From: Brachymonas denitrificans
Lineage (GTDB): Bacteria; Pseudomonadota; Gammaproteobacteria; Burkholderiales; Burkholderiaceae_C
Assembly (NCBI RefSeq): GCF_907163135.1
Contig: NZ_CAJQUA010000001.1
Location: 697,001-761,000, forward strand
DNA: 64,000 nucleotides
Reading direction: 5' to 3'
This document shows positions 1 through 64,000 of the stretch, piece after piece (the stretch's first letter is position 1; each line of letters opens with the position of its first letter). The notes under the pieces are model-generated. The model was not told the origin of the DNA. It did no database searches and was given only the letters and a program-made list of their open reading frames with translations. Made by a program: the position numbers and the translations under genes.

Positions 1-1292
1 GCCGGATTGGCGCGCAGCATGGCGGCGCCGGTGTCGGGCAGGGCATGCTCGTCCAGGGCGCGCAGATAGTCTGCCAGCCAGGGGTCGAGGGCATCGCCGC
101 GCATCAGCAGAGCGCGCACGCCGTCAAAGTCCGCCTTGCCTGCGGCCACCGCCAGCGACAGGCGTCGCCAGAACAGCGTGAAGTCGGCCTGGTTCACGCT
201 CAGCTGTTTCAGCAGGGGTTGCAGCAGTCCGGTCGCAGTGGCCGGGTCCAGCAGGCCCAGCTTGGCGGCCCAGCAGCTGGCCATGCTCTCTGCCAGCCGC
301 GCCGGGTACACGTCCACCGCGGCCTTGGCATCGGCCACTTCGCCGATCAGCGGCAGCAGGGCCTGGCCCAGTGCATACAGGTTCCAGTAGGCCACATCGG
401 GCTGCTGGTCGTAGGCGTAGCGGCCGCGCTCGTCGCTGTGGTTGCAGATATGGCCGGGATCGTAGGCATCCAGAAACTGGTAGGGGCCGTAGTCGATCGT
501 GAGTGCCAGCATGCTCATGTTGTCGGTGTTCATCACGCCATGGCAGAAGCCGATGGCCTGCCATTGGGCGATCAGGTCGGCCGTGCCTTCGGCAACGGTT
601 TGCAGCAGCGCTGCGTAGGGGTTGGCCGCCTGCCGGCAGTGCGGGTAGAACTGTTCGATCACGTAATCCGCCAGGGTGCGCAGGGGGATGTCATGCTGGC
701 GCGAGGCGAAATGTTCGAAGTGGCCAAAGCGCACAAAGCTGGGGGCAAAGCGCGTCACCACCGCGGCGGTTTCCACCTGCTCGCGGTAGACCGGATCGCG
801 CGACCCCGTCAGGCACAGCGCGCGCGTGGTGGGAATGCCCAGTGCCTGCATGGCCTCCGATGCGATGAACTCGCGGATCGAGGAACGCAGCACCGCACGG
901 CCATCCCCCATGCGGGAGTAGGGGGTCAGGCCACTGCCCTTGAGCTGGATTTCCTGCAGCGTGCCGTCGGCAGCGGGCAGGGCGCCCAGGGTCAGTGCGC
1001 GTCCGTCTCCCAGCTGGCCGGCCCACACGCCGAACTGGTGACCGCTGTACACGCTGGCCCAAGGCCGCGCGCCTTCCGGCAGGGCATTGCCCGAGAACAG
1101 CTTGAGCGCATCGTCCTGCGCCAGCCAGGCTTCGTCCAGGCCCAGCCAGGCGGCAGCCGCAGGGCTGTGCGCGATCCAGTGCGGTTGCGTGAGCGGTACC
1201 GGATTGAGGAAGGTGACGAAGGCCTCGCCCAAGGCTCCCAGGCCGGGCTGCCATGTGGCTTGCGAAGAGGGGTGTGGCGCGTGTTCGGACAT
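1..1292 (-). CDS. selO: Protein adenylyltransferase SelO (YdiU family), 3' end cut by window edge
   Basis: About 430 residues are visible from an ATG at 1292; the frame stays open to base 1, and roughly the last 60 residues of a ~490-residue family protein lie outside. SelO is a pseudokinase-fold enzyme that transfers AMP from ATP to protein Ser/Thr/Tyr, linked to redox stress. Family hallmarks seen are SGHQFGVWAGQLGDGRA (about residues 83-99), the QLKGSG lysine segment (~K118), CHGVMNTDN (the active-site Asn/Asp region) and DYGPYQFLD (metal-binding DFG-like site). The visible end reads MLRANP, which matches the usual M-x-x-NP before the C-terminal part. There is no good ribosome binding site before 1292, but no better in-frame ATG. 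It is divergent from the acyl-CoA ligase. Confidence 0.93.
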   Translation of the reverse strand, partial: MSEHAPHPSSQATWQPGLGALGEAFVTFLNPVPLTQPHWIAHSPAAAAWLGLDEAWLAQDDALKLFSGNALPEGARPWASVYSGHQFGVWAGQLGDGRALTLGALPAADGTLQEIQLKGSGLTPYSRMGDGRAVLRSSIREFIASEAMQALGIPTTRALCLTGSRDPVYREQVETAAVVTRFAPSFVRFGHFEHFASRQHDIPLRTLADYVIEQFYPHCRQAANPYAALLQTVAEGTADLIAQWQAIGFCHGVMNTDNMSMLALTIDYGPYQFLDAYDPGHICNHSDERGRYAYDQQPDVAYWNLYALGQALLPLIGEVADAKAAVDVYPARLAESMASCWAAKLGLLDPATATGLLQPLLKQLSVNQADFTLFWRRLSLAVAAGKADFDGVRALLMRGDALDPWLADYLRALDEHALPDTGAAMLRANP

Positions 1293-1471
1293 GTGTCGAT
1301 TGTGCGGGAGCTGTCAAGTCCGTGAGGCGGGGCAGGGCTTTGCCGCCAAGGGGTAGGCCGGGTGGACACCGGCGCGCATGTTCACACGATTCCATGAAAT
1401 CCCCTGCGGTCGTGCGCATTTTTGCGGGCACAATGCCTTGTGAGACCCGAAACACCTACAAGGAGACAGAC

Positions 1472-3097
<1,626 letters not shown>

Positions 3098-3112
3098 GCA
3101 GGGCAGGCGAGA

Positions 3113-3721
3113 TCATTCGCGGTGCGGATTGCCGCGACCACGGTCCCAGCCCAGCTGCTTGCCGCGGCCTTCGTTGCCACGCTCCCAGCCCTTGTGGCGG
3201 CGATCATTGCTGCGGTACTGGCGCTCGTATTCGTTGCGGTAGCGGCGCACTTCACGGCGCTCGCGACGTTCGTCGTAGCGGCCGTCGTCCCGGTCGCGGA
3301 TCACCACCGGACGATGCACCACCACCGGATCACGCACGATCACCCTGCTGCCCGGGCGATGGATCGCATAGGCACGCGGCGAGGCGGCATTCACGAAGTA
3401 CACCGGCCGGTTGCAGGCGTTGTAGCGGCTGCAGTGCTTGCTCCACTTCTTGCGGTGGCCCGGCGGCACGTACAGGTACATCGGGTCGTAGCCGACGGCA
3501 GTGCGGTGGATGATGACCGGGCGCGAACTGTAAACCGGCGGCGGCACCGCGGCGTCGCCCAGCACGATCTGGCCGTACACGCCCTGGGTAAGGGGCGCAC
3601 CGACGGTGATGTTGTTGTACCAGGGATTGGCGTTGACCGTGACTTGCGCCTGGGCAGCCCCCAGGCCCAACAGGCTGGCTGCGCCCACCAGCGCGGTGGC
3701 AATCGAATGACGGATGTTCAT
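3113..3721 (-). CDS. Exported protein of unknown function with Arg-rich C-terminal tail
   Basis: 202 residues. A signal peptide is clear: MNIRH, a hydrophobic core to about residue 22 and an AQA cleavage site near 25. The mature part has a VTVNANPWYNN start, a middle section rich in Pro/Val/Tyr with two cysteines (CSRYNAC), and from about residue 140 a strongly charged tail rich in Arg, Asp, Glu and Tyr. I recognise no domain and assign no function; such RE/RD-rich tails occur in periplasmic or envelope proteins of Burkholderiales. GGAG sits 8 bases before the ATG at 3721; a longer open frame to 3817 has no signal-peptide logic. The opposite-strand frame over the same bases is a shadow. Confidence 0.75.
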   Translation of the reverse strand: MNIRHSIATALVGAASLLGLGAAQAQVTVNANPWYNNITVGAPLTQGVYGQIVLGDAAVPPPVYSSRPVIIHRTAVGYDPMYLYVPPGHRKKWSKHCSRYNACNRPVYFVNAASPRAYAIHRPGSRVIVRDPVVVHRPVVIRDRDDGRYDERRERREVRRYRNEYERQYRSNDRRHKGWERGNEGRGKQLGWDRGRGNPHRE

Positions 3722-3948
3722 GGAGGTCTCCTTCTGCTGCGCCATACAGGCGCCCAACCCGATTGTGGGCCCTTGGAGACGGCGCAACCCAGCCAGGCGT
3801 TGACCATACGTAACCAATTGCCAGGCCGTTAACGGTTGCCACCGATGAATGTTGCATGGCCGCCGGTGTAGCTGCTATTGCTTACGAATAGCCCAGGCAT
3901 GCCCGCGGCAGGAAAGCAACACATCAGGACAGCGGCGCAGGCACGAAA

Positions 3949-3968
3949 AACGGCGCCGCAGCGCCGTT
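3949..3968 (-). terminator. Rho-independent terminator of the short-chain dehydrogenase gene
   Basis: On the minus strand an AACGGCGC / GCGCCGTT stem (8 bp, 4-base loop) is followed by a short T run (TTTTTCG). It lies 20 bases after the dehydrogenase stop codon. Confidence 0.8.
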
Positions 3969-3988
3969 CCTCTCGAGCCTGGGCGAGA

Positions 3989-4747
3989 TTACTTCATGCC
4001 CATGCGGATCGCCCCATCCAGACGGATCACCTCACCGTTCAGCAGGTCGTTTTCGAAGATGTGCTTGGCCAGCTTGGCGAAATCTTCGGGACGGCCCAGA
4101 CGGCTGGGGAAGGGCACCATTGCAGCCAGCGAATCCTGCACTTCCTGCGGCATGCCGAACAGCATGGGCGTGCCCATGATGCCCGGAGCGATGGTCATGT
4201 TGCGGATGCCGGTACGGGCCAGATCGCGGGCAATGGGCAGCGTCATGCCCACCACGCCGCCCTTGGAGGCGCTGTAGGCCACCTGGCCGATCTGGCCTTC
4301 GAAGGCGGCCACGGAAGCGGTGGAGATCATCACGCCGCGCTCGCCGGTGGCTTCAGGCTCGTTGGCGCTCATGGCTTCGGCCGCCAGGCGCATCATGTTG
4401 AAGGAGCCGATCAGGTTGACGGTGATGACCTTCTGGAACAGCTCCAGGCTGTGCGGGCCTTTCTTGCCGACGATCTTCTCGGCGGGAGCGATGCCGGCGC
4501 AGTTCACCAGACCCATCAGCTTGCCCAGGCCCGTGGCAGCTTCCACCACCTTGCGGCCATCGGCCTCGTCGGCCACGTTGGCCTTGACGAACACGCCACC
4601 GATTTCCTGCGCCACTTGCTGGCCGCGCTCTTCGTTCATGTCAGCGATGACGACCTTGCCGCCATTGGCTGCCAGCATGCGCGCCGTGCCTTCACCCAGG
4701 CCGGAAGCACCGCCGGTCACGATGAAAGACTTGCCTTGAATCTCCAT
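3989..4747 (-). CDS. 3-hydroxyacyl-CoA dehydrogenase, short-chain dehydrogenase type (HSD17B10 / 2-methyl-3-hydroxybutyryl-CoA dehydrogenase-like)
   Basis: 252 residues, a classical SDR. The NAD-binding TGGASGLG is at residues 11-18, the NCAG motif near 82-85, and the catalytic triad is Ser about 145 with Y158 and K162 (YSASK). Insertions and the C-terminal end ([12 protein letters not shown]) match the bacterial HSD17B10-like group, which oxidises 3-hydroxyacyl-CoA in isoleucine and fatty acid breakdown (called IvdG in some regulon studies). The start at 4747 has AAGGAG 9 bases upstream. An 18-bp palindrome lies 40 bases upstream of the start and suggests control together with acetyl-CoA synthetase, which has the same site. 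Exact substrate is inferred. Confidence 0.88.
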
Positions 4748-4786
4748 GTCGAGCTCCTTATGTCGAATTGAAATGGGGTCGCTGTG

Positions 4787-4804
4787 GTTGACGTTGACGT
4801 CAAC
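4787..4804. promoter_or_regulatory. 18-bp palindromic operator candidate (LiuR-like type), upstream of the hydroxyacyl-CoA dehydrogenase
   Basis: GTTGACGTTGACGTCAAC: arms GTTGACGT / ACGTCAAC around a 2-base centre. A near-identical palindrome occurs at 14814-14831 before acetyl-CoA synthetase. A possible -10 box TACAAT for the minus-strand gene lies at 4815-4820, so the palindrome would sit just after the transcription start, where a repressor could block. From memory, MerR-type LiuR operators of proteobacteria have TTGACGT...ACGTCAA-like arms; that match is not verified here. Confidence 0.6.
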
Positions 4805-5021
4805 GGAATACCGCATTGTAGGGCGAACGCGGGGCCGTACGCGAGAAAAATTCCGGATCCGCACGCGGAGCGGGGCAGGGCTTGCACTGCGGCCGCCGCT
4901 GCTTTCATCCGCGCAGGATCATTGTAGGCGGCACAGGCGGCTGTTTACTTTTGCTTGCACGGTGAATTGCCGGCGGCTTACCATGCCATGTCCGATCCAG
5001 AATCCCTCTGTATTTACCGCC

Positions 5022-5978
5022 ATGTCGCCATCCGAAGTGCCGTCTGCTGATTCCCTGCATCTCCACCTGCAACGCCGCCAGGCCCTGCGTCTGCTGGGAG
5101 GCAGCATGGGCGCGGCGACACTGCTTGGCCTGACGGCTTGCGGCAGCGCGCCGCCGGCACCGAGCCCGCAAAAGCCCGCGGCCCCGCCGGTCGCCCGGCG
5201 CAAGCCGCGTCTGGCGCTGGCCCTGGGGGGCGGCGCGGCACGTGGCTTCGCCCACGTCGGGGCGCTGGAAGTGCTGGAAGAAGCCGGCATCCGGCCCGAC
5301 ATCGTGGTCGGCACCTCGGCGGGCAGCGTGGTCGGCTCCATCTACGCCAGCGGCTTGCGCGGCAGGGCGCTACGCGATGCTGCCCAGGCGCTCGACAAGA
5401 ACGCCATTACCGACTGGCAGGTGCCTTTCCTGAACCGGGGCCTGCTGCGCGGAGCGGCGCTGGAGCGCTTCATCAACCAGCAGGTGGGCAACCGCCCGAT
5501 CCAGGCCATGCCGGTCAAGCTGGGCATCGTGGCGACGGATCTGAAATCGGGGCAGGGCATCCTGTTTCGCAGTGGCAATACCGGGCAGGCGGTGCGCGCA
5601 TCGAGTGCCGTGCCGGGCGTGTTCGAGCCGGTGCGCATCGGCAGCCGCGAATATGTGGATGGCGGTCTGGTGGCGCCGGTGCCGGTCAACTATGCGCGCC
5701 AGCTTGGCGGCGAGGTGGTGGTGGCCATCGACATCAGCAGCGAGCCGACGGCCGAAGCGGCCAGAAGCCAGGCCCAGGTGGTGCTGAAAACCTTCTCCAT
5801 CATGGGGCGCAACATCAATACCAATGAACTGAAAAACGCTGATGTGGTGCTGCGTCCGGCGCTGGCGGGTGTTTCCAGTGCGGATTTCAGCAACCGCGAG
5901 CGCTCGATCGAGGCCGGCCGCGCTGCCATGCGCCAGGCTTTGCCGCGGATCCGCGCCCTGCTTGCGAAAGGGGTGTGA
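5022..5978 (+). CDS. Patatin-like phospholipase family lipoprotein
   Basis: 318 residues from ATG 5022; an in-frame ATG at 4983 would add 13 residues, and neither has a convincing ribosome site. The N-terminus has a twin-arginine-like RRQALRLLGG, a hydrophobic stretch and a lipobox LTAC (Cys40), followed by a Pro/Ala linker, so the enzyme is probably a lipid-anchored envelope protein, possibly exported by Tat. The patatin domain shows the oxyanion-hole GGGAARG (69-75), the nucleophile GTSAG (Ser99) and the catalytic Asp in DGG (about 213), a Ser-Asp dyad. It is homologous to the NTE/RssA-like bacterial group and would hydrolyse phospholipid or lysophospholipid acyl esters; the natural substrate is unknown. 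Confidence 0.85.
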   Translation: MSPSEVPSADSLHLHLQRRQALRLLGGSMGAATLLGLTACGSAPPAPSPQKPAAPPVARRKPRLALALGGGAARGFAHVGALEVLEEAGIRPDIVVGTSAGSVVGSIYASGLRGRALRDAAQALDKNAITDWQVPFLNRGLLRGAALERFINQQVGNRPIQAMPVKLGIVATDLKSGQGILFRSGNTGQAVRASSAVPGVFEPVRIGSREYVDGGLVAPVPVNYARQLGGEVVVAIDISSEPTAEAARSQAQVVLKTFSIMGRNINTNELKNADVVLRPALAGVSSADFSNRERSIEAGRAAMRQALPRIRALLAKGV

Positions 5979-6013
5979 GGCGCATCCCTGTGCTGCCGCC
6001 AGACCTTTGAGAC

Positions 6014-6040
6014 AAAAAAAATGCCCCACCGAGGTGGGGC
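6014..6040 (-). terminator. Rho-independent terminator of the phasin gene
   Basis: On the minus strand GCCCCACC / GGTGGGGC (8 bp, 2-base centre) is followed by ATTTTTTTT. It lies 100 bases after the phasin stop. The plus-strand side lacks a T run, so it serves the minus strand. Confidence 0.85.
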
Positions 6041-6141
6041 AAATTGCATCTGCTAGTCCGGCATTGCACCGGTAACGAGACACAAGGAGACAACTTGTTG
6101 TGCTGGCTGGCATCTGGCCAGCCAGTCTTGCTCAGGGCCTA

Positions 6142-6708
6142 TCAGGCGCGGGGAGCAGCAGGCTTCTTGGCAGCAGCAGCGGCCGTCTTGGTGGCGTTGA
6201 TGGCCGTGTTGGTCATGGCGTTGAAGTTGGCTTCAGCAACGTCGGAAGCTTGTTTCACGGCCTTCTGCACGGATTCGAAAGCAGAGTTGGCAGCGGAAAC
6301 GGCGTTCTTCATCATGGCCACGCCAGCTTCGGAACCAGCAGGAGCGTTCTTGCTCATGTTGTCCACAACGGCGTTCACTTTTTGCTGGGCTTCAACAGCC
6401 TGGGATTCCAGAACCTTGGTGAATTCAGCAGCAGCGCCGGAAGTGATGTCGTACAGATGACGGCTGTAGGCAGCAGTCTTCTCGGCCAGGGGCTGGAACA
6501 GGGAAGCTTGCAGGGCCAGCAGTTCCTGAGCGTCTTTCACGTTCATGGCAGCCTGGGTGGTTTGAGCGGCGTCGGTCAGGGCGGCCTTGGCAGCGTTCAC
6601 GTTCAGGTCGATCAGCTTCTCGACGCTTTCGAAAGCCTTGTTGGTCAGACCAAACAGGGTTTCCAGGTTGGCTTTGTGGGCGGCGGCGATTTGTTCAGCG
6701 GTCAGCAT
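6142..6708 (-). CDS. phaP: Phasin, PHB granule-associated protein
   Basis: 188 residues, Ala-rich, mostly predicted helix, no cysteines and no signal peptide. It starts [21 protein letters not shown], as in the betaproteobacterial phasin family, and ends in an [11 protein letters not shown] tail. Phasins coat polyhydroxybutyrate granules in the cytoplasm, limit coalescence and are among the most abundant proteins in PHB-accumulating cells. GGAGGAA lies 9 bases before the ATG. Codon use is noticeably biased to a narrow set, as expected of strong expression. The promoter region contains repeated TGC-N3-GCA palindromes like one upstream of the PHB depolymerase gene at 62 kb, suggesting shared control by PhaR. 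No phaC synthase is in the window. Confidence 0.93.
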
Positions 6709-6812
6709 GGGAGTTCCTCCAAAAAATTACACTACAGGTGAAAATAACACTGCGCTTGTTGGTGGGGCCTTTCAGCCCCTGTGCCATGCGTCGCAGCCCT
6801 CGCCGGCACTTT

Positions 6813-6882
6813 TGTTGCACTGCAACATGGGCTCTAGTATAAGACCAGTTTGCTGCATTGCAATATCTTTTTGTGCGGCGCA
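6813..6882. promoter_or_regulatory. Cluster of three TGC-N3-GCA palindromes (candidate PhaR operators) in the phaP promoter
   Basis: A perfect palindrome TGTTGCA-C-TGCAACA is at 6813-6827, a half-conserved TGCTGCA-T-TGCAATA at 6851-6865 and TGCGGCGCA at 6874-6882. The first lies about at the predicted transcription start and the second overlaps the predicted -35 box. The PHB regulator PhaR is known to bind TGC/GCA-type inverted repeats before phasin genes (Paracoccus, Ralstonia). The PhaR assignment is inference; the repeats are plain in the sequence. Confidence 0.65.
6836..6863 (-). promoter_or_regulatory. Sigma-70-type promoter of phaP
   Basis: Read on the minus strand: TTGCAA (6863-6858), a 16-base spacer and TATACT (6841-6836). 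Predicted start near 6829, giving a leader of about 120 bases. The rest of the gap to 7085 holds no gene that I can see. Confidence 0.6.
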
Positions 6883-7085
6883 GCAAAAAAGCTGCGGTCA
6901 AATTGCAACAAGTTGTATTGAAGTGGCGGGCGGATGCGGGATGTGCCGCGCCTGCCCGGGCACAGGCTGAAGGAGTGCCATTCCTGAGTGGCTCCAGACG
7001 CTCCGTTATGATCACGCGCAGGCCATGCCTGTGGCTGACCCATATATATAGCGGCGTAATCGCGCCAGCACAAACCTTGTTTCCA

Positions 7086-8081
7086 ATGCATACAAGCTCA
7101 CCGCAACCGCGCCTGCTGGTCACGCGTGCCATTTTTCCCGATGTGGTCGATCGCCTGCGCCAGCATTTCGAGGTCATCGACAACCCGGAGGACGCGCTGT
7201 GGACGCGCGAGCAGATGGGTGACCGCCTGCAAGGCTGTGCCGCCGTGCTCACCACCCCCTCCGAGGCCATCGACGGCGAACTGCTTGCACGCAGCCCCGG
7301 TCTGCGCATGTGCGCCAACATGGCGGTGGGCTACAACAATCTCGATCTGCCGGCGCTGACGGCGCGCGGCATTCTGGCTACTAACACTCCCGACGTGCTC
7401 ACCGAAACCACGGCCGATTTCGGCTTTGCCCTGCTGCTCGCCACCGCACGCCGCGTGACCGAGGCCGAGCGCTGGTTGCGGGACGGCCACTGGACCAAAT
7501 GGCGCTACGACACCCTGCTGGGCCGTGACGTGCATGGCAGCACGCTGGGCATCCTCGGCATGGGCCGCATCGGCCAGGCCATTGCCCGCCGCGGCGCGCA
7601 CGGCTTCGGCATGCGGGTGATCTACCACAACCGCAGCCAGCTCGATGCCGCCACCGAGCAGGCGTGCGGGGCGCGCTATGTCTCGCGCGAAACCCTGCTG
7701 CGCGAGGCTGACCACCTGGTGCTGGTGCTCCCTTACTCGGCCGGCACCCACCACAGCATCGGCATGGCCGAACTGCGCCAGATGAAGCCAGGCGCCAGCC
7801 TGATCAACATCGCGCGCGGCGGCATCGTGGACGATGCGGCACTGGCCCGTGCCTTGCGCGAAGGCGTGATCGCCGCTGCCGGCCTCGATGTGTTCGAGGG
7901 CGAGCCGCAGGTGCATCCCGATCTGCTCACGCTCGACAATGTGGTGCTCAGTCCGCATATCGCCAGTGCCAGCGAGGCCACGCGCCGCGCCATGGCCAAT
8001 CTGGCGGCCGACAACCTGATTGCCTTTTTCACGCGCGGCGAGGCGCTCACGCCGCTCAACCCCGAAGTGCTGACCCGCTGA
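7086..8081 (+). CDS. D-2-hydroxyacid dehydrogenase (glyoxylate/hydroxypyruvate or 2-ketogluconate reductase type)
   Basis: 331 residues. The NAD(P)-binding GMGRIGQAIARRG lies near residue 155, the family signature INIARGGIVDD near 240, and the catalytic Arg-Glu-His set is present, the His in LSPHIASAS. It belongs to the GyaR/GhrB/TkrA branch, reducing glyoxylate, hydroxypyruvate or 2-ketogluconate. The ATG at 7086 (MHTSSPQ) fits family N-termini; an in-frame upstream ATG near 7008 would add an odd extension. No clear ribosome site is seen. rmuC starts 3 bases after the stop, so the two are probably co-transcribed. Which 2-oxo acid is used cannot be told. Confidence 0.87.
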   Translation: MHTSSPQPRLLVTRAIFPDVVDRLRQHFEVIDNPEDALWTREQMGDRLQGCAAVLTTPSEAIDGELLARSPGLRMCANMAVGYNNLDLPALTARGILATNTPDVLTETTADFGFALLLATARRVTEAERWLRDGHWTKWRYDTLLGRDVHGSTLGILGMGRIGQAIARRGAHGFGMRVIYHNRSQLDAATEQACGARYVSRETLLREADHLVLVLPYSAGTHHSIGMAELRQMKPGASLINIARGGIVDDAALARALREGVIAAAGLDVFEGEPQVHPDLLTLDNVVLSPHIASASEATRRAMANLAADNLIAFFTRGEALTPLNPEVLTR

Positions 8082-8084
8082 GTT

Positions 8085-9737
8085 ATGTCCGAATCCCTGA
8101 TGTTGACCGTGGCCCTGATCCTGCTGGGCCTGAACCTGCTGTTGCTGCTGGTCCTGCTATTGCGCAAGCCCGATGACCGTCCGCAGCGCGAGGCGCTGGA
8201 GTCGCTGCGCGATGCGCTTGACGACCGCATCGGCGAAAGCAATGAGCGGCTGGAGCGTGAGCTGCGCCGCGAGCTGGCCGAGACGGCGCGCACCAGCCGG
8301 CAGGAGCACGCGCAGACGCTGGGTACCTTCCAGGGCGCGCTGGTGCAGCATGCCGCCGAGTCTGCACGTACGCAGGGGGCGCAGCTCGAGGGCTTTGCCA
8401 AGCAGCTGGCGCAGATGGAGCGCATCGTGCAGGACACGCTCAACCAGCGCCTGGCCAGCCTGCATGAAGGCAACCAGCAGCGCATGAACGAGGTACGCAG
8501 CACGCTGGACGAGCAGATTACTCGCCTGGCGCAGGGCAATGCGCAGCAGCTCGACCAGGTGCGCAGCCTGGTGGGCGAAACGCTGCACAGCACGCTGCAG
8601 TCCCGTCTGGCCGAAAACGCCCAGTTGCTGCAGCAGCAATTGCAGGGCGTGCAGGGCGGCCTTGCCAGTATGCAGAAGCAGGTGTCCGACACGCTCACCA
8701 GCCAGCTCGATGCCCTGAGCGAATCCAACGCGCGCCGCCTGCAGGAAATGCGCGGCACGCTGGAAACGCAGATGGCGCAGATGCAGCACACCAACAGCGC
8801 CAAGCTCGACGAAATGCGCCAGACCGTGGACGAAAAGCTCCAGTCCACGCTGCATCAGCGCCTGGGCGAGAGCTTCCGCCAGGTGGCAGACCGGCTGGAG
8901 ATGGTGCACAAGGGCCTGGGCGAGATGCAGACGCTGGCCCAGGGCGTGGGCGATCTCAAGCACCTGCTCAGCAACGTCAAGACGCGCGGCATGTTCGGCG
9001 AGGCACAACTGGGCGCCTTGCTGGAGCAGGTGTTTGCACCCGACCAGTATGCCGCGCAAGTCACCGTGCACCCCAACGCCCGCCACGCAGTGGATTTCGC
9101 CATCCGCCTGCCAGGCAAGAGCGAGGATGGCACGCCCCTTTGGCTGCCGATCGATGCCAAATTTCCGAACGAGGATTACGAACGCCTGCTGTCTGCCCAG
9201 CACCGTGCCGACGCCGAAGGTGCCGAACTGGCCGCGCGCCAGCTGGAGGCACGCATCCGCATGGAGGCCAAGTCCATCAGCGAGCGTTACATCGCGCCGC
9301 CGCACACCACCGACTTCGCCATCCTGTTCCTGCCAACCGAGGGCCTGTACGCCGAAGTGCTGCGCCGCCCCGGCCTGATGGAAAGCCTGCAGCGCGACCA
9401 CCGCATCACGCTGGCCGGCCCGACCACGCTGATGGCCATGCTCAACTCGCTGCAGATGGGCTTCAAGACGCTGGCGCTGGAAAAGCGCAGCAGCGAGGTA
9501 TGGCAGGTGCTGGGTGCCGTCAAGACCGAGTTCGGCAAGTTCGGCGATGTGCTCGCCAAGGTAAAGAAGCAGACGCAGACCGTGCTCAACACCCTGGACG
9601 AAGCCGAGCGACGCAACCGTGCCATGCACCGCAGCCTGCGCAGCGCCGAGGCGCTGCCGGAGCCGGAAGCACAGGGCATTCTGGGGTTGCCGCAAGCCGG
9701 CACCAGTCTGACGGCTACCGACGAAGACGCAGACTGA
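8085..9737 (+). CDS. rmuC: DNA recombination protein RmuC
   Basis: 550 residues. An N-terminal transmembrane segment (about 5-26) is followed by a long coiled-coil region (about 30-280, many Gln/Leu/Glu heptads) and the RmuC domain (about 285-510) with conserved DAKFPNEDY and TDFAILFLPTEGLYAEV segments, the former recalling a nuclease-like fold. RmuC limits inversions between short repeats; the biochemical activity is not settled. It follows the hydroxyacid dehydrogenase with a 3-base gap. Gln-rich repeats within the coiled coil explain the long open frames on the opposite strand. Confidence 0.92.
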   Translation: MSESLMLTVALILLGLNLLLLLVLLLRKPDDRPQREALESLRDALDDRIGESNERLERELRRELAETARTSRQEHAQTLGTFQGALVQHAAESARTQGAQLEGFAKQLAQMERIVQDTLNQRLASLHEGNQQRMNEVRSTLDEQITRLAQGNAQQLDQVRSLVGETLHSTLQSRLAENAQLLQQQLQGVQGGLASMQKQVSDTLTSQLDALSESNARRLQEMRGTLETQMAQMQHTNSAKLDEMRQTVDEKLQSTLHQRLGESFRQVADRLEMVHKGLGEMQTLAQGVGDLKHLLSNVKTRGMFGEAQLGALLEQVFAPDQYAAQVTVHPNARHAVDFAIRLPGKSEDGTPLWLPIDAKFPNEDYERLLSAQHRADAEGAELAARQLEARIRMEAKSISERYIAPPHTTDFAILFLPTEGLYAEVLRRPGLMESLQRDHRITLAGPTTLMAMLNSLQMGFKTLALEKRSSEVWQVLGAVKTEFGKFGDVLAKVKKQTQTVLNTLDEAERRNRAMHRSLRSAEALPEPEAQGILGLPQAGTSLTATDEDAD

Positions 9738-9762
9738 ATCCGGAATTGGGGCGTTCTCACGT

Positions 9763-9790
9763 GCAAACGCCCGCTATTGCGGGCGCTTGC
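9763..9790. terminator. Hairpin between rmuC and the convergent lipoprotein gene
   Basis: GCAAACGCCCGC / GCGGGCGCTTGC: a 12-bp stem with one A-C mismatch and a TATT loop. It lacks a T run on either side, so it may act only as a weak or bidirectional terminator for the two convergent genes. Confidence 0.45.
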
Positions 9791-9811
9791 ATGGCCTGGA
9801 GTCGGCGTCTT

Positions 9812-10090
9812 TTAACGCACCTCCACCCGCACAGGCTCAACGCGGATGCCGGGGTCGACAACCACCGCGCCGCTACCCGTCGAAGGTCCGCAGCGCCCCT
9901 GTTTTTTCAACCCTGGAGGGCAGAAGCCGCCCCCTGGCAGACAGTTGCCTTTCTTGGCTTGTCCCGGCGGGCAGTGCGAGCCGTTGCCGGCGCCGTAACT
10001 GCCATCGTAGTAGGGATCGCCCAGCGATACTGCGCAACCGCCAAGCAGCAGTAGCGCCGCCAGGGGCAGCGCAGACACAATCGTTTTCAT
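9812..10090 (-). CDS. Small lipoprotein with two CPPG...C repeats, unknown function
   Basis: 92 residues. A lipoprotein signal peptide is clear, with lipobox LGGC (Cys19). The mature part is Gly/Pro/Cys-rich and contains a twofold repeat, C40-PPGQAKKGN-C50 and C57-PPGLKKQGR-C67, each 11 residues long; four cysteines could form two disulphides in the periplasm. The C-terminus is Val/Arg-rich. AAAGGAG stands 7 bases before ATG 10090. I recognise no named family beyond a general resemblance to small Comamonadaceae lipoproteins. It lies convergent to rmuC and downstream of the LOG gene with an 86-base gap. Confidence 0.7.
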   Translation of the reverse strand: MKTIVSALPLAALLLLGGCAVSLGDPYYDGSYGAGNGSHCPPGQAKKGNCLPGGGFCPPGLKKQGRCGPSTGSGAVVVDPGIRVEPVRVEVR

Positions 10091-10176
10091 GGTGTGCTCC
10101 TTTCCGGTTATGGCTGTATTGTTGCGCGCTTTCCGGAATGTGCTGTAGATCCTTGCAAACCTTGTCGCAGCCTGTA

Positions 10177-11112
10177 TCAGGCCGGCTCGTGAGAGTTGAA
10201 CACCAGGCAGGGGCCGTTGGCGACTGCGACCTTCTTGGGATCGGAACACTTGGCCAGGTAAAAATCGCGGATCTCGCGCCAGGCATCTTCCGGTGTGTCC
10301 ACATAGGTGAGCAGGTTCAGATCTTCCGGCGAAATCATGCCTTCCTCGGCCAGCAGCTCCAGGTTGAGCAGTTTCTTCCAGTAGGCACTGTCATACAGCA
10401 CGATGGGCACCTGGGCCGACTTGCGCGTCTGCACCAGCGTCATCACCTCGAACAGTTCATCCAGCGTGCCGAAACCGCCCGGAAACACCACCAGCGCCAC
10501 GGCGCGCACCATGAAGTGCATCTTGCGCAGCGCAAAGTAGTGGAACTTGAAGTTCAGGTCCGGGGTGACATAGGGGTTGGACTGCTGCTCGTGCGGCAGC
10601 GTGATGTTCAGGCCGATGGTGGGCTCGCCCATTTCGCTGGCGCCGCGGTTGGCCGCTTCCATGATGCCGGGGCCGCCACCCGTGCAGATGTAGACATGGC
10701 TCTGGCGCGGCTTGCCCACGCTGTATTCGGCTACCAGGCGGCCGAATTGCCGTGCCGCTTCGTATGACGCTGCACCGCGCCGCCAGCGCTCGGCCTGGGC
10801 CAGCGAGGCGGCATCGCCGGTGCGTTCGGCAGCGGCAATGACCTGGGCGGCGAACTCGGGCGAGGGCACGCGTGCACTGCCATAGACGACGACGGTGTGG
10901 TCGATCTGCCGGCGCTCCAGCTCCAGCTCGGGCTTGAGCATCTCGATCTGCAGCCGGATGCTGCGCGTTTCGCGCCGCAGCAGGAATTCGGGATCGGCAA
11001 AGGCCAGGCGGTTGGATTCGGGGGGAAGGGCGATGCCTTGGTCTGCAAGTTCCTGGAGTTCCTCCCAGGCATGTGCCAGCCGCTGTTCGCTCAGGTTGCC
11101 CTTGTTCTTCAT
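10177..11112 (-). CDS. LOG family protein (nucleotide 5'-monophosphate phosphoribohydrolase-like)
   Basis: 311 residues, longer than the ~190-residue plant-type LOG proteins because of an N-terminal helical region. The Rossmann-like core has GSARVPSPE (79-87), GGGPGIMEA (145-153) and the active-site PGGFGTLDE (211-219). Proteins of this fold, often misnamed lysine decarboxylases, cleave the ribose-base bond of nucleoside monophosphates (cytokinin-activating in plants, purine salvage or stress roles in bacteria). The start at 11112 has AAGGA 5 bases upstream. It lies 126 bases downstream of efp on the same strand, behind efp's terminator, so it is probably a separate unit. Confidence 0.85.
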   Translation of the reverse strand: MKNKGNLSEQRLAHAWEELQELADQGIALPPESNRLAFADPEFLLRRETRSIRLQIEMLKPELELERRQIDHTVVVYGSARVPSPEFAAQVIAAAERTGDAASLAQAERWRRGAASYEAARQFGRLVAEYSVGKPRQSHVYICTGGGPGIMEAANRGASEMGEPTIGLNITLPHEQQSNPYVTPDLNFKFHYFALRKMHFMVRAVALVVFPGGFGTLDELFEVMTLVQTRKSAQVPIVLYDSAYWKKLLNLELLAEEGMISPEDLNLLTYVDTPEDAWREIRDFYLAKCSDPKKVAVANGPCLVFNSHEPA

Positions 11113-11172
11113 GATGTCCTTCTTGTTCCGGGTGTTCCGGCACGCGCCGGCTTGATTTCCAGTGTACACAAA

Positions 11173-11203
11173 CAAAAAAGGCCTCCCGTCACACGGAAAG
11201 CCT
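11173..11203 (-). terminator. Rho-independent terminator of efp
   Basis: On the minus strand AGGCTTTCCGT / ACGGGAGGCCT pair over 11 bp using two G-U pairs, followed by TTTTTTG. It is 35 bases after the efp stop. Confidence 0.75.
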
Positions 11204-11238
11204 TTCTTGCCGGGTTGCAGGGCCAGCCTGCAGCGCCA

Positions 11239-11793
11239 TTACACGCGCTTGCGGTATTCGCCGGTGCGGGTGTCGATCTCGATGCGGTCGCCCTGGGCCA
11301 CGAAGATCGGCACACCGACTTCGAAGCCGGTCGCGATCTTGGCGGGCTTGAGCACCTTGCCGGAGGTGTCGCCCTTGACGGCGGGCTCGGTCCAGGTGAT
11401 TTCGCGCTCGACGCTGGTGGGCAGTTCGACGGAGATGGCCTTGCCTTCGTAGAACACCACTTCGGCTTCCATGCCTTCTTCCAGGTAGTTCAGGGCGTCG
11501 CCCATGTTCTCGGACTCGACTTCGTACTGGTTGTACTCGGTGTCCATCCACACGTACATGGGATCAGCGAAGTAGCTGTAGGTGCACTCTTTCTTGTCGA
11601 GCACGATGTTGTCGATCTTGTCGTCAGCCTTGAACACCACTTCGGTGCCGAAGTTGCTCAGCAGGCTCTTGAGCTTCATGCGGACGGTGGCAGCGCCGCG
11701 GCCGCCACGGGCGTATTCGGTTTTCAGCACGACCATCGGGTCTTTGCCGTGCATGATCACGTTGCCGGCGCGGATTTCTTGAGCGATTTTCAT
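11239..11793 (-). CDS. efp: Translation elongation factor P
   Basis: 184 residues, full length, with KOW-like, central OB and C-terminal OB domains and the terminal signature [17 protein letters not shown]-type ending. EF-P enters the ribosomal E site and rescues stalling at proline stretches. The tip of the domain I loop carries Arg at position 32 (ARGGRG), not Lys, which is the residue rhamnosylated by EarP in betaproteobacteria and some others. No earP or rhamnose pathway gene is in the window, although earP often neighbours efp. The gene is divergent from dut, with 265 bases between starts and no further gene there. Confidence 0.96.
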
Positions 11794-12058
11794 GTTCAGG
11801 TGTATCAGGTTAGTGCCGCATCAAGGCATGCCCGGAGCATGCTGGCGGCGTAGGCCATGGCGGGAATCTGCAGAGGCTCGCGCACGGCTGAAGATGCAGG
11901 GTTTTTGCTGCAGGCGCTCATTCTAGCCGCAAATGGAGGGGCGAGCCAGCCGCAGCCGCGCGAGGCGCCAATGCCTGATCAGGGTCATGCCGCATCGCGC
12001 AGTCCTATTGGCGCGCAGGCACAATAGCGTTTTTGTTTTTTCCTTGTCATTGCCCGCC

Positions 12059-12514
12059 ATGTCCCTGCACGTCGATCTCAAATTGCTGGATGAACGCCTG
12101 AAAACGCAAATGCCTGCCTACGCAACGGCCGGCAGCGCGGGCCTCGATTTGCGCGCCTGCCTCGATGCGCCGCTCACCTTGCAGCCCAATGCCTGGCAAC
12201 TGGTGCCCACCGGCATGGCCATCTACCTGCAGGATCCGGGCTATGCAGCCATGATCCTGCCGCGCTCGGGGCTGGGCCACAAGCACGGCATTGTGCTGGG
12301 CAACCTGGTCGGCCTGATCGACAGCGATTACCAGGGCCAGCTGATGGTAAGCGCCTGGAACCGCACGGACACCGCGTACACCATCGAGCCGATGGAGCGC
12401 ATTGCACAGCTGGTGATCGTGCCGGTGATGCAGGCGCACTTCAACGTGGTGGACGAATTTGCAGATGTGAGTGCGCGGGGCGAGGGGGGCTACGGTTCTA
12501 CCGGGCGTTCCTGA
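12059..12514 (+). CDS. dut: Deoxyuridine 5'-triphosphate nucleotidohydrolase (dUTPase)
   Basis: 151 residues, standard length. The trimeric dUTPase motifs appear in order: GSAGLDLRA (I), [11 protein letters not shown] (II), [11 protein letters not shown] (III, with the catalytic Asp), and the C-terminal GYGSTGRS (V). It hydrolyses dUTP to dUMP, keeping uracil out of DNA and feeding dTMP synthesis. The ATG at 12059 gives [11 protein letters not shown], matching the family start; the open frame runs upstream without a plausible alternative. Its 3' end overlaps the 3' end of convergent mnmC by 17 bases. Confidence 0.96.
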
Positions 12515-14306
12515 GCCAGCGGCTGGCCGACAGCATCTGGCCGAGCTTGCGCTCCTGCGGCCAGGGTTCGTCGTGCAGCAGCGCGGCCATCTGTTCGCCG
12601 CAGAGCATGGCAAGCGCCAGCCCGCGTGCGCCCATGCCCGCGCAGAGCGAGATGCCTTCCAGGCCCGGAACAGGCAGCGGCCCGACCACGGGCAGGCGGT
12701 CCGGCAGCGTGGTGCGCACGCCGGCCCAGGCACGGGCCTGGCTCTGGGCGAAGGCCGGGGCCAGCGCCTTGCCGGCAGCGGGGTGCAGGATCTGCAGCTT
12801 GGCCAGAATCTCGCCCATGTCCCTCTCGCGCGGGCTGGGGTCGGTATCGCCGCGATTGAAGGTTGATCCCGTAATCCACATCGGCCCCTGCCGCTCCGGC
12901 GTGGCGTGGGGAATGTGTGCAGCCATGCTGCCCTTGCCGTTGACGGGGAAGGGCGGCAGGGCATCCGGGTGGGGCAGATCGTCCTGCCAGCCCCAGGCAA
13001 TCTGCCCGCGCAGGGGTTTGAAGGCGATGCCGAACGGCGCGTCCGTGCACGCCGGTTGGCCTGACGCTGCAGCGAGTTGCTGCAGCAGCGCCGAAGAATG
13101 GTAGGCCGCCGCAATGACGACATGCCGGGCCTGCGCCAGCACCTGGCCGTCGGCGTCCAGCGCCTGCCAGAGTCCGCTATCCGCGCGCTGCAGGGCGGCG
13201 ACGCGGCCGTTGCCCTGAAAGCGGATGCCCGGACGCCTGAGCAATGCGGACACCAGTGCTGCCGGCTTGATCCAGGCAGCACCGGGATGCAGGATGGCGG
13301 TGATGTCTTGGGGCAAGCAGGCTTGGGCGATGTCTTGCGGGCTGGCGCGGTGCGCCCATTCGCTGCTGGGCCGGAGGGCGCCGGGGGCATCCGGCGCTTG
13401 CCAGGCGCGGGCCAGTTTGCTGTCGCCATCCACACAGTGTTCGAGCACACCGCCTTGCGACCATTCCAGGCCCGGCTCCAGCAGCGCCTCGGCACGATGC
13501 AGCATGCAGCGTACGCCGGCCCGGCTGATCTGGGAAATGCGCGTGTCGTCGGCCGAGGTGTGCGGCACGACCAGGCCCACGGGCAGGCCGGACGCGCCGG
13601 CAGCCGGTGCCGGGCCGGCATCCAGCACGGTGACCTCCCAGCCGCGGCGCGCCAGGCTCCAGGCACTGGCAGCGCCGCTCAGACCTGCGCCGATAACGAT
13701 GGCAGTTGATGGTACAACGCTGGATCGGGAACTTTCATCTATCCAGTGCGGGCTATAAAAGTATCCATTCGGTTGGCCGTCGGCCGTTTGCCATCCTTTG
13801 CTGCGCAGGGCGTGGCGCCAGTCGGCGTCTGTGATGTCGGCAGCATGCACAGCATCCGCGATGTCTGCAGGACAGGATGCGGTGCCGAGATGCAGCCGCG
13901 TGCCATGCCGGCTGAGTGCGGCAAGTGCAGCGGCCAGATGTGCTGGCTCAAGCCCGGGCGTGCGGAATAGCCCCGAGCCTGCGTGGATGGAATCGAAAAC
14001 ACCGGTACAGCCTGCCAGTGCCTCGCGCACGGGCACCAGCGCGAGCTGGAGGATCAGCCGCTCATCCTCCAGTGGAAGACGATGCCATCCGGGAATCAGC
14101 CCCCACCAGTGCGCCTGCAGCTGCCGGGCCAGCGGTTCCCCATCCGCGCCCAGACGCGCTTCGATGGCACGGGCCACCTCGCTCCATGCTGGAAGCCGGT
14201 CGGCTTGCCAGACAAAATGATGGATGCCTGCTGCGGCGCGATGCTGCTGCCACCAATCCAGAAACAGCGCGATGTCCGGTACGGACAGGCAGAGGCTATG
14301 GGACAT
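12498..14306 (-). CDS. mnmC: tRNA modification protein MnmC with intact FAD oxidoreductase domain and degenerate methyltransferase domain
   Basis: 602 residues against about 670 in E. coli. The C-terminal part is a DAO-type FAD oxidoreductase with [13 protein letters not shown] (about 203-215) and ASGLPVGLV; it removes the carboxymethyl group from cmnm5(s2)U34 of tRNA. The N-terminal ~190 residues align with the second half of the methyltransferase domain ([11 protein letters not shown] matches the family's PLPGCHRL segment), but the SAM-binding GFGTG motif is absent and the FLDGFAPAKNP motif is replaced by FDSIHAG. An in-frame TGA lies 18 bases upstream of the ATG, so the ORF cannot extend. 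Methylation is probably lost. It is 35 bases downstream of yggX. Confidence 0.85.
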
Positions 14307-14341
14307 GGGGCAGCAGGGTGTTCAGGCGGGCCTCCGGAGAA

Positions 14342-14623
14342 TCAGGATTCTTCCTGCGTCGGCGGCACGTAGCCTGCGGCCTGGTCGGCGCCGGCGCCGA
14401 AGAAGTGGTTTTCCATCTGGCGGGCCAGGTACTGGCGGGCGCGGGCGTCGGCCAGGTTCAGGCGGTTTTCGTTCACCAGCATGGTCTGGTGGCGGATCCA
14501 GTCGGCCCAGGCCTGCTTGCTCACGTTGTCGAAAATGCGCTTGCCGAGTTCGCCGGGGTAGGGGGCGCGATCCAGGCCTTCGGCCTCCTTGCCCAGCTTG
14601 ATGCATTGAACCATGCGAGTCAT
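14342..14623 (-). CDS. yggX: Fe(2+)-trafficking / oxidative damage protection protein YggX
   Basis: 93 residues, typical length. It starts [18 protein letters not shown] and contains FGELG-like [29 protein letters not shown] and the conserved C-terminal helix, all characteristic of the YggX family. The single Cys7 is the family's conserved cysteine. YggX supports iron-sulphur cluster protein repair and lowers oxidative damage. GAGGAG lies 6 bases before the ATG at 14623. mnmC follows at 35 bases on the same strand, so the two may be co-transcribed. Confidence 0.95.
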
Positions 14624-14933
14624 GGAAACTCCTCAATATGTGTGATTGGCCGCACAGCCGGCCGGATGGGGCATTTTAAGCCGGGCCCGGGCAGCCTTGA
14701 GGCGGGCAGGGGCTTGCATCCTGTCGGGAGATGCCTGCAATCAAGGGACAGGCGGGGAAGCCAGTCAGCCGCACAGCCTCGGAACAGGGGAAATCTCAAG
14801 GGTTTGTACTTGTATTGACGTTTACGTCAATAGAAGAGTAAGAGGAATGTAAGTGCTAGCATGCACATTGCTTGGTGATGCGGGAAACAACCCGCACAGT
14901 ATTGAACACACCCCCTAATGCGAGGAGACATAT
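14624..14933. other. 310-base divergent intergenic region between yggX and acsA
   Basis: No gene of its own is seen. It carries a perfect-armed 18-bp palindrome (14814-14831) about 103 bases before the acsA start, and the ribosome site GAGGAG just before 14934. Promoter boxes are not obvious for either direction. Confidence 0.5.
14814..14831. promoter_or_regulatory. 18-bp palindromic operator candidate (LiuR-like type) upstream of acsA
   Basis: ATTGACGT-TT-ACGTCAAT: both 8-base arms pair perfectly. It matches the site at 4787-4804 in 15 of 18 positions. The shared site links acetyl-CoA synthetase and a hydroxyacyl-CoA dehydrogenase in one probable regulon. Regulator identity (LiuR of the MerR family) is inferred from memory of the motif type. 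Confidence 0.65.
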
Positions 14934-16928
14934 ATGACAGCGCAGCCTGGATCGATTGAGTCCGTTTTGGTCGAAAACCGCGTTTTTCCCCCTTCCGAAG
15001 CCACCATGGAAGGTGCGCGCATCAAGGGCATGGAAGCCTATCAGGCACTCTGCGACGAAGCAGAAAAAGACTATGAAGGCTTCTGGGCACGCCTGGCGCG
15101 CGAAAACGTGGTCTGGACCAAGCCCTTCACCAAGGTGCTGGACGAATCCAACGCGCCGTTCTACAAGTGGTTCGAAGACGGCGAGCTGAACGCTTCCGCC
15201 AACTGCCTGGACAAGCACATGGGCACGCCGGTCGAGAACAAGACCGCCATCATCTTCGAAGCCGACGACGGCAAGGTCACCAAGGTCACCTACAAGGAGA
15301 TGCTGGAGCGCGTCAGCCAGTTTGCCAATGCGCTCAAGGCCGAAGGCGTCAAGAAGGGCGACCGCGTCATCATCTACATGCCGATGACCATCGAGGGCAT
15401 CGTTGCCATGCAGGCCTGCGCCCGTATCGGCGCCACCCACAGCGTGGTGTTCGGCGGCTTCTCTGCCAAGGCCGTGCACGAGCGCATTGTTGACGCCGGC
15501 GCCGTCTGCGTGATCACCTCCAACTACCAGATGCGTGGCGGCAAGGAACTGCCGCTCAAGTCCATCGTGGACGAGGCCCTGGCCGAAGGCGGCACCGAGT
15601 GCGTGAAGAGCGTGCTGGTGTTCGAGCGCACGGCCACCCCGTGCAACATGGTCGAAGGCCGTGACAAGACCTTCAGCCAGGTGCTGGAAGGCCAGAGCAC
15701 CGTGTGCGAGCCGGTGTCCGTGGGCGCGGAGCATCCGCTGTTCGTGCTCTACACCTCCGGTTCCACCGGCAAGCCCAAGGGCGTGCAGCACAGCACCGGC
15801 GGCTACATCCTGTGGGCCAACACCACCATGCAGTGGACCTTCGACGTGCATCCCGACGACGTGTTCTGGTGCACTGCCGACATCGGCTGGATTACCGGCC
15901 ACACCTACATTACCTACGGCCCGCTGGCTGCCGGCGCCACGCAGGTGGTGTTCGAGGGCGTGCCCACCTATCCGGACGCTTCCCGCTTCTGGAAGATGAT
16001 CGAAGCCCACAAGGTCACCATCTTCTACACGGCTCCCACCGCCATCCGCTCGCTGATCAAGGCAGCCGACAGCAACGAGGCCGTCCATCCGAAGAACTTC
16101 GACCTGTCCAGCCTGCGTATCCTGGGCAGCGTGGGCGAGCCGATCAACCCCGAAGCCTGGATGTGGTACTACAAGAACATCGGCGGCGAGCGCTGCCCGA
16201 TCGTGGACACCTTCTGGCAGACCGAAACCGGCGGCCACATGATGACGCCGCTGCCGGGCGCCACGCCGCTGGTGCCGGGTTCCTGCACGCTGCCGCTGCC
16301 GGGCATCACGGCTGCCATTGTCGACGAGGCCGGCAATGAGCTGCCCAACGGCTCTGGCGGTATCCTGGTGATCAAGCGTCCCTGGCCGTCCATGATCCGT
16401 ACCATCTGGGGTGACCCCGAGCGCTTCAAGAAGAGCTACTTCCCCGAAGAACTGCAGGGTGCCTACCTGGCTGGCGACGGCGCCGTGCGCAGCGAAGACC
16501 GTGGCTACTTCCGCATCACCGGCCGTATCGACGACGTGCTGAACGTCTCCGGCCACCGCATGGGCACCATGGAAATCGAATCCTGCCTGGTGGCCAAGAG
16601 CGACCTGGTGGCCGAAGCTGCCGTGGTGGGCCGTCCCGACGACCTGACCGGCGAAGCCATCTGCGCCTTCGTGGTGCTCAAACAGGGCCGTCCGTCTGCC
16701 GAAGAGGCTCCGAAGATCGCCAAGGCGCTGCGCGACTGGGTGGCCCACGAGATCGGCCCCATCGCCAAGCCCAAGGACATCCGCTTCGGCGACAACCTGC
16801 CCAAGACCCGCTCCGGCAAGATCATGCGCCGCCTGCTGCGCAGCCTGGCCAAGGGCGAGACCATCACGCAGGATACGTCCACGCTGGAGAACCCGGCGAT
16901 TCTGGATCAGCTGGGTGATGCCTACTGA
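14934..16928 (+). CDS. acsA: Acetyl-CoA synthetase (acetate-CoA ligase)
   Basis: 664 residues, the usual length of AMP-forming acetyl-CoA synthetases. It converts acetate, ATP and CoA to acetyl-CoA. Key motifs are the ATP-binding [11 protein letters not shown] (about 280), WQTETGG (about 430), [11 protein letters not shown] and the C-terminal [11 protein letters not shown] with the catalytic lysine near residue 629, the site normally controlled by reversible acetylation. Ribosome site GAGGAG lies 7 bases before ATG 14934. The palindrome upstream suggests repression together with branched-chain acyl-CoA breakdown genes. Propionate may also be a substrate, given the propionyl-CoA block at 47-54 kb, but that is inference. 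Confidence 0.96.
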
Positions 16929-16944
16929 TCGATGAAGTGCCCAT

Positions 16945-17008
16945 CCCGCCATGCTGTGGCGGGACGGACAATCAGCCACGACAAAGCCACCGCAAGGGTG
17001 GCTTTGTC
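16945..17008. terminator. Two tandem hairpins between acsA and the convergent cytochrome c gene
   Basis: CCCGCCA / TGGCGGG (7 bp, 16945-16963) and GACAAAGCCACC / GGTGGCTTTGTC (12 bp, 16980-17008, GCAAG loop). Neither has a long T run, but the second is a strong stem and can serve both convergent genes. Confidence 0.6.
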
Positions 17009-17018
17009 ATTGATGGGT

Positions 17019-17342
17019 TTACTTCAGGCCGAGAATCCACACCGCCAGCCGCCGCGCCTCGGCATCCGTCACCTGAGGGCTGGCCGGCATGGGCACGGCG
17101 CCAAAGCTGCCGCTGCCACCGGCACGAATCAACGGCGCGAGCTTGTCGACCGCTGCGGGATCATTGCGGTATTTCTGCGCCACCGACTTGTACGAAGGCC
17201 CGACCACGCGGCGCTCCACGGTGTGGCAGGTCATGCAGTTGCGGGAGGTGGCGAGCTTGAGTTCGTCGGCGGCCTGTGCGGGCTGTGCAGCCAGAAGGGT
17301 GCCGAATACTGCAGCCATCAGCCAGGCGCTTGCTTGCTTCAT
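17019..17342 (-). CDS. Small monohaem c-type cytochrome (class I)
   Basis: 107 residues with a signal peptide (cleavage about AQA at 22-24), one haem site CMTCH (36-40) and a probable axial methionine in VPMPAS (M85). The mature ~83-residue size fits the cytochrome c551/c552 group: periplasmic one-electron carriers that feed oxidases or dehydrogenases. The start at 17342 has AAGGAG 8 bases upstream; the longer frame to 17402 lacks signal logic. It stands alone, divergent from the ABC exporter operon with a gap of 105 bases. The partner enzyme is unknown. Confidence 0.9.
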   Translation of the reverse strand: MKQASAWLMAAVFGTLLAAQPAQAADELKLATSRNCMTCHTVERRVVGPSYKSVAQKYRNDPAAVDKLAPLIRAGGSGSFGAVPMPASPQVTDAEARRLAVWILGLK

Positions 17343-17447
17343 GGGGTGACTCCTTGTGGTAATGCCCGTTGCTTCCATTCTAGTGAATCTGCTTCGCTGC
17401 ATGCAGGAGGTTAGACTAAAGTCTGTCGCAAGCTAGCTGGAGCCCGC

Positions 17448-18491
17448 ATGGAGCCTACTGCCTCGAAGAAGAAATTGCTGATGGCCGCAGCCGTGGGGCT
17501 GGCGCTGGTGGCGGGCGGATTCTGGTATTTCAATGGCCGCAGCCAGGGCGAGGATCCGGACACCCTGGTGCTGCAGGGCAATGTGGACATGCGCCAGGTG
17601 TCGCTGGCCTTCAATGGCAGTGGGCGCATTGCCAGCCTGCCGGCGCGTGAAGGCGAGCGGGTGCAGCAGGGGCAGTTGCTGGGCGAGCTGGACAGTACCA
17701 CGCTGGCGTTGCAGGTGAAGCAGTCCGAGGCGCAACTGGCCGCGCGCGAGCAGCTGGTACGCAAGCTCAAGGCAGGCGCGCGCCCGCAGGAGCTGGCGCA
17801 GGCCAATGCCAATGTGCGTGCGGCCGAGATCGAGGTGGATCTGGCCGGCAAGCAATTGCGACGCATGCAGCAATCCAATGCCGGCAGTGCCGGCGAAGCG
17901 GTCAGCCGTAACGAGATCGATGCGGCGCGTGCACGGCTGGAAATGGCGCAGGCCCGGCGGGATTCCGCGCGGCAGGCCAGTTCCTTGCTGCGTGCCGGGG
18001 CGCGCACCGAGGATATTGCCGAAGCATCGGCGCAGACCGATGCGGCCCGGGCGCAGCTTGATCTGCTGCGCCGCAATCTGGAGGACACGCGGCTGCTGGC
18101 GCCCAGCGGCGGTGTGATCCGCAGCCGCCTGCAGGAAGTGGGCGACCTGACTTCGCCGCAGAAGCCGGTGTATGCCCTGGCGCTCGATGATGCCAAATGG
18201 GTGCGCGTGTATGTGCCCGAGCCGGCACTGGGCAAGGTGCGCGAGGGCATGGCCGCGCAGGTCCGCATCGACAGTGCGCCCCAACAGCCGCTGGCGGGGC
18301 GGGTGGGTTATATCGCCTCGGTGGCCGAATTTACGCCCAAGACGGTGCAGACCGAGGAGTTGCGCAGCGCACTGGTGTATGAGGTACGCGTACATGCGCA
18401 GGATCCGCAGAACCAGTTGCGGCTGGGCATGCCCGCTACCGTGACGATTGACCTGAAGGGCGCGCCTGGGGCGGCGGCATCCGGAAAGTAA
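17448..18491 (+). CDS. ybhG: HlyD-family membrane fusion protein of an ABC exporter (YbhG-like)
   Basis: 347 residues. An N-terminal membrane anchor (about 9-27), a biotinyl-lipoyl-like half (about 45-85), a long coiled-coil hairpin (about 80-210; AREQLVRKLKAGARPQEL) and a beta-barrel region ending near 335. It bridges an inner-membrane exporter to the outer membrane across the periplasm. It is first in a four-gene operon whose order and sizes match E. coli ybhG-ybhF-ybhS-ybhR, with the next gene 4 bases on. GGAG lies 6 bases before the ATG. The E. coli system has been linked to efflux of certain drugs and cations; the natural substrate here is unknown. Confidence 0.87.
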   Translation: MEPTASKKKLLMAAAVGLALVAGGFWYFNGRSQGEDPDTLVLQGNVDMRQVSLAFNGSGRIASLPAREGERVQQGQLLGELDSTTLALQVKQSEAQLAAREQLVRKLKAGARPQELAQANANVRAAEIEVDLAGKQLRRMQQSNAGSAGEAVSRNEIDAARARLEMAQARRDSARQASSLLRAGARTEDIAEASAQTDAARAQLDLLRRNLEDTRLLAPSGGVIRSRLQEVGDLTSPQKPVYALALDDAKWVRVYVPEPALGKVREGMAAQVRIDSAPQQPLAGRVGYIASVAEFTPKTVQTEELRSALVYEVRVHAQDPQNQLRLGMPATVTIDLKGAPGAAASGK

Positions 18492-18495
18492 ACCC

Positions 18496-20370
18496 ATGAC
18501 AGCGCAAGCATTGCCCGACTTCGCGCTGGACGTGCGCGGGGTGTACAAGCGCTTTGGCGGCCGCAAGGGCGAGCCCGAAGTGCATGCACTGGCCGACGTG
18601 AGCCTGCAGGTGCCGCATGGCAGCCTGGTGGCGCTGGTCGGGCCGGACGGTGCAGGCAAAACCACGCTGCTGCGGCTGGCTGCGGCGCTGATGCCGGCTG
18701 ATGGGGGCACGTTGCGCGTGCTCGGGCTCGATCCTGCCACGCAGTCGCAGCAGGTGCAGGACCGTATCAGCTACATGCCGCAGCGTTTCGGCCTGTATGA
18801 AGATCTGACGGTGCAGGAGAACCTCGATCTGTATGCCGACCTGCACGGGGTGCCGCTGGACGAGCGGCGCCGTCGCTATGAGCGCTTGCTTCACATGACC
18901 GACCTGACGCAGTTCACTGCACGGTTGGCGGGCAAGCTCTCGGGTGGCATGAAGCAGAAGCTGGGTCTGGCCTGCACGCTGGTGCGCTCGCCGGAACTGC
19001 TGTTGCTGGATGAGCCTACCGTTGGCGTTGATCCGTTGTCGCGCCGCGAGCTGTGGCAGATCGTGCAGCAGCTGGTGCAGGAGGAAAAGCTGAGCGTGGT
19101 CATCAGTACCTCCTATCTGGATGAAGCAGAGCGTTGCGAGCAGGTGGTGGTGCTGCATCAGGGGCAGGTGCTGGCGCAGGGCAGTCCCGGCGAGTTGCGC
19201 TTGCCGGCGCAGGGGCGTGTGTGGATGGCCAAGCCGCGGCAGGGCTTGCCGGCACGGCTGTTGCAGGCGCAGTTGATGGACTTGTCGGCAACCATGGATG
19301 CCGTGCCGCAGGGCGGCGACGTGCGCTGGTTGCGTGCCGATCGGGTGGATATGGAGCGCGGAGCTGCCGGCTTGCCGGTAGTGGCCGTGGAGCGCGTGCC
19401 GGAAAGGCTGGAAGATGCCTTCATGCTGATGCTGCGCCACAAGGGGGATGCTGGACACGTTGCGAAGGTGGTCGCTGGCGCACCCGCCGAGTCTGGCGTC
19501 GCGCCGGAGCAGGAGTCGTTTTTGAACGGTGTTTCCGCGATGGAGCAACTGGGCGAAGCGGGAGATTCGGGCCCGCATGTACCGCAGCAGACGGGTTCTG
19601 CAGTGATCGAAGTGCATGATCTGGTGCGCCGCTTTGGCGATTTCGTTGCGGTGGACCATACGACTTTCGAGGTGCATCGCGGCGAGATATTCGGCCTGCT
19701 CGGCCCGAACGGTGCCGGCAAGACGACCACCTTCCGCATGCTCTGTGGCTTGCTGCCAGCCAGCAGTGGCAGCTTGCGTGTGGCAGGTGTGGACCTGCGC
19801 ACCGCCCGCGCAGAGGCGCGCCGCCACGTCGGCTACGTGGCGCAGAAGTTCTCCCTGTATGGCGACCAGACGGTGCGCGAGAACCTGCAGTTTTTTGGCG
19901 GCGCATATCGCCTGTTTGGCGCAGAGCTGCGCCGGCGCATGGCGGCCGTGGTGGAGGAGTTCGGCTTGCAGGCCCAGCTCGACCAGATGGCCGGCAAGCT
20001 GCCCGGAGGCTACAAGCAGCGCCTGGCCATGGCCGCGGCGCTGCTGCACCAGCCGGACATCCTGTTTCTGGATGAAGCCACCAGCGGCGCCGATCCGCTG
20101 GCGCGTCGCGACTTCTGGCGCCGCATCACGCGGTTGGCGCAAGAGGGTACCACCATCGTGGTGACCACGCATTTCATGGAAGAGGCTGAATACTGCGACC
20201 GCATCCTGATCCAGGATGCCGGGCGGATGCTGGCGCTGGGCACGCCGCGGGCGGTGCGCGAGCAGGCGGCTGCCGGGGGCGCCGCCGTGAGCGACATGGA
20301 CAGCGCCTTCATCGCCATCGTCGAGCAGCGGCGCCGCGAGGCGGGACGGCAGGTGGAGGTGGCGGCATGA
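18496..20370 (+). CDS. ybhF: ABC exporter ATPase with two fused nucleotide-binding domains (YbhF-like)
   Basis: 624 residues with two ATPase domains. The first has Walker A GPDGAGKTT (49-57) and signature LSGGMKQKL near 149; the second has Walker A GPNGAGKTT (403-411) and signature LPGGYKQRL near 502. Between them lies a linker (about 250-365) with an Ala/Glu-rich, low-similarity stretch of about 60 residues. The fused protein would power the two permeases that follow. Its stop overlaps the next start by 4 bases (ATGA), pointing to translational coupling. Slightly longer than E. coli YbhF (578 residues) because of the linker. Confidence 0.9.
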   Translation: MTAQALPDFALDVRGVYKRFGGRKGEPEVHALADVSLQVPHGSLVALVGPDGAGKTTLLRLAAALMPADGGTLRVLGLDPATQSQQVQDRISYMPQRFGLYEDLTVQENLDLYADLHGVPLDERRRRYERLLHMTDLTQFTARLAGKLSGGMKQKLGLACTLVRSPELLLLDEPTVGVDPLSRRELWQIVQQLVQEEKLSVVISTSYLDEAERCEQVVVLHQGQVLAQGSPGELRLPAQGRVWMAKPRQGLPARLLQAQLMDLSATMDAVPQGGDVRWLRADRVDMERGAAGLPVVAVERVPERLEDAFMLMLRHKGDAGHVAKVVAGAPAESGVAPEQESFLNGVSAMEQLGEAGDSGPHVPQQTGSAVIEVHDLVRRFGDFVAVDHTTFEVHRGEIFGLLGPNGAGKTTTFRMLCGLLPASSGSLRVAGVDLRTARAEARRHVGYVAQKFSLYGDQTVRENLQFFGGAYRLFGAELRRRMAAVVEEFGLQAQLDQMAGKLPGGYKQRLAMAAALLHQPDILFLDEATSGADPLARRDFWRRITRLAQEGTTIVVTTHFMEEAEYCDRILIQDAGRMLALGTPRAVREQAAAGGAAVSDMDSAFIAIVEQRRREAGRQVEVAA

Positions 20371-21506
20371 ACGGCTTCTGGCGCCGCCTGTGGGCCCTGG
20401 TGCGCAAGGAGGTGCGCCAGCTGCTGCGCGATCCCGGCAATCTGGGCGTGGGTATGGGGCTGCCCATCATCCTGATCCTGCTGTTCGGCTACGGCCTGTC
20501 GATGGATGTGCGCGATGCGCCGGTGGCGGTGGTGCTGCAGGACAGCTCCTCGGCCAGCCAGGAACTGATCGCGGGCCTGGGCGGCAGCCCCATCCTTCAT
20601 CCGGTGGTGGTGCGCAGCATGGCGCAGGCGGAACAACTGCTCAATGCCCAGCAGGTGGACGCCATCGTGCAGATTCCGCCGGATTATGCGGCCCGCGCGC
20701 AGGCCGGGCAGGGCAGTGCGCAGCTGATCGTCAATGGAGTGGATGCCAACCGCGCGCGGCTGGTGATGGGCTATGTGCACACCGCGCTGTCGCAGGCGGC
20801 CTTGCGCCAGCTGGACCGCTCCGGTGCCGATCCCGCCACGCTGCCCGGGCGCATCGGCCAGGCCGGCATCGAGCCGCGCGTCTGGTTCAACGCGGCCAAC
20901 AGCAGCACCTGGTATCTGGTGCCGGGGCTGGTGGTGATCATCATGACGCTGGTGGGCGCCTTTCTCACCGCGCTGGTAATGGCGCGCGAATGGGAGCGCG
21001 GCACGCTGGAGTCGCTGTTCGTCACGCCGGTGCGGCCGACCGAGATCCTGCTGGGCAAGATCATTCCGTATTTCGGCGTTGGCATGGTGGGCCTGATATT
21101 GTGCATGGGCGCGGCGCGCTGGCTGTTCCATGTGCCGGTGCACGGATCGCTGCCGATCCTGCTGGGTGTGTCGATGCTGTACCTGCTGGTGGCGCTGGGC
21201 ATGGGGCTGGTGATTTCGTCGATCACGCGCAGCCAGTTCCTGGCCAGCCAGCTGGCGCTGCTGCTGAGTTTCCTGCCGGCGCTGATGCTGTCGGGCTTTC
21301 TGTTCGACCTGCGCAGCGTGCCTACAGTGGTGATGCTGATCGGCCAGTTGTTGCCGGCGACTTATTACGTGGAGCTGCTCAAGAACCTGTTCCTGGCCGG
21401 CAATGTCTGGCCGGTGATCCTGAAGAACTCTGCGGTACTGCTGGGCTATGCCACGCTGTTCCTGCTGCTCGCGTTGCGGCACACGCGCAAGCAACTGAAA
21501 GGCTAG
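20367..21506 (+). CDS. ybhS: ABC-2 type permease, exporter subunit (YbhS-like)
   Basis: 379 residues. Topology is that of ABC-2 permeases: one N-terminal transmembrane helix (about 25-45), a large periplasmic domain (about 50-180) and five C-terminal helices, with the conserved REWERGTLESL amphipathic segment near 208-218. It overlaps the ATPase gene by 4 bases and precedes a second permease by 3 bases. The two permeases are clear paralogues and probably form a heterodimer. Substrate unknown. Confidence 0.88.
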   Translation: MNGFWRRLWALVRKEVRQLLRDPGNLGVGMGLPIILILLFGYGLSMDVRDAPVAVVLQDSSSASQELIAGLGGSPILHPVVVRSMAQAEQLLNAQQVDAIVQIPPDYAARAQAGQGSAQLIVNGVDANRARLVMGYVHTALSQAALRQLDRSGADPATLPGRIGQAGIEPRVWFNAANSSTWYLVPGLVVIIMTLVGAFLTALVMAREWERGTLESLFVTPVRPTEILLGKIIPYFGVGMVGLILCMGAARWLFHVPVHGSLPILLGVSMLYLLVALGMGLVISSITRSQFLASQLALLLSFLPALMLSGFLFDLRSVPTVVMLIGQLLPATYYVELLKNLFLAGNVWPVILKNSAVLLGYATLFLLLALRHTRKQLKG

Positions 21507-21509
21507 GGC

Positions 21510-22628
21510 ATGCGAGACTGGCTTCTGTCCCTGCTTTATCTGTGCCGCAAGGAGCTGCTGGCCATCGTCAAGGATCCGCGCAGCAGGCTGCTGCTGTTCA
21601 TGCCGGTGATCGTGCAATCGCTGCTGTTCGGCTACGTTGCCACCTACGACATCACGCGCGCCAGCTACGCCTTGCTGGATGAAAGCCGCAGTGCCGAATC
21701 GGCCGCGCTGGTGGCGCGCTTCGAGGGCGGTGGCACCTTTGTGCGCACCGAAAACCTCGCCAATGCCAATGCGATTGCCGATGCGATCACCGACGAGCGC
21801 GTGATGCTGGTCCTGCACATCGGCCCGCGCTTTGCCCAGCAACTGCATGCGGGCGAGACGGCGCCGGTGCAGCTGATTCTGGACGGCCGCAACAGCAACA
21901 CGGCGGCGGTCGCCATGGGCTACGCGCAGGCGGCGGTGCAGTCCTTCAATGCGCAGTGGCGGCAGGACCATGGCGGTGTGGCCGAGCCCTTGCGCATCGA
22001 GACGCGTGCCTGGTTCAACCCGCAACTGGAAACGCGCTGGCAGTTTCTGCCGGGACTGATTGCCACGCTCAGCATCCTGCAGACCTTGCTGCTCACAGCC
22101 ATGTCGGTGGCGCGCGAACGCGAGCAGGGTACCTTCGATCAGCTGCTGGTCACGCCGCTATCGCCCGCGCAGATCATGATCGGCAAGGCCGTGCCGCCGG
22201 TGCTGGCGGGCATGATGCAGGCGATTCTGGTGGTGCTGATCTCGCGCTTCTGGTTCCAGGTGCCGATGGCCGGCAGTCCGGTGGTGCTGCTGCTGGGCGT
22301 GTTCCTGTTTACCCTGGCCAGCGTGGGTATCGGGCTGGCGCTGTCTGCGTTTTCGGCCAATATGCAGCAGGCCATGCTGTATACCTTCCTGCTGATCCTG
22401 CCGATGATCATGCTGTCGGGGCTGGCCACGCCCATCCGGAACATGCCGGAGGCGATGCAGACGCTCACCCTGATCAATCCGGTACGCTATGCGATCGAGC
22501 TGATCCAGCGGGTGTATCTGGAAGGGGCGGGGCTGGCGGCCGTGTGGCGCGATATCTGGCCGCTGATGCTGATGGCGGTGTTGACCTTGCCGGGGGCGGC
22601 CTGGTTGTTCCGGCACCGGATGCAGTGA
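21510..22628 (+). CDS. ybhR: ABC-2 type permease, exporter subunit (YbhR-like)
   Basis: 372 residues, with the same topology as the gene before it: N-terminal helix, periplasmic domain and C-terminal helices, with the parallel REREQGTFDQL segment. Last gene of the operon; convergent fbp begins its terminator about 85 bases downstream. No outer-membrane channel or TetR/CecR-type regulator gene adjoins the operon, unlike E. coli where cecR precedes ybhG, so the outer-membrane partner and regulator must lie elsewhere. Confidence 0.88.
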   Translation: MRDWLLSLLYLCRKELLAIVKDPRSRLLLFMPVIVQSLLFGYVATYDITRASYALLDESRSAESAALVARFEGGGTFVRTENLANANAIADAITDERVMLVLHIGPRFAQQLHAGETAPVQLILDGRNSNTAAVAMGYAQAAVQSFNAQWRQDHGGVAEPLRIETRAWFNPQLETRWQFLPGLIATLSILQTLLLTAMSVAREREQGTFDQLLVTPLSPAQIMIGKAVPPVLAGMMQAILVVLISRFWFQVPMAGSPVVLLLGVFLFTLASVGIGLALSAFSANMQQAMLYTFLLILPMIMLSGLATPIRNMPEAMQTLTLINPVRYAIELIQRVYLEGAGLAAVWRDIWPLMLMAVLTLPGAAWLFRHRMQ

Positions 22629-22713
22629 GGTATTGCACGGTCAGATGACAAGCGCAGCCCGAATCCAGCGTGTGTGGTTCCGCTGGGTTCGGACGGTAGT
22701 CAGAGGCATGAAA

Positions 22714-22740
22714 CAAAAAGGGCCGTCCCAAGACGACCCT
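22714..22740 (-). terminator. Rho-independent terminator of fbp
   Basis: On the minus strand GGGTCGTC / GACGGCCC (8 bp with one G-U pair, 4-base loop) is followed by TTTTTG, 24 bases after the fbp stop. Confidence 0.8.
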
Positions 22741-22763
22741 CTCCTGCGGCTTTCAATAGGCCA

Positions 22764-23795
22764 TCAACCCTGTTGCGCAGCTTCCAGGTGGTACTGCTGC
22801 ACGCGCTCCACCTCGTTCTTGCTGCCCAGAATCACGCTCACGCGCTCGTGCAGCGCGCCGGGCTGCACATCCAGAATGCGCTGTTGGCCGTTCACCGCAG
22901 CGCCGCCGGCCTGTTCCACCAGCCAGCTCATGGGGTTGGCTTCGTACAGCAGGCGCAGCTTGCCCGGCTTGGAGGGCTCGCGCTTGTCCCAGGGGTACAT
23001 GAAGATGCCGCCACGGGTCAGAATGCGGTGCACGTCGGCCACCATGCTGGCCACCCAGCGCATGTTGAAGTCCTTGCCGCGCGGGCCTTCCTTGCCCTGC
23101 AGGCATTCGTCGATGTAGCGCTTGACCGGGGCATCCCAGTGGCGCATGTTGCTCATGTTGATGGAGAACTCTTTGGTGTCTTCCGGAATCTTCACGCAGT
23201 CCTGGGTCAGCACGAAGCTGCCCAGTTCGGTATCGAGCGTGAACATGGCCACGCCGTCACCCACGGTCAGCACCAGCATGGTTTGCGGGCCGTACACGCA
23301 GTAGCCGGCGGCGACCTGCTGGTTGCCGCACTGCAGGAAGTCCTTCTCGCACACCGGGTCGATCAGGGTGGGATCATCATGGTGCTTCTTGAACACCGAG
23401 AAAATGGTGCCGATGCTCACGTTCACGTCGATGTTGCTGGAGCCGTCCAGCGGATCGAACATGAGCAGGTATTCGCCCTGCGGGAAGCGGTTGGGCACCA
23501 CGTAGATGCTGTCCATTTCCTCGGAAGCCATGGCCGCCAGGTGGCCGCCCCATTCGTTGGCCTCGATCAGCACCTCGTTGGCGATGATGTCGAGCTTCTT
23601 CTGCACCTCGCCCTGCACGTTCTCGCTGCCGGCCGTGCCCAGCACCTCGCCCAGCGCACCCTTGTTGACGGCATGGCTGATGCGCTTGCAGGCGCGCGCC
23701 ACCACTTCGAGCAGCAGGCGCAGCTCGGCAGGGATGCGATTGTGCAGGCGTTGTTGTTCGACCAGATAGCGGGTCAGACTGATGCGTGAAGGCAT
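22764..23795 (-). CDS. fbp: Fructose-1,6-bisphosphatase, class I
   Basis: 343 residues. Metal-binding [10 protein letters not shown] (about 115-124) is the class I signature; other blocks are [18 protein letters not shown] and the substrate loop GGIFMYPWD. It hydrolyses fructose 1,6-bisphosphate to fructose 6-phosphate in gluconeogenesis. The ATG at 23795 is 34 bases after phhA's stop, with no terminator between, so it may be the last gene of the hppD-phhB-phhA transcript, which would couple aromatic amino acid use to gluconeogenesis. Ribosome site is weak. No AMP-inhibition features can be judged. Confidence 0.96.
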
Positions 23796-23829
23796 GGAGA
23801 ACTCGTTTCAGGTTGGTATAACCCTCCAA

Positions 23830-24750
23830 TTATAAATTTTCCCCACGGCGTGCGGCATGGTAGCTGCCGTCGCCGCGCTGGATCACGCGATCCTGCAGCA
23901 ACACCCTGCCAGGTGCGTATTCCGGCCCTTCGCCCAGGCGCTGGTAGAGCGGCTCGAAATCCACATCGGCCAGGTGCAGCAGGTCGTCCAGACTGTCGAG
24001 CACGAAGTAGCTTTCCTGGAAATCGTCGATGCGGTAATTGGTGCGCATCACGCGTTCCAGCTCGAAGCCGATGCGGTTGGGCGAGGGGCTTTGCACGGCA
24101 AACCGGCTTTCGGTAAAGGACGAGGCGATACCGGCGCCATAGATGCGCGGCGCGCCTTCCTGCATGACCAGGCCGAACTCCACCGTATACCAGTACAACC
24201 GCGCCAGTTGCGGCAGCTTGCCGAGGCTTTGCGCGCGCAGGCCGCCCTGACCGTAGGCCTGGATAAAGTCTGCCATCACCGGGTGCATCAGCATGGGCAC
24301 ATGGCCGAACACGTCGTGGAACACATCGGGCTCTTCCAGATAGTCCAGCTCGTCCGGCTTGCGGATGAAGTTGCCGGATGGAAAACGCCGGTTGGCCAGG
24401 TGGTAGAAAAATACATCGTCCGGCACCAGACCCGGCACGGCCACGATCTGCCAGCCGGTCTTGCGCATCAGCACCTCGCTCAGGCGGCGGAAATCGGGGA
24501 TGCGGTCGGGCTCGAGTGGCAGGGCGCGCATGCCTTGCACGAAGGCATCGCAGGCCAGTTCAGGCAGCAGGCGCGTCTGACGCTCGAACAGGGTCTTCCA
24601 GACGGCGTGCTCGGCTTCGGTATAGGCCGACCAGCCCTGGTCGATGGTCCAGTCGGCACTGGGGGGTGCAGCGGCATCGCCGGCGGCCAGGCCGTGCTTG
24701 GTGCGCACGGGTTCGGCACCGGAATAGCTTGCGGGTCGGGGCTCCATCAT
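23830..24750 (-). CDS. phhA: Phenylalanine 4-monooxygenase
   Basis: 306 residues, single catalytic domain as in bacterial enzymes. The iron ligands of the family are present: H145 and H150 in HDVFGH and E191 in TVEFGL, with the same 41-residue spacing as in Chromobacterium. It hydroxylates phenylalanine to tyrosine with tetrahydropterin and oxygen. It follows phhB (32-base gap), whose product recycles the pterin, and hppD, which acts further down the tyrosine route. Two adjacent ATGs at 24750 and 24747 make the exact start uncertain by one residue. Confidence 0.96.
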   Translation of the reverse strand: MMEPRPASYSGAEPVRTKHGLAAGDAAAPPSADWTIDQGWSAYTEAEHAVWKTLFERQTRLLPELACDAFVQGMRALPLEPDRIPDFRRLSEVLMRKTGWQIVAVPGLVPDDVFFYHLANRRFPSGNFIRKPDELDYLEEPDVFHDVFGHVPMLMHPVMADFIQAYGQGGLRAQSLGKLPQLARLYWYTVEFGLVMQEGAPRIYGAGIASSFTESRFAVQSPSPNRIGFELERVMRTNYRIDDFQESYFVLDSLDDLLHLADVDFEPLYQRLGEGPEYAPGRVLLQDRVIQRGDGSYHAARRGENL

Positions 24751-24782
24751 GGCAAGCCTCCAGGAAAGAGGGACTCAGTTCA

Positions 24783-25082
24783 TCAGGCGGGCAGCAACTG
24801 CCGTGCCAGGCCATCCGCAATGCGGGCCAGCGTCACGTCGCGCTCGGTCAGGCCGCCCGCGTCGTGCGTGGTCAGCACAATATCCACGCGGTTGTAGACA
24901 TTGCTCCACTCGGGATGGTGGTTCATCTTCTCGGCGTGCAGCGCCAGTTGGGTCATGAAACCGAAGGCCTGCACGAAGTCCGCAAACACGAAGCTGCGGC
25001 TCAGGCAGCCGCCGCGCTCGGAGCTGTAGCTCCAGTCGGGCAGGGCGGCGGAAGCGATCTGGTCGGTGGTCAGGGGTTGCAT
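24783..25082 (-). CDS. phhB: Pterin-4a-carbinolamine dehydratase
   Basis: 99 residues. The family signature is complete: EKMNHHPEW (51-59), Tyr63, THDAGG (72-77) and a downstream Asp, giving the catalytic histidines 55, 56 and 73. It dehydrates the 4a-hydroxy pterin made by phenylalanine hydroxylase so that the cofactor can be re-reduced. Start 25082 has GAGGAG 7 bases upstream. It sits between hppD (22-base gap) and phhA (32-base gap) on one strand. The quinonoid dihydropteridine reductase gene is not in the window. Confidence 0.95.
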
Positions 25083-25104
25083 GGCGTACTCCTCATACTG
25101 GGTT

Positions 25105-26193
25105 TCAGGCAGTGGCTTTTTCGCCGACCACTCCACGCTGGATCTGGTCGCGTTCGATGGACTCGAACAGGGCCTTGAAGTTGCCCTCGCCAAAGCCTTC
25201 GTCGCCCTTGCGCTGGATGAACTCGAAGAACACCGGGCCGCCGAACTGCGTCTGCGAGAAGATCTGCAGCAGCAGGCGGCGCTGGCCTTCGCCCGTGCTG
25301 CCATCGAGCAGAATGCCGCGAGCCTGCAGCTCGGCCGGGTTTTCGCCGTGGCCGGGCAGGCGCTCGTCCAGCATCTGGTAGTAGGTGGCGGGCGGGGCCG
25401 TCATCAGCTCCACGCCGGCCTTGCGCAGCGCGTCCACGCTGGGCAGCAGGTCGTCCGTCAGCAGGGCGATGTGCTGGATTCCCTCGCCGTTGAACTGCAT
25501 CAGGAATTCCTCGATCTGGCCGCCGCCCTTGGACGATTCCTCGTTCAGCGGAATACGGATCAGGCCGTCCGGCGCCGTCATGGCCTTGGAGGTCAGGCCG
25601 GTGTATTCGCCCTTGATGTCAAAGTAGCGGATCTCGCGGAAGTTGAACAGCTTCTCGTAGAACTTGGCCCAGTATTCCATGCGGCCGCGGTACACGTTGT
25701 GCGTCAGGTGGTCGATCAGGCGGAAGCCATGGCCCTTCGGATGGCGGTCGACGCCTTCATGGAAGACGAAGTCGATGTCGTAGATGGATTTGCCATCCTC
25801 GAAGCGGTCGATCAGATAGAGCGGGGCGCCACCAATGCCCTTGATGGCAGGCAGCTTCAGCTCCATCGGGCCGGTAGGAATGTCCACCGGCTGCGCGCCC
25901 AGCTCCAGCGCGCGCTGGTAGGCGTGGTGCGAATCCTTCACGCGGAAGGCCATGCCGCAGGCGCTGGCGCCATGCTCGGCGGCGAAATAGGCGCCGACGC
26001 TGCGCGGTTCGCGGTTGACGATGAAGTTGATGTCACCCTGGCGGTACAGCACCACATCCTTGGAGCGGTGTTTCGCCACTTCGGTAAATCCCATGCTCTC
26101 CAGCACGGGCTCGATCACGCCCGGCGTGGGCGATGCGAACTCCACGAATTCGAACCCCATCAGGCCCATCGGGTTGTCGAAAAGATCTGCCAT
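25105..26193 (-). CDS. hppD: 4-hydroxyphenylpyruvate dioxygenase
   Basis: 362 residues, two vicinal-oxygen-chelate domains. The iron ligands are visible as H162, H241 and E324, matching the 161/240/322 set of Pseudomonas HppD. It converts 4-hydroxyphenylpyruvate to homogentisate in tyrosine breakdown. The start at 26193 is supported by CAGGAG upstream; a very long open frame continues upstream but is only an artefact of GC-rich sequence. First gene of the operon hppD-phhB-phhA, divergent from an Lrp/AsnC regulator. TyrB at 62 kb can supply its substrate; homogentisate dioxygenase genes are not in the window. Confidence 0.96.
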
Positions 26194-26361
26194 TGTTGTC
26201 TCCTGCTTTTGTGTTTTGCCTAGTGTGCATGCGTCTGGCGATGCGAATGGGTGGCATTCGCTGCACGAACCTATGCACTGTAGGGGTATGGGCGCGCAGG
26301 ATTGTTGCAAAATCCATCGTGAATGCTGTGCGGATTGCAGATTTCCTGCATAATTCGTCGT

Positions 26362-26844
26362 ATGGGCAACGAATCCGATATCGACAATATCGACAGGCGC
26401 ATTCTTCGTGCACTGCAGCAAGACGGGCGCATGACCTTCGATCAGCTTGCAGAGCAGGTGCAACTGTCGCCTTCGGCCGCCTTGCGCCGCGTGCGCAAGC
26501 TGGAGGAGGGCGGTGCCATCGACGGCTACGTGGCCGTGCTGGATCCGGCCCGCGTCGGTCTGGGCCTGACCGCCTATCTCAACGTGCGCATCGCCCGCCA
26601 GCCCGACAGCCAGCGGCGCGACCCGATGGAATCCTTCCGCGCTGCCGTGCAGACCTGGCCGGAGGTGGTCGAATGCGCGGCGCTCTCGGGCGAAATGGAC
26701 TATCTGTTGCGCGTGGTGGTGGCCGACATGCAGCACTATTCCCGCTTCGTGCTGGAAACCCTGCTCAAGCATCCCAGCGTGCAGGATTGCCGTACCAGCT
26801 TCGTGCTGGACTGGGTCAAGCGCACCACGGCACTGCCGGTGTGA
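26362..26844 (+). CDS. Lrp/AsnC family transcriptional regulator, divergent from hppD
   Basis: 160 residues. An N-terminal winged helix-turn-helix ([15 protein letters not shown]..., about 5-60, with [17 protein letters not shown] as recognition part) is followed by a RAM ligand-binding domain (about 70-150). Lrp/AsnC proteins sense amino acids and often regulate the divergent operon; here the natural target is hppD-phhB-phhA, with phenylalanine or tyrosine as likely effector (inference). ATG 26362 has no clear ribosome site, so a leaderless or weak start is possible; an in-frame start 13 codons upstream has poor family fit. The 168-base divergent region holds both promoters. Confidence 0.87.
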
Positions 26845-26853
26845 GTGGCGGCC

Positions 26854-26882
26854 TTGACAGCTAGGTACGAAAGATGTAAAAT
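26854..26882 (+). promoter_or_regulatory. Strong sigma-70 promoter for infA
   Basis: TTGACA (26854-26859), a 17-base spacer and TAAAAT (26877-26882). This is one of the best consensus matches in the window. Predicted start near 26889, immediately after the Lrp gene stop at 26844. Confidence 0.75.
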
Positions 26883-26888
26883 TTAAAG

Positions 26889-27199
26889 ATACCGCGTATT
26901 GCAGCGCCGATTGAGGCGGCATGCAAGCGGTGTGCCGCGCCATTGCGCGCATGAACCACAGATCGGGAAGCGCCACCTTCTCCATCCGTTTGGCGCGTTT
27001 CACGCACCGCCAACCCTGATTCCGCACACCGTCGCGCGCCGGCCCTGCACCACGCATTGCTGCAGCGGCCATCATGTGTTTACCCGTTTTTCCATTGGCT
27101 GCCTGCAATTCGGCTGAGAGCGGCAATGGATGGTTTTCGCCGGCCCGTGCCCACAAAGCGCTGCCCGGCCAGTTTTCAAGCATAGGCAAGGAGGTAACT
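26889..27199 (+). other. Long (about 310-base) 5' leader of infA
   Basis: No convincing ORF is seen between the strong promoter and the infA ribosome site (AAGGAGG, 27187-27193 region). The stretch is GC-rich with several short inverted repeats (for example GCGCGC and GGCGG/CCGCC segments). Such a length is unusual for a gene of 86 codons and suggests RNA-level control or a processed small RNA. Function unknown. Confidence 0.45.
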
Positions 27200-27460
27200 A
27201 TGGCCAAGGAAGATTTGATCGAGATGGAAGGCAAGGTCGACGAGGTCCTGCCCGATTCGCGCTATCGCGTCACGCTGGAAAATGGTCACCCCATCATTGC
27301 CTACTCCAGCGGCAAGATGCGCAAGCACCACATCCGCATTCTGGCAGGCGATACCGTGCTGCTGGAGCTGTCGCCCTACGATCTGGACAAGGGCCGCATC
27401 ACCTTCCGTCGCCTGGAGCCGCGCTCCGGTGGTGGCGGTGGCGCTCCGCGTCGTCGTTGA
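27200..27460 (+). CDS. infA: Translation initiation factor IF-1, extended C-terminal form
   Basis: 86 residues, against 72 in E. coli. The S1-type OB fold is intact ([53 protein letters not shown]). The extra tail after FRRLEPR is Gly-rich and ends in RRR. Many Burkholderiales carry two infA genes; this looks like the stand-alone copy, not the one in the ribosomal-protein cluster. AAGGAGG lies 6 bases before the ATG. It is behind a strong promoter, a long leader and ahead of a strong terminator, so it is a monocistronic, highly expressed unit. Confidence 0.94.
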
Positions 27461-27491
27461 TCGCTTCAGCGCAGGGATACACTGCGCAAGC

Positions 27492-27524
27492 AAATGGCCC
27501 GAAAAATTCCGGGCCATTTTTTTT
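27492..27524 (+). terminator. Rho-independent terminator of infA
   Basis: AAATGGCCCG / CGGGCCATTT (10 bp perfect stem, 8-base loop) followed by TTTTTTTT, 31 bases after the infA stop. Confidence 0.92.
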
Positions 27525-27638
27525 CAGGTTTCCAGCCATGGCTGGCTTGACGCCAGGAGGGGCAAGGGCGGAGCGCGCAGCAAGTCCGATGGAGCTTGTC
27601 CCTTGAACGCTCACCAATGACGCTGGCTCGTTACCCCC

Positions 27639-30344
27639 TCACACCGCGCTGTCCTGCAGCGCGCGCGTCACCACCTCGCGCACATCGGCGCTCAGGTCCG
27701 GCTTGGCGGCCACGCGGCGGATCGCCTCGCATGCGGCGCTGCGGTAGGGTTCGGCCAGACGCTTCCAGTGGTCCATCGCACGCGCCAGACGGGCGGCGAT
27801 CTGGGCGTTGATGCCGTCGAGCGCCAGCACCTGGTCGGCCCAGAACACATAGCCCGCCGCATCGCTGCGGTGGAAGGCGCCCGGGTTGGCATGGCAGAAC
27901 GCGGTGATCAGGCTGCGCACGCGGTTGGGGTTGGAGAGCTGGAAATCCTTGTGTTGCAGCAGCGCGCGCACCTGGGCCAGCACCTTGCCGTCCAGGTCGT
28001 TGCGCGTGGCCTGGAGGCGGAACCATTTGTCCAGCACCAGCGGCTCGTTCTGGAACATGGCGTGGAAGCGCTCCAGCGCCTGCGCGGCCAGCGGGCTTTG
28101 GCCTTCCAGCAGTGCGCGCAGGGCGCCGATGCGGTCGGTCATGTTGGCAGCATCCTTGAAGCGCTGGTAGGCCTTGCCCGGCCACACCACGTCACCGGTA
28201 TCGCGTGCGATGCGGCACAGGTTTTCCAGCGCCAGGCTGGCCAGCGCGCGGCGGCCGGCGCTGACCGGTTCGGGCACATAGGCGCCGGTATCCTCGTGGG
28301 CCTCGTACAGCGCCAGCCAGTCTTCGGCAAGCGCGTGTGCCACTTGCTGGCACAGCGCCTCGCTCACCAGCTTGATGCGCTGCGGATCGACGGTGTCGAG
28401 TTCTTCCGCGATTTCCAGCTCATCCGGCAGGGTCAGCACCAGCTGCTTGAAGGCGGCATCCAGCGCCGGGTTGCGCAGCACGGCACGCAAGGCTTCCAGC
28501 GTGGAGGCATTCAGGACCTGTGCAGGCGGCTCGGTGGCCTGCACGGCGGCCACGGCCTGCGTCATCATCAGGCGCTGGGCAGCTTCCCAGCGGTTGAAGG
28601 CGTCGCTGTCATGCGCCAGGCGGTGCAGCTGGGCGGCTTCGTCTTCGCCCTCCAGCTCCAGCCAGACGGGTGCCGAGAACTGGCGCAGCAGCGAGGGCAC
28701 CGGTTCTTCGGTGATGCCGGTGAAGGTGAAGCTGGCTTCTGCATCATCCAGTACCAGTACCCGTTCCAGCAGGGGCGGCGCGGCATCACCCTGCAGTTGC
28801 AGCGGCAGGGGTTGGCCGCTACGGCCGATCAGGCCCATGCGTACCGGAATCAGGAAGGGTTGCTTGGCCGGCTGATTGGGCGTGGCTGGGCAGGTCTGAC
28901 GCAGCGTCAGCGTGCAGGTTTGCGCGGCGGCATCGTAGCTGCTGCGCGCATGCAGCGTGGGTGTGCCGGCTTGGCTGTACCAGCGCTTGAATACCTCGAG
29001 GCGGCTTGCCAGGGCGCTGTCCGGATTGGCATCGGCCATGGCCTGGGCAAAGTCGTCGCAGGTCACGGCCTGGCCGTCATGGCGCTGGAAGTACAGGTCC
29101 ATGCCCTTGCGGAAGCCGTCGCGGCCCACCAGCGTCTGGTACATGCGCACCACCTCGGCGCCTTTTTCGTAAACGGTGGCGGTGTAGAAATTGGAGATTT
29201 CCTGGTACTGGTCGGGGCGTACCGGATGGGCCATGGGGCCGGAATCCTCGCTGAACTGCACGGCGCGCAGGCCGCGCACGTTGCCGATGCGGCAGACGGC
29301 GCGCGCACTCGGGCTGCCGGCCAGATCCTCGCTGAATTCCTGGTCGCGGAATACCGTCAGGCCTTCCTTCAGGCTCAGCTGAAACCAGTCGCGGCAGGTG
29401 ATGCGGTTGCCGGTCCAGTTGTGGAAGTACTCATGCCCGATCACGCTGGTGATGCCGTCATAGTCCTCATCGGTGGCGGTGGAAGGCTTGGCCAGCACGT
29501 ACTTGGTGTTGAAGATATTCAGGCCCTTGTTCTCCATGGCGCCGGCGTTGAAGTCGCTGGTGGCCACGATCATGAAGCGCTCCAGATCCAGCGCCAGGCC
29601 AAAACGGGCTTCGTCCCAGGCGATGCTCTGCAACAGCGCCTGCATGGCGTGTTCGGTCTTGTCCAGGTCGCCGGGGCGCACGAACACCTGCAGCAGGTGC
29701 TCCTTGCCGCCACGGCTGACGATGCGCTGCTCGCGTGCCACCAGCTGGGCTGCCACCAGCGCGAACAGGTAGCTCGGCTTCCTGAACGGGTCGTGCCAGA
29801 CGGCGAAGTGGCGGCCATCTTCCAGCTCGCCCTGTTCCAGCAGGTTGCCGTTGGAAAGCAGCACCGGATACGCCTTTTTGTCGGCGCGCAGCGTGACCTT
29901 GTAGGTGGCCATCACGTCGGGGCGATCCAGGAAGTAGGTGATGCGGCGGAAGCCCTGCGCCTCGCACTGCGTGAAGAAACCGCCTTCGCTGGTGTACAGG
30001 CCCATCAGCTCGGTGTTCTTGCTGGGGTTGCAGGTGGTGAAGATTTCCAGCGCGATCGGCTCGCTGCCTTCGGGCAGGTTCTCCAGCACCAGCTGGCCGC
30101 CTTCCAGCTTGAAGGACGTGCCCTGGCCGTTGACCAGCACACGCGCCAGGTTCAGCTCCTCGCCATCCAGGCGCAGCGGTTGTGCCGGCACATCGGGGTT
30201 GCGGCGCAGCGTCATCCTGTTCAGCACGCGCGTCTTGGCCGGGTCCAGGTCGAAAGTGAGGTCTACCGTGTCGATCCAGAACGCCGGTGCCTGGTAATCG
30301 TGGCGGTAGATGGTGGGGGAGGGGGTGGTGGCTTCGCGGAACAT
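27639..30344 (-). CDS. pepN: Aminopeptidase N (M1 family)
   Basis: 901 residues, close to the 870 of E. coli PepN. The exopeptidase motif GAMEN (about residue 265) and zinc motif HEYFHNWTGNR with the third ligand Glu 19 residues on (LKEGL) are intact. It removes N-terminal residues from peptides in the cytosol. No signal peptide (MFREATTPSPTIYRHDY start). Ribosome site before 30344 is GGAGA with 8 bases spacing. The gene lies downstream of prfB, separated by 174 bases with a hairpin. Several very long open frames on the opposite strand are shadows of this gene. Confidence 0.96.
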   Translation of the reverse strand: MFREATTPSPTIYRHDYQAPAFWIDTVDLTFDLDPAKTRVLNRMTLRRNPDVPAQPLRLDGEELNLARVLVNGQGTSFKLEGGQLVLENLPEGSEPIALEIFTTCNPSKNTELMGLYTSEGGFFTQCEAQGFRRITYFLDRPDVMATYKVTLRADKKAYPVLLSNGNLLEQGELEDGRHFAVWHDPFRKPSYLFALVAAQLVAREQRIVSRGGKEHLLQVFVRPGDLDKTEHAMQALLQSIAWDEARFGLALDLERFMIVATSDFNAGAMENKGLNIFNTKYVLAKPSTATDEDYDGITSVIGHEYFHNWTGNRITCRDWFQLSLKEGLTVFRDQEFSEDLAGSPSARAVCRIGNVRGLRAVQFSEDSGPMAHPVRPDQYQEISNFYTATVYEKGAEVVRMYQTLVGRDGFRKGMDLYFQRHDGQAVTCDDFAQAMADANPDSALASRLEVFKRWYSQAGTPTLHARSSYDAAAQTCTLTLRQTCPATPNQPAKQPFLIPVRMGLIGRSGQPLPLQLQGDAAPPLLERVLVLDDAEASFTFTGITEEPVPSLLRQFSAPVWLELEGEDEAAQLHRLAHDSDAFNRWEAAQRLMMTQAVAAVQATEPPAQVLNASTLEALRAVLRNPALDAAFKQLVLTLPDELEIAEELDTVDPQRIKLVSEALCQQVAHALAEDWLALYEAHEDTGAYVPEPVSAGRRALASLALENLCRIARDTGDVVWPGKAYQRFKDAANMTDRIGALRALLEGQSPLAAQALERFHAMFQNEPLVLDKWFRLQATRNDLDGKVLAQVRALLQHKDFQLSNPNRVRSLITAFCHANPGAFHRSDAAGYVFWADQVLALDGINAQIAARLARAMDHWKRLAEPYRSAACEAIRRVAAKPDLSADVREVVTRALQDSAV

Positions 30345-30473
30345 TGGTGAAATCTCCGGTCATACTCAGTGCCCTGCACATGGCGTCAGGACATGAAAGG
30401 GATGGGGTGTGCCACAGGCAAACCCGGTGAGAGGCGCACGTGCCACTGGCGTTGCGGCCACTCCATGAAATGC

Positions 30474-30498
30474 CATGATCCGCCGTGAGCGGATCATG
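30474..30498 (-). terminator. Hairpin after prfB, probable terminator
   Basis: CATGATCCGC / GCGGATCATG: a perfect 10-bp stem with a 5-base loop, 20 bases after the prfB stop. The T run is poor (GCATTTC), so efficiency is uncertain. Confidence 0.55.
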
Positions 30499-30518
30499 GT
30501 TGCGACGGGATCACTGTA

Positions 30519-31641
30519 TCAGGCGGGTCTTACGCTGCCCACGCCGGCCTTCAGCGAGGCTTCGATGAAGGCATCGAGATCGCCGTCCAGCACCTTCTGC
30601 GTGTTGCTGATTTCGACGTTGGTGCGCAGGTCCTTGATGCGGCTGTTGTCCAGCACGTAGCTGCGGATCTGGTGGCCCCAGCCCACGTCGCTCTTGCTGG
30701 CTTCCAGTTTTTCCTGCTCTTCCATGCGCTTGCGCATTTCGTGCTCGTACAGGCGCGAGCGCAGGCGCTGCCAGGCCACGTCGCGGTTGCTGTGCTGGCT
30801 GCGGCTGTCCTGGCACTGCACCACGATGCCGGTGGGCACGTGCGTGAGACGCACGGCGGAGTCGGTCTTGTTGATGTGCTGGCCGCCCGCGCCGGAGGCA
30901 CGGTAGGTATCCACGCGCACATCGGCCGGGTTGACTTCGATCTCGATCGAATCGTCGATTTCCGGGTAGACGAAGATGCTGGCGAAGCTGGTATGACGGC
31001 CGCCCGAGGAGTCGAACGGGCTCTTGCGCACCAGACGATGCACGCCGGTTTCGGTGCGCAGCAGGCCGAAGGCGTAGTCGCCGTCGATCTTCAGGCTGGC
31101 ACTCTTGATGCCGGCCACATCGCCCGGGGTTTCTTCCTGGATCTCGACGCTGAAGCCCTTGCGTTCGGCATAGCGCACGTACTGGCGCAACAGCATGCCG
31201 GCCCAGTCGCAGGCCTCGGTGCCGCCGGCGCCGGCCTGGATGTCGAGGAAGGCATTGTTCGGGTCGGCCGGCTGGCTGAACATGCGGCGGAACTCGAGCG
31301 CTTCCACGCGCTCGGTGATCGCGGCAACGTCGGCCTCGATCGCTTCGAGGCTGGCGTAGTCGTCTTCGTCGCAGCTCATTTCGTACAGCTCGGTACTGTC
31401 TGCCAGTTCCTGCGTGAGCTCGTCCAGCACGACGACCACGTCATCGAGCGATTTCTTTTCCTTGGCCAGCTCCTGGGCTTTTTTCGGATCGTTCCAGACC
31501 GCGGGATCTTCCAGCGCAGCGTTGACGGTTCTCAGGCGTTCGGCTTTGGCAGGGTAGTCAAAGATACCCCCGTAGTTCCTGCGTCCGCTCGGACAGGTCT
31601 TCCAGGGCGGTGCCAATGGCGTTGATGCGTTCTGCTTCCAT
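30519..31641 (-). CDS. prfB: Peptide chain release factor 2, expressed by programmed +1 frameshift
   Basis: About 373 residues after frameshifting. Translation starts at ATG 31641 ([10 protein letters not shown]...), runs 27 codons to ...ELRGYL and meets an in-frame TGA at 31560-31558; shifting +1 at CTT-TGA-C continues as DYPAKAERL to the stop at 30519. RF2 reads UGA and UAA: the stop-codon-recognising SPF tripeptide (KSPFDSSGG) and the peptidyl-hydrolysis GGQ motif ([10 protein letters not shown]) are both present. The gene's own stop is TGA. It precedes pepN, while lysS, the usual downstream partner, is absent. The simple 392-codon frame over this region has a false N-terminus. Confidence 0.95.
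31557..31572 (-). promoter_or_regulatory. prfB programmed +1 frameshift signal
   Basis: On the minus strand CGGGGGTATCTTTGAC: a Shine-Dalgarno-like GGGGG, the slippery CTT codon, the in-frame TGA and a following C. It matches the E. coli prfB signal at 15 of 16 positions. RF2 shortage delays termination at the TGA and favours the shift, giving autoregulation. Confidence 0.95.
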
Positions 31642-31868
31642 GAAATCTTCCTTGTATTTTGTAGGGGCGAAGGCCCCGGATGGCGGGCCTGCCGCATCCA
31701 TGGCAGCAGGCAGGATGAGGGGCTGCCGTCAGCGCGGCAGCAAGAGGGCTATTGTCGCATGCTTTGCCGTGCCGGCGTATGCAGCCGTAAGCCAGCCGTA
31801 GGGAGGTTTCGGCTAAAATCAATCGATTACATTTGTTCCAGTTTCATCCTCAACGAAAGAGAAATCCC

Positions 31869-32396
31869 ATGTCCCTCGACAAAGTGACTCCCGGTTCCAA
31901 GCTGCCCGAAGCCTTCAACGTCGTGATCGAGATTCCGGCAGATGCCGCACCGGTCAAGTACGAGGTCGACAAGGAATCCGGCGCCGTGTTCGTGGATCGT
32001 TTCATGACGACCGCCATGCACTATCCGGTCAACTACGGCTACGTGCCGCAAACCCTGTCCGGCGACGGCGACCCGGTCGACGTGCTGGTGATGACCCCGT
32101 TTCCGCTGCAGGCCGGCGTGGTGGTTCCCTGCCGTGCGCTGGGCATCCTGAAGATGGAAGACGAAGCCGGCGTGGACGGCAAGGTGCTGGCCGTGCCCAC
32201 CGCCAAGATCTGCCCGCAGTACAACCACATCAACAAGCTGGAAGACCTGAACCCGCTGACGCTGCAGACCATCAGCCACTTCTTCGAGCACTACAAGGAC
32301 CTGGAAAAGGGCAAGTGGGTCAAGGTGCTGGGCTGGGAAGGCCTGGAAGCCGCCACCAAGGAAGTGACCGACGGCGTGGCCAATTACAAGGGCTGA
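31869..32396 (+). CDS. ppa: Inorganic pyrophosphatase
   Basis: 175 residues, family I soluble type. The signature DGDPVDVLV (metal-binding aspartates) is at about residues 66-74, with [12 protein letters not shown] just before it and the C-terminal [13 protein letters not shown] block. It hydrolyses pyrophosphate and pulls biosynthetic and acyl-CoA ligase reactions forward. Start 31869 (MSLDKVTPG) fits the family; a frame-open start 12 codons upstream does not. A possible -10 box TAAAAT lies about 50 bases upstream. Divergent from prfB. Confidence 0.96.
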
Positions 32397-32418
32397 TCGG
32401 AATCCATTCGATTCTTGC

Positions 32419-32445
32419 CAAGGGCGCCTGCGGGCGCCTTTTTCG
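32419..32445 (+). terminator. Rho-independent terminator of ppa
   Basis: AAGGGCGCC / GGGCGCCTT-type hairpin around a TGC loop followed by TTTTTCG, about 25 bases after the ppa stop. Confidence 0.8.
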
Positions 32446-32648
32446 TACCTGCCTTCCGCTCAACATCCTGCTCCTTTGTGGTGGCGCAAACTCGCGGCGG
32501 ATTTGCATGCTCGTACAGTTTGTTTGTCATGAAACTGAAGGTATGCTGGCACATGTCATCCAAGTGATGCCTGGCGGGTAAGTACACGGCCGCCTTGTCG
32601 TGTCTGCCCCTTCTTTCTCAAGCAGTTGGAGATTTGAAGGAGAGTTTC

Positions 32649-34991
32649 ATGAGACGTTTTGTCCTGGCGGTTTTACCGCTGGCGCTGGGTGGAGCCCTTG
32701 CGGTCGCGCAGGGTGTGGGAACATCGGCCTCCGCACCTGCAGCTTCTGCTCCCGCTCCCGCCGGTGCGGCTTCGGCGGCCGCTGTTGCGGCATCGGTAGC
32801 CAGCGCACCCGCGTCGCTGCCGACCGCAGCCGCTTCGATGGCGGCACAAGCCCCGGCCTCGGCCGCTTCGGCCATGGTGGTCACAGCGCCCACCGTCAAT
32901 GCCGTGGCGCCCACGGTGATCGATGACCTTCCGGCCAATTACGCCGCCAACATGGATCCCGCCACGCGCGCGCAGGTCGAGCGCGGGCGTTATGTGGCGC
33001 GCCTCGGCGATTGCGTGGCCTGCCACACCGCCAAGGGCGGCAAGCCCATGGCAGGCGGTCTGGCGCTCGAAACGCCATTCGGCCAGCTGCACTCCACCAA
33101 CATCACGCCCGATCCCGAAACCGGCATCGGCAAGTACACCTTCGAACAGTTCGACCGCGCCATGCGCAAGGGCGTGGCTGCCGACGGGCACAACCTGTAT
33201 CCGGCTATGCCGTACCCTTCCTATGCCAAGATGACGCAGGACGACATGCAGGATCTGTATGCCTACCTGATGAAGGGCGTGGCACCGGTCCATCAGGCGA
33301 ACGAGCCGCTGGGCCTGGGCTTCCCGTTCAACCAGCGCTGGGGCCTGAAGCTCTGGAACTGGATGTTCCTGGATGACACTCCGTACCAGGCCGATGCCGG
33401 CAAGGACCCGCTCTACCAGCGTGGCGCCTATCTGGTGCAGGGTCTCGGCCACTGCGGCGCCTGCCATACCCCGCGTGGCTGGGGCTTCCAGGAAAAGACC
33501 ATGACCGAAACCAGCCCCAAGGGCGAATACTTCCTCGCCGGCGAGACGGTGGAAGGCTGGCGCGCATTGAGCCTGCGCAACCTGTGGACGGTGGACGAAA
33601 CCGTGAAGATGCTCAAGACCGGCCAAAACAGCTACGGCTCCGTCTCGGGCAACATGGTGGACGTGGTGCAGCACAGCACCCAGTACATGACGGACGAAGA
33701 CCTGCGCGCCATCGGTACCTTCCTGAAGGCGCTGCCGCCCGGCAAGCATGACAAGCCGATGGTGGTGGCTGCTGCCGGCGGCGCTTCCGGCATGGGCGCT
33801 CCGGGCGCATCGGCTCCTGCTGCAGGCGCGTCCACGCCGGCATCGGGCGCTGCTGTTGACACAACAGGCGGCATTCCGGCCTCCATCTACACCACACGCG
33901 GCGGCCTCGGCTACCTGCAGTTCTGCGTGGATTGCCACCGCACCAATGGCAACGGCGTACCGAACGTGTTCCCGCCGCTGACCGGCAACGCTACTCTGCA
34001 GTCGGAAGACCCGTCGACGCTGATTCACATCATGCTGACCGGCTCCAGGTCGGCCCAGACCATGGCACATGCCCGCGTCTGGACCATGCCCGGCTTCGCC
34101 CGCCTGAACGATGAGGAAATCGCGGAAATCCTGAACTTCACCCGCTCCAGCTGGGGCCAGGCATCGAAGGAGATTACCGCCAAGGATGTGGCATCCCTGC
34201 GCAAGAGCCTGGACGTGAAGGTGGACCAGAGCAAGTTCGAGACCCCGCGCCTGGCCGACATGCTGAAGGAAAAGAACGCCGACCAATTGGTGCAGGGCGC
34301 GCGCCTGAACATCCAGACGCATGAACTGCTGCCGAAGAACGTGGGCAACGCGCTCAACTGCACCAGCTGCCACATGAACGCAGGTACGGTGGCCGATGGC
34401 TCTCCGTACGTGGGCGTGTCTGCCTTCTTCCCGAGCTATGGCGCACGTGCCGGCCGGGATATCACGCTGGAAGACCGGATCAACGGCTGCTTCCGCCGCT
34501 CGATGAACGGCAAGCCGCTGCCGCTGCAGTCCGAAGAGATGAAAGCCATGGTGGCCTATTTCGACTGGATGAAGCGCGAAACCAAGCCGGAAGACAAGGT
34601 GGAAGGCCGTGGTGTCGGCAAGATCAGCCGCGACATCAAGCCCAATGTGGACAACGGCAAGCGTATCTATGACAACCAGTGCGCAGCCTGCCACGGAGCC
34701 GATGGCGAAGGCATCAAGGACGCGGCCGGCAAGTGGGTCTACCCGCCGCTGTGGGGCGACATGTCCTTCAACATCGGTGCCGGCATGGCCCGTACCTACA
34801 CGGCTGCCGCCTTCGTGAAGCGCAACATGCCGATCGGTTTCCATGGCAAGTTCCCGCTGGGCCAGGGTGGCCTGACGGACCAGGAAGCCGTGGACGTGGC
34901 CGAATACTTCAGCCACATGCCGCGCCCGGACTTCCCGGACAAGGTGAAGGACTGGCCGAAGGGCGGCAAGCCGGCTGACGCACGCTACTGA
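32649..34991 (+). CDS. Five-haem c-type cytochrome: fusion of a trihaem alcohol-dehydrogenase-type cytochrome subunit and a TsdA/SoxA-like dihaem module
   Basis: 780 residues with a signal peptide (about 1-21) and an Ala/Ser/Pro-rich linker (22-90). Five CxxCH sites: CVACH 122-126, CGACH 269-273, CVDCH 426-430, CTSCH 571-575 and CAACH 678-682. Residues 110-500 resemble the triheme cytochrome subunit of membrane alcohol/gluconate dehydrogenases (TNITPDPETGIGKYT, PYPSYAKMTQDD, GYLVQGLGHCGACHTPRG-type blocks). Residues 545-760 resemble thiosulfate dehydrogenase TsdA/SoxA, including LEDRINGCF with Cys614, 39 residues after the haem-4 His, a candidate for the Cys axial ligand known in TsdA. AAGGAG lies 7 bases before ATG 32649. 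Monocistronic, with no dehydrogenase catalytic subunit adjacent. Electron donor unknown; a periplasmic electron relay or a thiosulfate/tetrathionate enzyme is possible. Confidence 0.85.
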   Translation: MRRFVLAVLPLALGGALAVAQGVGTSASAPAASAPAPAGAASAAAVAASVASAPASLPTAAASMAAQAPASAASAMVVTAPTVNAVAPTVIDDLPANYAANMDPATRAQVERGRYVARLGDCVACHTAKGGKPMAGGLALETPFGQLHSTNITPDPETGIGKYTFEQFDRAMRKGVAADGHNLYPAMPYPSYAKMTQDDMQDLYAYLMKGVAPVHQANEPLGLGFPFNQRWGLKLWNWMFLDDTPYQADAGKDPLYQRGAYLVQGLGHCGACHTPRGWGFQEKTMTETSPKGEYFLAGETVEGWRALSLRNLWTVDETVKMLKTGQNSYGSVSGNMVDVVQHSTQYMTDEDLRAIGTFLKALPPGKHDKPMVVAAAGGASGMGAPGASAPAAGASTPASGAAVDTTGGIPASIYTTRGGLGYLQFCVDCHRTNGNGVPNVFPPLTGNATLQSEDPSTLIHIMLTGSRSAQTMAHARVWTMPGFARLNDEEIAEILNFTRSSWGQASKEITAKDVASLRKSLDVKVDQSKFETPRLADMLKEKNADQLVQGARLNIQTHELLPKNVGNALNCTSCHMNAGTVADGSPYVGVSAFFPSYGARAGRDITLEDRINGCFRRSMNGKPLPLQSEEMKAMVAYFDWMKRETKPEDKVEGRGVGKISRDIKPNVDNGKRIYDNQCAACHGADGEGIKDAAGKWVYPPLWGDMSFNIGAGMARTYTAAAFVKRNMPIGFHGKFPLGQGGLTDQEAVDVAEYFSHMPRPDFPDKVKDWPKGGKPADARY

Positions 34992-35081
34992 GTGTGTTCT
35001 CCGGACGGGTGGCAGTCTTGCGTGACTTGCCACCTGGGCCAACACACAAGTCCCCTGCCAGCCGGTTTCCGGCGCGCATTG

Positions 35082-35117
35082 GCACCCCATGAGACAGGTT
35101 TTCATGGGGTGCTTTTT
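35082..35117 (+). terminator. Rho-independent terminator of the five-haem cytochrome gene
   Basis: GCACCCCATGA / TCATGGGGTGC (11-bp stem, 9-base loop) followed by TTTTT, about 90 bases after the stop. Confidence 0.88.
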
Positions 35118-35145
35118 CGTGCGCGTAGGGATGCGGTCTCCCGAC

Positions 35146-37212
35146 TTACTTGCTCAGGTCGATGCTGTACAGCGACATGTTCTTGCCCGAACCATCGTCC
35201 TGTTGCTCGAGCATGATGTTGTTCAGGCCCGCATCCACTGCCAGTTGCAGCTTGTCCTGGCCGGAGCTGAATACCACCTTGCCGGCAATCGCCACCGGCT
35301 TGAAGCGCCAGCTGCGGGCGCTGCCATTGGCGGCGCGCGTCATGCTCTGCACCTGCTTGATGTACTGGATCAGCACATCGCGGTTGGCATCGGGAGATGC
35401 ATAGATGGTCGAGCGGCCATCCAGGGCGGCGATGAAGGTCTTGCCGCTGGTGGCGCGGTAGTTGTTGGTCGCAATGATGAAGCTGGCTGCCGGGTCGATC
35501 GGGGCACCCTTGTATTGCAGGTCGACGATGCGCTGGCCGACCGGCTGCGTCACATCGACCATATAGCTCACGTCCGGCGTGGTGAACATGTCGTGGTTGT
35601 AGCCGGGGAAGGTGCTGATCAGCTTCTGCTGCGTGGCCACGGCAGGGTCGATCCGGTTGAAGCGCTTGGCAGCGCCTTCCAGCCAGCCCTTGATCTCGCT
35701 GCCGGTCACCTTCACGGCATAGACCGTGTTGGGGTACAGGTAGAGGTCAGCCGCGTTGTAGATGGCGATCGGGCCGGCTGCCACATCGGTAAAGTCGGCG
35801 CCACCGCCATAGCCGGACTTGAAGGGCGCGCTCACCGACAGCACCGGCAGATCCTTGTATTGCGGCAGGTTGGCTTGTACGTAGCGGGCCACGTAGTCCT
35901 GCTGTGCCTGGCTCACGATCTGGATGGCGGTCGGGTCTCCCACGTCGGCGAAGTAGGTGCTCATGCGGAAGTCGGAGCTGCCGATGGGTGTTTTCACGTA
36001 GGTGATGGTGGCCTGATGCTGCGCTTCCACCAGTTCGGCTACCTTCGGATCGGGAGCCACATAGGCGGTGGCCTTGCCTTTGGCATCGCGCTCGGTCACG
36101 GTCTCGCGCGCCTCGACCAGCGTCTTGCTCTTGTCGATCACCCAGGCCTTGGCCTTGGCATCGCGCACCAGTTCGAGCTTGATCACGCCCAGTGCCTTGC
36201 CCCAGAAGCTGGGCATGGTAGCCGGCACGCCATGGATGGTGCCGGCGGCGTTGTCCACGCCTTCCATGGTGTAGGCGGGGTTGGCGCCGCGATCGGGGAA
36301 CAGGCTGTGCGAGTGGCCCATGAACATGGCATCGATGCCGGGCACCTTGGAAAGATGCAGCGCCGGGTTTTCCATCGTGGCAGAGTAGGGGACACTGCTC
36401 AGGCCGCCGTGCACCAGTGCCACCACCACGTCGGCGCCTTTCTGCCGCATTTCGGGCAGGTATTTCTGCGCCGTTTCTACGGCACCGTCGATGCGCAGTT
36501 TGCCTTCCACAAAGCGCTTGTCCCAGTTCATGATGCCGGGCGTGGTGAAGCCGATCACGCCGACCTTGACCGGCACTTTCACGGTCTTGCCATCGGGCGT
36601 GGTGGCGGTGAATTCGCGCTGCAGGATGGTGTAGGGCTGCACCAGCGGCTGGCCTGTCTTCAGGCTGTACACATTGGCCAGCACCATGGGAAACTCGGGG
36701 CCCTTGCACTTCTGGCCGGGGTCGACGCCGCCCACGTTCAGGCCGCCGCCCAGCACCTGGCTCAGGAACGGCAGGCCGTAGTTGAACTCATGGTTGCCCA
36801 GCGTGCCCACGTCGTACTTGTAATGGTTCATGACCCTGTACATCGACAGGGTCTGCTCGCAGCTGACGGGGTTGACCGTGGCCTCGTAGTCGGCCAATGC
36901 CGTGCCCTGGATGGTGTCGCCATTGTCCAGCAGCACGTTGTTGGCAAATTCGCTGCGCGCCTGCTGGATCAGCGTGGCGGTTCGCTCGAAACCGTAGCTC
37001 TGGTCTTCGGCGAGTTTGAAATAGTCGTAGCTGCGGATGTTGCTGTGCAGGTCGCTGGTTTCCAGCAGCGCTACCGTGGCACGCGTGCCATCGGCGATCT
37101 GCGGTGCCGGAACAGGTTTCTCGGAGGTGTTGCTGTCGCCACCGCAGGCTGCCAGTACGGCAGCAGTGGCGAGGGGCAGGACCCAGCGGAACAGGGAATG
37201 GGGCAGGGGCAT
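35146..37212 (-). CDS. cpdB: 2',3'-cyclic-nucleotide 2'-phosphodiesterase/3'-nucleotidase-like lipoprotein (5'-nucleotidase family)
   Basis: 688 residues. A lipoprotein signal ends in lipobox LAAC, so the enzyme is anchored at the envelope rather than free periplasmic as in E. coli. The calcineurin-like metallophosphatase domain shows TSDLHSNI, DNGDTIQG, GNHEFNYG, HGGLS and GHSHSLFP; the C-terminal 5'-nucleotidase domain follows, with GYGGGADFTDVAAGPI as substrate loop. It degrades extracellular nucleotides for phosphate and nucleoside uptake. Start 37212 has GGAG 7 bases upstream. CpdB versus UshA-like specificity is not certain, but the length and TSDLHSN-type start favour CpdB. Confidence 0.85.
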   Translation of the reverse strand: MPLPHSLFRWVLPLATAAVLAACGGDSNTSEKPVPAPQIADGTRATVALLETSDLHSNIRSYDYFKLAEDQSYGFERTATLIQQARSEFANNVLLDNGDTIQGTALADYEATVNPVSCEQTLSMYRVMNHYKYDVGTLGNHEFNYGLPFLSQVLGGGLNVGGVDPGQKCKGPEFPMVLANVYSLKTGQPLVQPYTILQREFTATTPDGKTVKVPVKVGVIGFTTPGIMNWDKRFVEGKLRIDGAVETAQKYLPEMRQKGADVVVALVHGGLSSVPYSATMENPALHLSKVPGIDAMFMGHSHSLFPDRGANPAYTMEGVDNAAGTIHGVPATMPSFWGKALGVIKLELVRDAKAKAWVIDKSKTLVEARETVTERDAKGKATAYVAPDPKVAELVEAQHQATITYVKTPIGSSDFRMSTYFADVGDPTAIQIVSQAQQDYVARYVQANLPQYKDLPVLSVSAPFKSGYGGGADFTDVAAGPIAIYNAADLYLYPNTVYAVKVTGSEIKGWLEGAAKRFNRIDPAVATQQKLISTFPGYNHDMFTTPDVSYMVDVTQPVGQRIVDLQYKGAPIDPAASFIIATNNYRATSGKTFIAALDGRSTIYASPDANRDVLIQYIKQVQSMTRAANGSARSWRFKPVAIAGKVVFSSGQDKLQLAVDAGLNNIMLEQQDDGSGKNMSLYSIDLSK

Positions 37213-37331
37213 CGGGCGACTCCATGACGGGAAAAGTCCGCAGTCTAGAAAGCGCATGTGAAGCTTCATTGAAGCTTTCATGGCACGCCCATGACGCAGC
37301 CTGTATCTGCGCGCCAACATTGCGCTTTTTC

Positions 37332-37361
37332 TTGACCGGTACCGCGAGGCCGGAATATAAT
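37332..37361 (+). promoter_or_regulatory. Strong promoter and leader of rplS
   Basis: TTGACC (37332-37337), an 18-base spacer and a perfect TATAAT (37356-37361). Predicted start near 37369, leaving a 143-base leader to the rplS ATG. The leader has short hairpins (CTCGC-TGG-GCGAG; CCTGTCAGGCAGG) and no ORF. Confidence 0.75.
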
Positions 37362-37511
37362 GCGCGGTTTCGATCCTCTGTTAGCCGCCTCGCTGGGCGA
37401 GCCATCCTGTCAGGCAGGAGCCGCCAGCAGCAGCCAGCCATCGCCGTGATGGTTGTGTGAAGAGGCCTTTTGTGTAGCTTGAATACGATCGGAAAGCATT
37501 AGGAACTGACA

Positions 37512-37889
37512 ATGAACCTGATCCAGACCCTGGAAAAAGAAGAGATCGAGCGTCTCGGCAAGAAGATCCCCGAATTCGCCCCCGGCGATACCGTGATCGT
37601 GTCCGTGAACGTGGTTGAAGGCACGCGCAAGCGTGTGCAGGCTTACGAAGGCGTGGTGATTGCCAAGCGCAATCGCGGCCTGAACAGCGGCTTCACCGTG
37701 CGCAAGATCTCCAGCGGCGAAGGCGTGGAGCGTACCTTCCAGACCTACAGCCCGCTGATTGCCGGTATTGAAGTGAAGCGCCGTGGTGACGTGCGTCGTG
37801 CCAAGCTGTACTACCTGCGCGAGCGCAGCGGCAAGTCGGCCCGCATCAAGGAAAAGCTGCCGTCTCGCGTCAAGGTCGCTGCAGAGTAA
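37512..37889 (+). CDS. rplS: 50S ribosomal protein L19
   Basis: 125 residues, with the family blocks [48 protein letters not shown] and [19 protein letters not shown]19 sits at the 30S-50S interface. In most proteobacteria rplS is last in rpsP-rimM-trmD-rplS; here none of the three precede it, a divergent cpdB lies upstream, and it has its own strong promoter and terminator, so it is monocistronic. AGGAAC serves as ribosome site. The following CoA pyrophosphatase gene is the usual Comamonadaceae neighbour. Confidence 0.97.
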
Positions 37890-37935
37890 TCTGTCGCAAC
37901 TTGGCATTGTGGCTGCCTCGTGCAGCCGCAGAAGG

Positions 37936-37970
37936 AACCGCTTGCCGCCCTGTGCTGCAAGCGGTTTTTT
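37936..37970 (+). terminator. Rho-independent terminator of rplS
   Basis: AACCGCTTGC / GCAAGCGGTT (10-bp perfect stem, 11-base loop) followed by TTTTTT, 46 bases after the stop. Confidence 0.92.
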
Positions 37971-38042
37971 CTTGGCGCTACACTGTGTGGCGCAAGTGCT
38001 CCGTGCCAGCCGCCTGGCAGCGGGGTATCCAGGGTGGCATCA

Positions 38043-38816
38043 ATGACAAGCTCCACAAAGAAGTCCCAGGAAGTTTCTCCCGACAATGACCACGCCGTGC
38101 AGCCGGGCATTTTCGATCCGCGCGACGTGCCGATATGGCAGGAGGCGACCGAGAACGTGCACCGTCAGATCGCGGTGCCGGGCGAGCGCCTGTCCGTGCC
38201 GGCGCTGCAGCAGCGCTTTGCCGAGCCGCCCCCCTGGGAGCAGGAACTGCGCCGCGAGCTGTATCCGAAGGAGCATTCGCCGCGCGATGCTGCCGTGTTG
38301 ATCGGCCTGCAGCCCTGGCAGCCGCCCGAGATCACGGCCCCCACATCCGGCCTGCGCGTGGTGCTCACGCAGCGCACGCCGCACCTGCGATCGCATGGCG
38401 GCCAGATCGCCTTTCCCGGTGGCAAGATCGACGACGAAGACCCGGATGCCGTGGCTGCGGCCTTGCGCGAGGCCCATGAAGAGGTCGGCGTGCCGTCGGA
38501 GGGCGTGGAGGTGCTGGGCCAGCTGCCGCTGTATATCACCGGCACCGGCTACCACGTGACGCCGGTCGTGGCCGTGCTGCCGCCCACGCTCGAATTTGCC
38601 CCCAATCCCTTCGAGGTGGACGAAGTGTTCACCGTTCCACTGGATTTCCTGATGGATCCGCAGCATCACCGCCTGCATCAGTGGCAGCCGGCGCACAACC
38701 ACCGGCGCGAGTGGTTTTCCATGCCGTATTACGACCTGCAGGCGGGGCGCGAACGTTACATCTGGGGCGTAACTGCCGGCATCTTGCGCAATCTGTATCG
38801 CTTTCTTGCCGCATGA
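38043..38816 (+). CDS. Nudix hydrolase, CoA pyrophosphatase (NudL/YeaB type)
   Basis: 257 residues. The Nudix box is complete (GGKIDDEDPDAVAAALREA followed by HEEVGV) and is preceded by the CoA-pyrophosphatase signature LTQRTPHLRSHGGQIAFPGG region. It would cleave CoA and acyl-CoA to phosphopantetheine and 3',5'-ADP. An N-terminal ~70-residue extension precedes the hydrolase domain, as is common in Burkholderiales. The ATG at 38043 (MTSSTKKSQE) is preferred although its ribosome site is weak; the open frame extends upstream through the rplS terminator, so earlier starts are unlikely. Confidence 0.88.
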   Translation: MTSSTKKSQEVSPDNDHAVQPGIFDPRDVPIWQEATENVHRQIAVPGERLSVPALQQRFAEPPPWEQELRRELYPKEHSPRDAAVLIGLQPWQPPEITAPTSGLRVVLTQRTPHLRSHGGQIAFPGGKIDDEDPDAVAAALREAHEEVGVPSEGVEVLGQLPLYITGTGYHVTPVVAVLPPTLEFAPNPFEVDEVFTVPLDFLMDPQHHRLHQWQPAHNHRREWFSMPYYDLQAGRERYIWGVTAGILRNLYRFLAA

Positions 38817-38905
38817 GCGGCCTTCACGCGTCATGCCGAAATCGGTGCTATCCTGCCGGATAGTTGCGGGCCTGGTCCCGCGTCAATGATCGCTTTCTAC
38901 GCTCC

Positions 38906-39958
38906 ATGGCATTCTTTGCAATCGTCTGTGCCCTGCTGATCGAGCAGGTCTATCCATTGCCCCTGCACAACCCGGTCTACCACCTCTACCGCCAGTTGGC
39001 GGACTGGGCTGCGCGCAACCTGACCGCCGGCAAGCCCGGCCAGGGCTGGCTGGCCTGGGGGGCAGCCGTGGCGCTGCCCACCATCATGGTCGCGCTCGTC
39101 TATGCCACCCTGCATGAAGCGGGCTGGTTGCTGGCGTGGCTGTGGAGCACGGCAGTGCTGTTCGTCACCCTGGGATTCCGCCAGTTCAGCCATCACATCA
39201 CGGGTATCCGTGACGCGCTGGACATGGGCGACGAAATCCGTGCACGCCAGTTGCTGGCGGAGTGGAAGAGTGTGGAAACGGCACATCTGCCGCGCAGCGG
39301 CATCATGCGGCAGGTGATCGAGCATGCCGTGCTCGATGCGCATCGCCATGTATTCGGCGTGCTGGTGGCTTTCCTGATCGGGGCGGCCCTGGGGCTGGGC
39401 CCGGCTGGTGCCGTGCTGTTCCGCGCGTCCGAATACGTGGCGCGCTACTGGCGCGAGCAGCGCAATGCCGGCGATGGCCAGATGGCCGACAGGCTGCCGG
39501 ATCAGGCGCAGGCCGCCTGGAACTGGATCAACTGGATTCCTGCCCGGGCCACGGCTGCGAGCTTTGCAGTAGCCGGCAACTTCGAGCAGGCGGTGGACAA
39601 CTGGCGCCAGGCGGCCAGTACCCCCGGCACCATCGCCAGCACCGATGCCGAAGCTGTGGTGCTGGCATCGGCCATGGGTGCGGTGGATCTGCCCTGGCCG
39701 CTGGCGCTGGACAACCAGCAGGATCTGGCACGCCTGCCCGCACCTGCCGGGCGCGAGCGTGATGCCGCGGTGGCAGAGGACGGCGTTTCGGAAACGGGCG
39801 TGGAGGCCTATGGAGCGCCGCAGGTCACGCAGGCTGCACCGGCGGCGATCACCGTGGGCATGCAGCACCTGCAATTGCTGGTCGGCCTGGTCTGGCGCGC
39901 CATCCTGATGTGGGGCGGCCTGATTGCGTTGGTGGGGTTTACTTCCTGGGTCAGCTGA
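38906..39958 (+). CDS. CobD/CbiB-family membrane protein (AmpE-like)
   Basis: 350 residues. Starting MAFFAIVCALLIEQVYPL, it has four or five predicted membrane helices (about 1-20, 48-68, 72-95, 155-175 and 325-348) and the conserved EQ-x-P and FGVL blocks of the CobD/CbiB and AmpE superfamily. Burkholderiales carry this protein in place next to rplS and rsgA, far from cobalamin genes, so a role in cobinamide synthesis is doubtful; AmpE-like signalling is an alternative. No clear ribosome site. Convergent with rsgA, the stops 7 bases apart. Confidence 0.7.
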   Translation: MAFFAIVCALLIEQVYPLPLHNPVYHLYRQLADWAARNLTAGKPGQGWLAWGAAVALPTIMVALVYATLHEAGWLLAWLWSTAVLFVTLGFRQFSHHITGIRDALDMGDEIRARQLLAEWKSVETAHLPRSGIMRQVIEHAVLDAHRHVFGVLVAFLIGAALGLGPAGAVLFRASEYVARYWREQRNAGDGQMADRLPDQAQAAWNWINWIPARATAASFAVAGNFEQAVDNWRQAASTPGTIASTDAEAVVLASAMGAVDLPWPLALDNQQDLARLPAPAGRERDAAVAEDGVSETGVEAYGAPQVTQAAPAAITVGMQHLQLLVGLVWRAILMWGGLIALVGFTSWVS

Positions 39959-39965
39959 GGCCGGA

Positions 39966-40943
39966 TCAATAACGCTGGTCCGCCACCCGTTCCGCGAACA
40001 GCTCGGCATAAAACTTGTGCCGCAAGGGATGGATGCCGCCATCGTCCAGCGGTGCGCCTACCTGCGCCAGCACGCCGCAGCCCGGCTCGTGCAGATGGGT
40101 GCAGTTGTAGAACTTGCACTGCGACACATGCTGGCGCAGGTCCGGCATGTAGGAGGCCAGATCGGTCGGCTGCACATGGTGCAGGCCGAACTCCTGAAAG
40201 CCCGGTGAGTCGATCACGGCGGTCTGGTTGTCGCGGCCGATCCAGTACCAGTGCGTGCTCGTGGTGGTGTGCTTGCCCGAATTGAGTGCCTGCGAGATTT
40301 CTCCCGTCTGCACATTGGCGCCGGGCAGCAGCCAGTTGATGAGCGTGCTCTTGCCTGTGCCGGAGGGGCCGAGCACCAGCGTCGCCTTGCCCTGCAGTGC
40401 CTCGCGCAGCGCCTGCAGCGCGGCATCGTCCGGGCGGTGCCCGGCATCCGCCAGCGACAGGCCCAGCACCGGGTAGCCCATGGCGCGGTAGGGCGCCAGC
40501 CGTTCCCAGCCGCGCGCATGCAGTTCACCCAGATCGGACTTGTTCAGCACGATCAGCGGAGGAATATGGGCCGCTTCGGCCGCGATCAGGGCCCGTGCCA
40601 GCAGCTTGTGCGAAAACTCCGGCTCGGCCGCCAGCCAGACCAGCACCTGGTCGATATTGGCGGCAAAGGCCTTGGTGCGCATCTCGTCCTGCCGGTAGAA
40701 CAGGTTGCGGCGCTCTTCCACGCGCTCGATGGTGCCGTCGTCTCCCTGGCCCTCGGGCTGCGCCGCCCAGGCAATGCGGTCGCCTACCACGGCCTGGTTC
40801 TTCTTGCCGCGCGGATGCACGATGCGGCGGCTGCCGTCCGGGCATTCGATCACGCTGTGACGGCCATGGCTGGAAACCACCAGACCTTGCTGCAAGGCGT
40901 TTGAGGCGGCGGGCGCGTTGCGGGAGCGGGAGGGCCTGGCCAT
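39966..40943 (-). CDS. rsgA: Ribosome small-subunit-dependent GTPase A
   Basis: 325 residues. An N-terminal OB fold (about 15-75) precedes a circularly permuted GTPase domain in the order G4 NKSD (134-137), G1 GPSGTGKS (192-199), G3 DSPG (245-248), and a zinc-binding C-terminus with C276, C281, H283 and C289. RsgA removes RbfA and checks late 30S maturation. It follows the M48 protease gene by 4 bases, so the two are an operon. The RsgA start ATG at 40943 is well placed. Confidence 0.96.
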   Translation of the reverse strand: MARPSRSRNAPAASNALQQGLVVSSHGRHSVIECPDGSRRIVHPRGKKNQAVVGDRIAWAAQPEGQGDDGTIERVEERRNLFYRQDEMRTKAFAANIDQVLVWLAAEPEFSHKLLARALIAAEAAHIPPLIVLNKSDLGELHARGWERLAPYRAMGYPVLGLSLADAGHRPDDAALQALREALQGKATLVLGPSGTGKSTLINWLLPGANVQTGEISQALNSGKHTTTSTHWYWIGRDNQTAVIDSPGFQEFGLHHVQPTDLASYMPDLRQHVSQCKFYNCTHLHEPGCGVLAQVGAPLDDGGIHPLRHKFYAELFAERVADQRY

Positions 40944-40947
40944 GGTC

Positions 40948-42231
40948 TCAGGCCGCCTGCGCCATGCGTGCCAGCCGTTCGCTGGCGGGAGGATGCGAGT
41001 AGTAGAACTTCACATACAGCGGATCCGGCGTGAGCGTGGAGGCATTGTCCTCGTAGAGCTTGAGCAGGGCGGCGGGCAGGGCGGTCTTGCCGGTCTGGCG
41101 CACGGCATAGGCATCGGCCTCGAACTCGTGCCTGCGCGAGAGCTGCGCCATCAACGGCGACAGGAAGTAGCTGAACACCGGTGCCATCAGCATGAACAGG
41201 ATCAGCGCCAGCGCGGCGTTAGGCGACATCATGTTGGGCACCACCCCCAGACCGGTGTAGAACCACACCCTGCTGTAGAGCCAGCCGAGCAGGGCAAAGG
41301 CGGCCAGGCTCAATGCGAACATGGCGACCAGGCGCTTGGCGATATGGCGGAAGTGGAAATGGCCGAGCTCATGGGCGAGCACGGCCTCCACCTCGTCCGG
41401 CTGCAGGCGAGCCAGCAGCGTATCGAAGAACACTACCCGCTTGGAGCTGCCCAGCCCGGTAAAGTAGGCGTTGGCATGCGCACTGCGCTTGCTGCCATCC
41501 ATCACGAACAGCCCCTTGGCGTTGAATCCGCAGCGCTGCATCAGCGCCTTCACGCGCTGGGCCAGTTCGCCGTCTTGCAGCGGCTTGAACTTGTTGAACA
41601 GCGGCGCGATGAACGTCGGGAAAATCACCATCAGCAGCAGGTTGAACACCACCCAGATGCCCCAGGCCCACAGCCACCACAGGCTGCCGGCCTGCTGCAT
41701 CAGCCACAGGAACAGGGCGGCCAGTGGCAGGCCGATCACGGCAGCCATCAACGTCCCCTTGACGAGGTCGGCCAGCCACAGGCCGATCGTGCTCTTGTTG
41801 AAGCCAAAGCGCTCTTCCAGTCTGAAAGTCTGGTACCAGCCCAGCGGCAACTCCAGCAGGCCGTTGATCAGGAAGAAGCCCGCCAGCAGGGCCAGCTGCT
41901 GCCACATCGGGTGCTCGATGCGGCTCAACAGGGTGTAGTTGAGCAGCGCCAGTCCGCCAAGCAGCGTCCAGCCAATCAGGATGGCGGCCGAATACACCGA
42001 CTGCCACAGGTCGAACTGGTTCTTGGCGATGGTGTAGGCAGCGGCTTTCTGGTGGGCGGCCTGGCTGATCACGCCGGCAAATGCTTCCGGAACCTGTTCG
42101 CGGCGCCAGGCTACGTGGCGCATCTGGCGTGTGGCCAGCCAGAAGCGCACCAGCAGTCCGGCCAGCAGAACGATCACGAACAGTCCGGTAAAGCCGTTCA
42201 GGTAACTGATATCGAAGAGTTGGGCATCCAT
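40948..42231 (-). CDS. M48 family integral membrane metalloprotease (Ste24/CAAX-protease-like)
   Basis: 427 residues with six or seven membrane helices. The zinc site is HELGH (287-291) with the third ligand E371 in EFEADAYA. The ordering (N-terminal M48_N helices then the peptidase domain) matches the Ste24p-type group widespread in proteobacteria; bacterial substrates are largely unknown and prenyl processing is unlikely. Start ATG 42231 ([14 protein letters not shown]) is chosen because it puts the first helix at residues 14-32. It lies 4 bases upstream of rsgA and is divergent from orn. Confidence 0.88.
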
Positions 42232-42334
42232 GCCCGCAAGTGTAACGGCCGACAGGCTCCCGGCGCGTATCAAACAGTTGGTTGCCGCAGCAATGCAGGC
42301 GCCGAAACCGTCCCGCTTGCGAGACAATACGGGG

Positions 42335-42970
42335 ATGAAATCCGACCATCTGCCTGCCACTGCCGAAACCCCGGCCGAGCCCGTGCCTCACCTGCCCAAG
42401 AACGATGACAACCTGATCTGGCTCGACTGCGAGATGTCCGGCCTGGACCCGGAGAAGGAGCGACTGCTCGAGATTGCCGTCATCATCACCAGCCCGGATC
42501 TGTCCATTCGCGTGCCCGGCCCTGTGGTGGTGATCCATCAGGACGATGCGGTGCTCAATGCCATGGATGCCTGGAACAAGGGCACGCATGGCCGCAGCGG
42601 CCTGACGGAAAAGGTCAAGACCAGCACCACCAGCGAGGCCGATGCCGAGAAGCAGCTGTTGGCGTTCATCAAGAAGTACGTGAGCAAATCGAAGTCGCCC
42701 ATGTGCGGCAACACCATCGGGCAGGATCGGCGCTTTCTGGTCAAGTACATGCCCAGACTGGAGGCGTATTTCCACTATCGCAACCTGGATGTGAGCACGC
42801 TCAAGGAGCTGGCCCGCCGCTGGCGCCCCGAACTGCACGCGGCTTTCAAGAAGCACCAGAAGCACACGGCGCTGGCCGATGTGGAGGAATCGATCCAGGA
42901 ACTGGTTTATTACCGGGATACTTTCCTGCGCCTGGAGGCGGCCACACCGGTGCAGGAAGGCGCCGCCTGA
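42335..42970 (+). CDS. orn: Oligoribonuclease
   Basis: 211 residues; DEDDh exonuclease with [12 protein letters not shown] (first Asp/Glu), the AMDAWN and HGRSGL blocks, [11 protein letters not shown] (Asp), and the C-terminal [11 protein letters not shown] (His/Asp). It degrades 2-5-nucleotide RNAs, including pGpG from cyclic-di-GMP. An N-terminal extension of about 20 residues ([16 protein letters not shown]) precedes the core, compared with 181 residues in E. coli, and the family core begins at [12 protein letters not shown], so a later start cannot be excluded. Divergent from the M48 gene; convergent with dnaG, 34 bases apart. Confidence 0.95.
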
Positions 42971-43004
42971 TCACTGCGTTGGCGGCCAGTGCGCGCTGGC
43001 GGGC

Positions 43005-44999
43005 TCAGTCGCGATCCGCTTCTTCCTGTCCGGGCGGCCCGGACAGCGCAGCGCGCTGCTGCTGCAGCTGCCGCATGCGTGCCAGATCGCCTTCCTGCGC
43101 TGCCTGGGTTTCCTGGCGCTTGAGTTCTTCCAGTTGCAGGCCGCGCAAGGCCGAGCGCAGGTCCACCCGCACTTCCTGCAGTTCGGGCGACAGGCCCAGC
43201 GCCTGATACTGTTTCACCAGACTCAGTCCTGTGTCCCCGAACGGCGCCTGCGGCAGGGCCTGTTCCAGTGCACCCCAGGCCAGGGCGCCATGTTCCTGGT
43301 ACTGGCTGTCTAGCCAGACGAACAGCGGACCGTGCGGGGCCGGCAGGCCGCAGAGCAGGGCATGGCTGTCCGGCGGCAGCGACTCCCACAGCGGCATGTG
43401 CAGCAGCAGCAGGCGCAAGGCATGGTCGGCACCGCTGGTGGGGCGCACGCGGCCGCGCGGTGCCGGTGGCGAAGAGTTGCGGTTCCAGCTGCCGGAGCGT
43501 TTGGCGCCGCCGGTGCCGGAGCGGCCCGGTGTCCAGCTGCGCTGGCGGGAGGCAGGTTCGGGAGCATCCCAGCCTCCCTGCATCCAGGGCGGCTCCTGCG
43601 AGGATGGCGGAGTGCCGTAATCGCCGGAAAACTCGGGCGGCCTGGAAGGCTCCTCATGCCGTCGTGGCGCCGGGCTGGCGTGGGCTGCCTGGGTCTGCCA
43701 GAGCGAACGCAACTCGTCCACCTGCAATTGCGTCCTGGCCGCCAGCTCGGCCAGCAGCTGGCTGCGCAGTGCCCCTTCCGGCAGCGCCTGCCACAGCGGC
43801 CGTGTCTGGCTCGCCATGCGGGCACGCCCCTCGGCCGAATCCAGATCGCAATCCTCGCTGCCCACCTGCTGCAGGAACACGCTCAGCGGCGTCGCCTGCC
43901 TGATCAGCGCGGCAAATGCTTCCGGCCCATGGGCGCGGATATAGCTGTCGGGATCGTGCTCGGGCGGCAGAAACAGGAACTTGATGCTGCGTGTGTCGGT
44001 GGCATAGGGCAGGGCGGCCACCAGCGCCTTGTGCGCGGCCCGGCGCCCGGCATTGTCGCCGTCGAAACTGAACACCACCTGATCGGTATAGCGGAACAGC
44101 TTGTGCATATGGTCGGGCGTACAGGCCGTGCCCAGCGTGGCCACGGCATTGGCAAATCCGAGCTGGGCCAGCGCCACCACGTCCATATAGCCTTCGGTCA
44201 CCAGGGCAAAACCCTGCTCGCGCAAGGCATCGCGTGCCTCGTACAGACCGTACAGCTCGCGCCCCTTGCTGAAGACCGGCGTTTCGGGCGAGTTCAGGTA
44301 TTTGGGCTTGTCGTCGCCCAGCACGCGCCCGCCAAAACCGATGCATTCACCCTTGATATTCCTGATGGGGAACATGACGCGATGTCGGAAGCGGTCATAG
44401 CGTTTGTCTTCGCCATGCTCCCCGTCTTTCTCGTGCCGGATCACCAGGCCGGCTTCTTCCAGCAGCGGCTCGGTGTAATCGGGAAACACGCTGGCCAGGT
44501 GGTGCCAGCCAGGCGGGGCATAGCCCAGGCCGAAGCGGGCCGCGATGCGGCCTGTCAGCCCGCGCTGCTTGAGATAGTCGATGGCCACCTGCGCCGTGCG
44601 CAGCTGCTTGCGGTAGTCATCACAGGCCTTTTCCAGCACGTCGGTCAGCGTGGCCTGCTTCTGCTTGCGCTCGGCGGCACGCGCACGCTCTTCCGGGGTA
44701 GCATGGTCATCGGGCACCTGCAGGCCATGCTGCTGGGCCAGATCCTGCACGGCCTCGACGAAGCTCATGCCGTTGTGCTCCATCAGGAAGCGGATGGCAT
44801 CGCCGTTCTTGCCGCAGCCGAAGCAGTGGTAGAACTGCTTGGTCGGGCTGACGGTGAAGGAGGGCGATTTCTCGCCATGGAAGGGGCAGAGCCCGAGAAA
44901 GTTGGCCCCCGTCTTGCGCAATTGCACGTAGCGGCCCACCACCTCGACCACGTCGACGCGGGCGAGCAGATCCTGGATGAAGCCGTGGGGAATTGCCAT
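43005..44999 (-). CDS. dnaG: DNA primase
   Basis: 664 residues. The N-terminal CHC2 zinc finger has C38, H41, C59 and C62; the core primase/TOPRIM region follows ([16 protein letters not shown] and [15 protein letters not shown]), and a C-terminal DnaB-interaction domain ends the protein. A low-complexity Pro/Ser/Arg/Gly-rich linker of about 80 residues (about 465-545) separates the RNA polymerase core from the C-terminal domain, longer than in E. coli. It synthesises RNA primers at the fork. In many proteobacteria dnaG lies in rpsU-dnaG-rpoD; neither neighbour is seen here. Confidence 0.96.
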
Positions 45000-45157
45000 G
45001 CGGGGATTTTATAGGGTGGGCGCGGCCGGGTTGCCGCCGCGGATGCCCATGGTGCGGAAGGGCTCTTTGCGTAATTTCAATCGCTTTGCGCAAACCGCTT
45101 TGGCATACTGGCAAAGCCCTTCACGAGAGGGTGTTACATACAAGGAGACTTCGCAAA

Positions 45158-46456
45158 ATGACAGAACAATTGTCCGCACAATCCGCCCACGCGCTGCCGT
45201 CCTATCTGGATCCGGCCCATCTCGGTCCCTGGGACACCTACCTGCGCCAGGTCGACCGCGTCACGCCCTACCTGGGCCACCTGTCGCGCTGGGTGGAGAC
45301 GCTCAAGAGGCCTAAGCGGATCCTGGTGGTGGATGTGCCGATCGAGATGGACGACGGCCGCATCATGCACTACGAAGGCTATCGCGTGCAGCACAATATT
45401 TCCCGCGGCCCCGGCAAGGGCGGCGTGCGCTTCCACCAGGACGTGACCCTGTCCGAAGTGATGGCGCTGTCGGCCTGGATGTCGATCAAGAACGCGGCCG
45501 TCAACGTGCCCTATGGCGGTGCCAAGGGTGGCATCCGTGTCGATCCGCGCCAGCTGTCGCGTGGCGAGCTGGAGCGCCTGACGCGCCGCTACACCAGCGA
45601 GATCGGCATCATCATCGGCCCCAGCAAGGACATTCCCGCGCCGGACGTGAACACCAACGAGCAGGTCATGGCCTGGATGATGGACACCTATTCCGTCAAC
45701 CTCGGCGAAACAGCCACCGGCGTTGTTACCGGCAAGCCGATTTCGCTGGGTGGCAGCCTGGGCCGCCGCGATGCCACCGGCCGCGGCGTGTTCGTGGTCA
45801 CCTGCGAAGCGGCGCACGACCTGGGCATGGAACTCAAGGGTGCGCGCGTGGTGGTGCAGGGTGCCGGCAACGTAGGCGGAACGGCGGCACGCCTGTTCCA
45901 TGAAGCGGGCGCCAAGGTGATTGCCTTGCAGGACCACAAGGCCACGGTGTATGCCGAACAAGGCCTGGACATCCCGGCGGCGCTGGCGCATGTGGCACAG
46001 AACGGCAGCCTGGAAGGCTTTGCCGCGACCAACATCACGCCGGAAGAGTTCTGGGCGCTGGAATGCGAATTCCTGATTCCGGCGGCTCTGGAAGGCCAGT
46101 TGCATGCCGGCAACGCCGGCACCGTGCGTGCCAAGGTGGTGGTGGAAGGCGCCAACGGCCCGACCACGCCCGAGGCGGACGACATCCTGCAGGAAAACGG
46201 CGTCCACATGGTGCCCGACGTGCTGGCCAACGCCGGCGGCGTGACGGTGTCCTACTTCGAATGGGTGCAGGATTTCTCCAACTTCTTCTGGAACGAGGAC
46301 GAAATCAACCAGCGCCTCACGCGTATCATGCGCGAGGCCTACAAGTCTGTGGCGGCGACCGCACGCGAGCACAATGTCAGCCTGCGCACGGCGGCCTTCA
46401 TCGTGGCATGCACACGCATCCTGCAGGCCCGCGAAATGCGCGGCCTGTATCCTTGA
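45158..46456 (+). CDS. gdhA: Glutamate dehydrogenase (Glu/Leu/Phe/Val dehydrogenase family, NAD-type)
   Basis: 432 residues. Catalytic lysine region [13 protein letters not shown] (about residues 115-127), substrate block [23 protein letters not shown], and the dinucleotide-binding GAGNVGG. It interconverts glutamate with 2-oxoglutarate and ammonium. Size and motif set suit the small hexameric type, most often NAD-linked in Burkholderiales (cofactor inferred). AAGGAG lies 10 bases before ATG 45158. Divergent from dnaG with 158 bases between, and convergent with the GntR gene. Confidence 0.93.
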
Positions 46457-46485
46457 TGGGGTAGACGGGGAGCGGCGCCCGCCGC

Positions 46486-47187
46486 TCAGCCAATCGCCTG
46501 CAGGCCTTGCGCGAAGTGCATGCGCATGGCCTGGGCCGCCGCCTGCGGATCGCGTGCCACCAGCGCCAGCAGGATGGCCGCATGTTCTTCCATGGACTGC
46601 TGCACCCGCCCCTGCTTGAACAAGGAGTGGTGGCGGCCCAGTTGCATCACCTTGCGCAGGTCATTCACGATCTGGGTGCGCCAGCGGTTGCGGCTGGCAT
46701 CGAGCAGGAACTGGTGAAACGCCTGGTTGGTGGCAAAGAACTGGTCGATCAGCGCGGTATCGCCGGGCAGCTCCACCAGTTGACGCCCCTGGGCTTCCAG
46801 CTGCTGATGCAGGCGCGTGAGGTGCTGCAATTCGGACTCCGTGGCCGTGCGCGCCACATCGGCGGCCGCGTCGCTTTCCAGCAGGCCCAGCAGGTGGTAG
46901 ATTTCGCGCACCTCGTCCTCGGGGATTTCTGTCACATAGGCGCCACGCCGCACCTTGATGGTGACCAGGCCTTCGGCCGCCAGCACCTTGATGGCCTCGC
47001 GCATCGGCGTGCGGCTGATGCCCATTTCCTCGGCCAGCTTCATCTCGTCGATCCAGGCGCCGGGCATCAGTTTCTGCTGCAGGATGCGCTGGCGCAACAG
47101 GTCCGCCACCTCGGCATAGAGCGGACGTGCCGAGCCCGGCCGGACGTCGGCCGCCGAACGCTGGAAGGGACGGGCAGTACTCTGCAT
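46486..47187 (-). CDS. GntR-family (FCD/FadR subfamily) transcriptional regulator, divergent from methylmalonyl-CoA mutase
   Basis: 233 residues. Winged helix at about 22-85 (LYAEVADLLRQRIL..., EMGISRTPMREAIKVLAAEGLV) and an FCD effector domain with metal-binding histidines in the C-terminal half (HQQLEAQG, HQFLLDASRN, EEHAAI, MRMHF). FCD regulators bind carboxylates or acyl derivatives. Its position divergent from the mutase, PccB/PccA block suggests it controls propionyl-CoA catabolism, and a perfect 16-bp palindrome lies 60 bases before its start. Effector unknown. No clear ribosome site is seen. Confidence 0.88.
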   Translation of the reverse strand: MQSTARPFQRSAADVRPGSARPLYAEVADLLRQRILQQKLMPGAWIDEMKLAEEMGISRTPMREAIKVLAAEGLVTIKVRRGAYVTEIPEDEVREIYHLLGLLESDAAADVARTATESELQHLTRLHQQLEAQGRQLVELPGDTALIDQFFATNQAFHQFLLDASRNRWRTQIVNDLRKVMQLGRHHSLFKQGRVQQSMEEHAAILLALVARDPQAAAQAMRMHFAQGLQAIG

Positions 47188-47247
47188 GCGAATGTGAAAT
47201 TTAGATGACGGTTACGCTCGGATTGTAAGCGTGATGGAGGATTTTGC

Positions 47248-47263
47248 ATTCATAATTATGAAT
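47248..47263. promoter_or_regulatory. Perfect 16-bp palindrome between the GntR gene and methylmalonyl-CoA mutase
   Basis: ATTCATAATTATGAAT, AT-rich in a GC-rich setting. It lies 60 bases before the GntR start and 187 before the mutase start. The nature and position fit an autoregulatory operator for the divergent FCD regulator. A second palindrome, CGACTGCAGTCG, is at 47324-47335. Confidence 0.6.
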
Positions 47264-47449
47264 TGTTGCCCTTGGTAAGGATGGGTAGCATACGCACAGA
47301 CATGCAGTCATGCGGGTAAACGCCGACTGCAGTCGTGCCATGCCTATTTGTGCCAGCCCTTGCTAGCGTTCGCGGCCTTGTGCCTGCGTGCCGGAGCGGG
47401 GTGTTCAGTAAACAGGGCCCTTAGATTTAGTACCAGAAGGAACGTCGTT

Positions 47450-49624
<2,175 letters not shown>

Positions 49625-49721
49625 GATCGACAACTCCGGGCGGCGCCTGCGCTGCCCGGTCTGTTACGCGGCCAGGCCATCGCCTGGCTTCTTGCCACCT
49701 AGTTTCTGGACAAGAGAGTTC

Positions 49722-50747
49722 ATGCAAATCAATGTCCCGCAGATGGCGGAGAGTGTGGTGCGTGGCGAGCGGCGCGGAGTGGCGAAAGCCATCACGCTGC
49801 TCGAATCGACGCGCCCCGACCATCGCGTGCTGGCCGACGAGCTGCTGACCGCCTTGCTGCCCCATACCGGCAAAGCCTTCCGGCTGGGCCTGAGCGGCGT
49901 GCCCGGCGTCGGCAAGTCGACCTTCATCGAATCCCTGGGTCTGTACCTGATCGGGCAGGGCCTGAAAGTGGCCGTGCTGGCCATCGATCCGTCCTCCAGC
50001 CTGTCCGGCGGCTCCATTCTGGGCGACAAGACCCGCATGGAGCGCCTGAGCACCGAGATCAACGCCTATATCCGCCCGAGCCCGAGCAGCTGCAACCTGG
50101 GCGGCGTGGCCGAGAAGACGCGCGAAGCCATGCTGGTGTGCGAAGCCGCCGGCTACGACGTGGTCATCATCGAGACCGTGGGTGTGGGCCAGAGCGAAAC
50201 CGCCGTGGCCAACATGACCGACATGTTCGTGGTGCTGCAGCTGCCCAATGCGGGTGACGACCTGCAGGCCATCAAGAAAGGCGTGATGGAGATGGCCGAT
50301 TTGGTCGTCATCAACAAGGCGGACATCGACCCGGTGGCCGCCACGCGCGCGCAGGCGCAGATTACCTCCAGCCTGCGCCTGTTCGCCATGCACGGCAATC
50401 CCGAGCATGGCGCCCATGATGCTGCCAGCCAGAAAGCACAATGGCAGCCTAAAGTGCTCCAGATCAGTGCTCTGCAGGGCAGCGGGGTGGATAATTTCTG
50501 GAATACGGTGCAGGAGTACCGCCAGATCAATGCCGACAACGGCCATATCGGCCAGCGGCGTCAGGATCAGTCGCTCGCATGGATGTGGGAACGCATCGAT
50601 GCCGGCCTCAAGCAGGCATTCCGCCAGAATGCCGGCGTGCGAGACACCCTGCCGCAGTTCACCGAGCAGGTGCGCGACGGCAAGATGGCTGCATCCACGG
50701 CCGCGCGCCAGTTGCTGCAGGCATTCCAGGGCCAGGCGGGGCAGTAA
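49722..50747 (+). CDS. meaB: MeaB/ArgK-type GTPase chaperone of methylmalonyl-CoA mutase
   Basis: 341 residues, G3E-family GTPase. Walker A GVPGVGKST (59-67), the mid-domain DPSSSLSGGSILGDKTRM, the ETVGVGQSE switch and NKAD guanine specificity motif are intact. It protects and reloads adenosylcobalamin on the mutase. Start 49722 (MQINVPQMAESVV) is chosen because earlier in-frame codons run back into the mutase gene's end. It stands 97 bases after scpA and 83 before pccB. Annotated elsewhere as ArgK, but arginine transport is not its role. Confidence 0.95.
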   Translation: MQINVPQMAESVVRGERRGVAKAITLLESTRPDHRVLADELLTALLPHTGKAFRLGLSGVPGVGKSTFIESLGLYLIGQGLKVAVLAIDPSSSLSGGSILGDKTRMERLSTEINAYIRPSPSSCNLGGVAEKTREAMLVCEAAGYDVVIIETVGVGQSETAVANMTDMFVVLQLPNAGDDLQAIKKGVMEMADLVVINKADIDPVAATRAQAQITSSLRLFAMHGNPEHGAHDAASQKAQWQPKVLQISALQGSGVDNFWNTVQEYRQINADNGHIGQRRQDQSLAWMWERIDAGLKQAFRQNAGVRDTLPQFTEQVRDGKMAASTAARQLLQAFQGQAGQ

Positions 50748-50830
50748 TCCGCAGGAATTGCGGCGCTTGCCCCCAGGGCGGGCGCCAACCAGTTTGATTT
50801 AGTTAATGCAACCTTTCAGAAGGACTTGTG

Positions 50831-52363
<1,533 letters not shown>

Positions 52364-52411
52364 TCCGTCCCACCGCGAACCGTTTCGAATTCATTATTGG
52401 AAGAGCACTTC

Positions 52412-54472
52412 ATGTTTACCAAAATCCTGATTGCGAACCGCGGCGAGATTGCATGCCGCGTGATCGCCACTGCCAAGAAAATGGGCATCGCCACCGTGGC
52501 GGTGTATTCCGACGCCGACAAGGACGCGCGCTTCGTGCAGATGGCCGACGAGGCCGTGCGCCTGGGCCCGCCGCCTTCCCGCGAGTCCTATCTGCTGGCT
52601 GACAAGATCATCGAGGCTGCCAAGGCCACCGGCGCCCAGGGTATCCACCCCGGCTATGGCTTCCTGAGCGAGAACGAGGCCTTTGCCCGCCGCTGCGAGG
52701 AAGAGGGCATTGCCTTCATCGGTCCCAAGTTTGAGGCCATTGCCGCCATGGGCGACAAGATCGCTTCCAAGAAGCTGGCCAACGAAGCCAAGGTCAACAC
52801 CATCCCCGGTTACAACGACCCGATCGACACGCCCGAGCAGGCCGTCGAGATTGCCAAGGGCATCGGCTACCCGGTGATGATCAAGGCCTCCGCCGGCGGC
52901 GGCGGCAAGGGCCTGCGCGTGGCCTTCAACGACAAGGAAGCACACGAAGGTTTCGCTTCCTGCCGTAACGAGGCCCGCAACAGCTTCGGCGACGACCGCG
53001 TCTTCATCGAGAAGTTCGTCGAGCAGCCGCGCCACATCGAGATCCAGGTGCTGGGCGACAGCTTCGGCAACGTGATCTACCTGAACGAGCGCGAGTGCTC
53101 GATCCAGCGCCGCCACCAGAAGGTGATCGAGGAGGCTCCGTCCCCCTTCATCAGCGACGAAACGCGCAAGGCCATGGGCGAGCAGGCTGTGGCACTGGCC
53201 AAGGCCGTGAAGTACCAGTCTGCCGGTACGGTGGAATTCGTGGTCGGCAAGAACCAGGATTTCTACTTCCTGGAAATGAACACCCGCCTGCAGGTGGAGC
53301 ACCCCGTCACCGAACTGATCACCGGCCTCGACCTGGTCGAGCAGATGATCCGCGTGGCGGCCGGCGAAAAGCTGACCGTGACCCAGGCTGATGTCAAGAA
53401 GGAAGGCTGGGCCATCGAGTGCCGTATCAACGCCGAGGATCCCTTCCGCAACTTCCTGCCCTCGACTGGCCGTCTGGTGCGCTTTGTGCCGCCGGAGCAG
53501 AACCTGTTCCAGGGCGAAGCCACGACCGACTATGGCGTGCGCGTGGACACCGGCGTGGTCGATGGCGGCGAAATCTCCATGTACTACGATTCCATGATCG
53601 CCAAGCTGATCGTGCACGGCAAGGACCGCAACGACGCCATCGCGCGCATGCGTGAAGCCCTGAACGGCTTCGTGATCAAGGGCGTGCAGAGCAACATCCC
53701 GTTCCAGGCCGCGCTGCTGGCACATCCCAAGTTCGTGAGCGGCGATTTCAATACCGGCTTCATCGCCGAGAACTACGCCGACGGCTTCCGTTCCGAAGAC
53801 GTGCCGCACTCCGATCCGTACTTCATGGTGGCCATGGCTGCGCGCCTGCACATGTGGTACCGCAACCGTGCACAGGGCCTGCAGGGCAAGTTCTGGGAAG
53901 GCTACAAGCGCCTGCCCAGCCGCGAGTTCGTGGTCTGCACGCTGGACAAGGACGGCAACAACACCTACACCGCTGTGGATCTGGGCGAAGTGGAACTGGG
54001 CAAGCCCAGCACCGTGACTGTGCATACGCCCGAAGGCGAGCGCGTGTACGAGGTGCTGGCCGAGTACATGCTGGGCGATTCCCGCATCACCGGCATGGTC
54101 AACGGCGAGCCCTTCGTGCTGCAGATGGAGCGCGGCAACCACAAGAATCCGCTGGCTACCCGCGTGACGCACAACGGTTCCCAGATCGATGCCGTGGTGA
54201 TGCACCCGCGCACGGCCGAACTGCACAAGCTGATGCCCTACAAGGCACCGCCAGACATGAGCAAGTACGTGCTGTCGCCCATGCCGGGCCTGCTGGTGAA
54301 CGTGGCTGTGCAGCCCGGCCAGAAGGTGCAGGCGGGCGAGCGCGTGGCCGTGATCGAAGCCATGAAGATGGAAAACATCCTGTTCGCCACTGCCGACGGC
54401 GTGGTGAAGGCCATCATGGCCAAGGAAGGCGAAAGCCTGTGGGTGGACCAGCCGATCGTTGAATTCGAGTAA
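52412..54472 (+). CDS. pccA: Propionyl/acetyl-CoA carboxylase, biotin carboxylase plus carrier (alpha) subunit
   Basis: 686 residues. N-terminal biotin carboxylase (about 1-450: FTKILIANRGEIACRVI, ASAGGGGKGLR ATP loop, EMNTRLQVEHPVTE), a linking BT-like region (450-600), and the C-terminal biotin carrier domain with EAMKME, the biotinylated lysine at residue 652. With PccB it makes methylmalonyl-CoA from propionyl-CoA. ATG 52412 follows the PccB stop by 48 bases. A strong terminator follows the stop. Biotin synthesis genes bioF and bioD lie shortly downstream. Confidence 0.96.
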   Translation: MFTKILIANRGEIACRVIATAKKMGIATVAVYSDADKDARFVQMADEAVRLGPPPSRESYLLADKIIEAAKATGAQGIHPGYGFLSENEAFARRCEEEGIAFIGPKFEAIAAMGDKIASKKLANEAKVNTIPGYNDPIDTPEQAVEIAKGIGYPVMIKASAGGGGKGLRVAFNDKEAHEGFASCRNEARNSFGDDRVFIEKFVEQPRHIEIQVLGDSFGNVIYLNERECSIQRRHQKVIEEAPSPFISDETRKAMGEQAVALAKAVKYQSAGTVEFVVGKNQDFYFLEMNTRLQVEHPVTELITGLDLVEQMIRVAAGEKLTVTQADVKKEGWAIECRINAEDPFRNFLPSTGRLVRFVPPEQNLFQGEATTDYGVRVDTGVVDGGEISMYYDSMIAKLIVHGKDRNDAIARMREALNGFVIKGVQSNIPFQAALLAHPKFVSGDFNTGFIAENYADGFRSEDVPHSDPYFMVAMAARLHMWYRNRAQGLQGKFWEGYKRLPSREFVVCTLDKDGNNTYTAVDLGEVELGKPSTVTVHTPEGERVYEVLAEYMLGDSRITGMVNGEPFVLQMERGNHKNPLATRVTHNGSQIDAVVMHPRTAELHKLMPYKAPPDMSKYVLSPMPGLLVNVAVQPGQKVQAGERVAVIEAMKMENILFATADGVVKAIMAKEGESLWVDQPIVEFE

Positions 54473-54487
54473 GCTGTAGCCCGTGGT

Positions 54488-54519
54488 GGCCGGCGCGCGA
54501 GCGCCGGCCTTTTGTTTTT
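54488..54519 (+). terminator. Rho-independent terminator of the propionyl-CoA carboxylation operon
   Basis: GGCCGGCGC / GCGCCGGCC (9-bp perfect stem, GCGA loop) followed by TTTTGTTTTTG, 16 bases after the pccA stop. Confidence 0.92.
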
Positions 54520-54545
54520 GTAGCGTGCCCGAGGGGGAGGTGGCC

Positions 54546-55190
54546 ATGCCCAGTTCGCAATCCCGCATCGATGAAAGCTGCTGCCTGCTGGTGGTGGATG
54601 CCCAGAACGGCTTCATGCCGGGTGGCGGGCTGCCAGTGGCCGACGGCGATGCCGTGGTGCCGGTGATCAACCGTGTGGCGCCGCTGTTTGCCAATGCCGT
54701 GCTCACGCAGGACTGGCATCCGGCGGACCATGTGTCCTTTGCTGCCAACCATCCGGGGCGCGCTCCGTTCGAGACGATTGCCTTGCCCTACGGCACGCAG
54801 GTGCTGTGGCCCACGCATTGCGTTCAGGGCACACCCGATGCCGAACTGCATGCCGGCCTGCGCGTGACGCAGGCGCAGCTCGTCCTCCGCAAGGGTTTTC
54901 ATCGCGAGGTGGACAGCTACTCTGCCTTTGTCGAGGCGGACGGCACGACGACGACCGGCCTGGCCGCCTATCTGCAGGCGCGCGGCATCCGCCATGTGTA
55001 CCTGTGCGGGCTGGCAACGGATTACTGCGTGGCCTGGAGCGCACTGGATGCGCGCAAGGCCGGTTTTGCAGCGACCGTGATCGAGGATGCCTGCCGTGCC
55101 ATCGATCTGGACGGCTCGCTGGCCAGGGCCAGGGCCGACATGGAGGCAGCAGGGGTGCAGCGCATCCTCTCTGCGGACCTGACTGGCTGA
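54546..55190 (+). CDS. pncA: Nicotinamidase (PncA-like)
   Basis: 214 residues. The catalytic triad of the family is visible: Asp18 (VDAQNGF), Lys116 (LRKGFH) and Cys161 (ATDYCVAWSA), and the metal-binding set Asp56, His58 (QDWHP) and His91. It deamidates nicotinamide to nicotinate in NAD recycling. GGGGAGG stands just before ATG 54546, a strong ribosome site. The gene sits 26 bases after the propionyl operon terminator and 66 before the DUF167 gene, heading a run toward bioF-bioD. Confidence 0.92.
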   Translation: MPSSQSRIDESCCLLVVDAQNGFMPGGGLPVADGDAVVPVINRVAPLFANAVLTQDWHPADHVSFAANHPGRAPFETIALPYGTQVLWPTHCVQGTPDAELHAGLRVTQAQLVLRKGFHREVDSYSAFVEADGTTTTGLAAYLQARGIRHVYLCGLATDYCVAWSALDARKAGFAATVIEDACRAIDLDGSLARARADMEAAGVQRILSADLTG

Positions 55191-55256
55191 ACTTGCTGCA
55201 CGGAATGCGGCCGCTGCTGTGGCTGCAACCGCCTCCTGTTGACTGAATCCTCCTGC

Positions 55257-55556
55257 ATGTCCCACATTCTCAAGATTGCCATCCACGCCACGCCAGGGGC
55301 CAAGCGCACAGAGGCCGCCGGCCTGTATGGCGACGCGCTGCGCGTCCGCCTGGGCGCGCCACCGGTGGATGGCAAGGCCAACGAGGCGCTGATCGCCTGG
55401 GCGGCCGAGACTTTCGGCGTGGTGCGCAAGCAGGTGGAATTGCTGCACGGCGCGGCAGGACGGCAGAAGGTGCTGGCGGTGGCATTTGCCGATGCGGCAG
55501 CCTTGAACAAGGGCCAGGCCTTGCTGGCCCGATTGCGTGGAGAAACAACGTGTTGA
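55257..55556 (+). CDS. DUF167 (YggU/UPF0235) family protein
   Basis: 99 residues. The family core is clear: IHATPGAKRTEAAGLYGDALRVRL then GAPPVDGKANEALIAW, the DUF167 signature (PVDGKAN). Function is unknown; structures show a mixed alpha/beta fold. Family genes often sit near YggT or PLP-binding YggS, neither of which is here. The ATG at 55257 is chosen; an in-frame TTG at 55239 is less likely. Its stop overlaps the bioF start region by 7 bases, so it is probably translated together with bioF. Confidence 0.85.
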   Translation: MSHILKIAIHATPGAKRTEAAGLYGDALRVRLGAPPVDGKANEALIAWAAETFGVVRKQVELLHGAAGRQKVLAVAFADAAALNKGQALLARLRGETTC

Positions 55557-56761
55557 TTGCGCACTTGCGTGAGGAGCTGGACCGGCTGGCGGGCGAAGGC
55601 CTGCAGCGACGGCGTCGCGTCGTGCAGATGCCCTGCGGACCGGAGCAGCGGCTGGCGGGACAACAGGACGAATTGCTGTCCTTCTGCAGCAACGACTACA
55701 TGGGCCTGGCACAGCATCCAGTGCTGATTCAGGCCCTGGCGGAAGGCGCGCAGCGCTGGGGTGCCGGCAGCGGAGCCTCGCATCTGGTGAGCGGACACAT
55801 GCAGGTGCACGAGGACCTGGAAAACGCCTTTGCGCGGTGGCAGCAAGCCCATATTCCGCAGGCACAGGGGCTGCTGTTTGGCAGTGGCTTCATGGCCAAT
55901 ATGGCGTTGATGACGGCGCTGGGCGACGGCAACACCACCATTCTTGCCGACAAGCTGAACCATGCCTCGCTGATCGACGGCTGCCGTCTGGCCAAGGCCG
56001 AGGTGCGGCGCTATCCCCATGGCGATGTGCAGCAGCTGGAGCGCCTGCTGCAGCGCTGCAGCACGCCGGTGAAGCTGATCGTGACCGATGCAGTGTTCAG
56101 CATGGATGGCGATATCGCGGACCTGCCGGCGCTGCTGCGTCTGGCCGAGGCCTACGATGCGTGGCTGGTGATCGACGATGCCCATGCACTGGGCGTGCTG
56201 GGAGCGCACGGACATGGCAGCCTGGAACATTTCGGCCTGCACAGCGAACGCCTGATCTGGATGGGTACGCTGGGCAAGGCCATGGGCGTGGGCGGTGCCG
56301 TGGTGGTGGCGCATGAAACCATCATCGACTGGCTGGTGCAGCGTGCGCGGCCTTACATCTACACCACCGGCATGCCGCCCTCGCTGGCGCAGGCGCTGCT
56401 GGCGTCGATGGTGCTGGTCGAGTCGGAGGAGGGCATGGCGCGACGGGCGCACCTGCAGGCGCTGATCGGGCGCCTGCGTGCAGGGCTGGCTGCCTTGCTG
56501 CCGGCGCATCCGCACTGGAGCCTGCCGGAGTCGTCCACGGCGATCCAGCCGCTGGTGGTGGGCAGCAATGCCGAGGCCTTGCGTCTGTCTGCGGCGCTGG
56601 AGCGCGCGGGCATCTGGGTGCCGGCCATCCGTCCGCCCACGGTGCCTGCGGGGACGGCGCGGCTGCGTTTCACGCTCAGCGCTGCCCATACCGGCGAACA
56701 GCTGGATCGTCTGCTTGGCGTGCTGAACGGCCTGCTCGAAGAATCGCGAGAAAAGTTGTGA
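55550..56761 (+). CDS. bioF: 8-amino-7-oxononanoate synthase
   Basis: 403 residues, PLP-dependent alpha-oxoamine synthase. The PLP lysine is K243 in GTLGKAMG; SNDYMGLAQHP, DKLNHASLIDG and DDAHALGVLG are family blocks. It condenses pimeloyl-ACP (or pimeloyl-CoA) with alanine in biotin synthesis. The start is non-ATG: GTG at 55550 (then TTG), overlapping the stop of the preceding gene by 7 bases. Its stop overlaps the bioD ATG (TGATG), so the genes are translationally coupled. bioA and bioB, usual neighbours, are absent from the window. Confidence 0.95.
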   Translation: MLIAHLREELDRLAGEGLQRRRRVVQMPCGPEQRLAGQQDELLSFCSNDYMGLAQHPVLIQALAEGAQRWGAGSGASHLVSGHMQVHEDLENAFARWQQAHIPQAQGLLFGSGFMANMALMTALGDGNTTILADKLNHASLIDGCRLAKAEVRRYPHGDVQQLERLLQRCSTPVKLIVTDAVFSMDGDIADLPALLRLAEAYDAWLVIDDAHALGVLGAHGHGSLEHFGLHSERLIWMGTLGKAMGVGGAVVVAHETIIDWLVQRARPYIYTTGMPPSLAQALLASMVLVESEEGMARRAHLQALIGRLRAGLAALLPAHPHWSLPESSTAIQPLVVGSNAEALRLSAALERAGIWVPAIRPPTVPAGTARLRFTLSAAHTGEQLDRLLGVLNGLLEESREKL

Positions 56762-57543
56762 TGGATGTGACGGTGAAACCCGTCCTGCGCGGCTGTTTTG
56801 TCACCGGGACCGATACCGAGGTTGGCAAGACGCGCATCACTGCCGGGCTGCTGCGCTGGCTGGCGCGCCAGGGCGTGCGGTCCGCCGGCTACAAGCCGGT
56901 GGCGGCGGGCATGGAGCAGGATGCAGATGGCCGCTGGTCGAACGAGGATGTGCGCGAACTGCAGGCAGCAGCATCAGTAGCTCTGGAGGCTGACCAGATT
57001 TGCGGAGCGCAGTTCCGGCTTGCCTGTGCGCCGCATATTGCGGCGGAGCGCGAAGGTCGCCAGATTGATCGCACTGCGCTGCATGCGGGTACCCATGCGC
57101 TGGCCCCGCTGGCCGACCGCGTGGTGGTGGAGGGCGCCGGAGGCCTGTGCGTGCCACTCGGTGACGACTGGGACAGTGCCGACCTGATGACCGATCTGGG
57201 CCTGCCCGTGGTGCTGGTGGTGGGCATGCGCCTGGGTTGCATCAACCATGCGTTGCTCACGGCCGAAGCAGTGTGCGCCCGCGGACTCACGCTGGCGGGC
57301 TGGGTGGCCAACAGCGTGCAGCCGTCCATGCCGTTCTTCGAGGAAAACCTGCAGACCCTGACGCAGCAGATGGAGCGTCGCTTCGACGCCCCCTGCCTGG
57401 GGGTGGTGCCGTACCTGACACCCTTAACGGCCGATGCAGTGGCCGACAATCTGGATACCCGGCAGCTGTGCCGCGTGTTTGCGCTCGATCAGGAACCACA
57501 GGTTTCTCCGGAAGCAAACTCCGTGAAAACCCTGAACCGGTAG
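56761..57543 (+). CDS. bioD: Dethiobiotin synthetase
   Basis: 260 residues. The ATP loop GTDTEVGKT (16-24), Lys in YKPVAAG, VEGAGGLCVPLGDD and the C-terminal part with LGCINHALLTAEA all match BioD. It closes the ureido ring on diaminopelargonate with CO2 and ATP. Its ATG at 56761 overlaps the bioF stop by one base. The P450 gene follows 14 bases after the stop. BioA, which makes its substrate, must be encoded elsewhere. Confidence 0.95.
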   Translation: MDVTVKPVLRGCFVTGTDTEVGKTRITAGLLRWLARQGVRSAGYKPVAAGMEQDADGRWSNEDVRELQAAASVALEADQICGAQFRLACAPHIAAEREGRQIDRTALHAGTHALAPLADRVVVEGAGGLCVPLGDDWDSADLMTDLGLPVVLVVGMRLGCINHALLTAEAVCARGLTLAGWVANSVQPSMPFFEENLQTLTQQMERRFDAPCLGVVPYLTPLTADAVADNLDTRQLCRVFALDQEPQVSPEANSVKTLNR

Positions 57544-57557
57544 ACAATACCCTTGCC

Positions 57558-58784
57558 ATGAGTGCCGTACTTGAACAACCTGCAGAACTGCTGCCGGACT
57601 TTGATGTGAACCCCTATGCCACCTATGCGCTCTGGCGCGAGGCGGCACCGATTGTGTGGAGCGACGCCTTTTTTGGCGGCGCCTGGCTGCTGACGCGCCA
57701 TGCCGATGTGGAGGCCGCCCTGCGCGACCCGCGCCTGTCGGCCCAGCGCACCGGTGGCTGGGTGATGGATGTGGCCGAAGGTGACCGGGCCGCGCTGGGT
57801 CCGTTCCAGCGCCTGTTTGCGCGGGCGCTGCTGTTCCTCGACCAGCCCGAGCACCCGCGCCTGCGCCAGGTGCTGATGCCGGCATTCCGCCCGCAGCGCT
57901 TGCAGGCCCTGCAGCCCGAGATTGCGCAGTTTGCGGCCGAGCTGGTCGATGCGCTGCCGGCAGCGGAAACCTTTGATTTCATGGAGCGCATTGCGCGCCC
58001 GCTGCCGGTGCGTGTGATCGCGCGCATCATGGGCGTGGATCTTGCGCTCGAAAGCGATTTCATGCGCTGGGCAGACGATCTGGCGGCCTTTATCGGGGCC
58101 GTCAAGCCCACTGCCGAGCAGGCGCGCGTGGCGCAGAAAAGCCTGCTGGAAATGGCCGCCTATTTCGAACAGGACCTGTTGCCGCGCCGGCGCCGCAAGC
58201 CCGAGGACGATCTGGTCACCGAACTGGTGCAGGCGCGTGACGATGGCCGCATCACGTCGGACACGGAATTGCTGGCGCAATGCGCCATGCTGCTGTTTGC
58301 CGGCTACGAAACCACACGCAACCTGCTGGGCAACGGCATGCTGGTGCTGATGGAGCACCGCGACCAATGGGAGCTGCTGTGCCAGGACCCGGCGCTGGTG
58401 CCAGGAGCCGTGCGCGAACTGCTGCGCTTCGACAGCCCCGTGCAGTGGACCGGCCGCCGCGTGATCAGCAACATGGTGCTGCACGGCCAGCCGCTGCGCC
58501 GCGGCGATCTGGTGCTGCCGCTGATCGGCTCGGCCAATCATGATCCGCGCCGCCATGAACAGGCCGAAAGCCTCGACGTGCGTCGTGCCAATCCGGGAGC
58601 GCTGTCCTTCGGCAGTGGGGCCCATATCTGCATCGGCGCGGCGCTGACCCAGATGGAAGCCCAGACCCTGTTCACCCAGCTGGTGCAGAAGCGCCCCGAC
58701 CTGGTACAGGCCGGGCCGGTGGTACGCAATGGCAATCCGGTGTATCGCGGGATTCTGTCGCTGCCGGTGCAGGGCACTACTTAA
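57558..58784 (+). CDS. Cytochrome P450 directly downstream of bioD (BioI-like position)
   Basis: 408 residues, a soluble bacterial P450. The oxygen-binding I-helix AGYETT (248-253), K-helix E287/R290 (ELLR) and haem loop FGSGAHICIG with Cys358 (351-360) are intact. It starts 14 bases after bioD on the same strand, so it is probably co-transcribed with bioF-bioD. In Bacillus subtilis BioI (CYP107H) is part of the biotin operon and cleaves an acyl-ACP to pimeloyl-ACP, so the same job is conceivable here. That is inference: family P450s in Burkholderiales have varied roles, and no dedicated redox partner gene is adjacent. Confidence 0.9.
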   Translation: MSAVLEQPAELLPDFDVNPYATYALWREAAPIVWSDAFFGGAWLLTRHADVEAALRDPRLSAQRTGGWVMDVAEGDRAALGPFQRLFARALLFLDQPEHPRLRQVLMPAFRPQRLQALQPEIAQFAAELVDALPAAETFDFMERIARPLPVRVIARIMGVDLALESDFMRWADDLAAFIGAVKPTAEQARVAQKSLLEMAAYFEQDLLPRRRRKPEDDLVTELVQARDDGRITSDTELLAQCAMLLFAGYETTRNLLGNGMLVLMEHRDQWELLCQDPALVPGAVRELLRFDSPVQWTGRRVISNMVLHGQPLRRGDLVLPLIGSANHDPRRHEQAESLDVRRANPGALSFGSGAHICIGAALTQMEAQTLFTQLVQKRPDLVQAGPVVRNGNPVYRGILSLPVQGTT

Positions 58785-58823
58785 AATATGAACCAGCAAA
58801 CCATGCAACAAGGAGAAAAACCC

Positions 58824-59333
58824 ATGACCACAGCCCCCATCGCCAAAGGCAGCCCGCGTCCGTTCAAGGTGCTGGGCATCCAGCAGATCGCCATCGGCGG
58901 CCCGAGCAAGGAGCGCCTGCAGACCCTGTGGGTGGACATGTTCGGCCTGGAAAAGACCGGCACCTTCCAGAGCGAGCGCGAGAACGTGGACGAGGACATC
59001 TGCGCCATCGGAAGCGGCCCGTTCAAGGTGGAAGTGGACCTGATGCAACCCATGGATCCCGAGAAGAAGCCGGCCGTGCACGCCACGCCGCTCAACCACA
59101 TCGGCCTGTGGATCGACGATCTGCCGGTGGCCGTGGAATGGCTGACGGCGCAGGGCGTGCGTTTTGCCCCGGGCGGCATCCGCAAGGGCGCTGCCGGGTT
59201 CGACATCACCTTCATCCACCCCAAGGGCAATGAAGAACTGCCCATCGGCGGTGAAGGCGTGCTGATCGAGCTGGTGCAGGCGCCCGAAGAGGTGGTCAAG
59301 GCCTTTGCGGCGCTGGCCAACGGCTGCTGCTGA
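58824..59333 (+). CDS. VOC-family protein resembling methylmalonyl-CoA epimerase
   Basis: 169 residues, vicinal-oxygen-chelate fold. The second half matches methylmalonyl-CoA epimerase: [10 protein letters not shown] (His92), FIHPKGN and [10 protein letters not shown] (Glu149). The first metal ligand, normally His in an IDHIAI block, is Gln21 here (IQQIAI), so metal binding may differ. With the propionyl-CoA block in the window, an epimerase converting (S)- to (R)-methylmalonyl-CoA is the best guess; glyoxalase-like roles are possible. ATG 58824 has AAGGAG 8 bases upstream; an in-frame ATG at 58788 lacks one. It lies 39 bases after the P450 stop. Confidence 0.78.
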
Positions 59334-59339
59334 TTTCTG

Positions 59340-60053
59340 TCAGCCTTGCCCTTCGCGGCGCGCCTTGGCCTTGGCCAGCGCGGCTGCGATGATGGCGCGT
59401 TTCTTGTCCAGCACGGCCGGGTCGGTGTGCTGGCTTTGTTCTTCCAGGTGCGCCAGCTTGTGGCGCGCCTTGTCTTCCAGCCGGGCGGCGTTTTCCTGTT
59501 CCGCCCGTGCCGTCTGGAACTGGTGAAAGGCATAGCGCTGCAGCGCTTGCTCCGCCAGCGCGGGTGACCAGGCATCCCAGCCCGTGAGCGTGCCGCGGAC
59601 GGGCTCCATCGCAATACAGTCGACCGGGCAGGCCAGCACGCACAGGTCGCAGCCGGTGCAAAAGGGCTCGATCACCGTGTGCATGCGCTTGTTGCTGCCC
59701 AGGATGGCATCGGTCGGGCAGGCCTTGATGCACAGCGTACAGCCGATGCACCAGTTCTCGTCGATGACGGCAACCGTCATCGGTCCCTCGGCACCAAATT
59801 CCGGATTCAGCGCTACGCCTTCGGCGAGCGCCGGTTCGTCCAGCGCTTGCGCAATGCGGCGAATGCCGTCTTCACCGCCGGGCGGGCACTGGTTGATGTC
59901 GGCGCTGCCGTCTGCCACGGCCTGCGCATAGCCGGCGCAATCCGGATAACCGCAGCGCTGGCACTGGGTTTGCGGCAGCACGCGATGCACGGCAAGCGCG
60001 TGGCCGGAAAGCGGAACGGACAGGTCGGGAGAAACGGGGGGCTGCAATGGCAT
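59340..60053 (-). CDS. rsxB: RsxB/RnfB-type ferredoxin, soluble orphan form
   Basis: 237 residues. A four-Cys Fe-S cluster motif ([13 protein letters not shown] region) followed by two 4Fe-4S ferredoxin motifs ([12 protein letters not shown] and [12 protein letters not shown]). The N-terminal membrane anchor of E. coli RnfB is missing, and a Lys/Arg/Glu-rich C-terminal helix (about 185-237) is present instead. This orphan form without rnfACDGE genes is common in Burkholderiales; its electron partners are unknown. Convergent with the VOC gene, the stops 6 bases apart. Confidence 0.9.
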
Positions 60054-60087
60054 GGCGGAATTATGCCTTTCCGACAGGCCGGAATGG

Positions 60088-60117
60088 AAAAAGCCCGGTG
60101 CATCGGCACCGGGCTTT
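60088..60117 (-). terminator. Rho-independent terminator of phaZ
   Basis: AAAGCCCGGTGC / GCACCGGGCTTT (12-bp perfect stem, 4-base loop); read on the minus strand it is followed by TT(T) and lies 21 bases after the phaZ stop. Confidence 0.85.
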
Positions 60118-60138
60118 GGCGGTCGGGATCAGGGCAGA

Positions 60139-62001
60139 TCAGGACTGCTGGCTGTCTGCCAGGGCCTGCTCGGTCTGTTCCTCGGCAGCACCAGGGTGGC
60201 GCCAGGTGGTGACCGGCTTGTCAGCGTCCGCCTGCTGGAGGAGGGCGCTGCTGGCTGCCTGCTGCGGCGGCACTTCGACAGAAGCGGGCTTGCTGTCTGC
60301 CTGCGGCGTGGCGGCAGCCGTGCGCCCGGGTTTGGCAGCGGCCTCGTTGCCGGCTGCGCCCTGGGTGGTTTCGGGAGCCTGGGTCGCTGCGACTGCGGCA
60401 GCGGCCTTGGCCACCGCTTCGCCTGCCACAGCAGAGGCTGTCTGGGCAGCGGTCTTTGCAGGAGCAGCAGGCGTTTCGGCCACGGTGGCCTTGGCAGCCG
60501 GCTTGCGCGTGCGGGTGGCTGCGGGCTTGGCTGCCGGTTTTGCGGCCGCCTTGCGCGTGGTGGTGCGCGCCTGCGGAGCCGGCTCGGCGGCCGGAACGGC
60601 TGCTTCGGTAACCGCTGCATCCGGCTGCTTGTAGGCCGATTCGTGGGCCAGCTGCAGCTGTTCGTAGATTTCCTCGCGCTTGGCCAGGTCATCCAGGTTG
60701 GGTTGCGAGGCCCTGCGGCGCTTGGCGGTGACGATGCCGCTGTGGTGCCTCAGGATGAAGTCGCGCAGCACCGGGTAGGCCATTTCGCGCCAGCGGCGGC
60801 CACTGAAGATGCCGTAGTGGCCGGCACCCTTGACTTCGTAATAGAGCTTTTCGCTGTCCGGAACGCCAGTGCACATTTCCAGGGATGCCTGGGTCTGACC
60901 GAGGCCGGCGATGTCGTCCAGTTCGCCTTCGATCGCCATCACGGCCGTCCTGGTGATGTCCTGCGGGCGCACGCGCTCGATCTGACCGTCCACGCCCTTC
61001 ACGTCCCAGGTGCCGTTGACCAGCTTGAACTCCTGGAACACGGTCTCGATGGTGTCCAGGTAATACTCGGCATCCATGTCGAGCACGGCGTTGTACTCGT
61101 CGTAGAACTTGCGGTGCGCTTCCGTGCTTTCGCCATCGCCGCGAACGAGATCCTTGAAGTAGTCGTAGTAGCTGGTGGCGTGGCGGTTGGGGTTCATGGC
61201 CACGAAGCCGGCGAACTGCAGGAAGCCGGGATACACGCGGCGACCTTCGCCCGGATAGCCGGAGGGCACGCGGTAGATCACGTTGTTCTCGAACCACTCG
61301 ATGCTGCGCTTGACGGCCAGATCGTTCACGGCGGTGGGGGACTTGCTGGCATCCACCGGGCCGCCCATCATGGTCATGGTGGCAGGGGTCTGCTCGCCGC
61401 GCGAAGCCATCAGCGAAACGGCCGCCAGCACCGGAACGGTGGGCTGGCACACGCTCACAACGTGGCACTCGCCGTTTTCCTTCTGCAGATAGCGGATGAA
61501 TTCCTGCACGTAGTTGACATAGTCGTTCAGGTTGAAGCCGCCTTCGGACAGCGGCACGTCACGCGCGTTCTTCCAGTCGGTGATGTAGACCTTGTGGTCC
61601 TTCAGCATGGTGCGGACGGTGTCGCGCAGCAGGGTGGCGTAGTGGCCGGAGAGCGGCGCCACGATCAGCACGACCGGGTTGCGCAGCAGTTTTTCCAGGG
61701 TTTCGGTGTCGTCGGCGTAGCGCTTGAAGCGGCGCAGTTCGCAGAAGGGCTTGTTGATCTCGACACGCTCATGGATGGTGACTTCGGCGCCGTCCACGTC
61801 CACCGATTCGATTTCGAAGCGGGGCTTTTCGTAATCCTTGGCCAGACGGTGCAGCAGGTTGTAGCCGGCCGCCATGCGGTTGGCACCCGGGGCGTGGCTG
61901 AACGGGAGCACGGGATTGGTGAACATGCGGGATGCCGCCAGGGCAAGTTCCGCGAACGGTTCCATCAGAGAACGTTGAGTCTCGTAGATCTGGTAAAGCA
62001 T
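60139..62001 (-). CDS. phaZ: Intracellular PHB depolymerase with long Ala/Lys/Pro-rich C-terminal tail
   Basis: 620 residues, against about 420 for Ralstonia PhaZ1. The depolymerase part (1-425) has catalytic Cys185 in VSVCQPTVP, Asp362/363 region in IEGELDD and His395 in GAGHYG; it mobilises native PHB granules. Residues about 465-620 form a low-complexity tail rich in Ala, Lys, Pro and Thr (for example TRKAAAKPAAKPAATRTRKP), resembling histone H1-like or AlgP-type tails and suggesting DNA or granule binding. Start ATG 62001 (MLYQIYETQRSLMEP) fits the family; an upstream ATG at 62058 would add 19 residues across a palindrome. The palindrome TGCTGCA-G-TGCAGCA lies just upstream and matches the phaP operators. 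Confidence 0.92.
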   Translation of the reverse strand: MLYQIYETQRSLMEPFAELALAASRMFTNPVLPFSHAPGANRMAAGYNLLHRLAKDYEKPRFEIESVDVDGAEVTIHERVEINKPFCELRRFKRYADDTETLEKLLRNPVVLIVAPLSGHYATLLRDTVRTMLKDHKVYITDWKNARDVPLSEGGFNLNDYVNYVQEFIRYLQKENGECHVVSVCQPTVPVLAAVSLMASRGEQTPATMTMMGGPVDASKSPTAVNDLAVKRSIEWFENNVIYRVPSGYPGEGRRVYPGFLQFAGFVAMNPNRHATSYYDYFKDLVRGDGESTEAHRKFYDEYNAVLDMDAEYYLDTIETVFQEFKLVNGTWDVKGVDGQIERVRPQDITRTAVMAIEGELDDIAGLGQTQASLEMCTGVPDSEKLYYEVKGAGHYGIFSGRRWREMAYPVLRDFILRHHSGIVTAKRRRASQPNLDDLAKREEIYEQLQLAHESAYKQPDAAVTEAAVPAAEPAPQARTTTRKAAAKPAAKPAATRTRKPAAKATVAETPAAPAKTAAQTASAVAGEAVAKAAAAVAATQAPETTQGAAGNEAAAKPGRTAAATPQADSKPASVEVPPQQAASSALLQQADADKPVTTWRHPGAAEEQTEQALADSQQS

Positions 62002-62023
62002 GGAGAAACCTTCGGGCGTGTAA

Positions 62024-62038
62024 TGCTGCAGTGCAGCA
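62024..62038. promoter_or_regulatory. 15-bp palindrome upstream of phaZ, candidate PhaR operator
   Basis: TGCTGCA-G-TGCAGCA, a perfect palindrome 23 bases before the phaZ ATG. It shares the form TGYTGCA-S-TGCARCA with the site at 6813-6827 before phaP. The site contains the TGC-N3-GCA core. Confidence 0.65.
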
Positions 62039-62280
62039 ATTTTATCAGTAATTATCAAATGCCAGCTGTCAGACTGTATCCACTACGGATGCAGGCGCAG
62101 CAATGTCACATTTTGCAACTGCGTTTTGCCCCTGCACCATAGCAGCAACCCTAGTTTTTGGCACGGTCATGCGAAGAATCACGCGGTTCTGTCACATGAG
62201 TTTCATGTAATTGATATAAAGCCGGATCTGGCCCGCCGAAGCGGCGGGCGAAAGTGCAGCTTGTCGATGCCAGCACCATG
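62039..62280. other. Non-coding region between phaZ and tyrB
   Basis: With the phaZ leader this leaves 335 bases between genes. I see no gene. It contains the phaZ promoter region (AT-rich stretch near 62040-62065) and a hairpin GCCCGCC / GGCGGGC (62231-62249) that may back up the tyrB terminator. Confidence 0.4.
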
Positions 62281-62314
62281 AAAAAAAGCCACCGGCCTTG
62301 CGGACGGTGGCTTT
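62281..62314 (-). terminator. Rho-independent terminator of tyrB
   Basis: On the minus strand AAAGCCACCG / CGGTGGCTTT (10-bp stem, 10-base loop) followed by a run of T (62287-62281), 22 bases after the tyrB stop. Confidence 0.9.
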
Positions 62315-62336
62315 GCGGCTGTGGCACAGGAGCGCC

Positions 62337-63533
62337 TTACAGCACCTTGGCGATGCTCTCGCAGACGTAGGCGACGTTCTTGCTGTTGAGCGCAGCCACG
62401 CACATGCGGCCGGTGTCGGTGCCGTACACGCCGAACTCGTTGCGCAGGCGCACCATCTGGTCCTTGGTCAGGCCGGAGTAGCTGAACATGCCGATCTGCT
62501 TGGTGATGAAGGACATGTCGCGCTGTACGCCGGCAGCCTTCAGGCCGTCGACCAGGGCCTGGCGCATGGCCTTGATGCGGGTGCGCATCTCGCCCAGCTC
62601 CTGCTCCCACTGGGCGCGCAGCTCGGGGTTGTTCAGCACGGTGGCAACCACGGTGCCGCCATGCGTGGGCGGGTTGCTGTAGTTGGTACGCACCACGATC
62701 TTGAGCTGGCTCAGCACGCGGGCGGCTTCTTCCTTGCTCTCGCACACCACGCTCAGGGCGCCTACGCGCTCGCCGTACAGGCTGAAGCTCTTGCTGAAGG
62801 AGGTGGAGACGAAGAAGTTCAGGCCGGCGGCCACGAACTTGCCGATCACGGCGCCGTCTTCGGCGATGCCGTGGCCGAAGCCCTGGTAGGCCATGTCGAG
62901 GAAGGCAACCAGACCCTTGGCCTTGACCACTTCAACGACCTTGTCCCACTGCTCGGGGGTAATGTCGTAGCCGGTGGGGTTGTGGCAGCAGGCGTGCAGC
63001 ACCACGATGGTGCCGGCTTCGGCCGCGTTCAGGCTGGCCAGCATGCCGTCGACGTTCACGCCCAGCTTGTCGGCATCGTAGTAGGCATAGGTTTCGACCG
63101 TGAAGCCGGCGTTGGTGAACAGGGCGCGGTGGTTTTCCCAGCTCGGGTCGCTGATCAGCACCTTGGCGTTGGGGTTGAGCTTCTTCAGGAAGTCGGCGCC
63201 GATCTTCAGGCCACCGGTGCCGCCCAGGGCCTGCACGGTGGCCACACGGCCGTCCTTGACCACGGCGCTGTCGGCGCCGAACACCAGCGCCTTGACAGCG
63301 TTGTCGTAGGCGGCCAGGCCGTCGATCGGCAGGTAGCCGCGGGCGGCGGGCTTGTCCATCATGGCCTTCTCTGCAGCCTGCACGCACTGCAGCAGGGGCA
63401 GCTTGCCGTTGTCGTCAAAGTACACGCCCACGCCCAGGTTGACCTTGTTGGGGTTGGTGTCGGCGTTGTACTGTTCGTTCAGGCCCAGGATCGGGTCGCG
63501 GGGGGCCATTTCGACGGCGGAGAAAAGGGACAT
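62337..63533 (-). CDS. tyrB: Aromatic amino acid aminotransferase (class I, AspC/TyrB type)
   Basis: 398 residues, fold-type I PLP enzyme. The PLP lysine is K248 in [16 protein letters not shown], with HACCHNPTG (Asn185 region) and DMAYQGFG as cofactor-contact blocks and RMCVAAL near the end. It transaminates tyrosine, phenylalanine and aspartate; whether aromatic or aspartate is preferred cannot be told, but it can make 4-hydroxyphenylpyruvate for HppD at 25 kb. AGAGG before ATG 63533 acts as ribosome site. Divergent from uvrB, an arrangement common in Comamonadaceae. Confidence 0.94.
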
Positions 63534-63845
63534 GAGGTACCTCTGGCTGGTGTTTGGGGAGAAAACAGGCCCGCACACCACACTCGCAGCAGTATTGCGG
63601 ACAACTTTTCTATTGTAAGAGCGTGGCCTCTCATTCGAAAAGCGCGGCGTGGAGGATGGGGCAACTTAATCGCGGTAGCAGGGCGCACCTGTGGCGGCAC
63701 GGCAAAACGCTGGCTGGCACGGATCACAGTCGACAGCCAGCGCGCGCCGGGGATCCGGGCGATGCTGTGTGGCCTTCCATGCGATTGCCGGCATCCGTGC
63801 GGGCCGGATGCTTTACATTGCACGTTTGGTCCCCACCTGATTGCC
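63534..63845. other. Divergent intergenic region between tyrB and uvrB
   Basis: 312 bases. I see no gene. A possible -10 TACAAT for tyrB (minus strand, near 63616) and a hairpin GCATCCG / CGGATGC (63791-63811) before uvrB are present. I see no clear LexA box. Confidence 0.4.
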
Positions 63846-64000
63846 ATGTCCGCAAGCCCCCACACCGAAATCCTTGCCGATCCCGCCCAGGCTACCGCAC
63901 CTGCGGGAGAGTTCGTGCAGTTTCCCGATTCGCCGTTCCAGCTGTTCCAGCCGTATCCGCCGGCAGGCGACCAGCCCACGGCCATCAACGAACTGGTGGA
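63846..64000 (+). CDS. uvrB: Excinuclease ABC subunit B, 5' part only
   Basis: 51 complete codons are visible, cut by the window end. After an N-terminal extension of about 25 residues ([19 protein letters not shown]...), [21 protein letters not shown] matches the conserved UvrB start F-K-L-x-S-P-Y-x-P-x-GDQP-x-AI. UvrB verifies DNA damage with UvrA and recruits UvrC. Start ATG 63846 has no strong ribosome site. The call rests on the short N-terminal block and on the tyrB-uvrB neighbourhood. Confidence 0.88.

Follow-up and report, generated by a model that had tools for sequence, protein, structure and literature searches.

An intact gene in the 64,000-nucleotide window of Brachymonas denitrificans DNA analyzed here encodes a 780-residue protein with five haem-binding CxxCH motifs, in which a trihaem cytochrome of the AdhB type is joined to a C-terminal TsdA module. 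The product is probably a thiosulfate/tetrathionate enzyme (probability about 0.68), whose TsdA part would interconvert the two compounds and whose trihaem part would link them to the respiratory chain, with thiosulfate oxidation as the most likely net use.

The positions of the gene and its features are given in Table 1. A longer version of the reading frame, starting from TTG at 32595, was also listed. The preliminary description had reported five CxxCH sites in two modules within one chain, and the reading frame proved to be intact with both modules matched far beyond chance. Over a span of 19 residues, hydrophobicity peaks in the protein at the segment starting with residue 5, and no hydrophobic stretch is stronger than this signal peptide. 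Among ten homologous N-termini compared, a linker of comparable kind was found only in L003, also from B. denitrificans.

Table 1. Features of the five-haem fusion gene and its flanks (positions in the window)
Feature	Position	Strand	Remarks
Hairpin and T run downstream of the pyrophosphatase gene, setting it apart from the fusion gene	32420..32441	+	dG -17.3, z -2.07
Five-haem fusion gene	32649..34991	+	ATG start, intact ORF, 780 aa
Signal-peptide-like hydrophobic start, residues 1 to ~22	32649..32714	+	cleavage site by eye only
Ala/Ser/Pro-rich low-complexity linker, residues ~23-88	32715..32912	+	by eye
Trihaem module, ADH/GDH/FDH cytochrome-subunit type, residues 99-520	32943..34208	+	CxxCH at 122, 269, 426
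TsdA module, residues 544-768	34278..34952	+	CxxCH at 571 and 678
Cys614 codon	34488..34490	+	aligned with AvTsdA Cys96 (Cys123 of precursor)
Intrinsic-terminator-like hairpin after the fusion gene, 14 pairs and T tail	35081..35113	+	dG -27.7, z -6.00

A single frame with five CxxCH was found in one scan at all 80 homologous loci kept, a count that describes the closest relatives, as these were the best 80 of 176. The spacing from haem 4 to haem 5 was 107 residues in all 80, and that from haem 3 to haem 4 was 144 to 149 residues. Although separate-gene versions occur in relatives, the chance that a frame error or a chimeric assembly fused two adjoining genes is practically nil, because the 80 loci are single-frame with these constant spacings. 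The fusion is thus natural, as first described, but not singular, and belongs to one clade present in many Pseudomonadota.

Five genomes from three genera (G009, G555, G398, G771, and G860) carry the two halves as neighboring but distinct genes, spaced by +4, -8, -4, -4, and -4 nt, respectively, with start codons chosen by eye. The TsdA parts of fused and split forms made up one clade with support of 100/93 in a tree of 34 of the 81 fused sequences (under 85% identity) and loci L149 to L151. Eight TsdA loci missed by the motif search are absent from this tree (L123, L124, L130, L131, L136, L137, L139, and L140), and a sequence counts in it as "TsdB-linked" if the fetched stretch (flanks of ~1.5 kb) holds a second frame of at least 180 aa bearing two CxxCH. 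Locus L121, labeled as alone, has four CxxCH in a single frame and is probably a TsdBA-type fusion. No conserved operon partner was found across the fusion family, only lineage-level neighbors, namely, a TtrSR-like pair (12 of 80 fused loci), an ArsR-rhodanese regulator (6 of 80), a DsbA-like protein (5 of 80), and a TauE-like protein (3 of 80); for each of the last three, Pfam identified one member.

The assignment of the first module to the cytochrome subunits of membrane alcohol dehydrogenases was upheld by a phmmer match to 8gy2_B (E 2.6e-96, residues 99-368 and 418-519), and the trihaem part qualifies as AdhB type, as it has three CxxCH and resembles ADH/GDH/FDH cytochrome subunits throughout. 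Met 187, 336, and 480 are invariant and are likely the sixth haem ligands. The TNITPD block, the Met-bearing motifs, and the three haems are common to the subunits of alcohol, glucose, and fructose dehydrogenases (8GY2, 8HDD, and 7W2J); those partner a PQQ or FAD subunit, whereas the partner here is the TsdA module following the third haem domain in the same chain. In the trihaem tree, built with 17 of 37 fused sequences (L159, L166, and L167 left out) and 12 outgroup sequences, this part, 8gy2_B, and the split subunits formed one group (97/95). Within it, 8gy2_B was placed with the split sequences (93/82), so the tree does not demonstrate a single pairing of the trihaem part with TsdA; in an earlier tree with two outgroup sequences only, it stood beside the fused ones (88/89). 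One clade of fused and split trihaem parts was neither shown nor rejected with 12 outgroups (p-AU 0.565).

The second module matched 4wqc_A (phmmer E 1.3e-51), shared 96 of 216 aligned residues with TsdA of Allochromatium vinosum (AvTsdA), and exceeded the cut-off of the Pfam model SoxA-TsdA_cyt-c; no NCBIfam model reached its cut-off against the fusion protein. Of the TsdA/SoxA likeness originally proposed, only the TsdA side held, and SoxA membership was rejected with 41.2 bits for TIGR04484 against a cut-off of 110. H575, C614, and H682 are present in 81/81 fused forms, and R600, R610, C614, S618, R715, and M727 are invariant among them, aligning with AvTsdA R82, R92, C96, S100, R197, and M209 (R109, R119, C123, S127, and R224 of the precursor for the first five). 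In the available text of PMC4423706, the reactivity of C123 is reported to depend on R109, R119, and S127, with R224, incompletely conserved among TsdA proteins, named as another candidate. The module keeps the sequence features of TsdA membership: two CxxCH with the Cys, the Arg/Arg/Ser/Arg set, and the haem-2 Met at M727. By alignment to the crystallized AvTsdA, C614 is likely a haem axial ligand and M727 likely the ligand of the last haem, and R600, R610, S618, and R715 would occupy the substrate positions of TsdA. C614 lies 39 residues after H575, as had been noted; the distance in AvTsdA is 43 (H53 to C96), in agreement with the figure first quoted, and the difference stems from four residues inserted there. 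Membership in the CccC group was also rejected, with Cys and not Met at position 614 in 81/81.

Asn (N726) precedes M727 in 81/81 fused forms, compared to Lys208 in AvTsdA. The same Asn precedes the last-haem Met in 19/20 TsdB-linked and 14/15 other TsdA sequences and in TsdBA of Marichromatium purpuratum (MpTsdBA), and since it is so widespread, including the oxidation-biased MpTsdBA, it is uninformative on the direction of catalysis. AvTsdA position 82 is Arg in fused (37/37) and split (5/5) sequences and Lys in TsdB-linked ones (20/20), with 8 Arg and 7 Lys among the 15 other TsdA sequences. An AF2 model of the fusion protein (pLDDT 65.8, pTM 0.50, no haem) was too weak to judge haem geometry; with it, Foldseek retrieved 8gy2_B (E 2.3e-24; whole-chain rmsd 17.6), TsdA 4wq8 (3.3e-11), and TsdBA 5lo9_A (3.2e-10).

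The gene is solitary, with hairpins on both sides, in agreement with its description as monocistronic with its own terminator. The downstream hairpin sits before a convergent 5'-nucleotidase-type gene, and its fold energy was not matched in 200 shuffles (0/200), compared to 7/200 for the pyrophosphatase-gene hairpin; the pattern scan for hairpins around the gene was at chance level (2 found versus 2.0 expected). No sigma-70 promoter was found by scanning 32380-35160, and PHROGs gave no match. The six window neighbors named by Pfam are an M1 peptidase, a release factor, a pyrophosphatase, a 5'-nucleotidase type, L19, and a NUDIX protein, with no dehydrogenase among them, so the reported lack of an adjoining flavin or PQQ dehydrogenase was confirmed.

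Genes resembling ttr were found beside 13 of the 80 homologues: a TtrS- and TtrR-like pair adjoins the fused gene in 12, and one more has ttrBCA-like genes. Genes like ttrA, ttrB, and ttrC lie beside L029, and part of TtrA beside L027. These loci are not independent, because they come mostly from Rhodocyclales and related bacteria, and the window's own locus and 67/80 loci have no ttr gene beside the fused gene. All matches to TtrS, TtrR, TtrA, TtrB, and TtrC were below the curated NCBIfam cut-offs; DsrO was the only model above cut-off for the TtrB-like proteins, and FixJ outscored TtrR for all five regulators of TtrR-like type scanned. At L010 and L033, an OmpR-type pair is nearby in place of the TtrSR-like pair. 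The TtrSR-like pair lies upstream on the same strand at nine of the 80 loci, where 221-517 nt separate the end of the TtrR match from the first haem codon. In the genome of the window itself, a ttrSR-ttrBCA-like cluster is present at another locus and a second TsdA (L002) stands alone, and full thiosulfate oxidation by Sox was rejected for it, as SoxB, the one Sox protein searched, had no match above cut-off. A second TsdA-like gene was present in 7/7 fusion genomes searched at E 0.001, and four further fused genomes gave one TsdA match each at the stricter 1e-45. The earlier suggestion of a thiosulfate/tetrathionate enzyme is in part borne out: the ttr-like genes beside homologues and the own-genome cluster support a link to these compounds, while the activity, its direction, and the suggested delivery of electrons to a terminal oxidase without a separate carrier stay hypothetical.

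From the observed domain make-up, residue conservation, occurrence in both fused and split form, and, for a minority of the hosts, ttr-like surroundings, we infer the chemistry, electron path, direction, and partner as follows. The enzyme would be exported, judging by the protein start. Thiosulfate and tetrathionate would be interconverted at the His/Cys haem (H575/C614) by a cysteine-thiosulfonate route as in TsdA, and the second TsdA haem (H682/M727) would give electrons to, or take them from, the fused trihaem part, which would connect to the respiratory chain. The net use would most likely be oxidation of thiosulfate to tetrathionate, with a high-potential c-type carrier or oxidase as the electron acceptor. 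The fusion may in some hosts belong to a tetrathionate-sensing regulon (TtrSR), like TsdBA of Vibrio parahaemolyticus.

AdhB-type subunits exchange electrons with ubiquinone as quinone reducers. Such a role fits thiosulfate oxidation badly on potentials and counts against the main explanation, as does the second TsdA in the own genome. The same chemistry could be used in the opposite direction, by a quinol-fed tetrathionate reductase whose trihaem part takes ubiquinol electrons and which TtrSR induces since tetrathionate is the substrate; this variant, compatible with the family assignment, is unlikely though not negligible. Electron flow from quinol to the tetrathionate/thiosulfate couple at +198 mV (available text of PMC5146829) would be downhill, and at the nine loci with an upstream TtrSR-like pair the fetched sequence, shortened by contig ends at L022, L024, and L026, contains no match to ttrA. 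The Asn before the last-haem Met recalls the reductase CjTsdA of Campylobacter jejuni, but it also occurs in MpTsdBA, biased to oxidation according to PMC5146829, and in most TsdA sequences; moreover, no hydrophobic stretch of the window form is stronger than its signal peptide, and in V. parahaemolyticus TtrRS activates tsdBA, which oxidizes thiosulfate according to the accessible text of PMC11293645. A direct connection of thiosulfate/tetrathionate chemistry to the quinone pool by the AdhB-type part would define a third TsdA class, a rather doubtful proposal in which a quinol:tetrathionate reductase or reversible thiosulfate:quinone enzyme would operate without molybdenum TtrBCA or a soluble cytochrome in many ordinary heterotrophs, e.g., Pseudomonas.

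It is improbable that the TsdA part now serves as an electron carrier or uses a different sulfur compound, like CccC of C. jejuni, a TsdA relative that donates electrons to the cb oxidase. The second TsdA-like gene in all seven fusion genomes searched at E 0.001 would suit such a change, and some hosts are not known to oxidize thiosulfate, but the Cys, the Asn, and the other four active-site positions are kept in 81/81 fused forms. CccC-type proteins have Met at the Cys-ligand position and Ala before the haem-2 Met, as stated in the available portion of PMC5146829. Even less can be said for a trihaem part that still docks an alcohol or sugar dehydrogenase encoded elsewhere, with TsdA as an added electron outlet. 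Its closeness to ADH subunit II (8gy2_B) in sequence and tree would favor this very improbable arrangement, but the six window neighbors include no dehydrogenase, and no PQQ or GMC dehydrogenase was among the 25 commonest of 119 Pfam families from 119 neighbor ORFs, some not real genes, at 33 diverse loci (119/125 ORFs scanned, with an upper length limit of 900 aa).

A fusion of TsdA with an electron acceptor has a precedent in MpTsdBA (5LO9), where TsdA is likewise C-terminal to a multihaem c-type acceptor and keeps the haem-ligating Cys; what differs here is the AdhB-type trihaem partner. The acceptor in MpTsdBA is the dihaem TsdB, giving four haems in all, and the TsdA of MpTsdBA clusters with the TsdB-linked sequences, in a different clade from the trihaem-linked ones. 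AvTsdA (4WQ7 and 4V2K) and CjTsdA share the dihaem module, the Cys ligand, and the Arg/Arg/Ser/Arg set with the fusion but stand alone. The ttrRS-ttrBCA-tsdBA cluster of V. parahaemolyticus, as far as described in the available text of PMC11293645, also combines a two-component tetrathionate system with a TsdA enzyme, but its acceptor is TsdB, and the ttr-like cluster of the B. denitrificans genome lies at another place than the fusion.

Known TsdA enzymes stand alone, go together with TsdB, or are fused to it. The trihaem-linked clade, with hosts among Alpha-, Beta-, and Gammaproteobacteria, adds another electron partner, which occurs both as a separate neighboring gene and within the same chain. 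The fused and split forms point to an undescribed wiring of thiosulfate/tetrathionate chemistry to respiration. Judged by the neighboring genes, PA4571 seems to be the counterpart in Pseudomonas aeruginosa. It is a "probable cytochrome c" with no known function; a sigX expression study (PMC3832394) lists it together with genes for cbb3 and denitrification, and its loss was reported to block phage phiYY (PMC7452160). A sulfur function, if defined, would make these sigX and phiYY observations testable.

The window fusion gene encoded 780 residues with five CxxCH motifs (residues 122, 269, 426, 571, and 678) and, as the preliminary description had proposed, two modules, a composition that held when the modules were also searched separately. 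In phmmer searches of solved structures, residues 99 to 520 matched trihaem cytochrome subunits of membrane alcohol, glucose, and fructose dehydrogenases (8gy2_B, 2.6e-96; 8hdd_B, 1.7e-94; 7w2j_C, 8e-70), residues 544 to 768 matched thiosulfate dehydrogenase TsdA (4wqc_A, 1.3e-51), and the known TsdBA fusion 5lo9_A matched the window protein at 2.5e-32. The Pfam models Cytochrom_C and SoxA-TsdA_cyt-c exceeded their cut-offs and no NCBIfam model did, including SoxA, so that of the TsdA/SoxA likeness claimed for the C-terminal module the TsdA part stood and the SoxA part did not. The haem-2 to haem-3 spacing was 157 residues, whereas the 80 homologues had a median of 129. Upstream, a hairpin with a T run closes the pyrophosphatase gene, and a second hairpin follows the fusion before a convergent gene; the gene is therefore solitary, as earlier claimed. 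Coordinates are listed in the table.

Coordinates of the fusion gene and related features
Feature	Location	Remarks
Window fusion gene	window 32649-34991 (+)	
Ala/Ser/Pro/Gly-rich linkers (two)	window 32715-32912 and 33768-33857	in window protein
Strong hairpin 3' of fusion	window 35081-35113	dG -27.7, z -6.0; precedes convergent 5'-nucleotidase-type gene
ttrSR-ttrBCA-like tetrathionate-respiration cluster, own genome	L145:4705-12378 (G000:C1, about 1,620,700-1,628,400)	Ttr matches all below NCBIfam cut-offs
Second, stand-alone TsdA, own genome	L002 (G000:C1:1965019-1965699)	lipoprotein-like start (by eye); apart from fused clade in tree
Fusion frame, P. aeruginosa PA7	L069:4608-6956	ispB-like and L27-like genes nearby (named by eye)
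523-aa frame with four CxxCH	L121 (G161):1321-2892 (-)	
Sensor kinase and FixJ/TtrR-type regulator (12 loci)	L014, L015, L016, L018, L020, L021, L022, L024, L025, L026, L027, L039	

A scan with one genome per species gave 176 relatives, and the best 80 were kept. All 80 loci had one frame, five CxxCH motifs, and 107 residues from haem 4 to haem 5, with 63 to 92% identity to the window protein in the conserved part; the gene is thus not two ORFs joined by a sequencing error. These best 80 included Brachymonas, Cupriavidus, Delftia, Ralstonia, Massilia, Zoogloea, Azospira, Thauera, Rhodoferax, and others, as well as Pseudomonas (many species, including P. aeruginosa PA7), Methylobacter, Xanthobacter, and Rhodopseudomonas. 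Fused forms are patchily distributed. Of 398 genomes sampled evenly from the phylum, 11 had a TsdA match with an E value of 1e-45 or lower, 5 of them fused (own genome included) and 4 split into two adjoining genes. By frame length, fused forms accounted for 2 of 8 matches at 1e-10 or better in 120 genomes of the family, both from the own genus, and only for the own genome among 39 matches at 1e-25 or better in 369 genomes of the class.

Residues R600, R610, C614, S618, R715, and M727 were identical in all 81 sequences (window protein and 80 homologues) and aligned with R82, R92, C96, S100, R197, and M209 of Allochromatium vinosum TsdA (AvTsdA). We presume the numbering with the ligand Cys as 96, consistent with the K208 variant titles of AvTsdA structures; the precursor numbers of the first five are Arg109, Arg119, Cys123, Ser127, and Arg224. 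Cys614, which had been likened to the Cys axial ligand of TsdA, therefore aligns with that residue. In TsdA, the reactivity of Cys123 is influenced by Arg109, Arg119, and Ser127, with the partly conserved Arg224 a further candidate (PMC4423706). The TsdA relative CccC of C. jejuni, which passes electrons to an oxidase, has Met instead of this Cys (PMC5146829), whereas Met occurred there in none of the 81 sequences. AvTsdA position 82 was Arg in AvTsdA and in all 37 fused and 5 split rows, and Lys in all 20 TsdB-linked rows; the other 15 rows had Arg (8) or Lys (7). In the trihaem part, one invariant Met per haem (M187, M336, and M480), each in a motif common to 8gy2_B, is the putative haem ligand.

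An AF2 model from 34 sequences had a mean pLDDT of 65.8 and a pTM of 0.50. Foldseek placed alcohol dehydrogenase (ADH) subunit II at the top (E 2.3e-24), ahead of FDH and aldehyde dehydrogenase cytochrome subunits and, further down, TsdA and TsdBA. Structure prediction, suggested earlier to confirm two modules, thus returned matches of both kinds, but domain placing was unreadable because the trihaem match as a whole had an rmsd of 17.6. The resemblance between the two acceptor kinds has been exploited before, since a published FDH model templated its trihaem subunit on TsdBA (5LO9) (PMC5937911).

Five genomes from three genera (G009; G555; G398, G771, and G860) carried the split form, always as trihaem then TsdA gene, with a gap of 4 nt in one pair and overlaps of 4 nt in three and 8 nt in one (start codons by eye). 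In the TsdA-part tree of 79 rows, the 37 fused rows grouped in one clade (95/87) and the 5 split rows in a second (100/99), and these two united in a clade of their own (100/93). Outside lay the 20 TsdB-operon rows and all 15 stand-alone-labelled rows, including L002; the TsdA of Marichromatium purpuratum TsdBA sits with the TsdB-operon rows, in contrast to the trihaem-linked parts. The fused rows also made up one clade (100/99) in the trihaem tree, where fused rows, split rows, and 8gy2_B (ADH subunit II) clustered at 97/95. The simplest history would be that an AdhB-type subunit paired with TsdA once and that one fusion followed. A single fusion event is well supported by the trees; a single pairing gains no support from the trihaem tree, where 8gy2_B pairs with the split rows (93/82), and a fused plus split clade was not rejected there (p-AU 0.565). 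Among other forms, L121 branches by its TsdA part beside the TsdB-linked clade and is probably another TsdBA-type fusion, and L157 (G555, which also has a split pair), a TsdA relative that looks like a lipoprotein by eye, sits on a long branch close to AvTsdA. Another extended trihaem subunit occurs in L160, L162, and L164 (likely also in L159, L166, and L167) as AdhB-like frames of 512-611 aa, each carrying four haem-type motifs.

No neighbour kept across the whole fused family was found in the 80 loci. A sensor kinase and FixJ/TtrR-type regulator occurred in 12/80 fetched stretches. In nine of these the pair precedes the fusion on its strand, and 221-517 nt separate the end of the regulator match from the first haem codon. 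The L026 kinase has a phosphonate-binding-type domain and TtrS as its best NCBIfam match (5.8e-91; 306 bits, below the cut-off of 750), and for the four regulators scanned the top match was FixJ, followed by TtrR. L010 and L033 instead carry an OmpR-type pair close by. In L029 (Rhodoferax), ttrA-, ttrC-, and ttrB-like genes adjoin the fusion, and L027 adds a partial TtrA reaching the end of the fetched stretch. All Ttr matches were below curated NCBIfam cut-offs, and for the TtrB-like proteins DsrO was the model above cut-off. The own genome carries a ttrS, ttrR, ttrB, ttrC, and ttrA-like set in one place far from the window, its kinase sharing 47% identity with the L026 kinase and its TtrA-like protein 67% with the one of L029; no SoxB there exceeded the cut-off. 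The tetrathionate sensor TtrRS of V. parahaemolyticus activates ttrBCA and tsdBA, the latter encoding a TsdBA that oxidises thiosulfate (PMC11293645). This circuit and the ttr-like neighbours tie part of the family to thiosulfate/tetrathionate on grounds other than the active site, although most of the ttr-linked loci belong to a single branch and such a neighbour is absent in 67/80 loci. In six related Pseudomonas (L041, L045, L057, L059, L060, and L062), an ArsR-type regulator fused to a rhodanese domain lies upstream and is possibly a sulfur-responsive regulator of the fusion gene.

From its neighbours, we take the PA7 fusion to be the counterpart of P. aeruginosa PA4571, which is annotated as cytochrome c only. 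A sigX expression table lists PA4571, at a value of 4.1, together with cbb3 and denitrification genes (PMC3832394). The dsRNA phage phiYY formed no plaques on the PA4571 mutant, and loss of the gene is reported to block infection (PMC7452160).

TsdA chemistry involves a cysteine-thiosulfonate on the haem-ligating Cys (PMC4423706). In the fusion, the second TsdA haem would pass electrons to the trihaem part, which would fill the role of TsdB in other TsdA systems. The ADH trihaem part exchanges electrons with ubiquinone, and if that of the fusion does so, the downhill direction would be from quinol to tetrathionate. With tetrathionate/thiosulfate at +198 mV (PMC5146829), thiosulfate electrons should reach a high-potential cytochrome or oxidase. 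Thiosulfate oxidation is somewhat likelier than tetrathionate reduction, because TsdBA of Vibrio works within an oxidative circuit and because the window protein lacks any hydrophobic stretch other than its signal peptide; N-terminal hydrophobic stretches, seen by eye in the split trihaem subunits of G009, G398, G771, and G860 and in some fused proteins, weaken this preference. No description of TsdA joined to an AdhB-type trihaem part was found in the parts consulted of a mostly open-access literature that did not include the main TsdB paper. The five-haem fusion is real and conserved, and is best classed as a TsdA system of new architecture with a predicted activity and direction.
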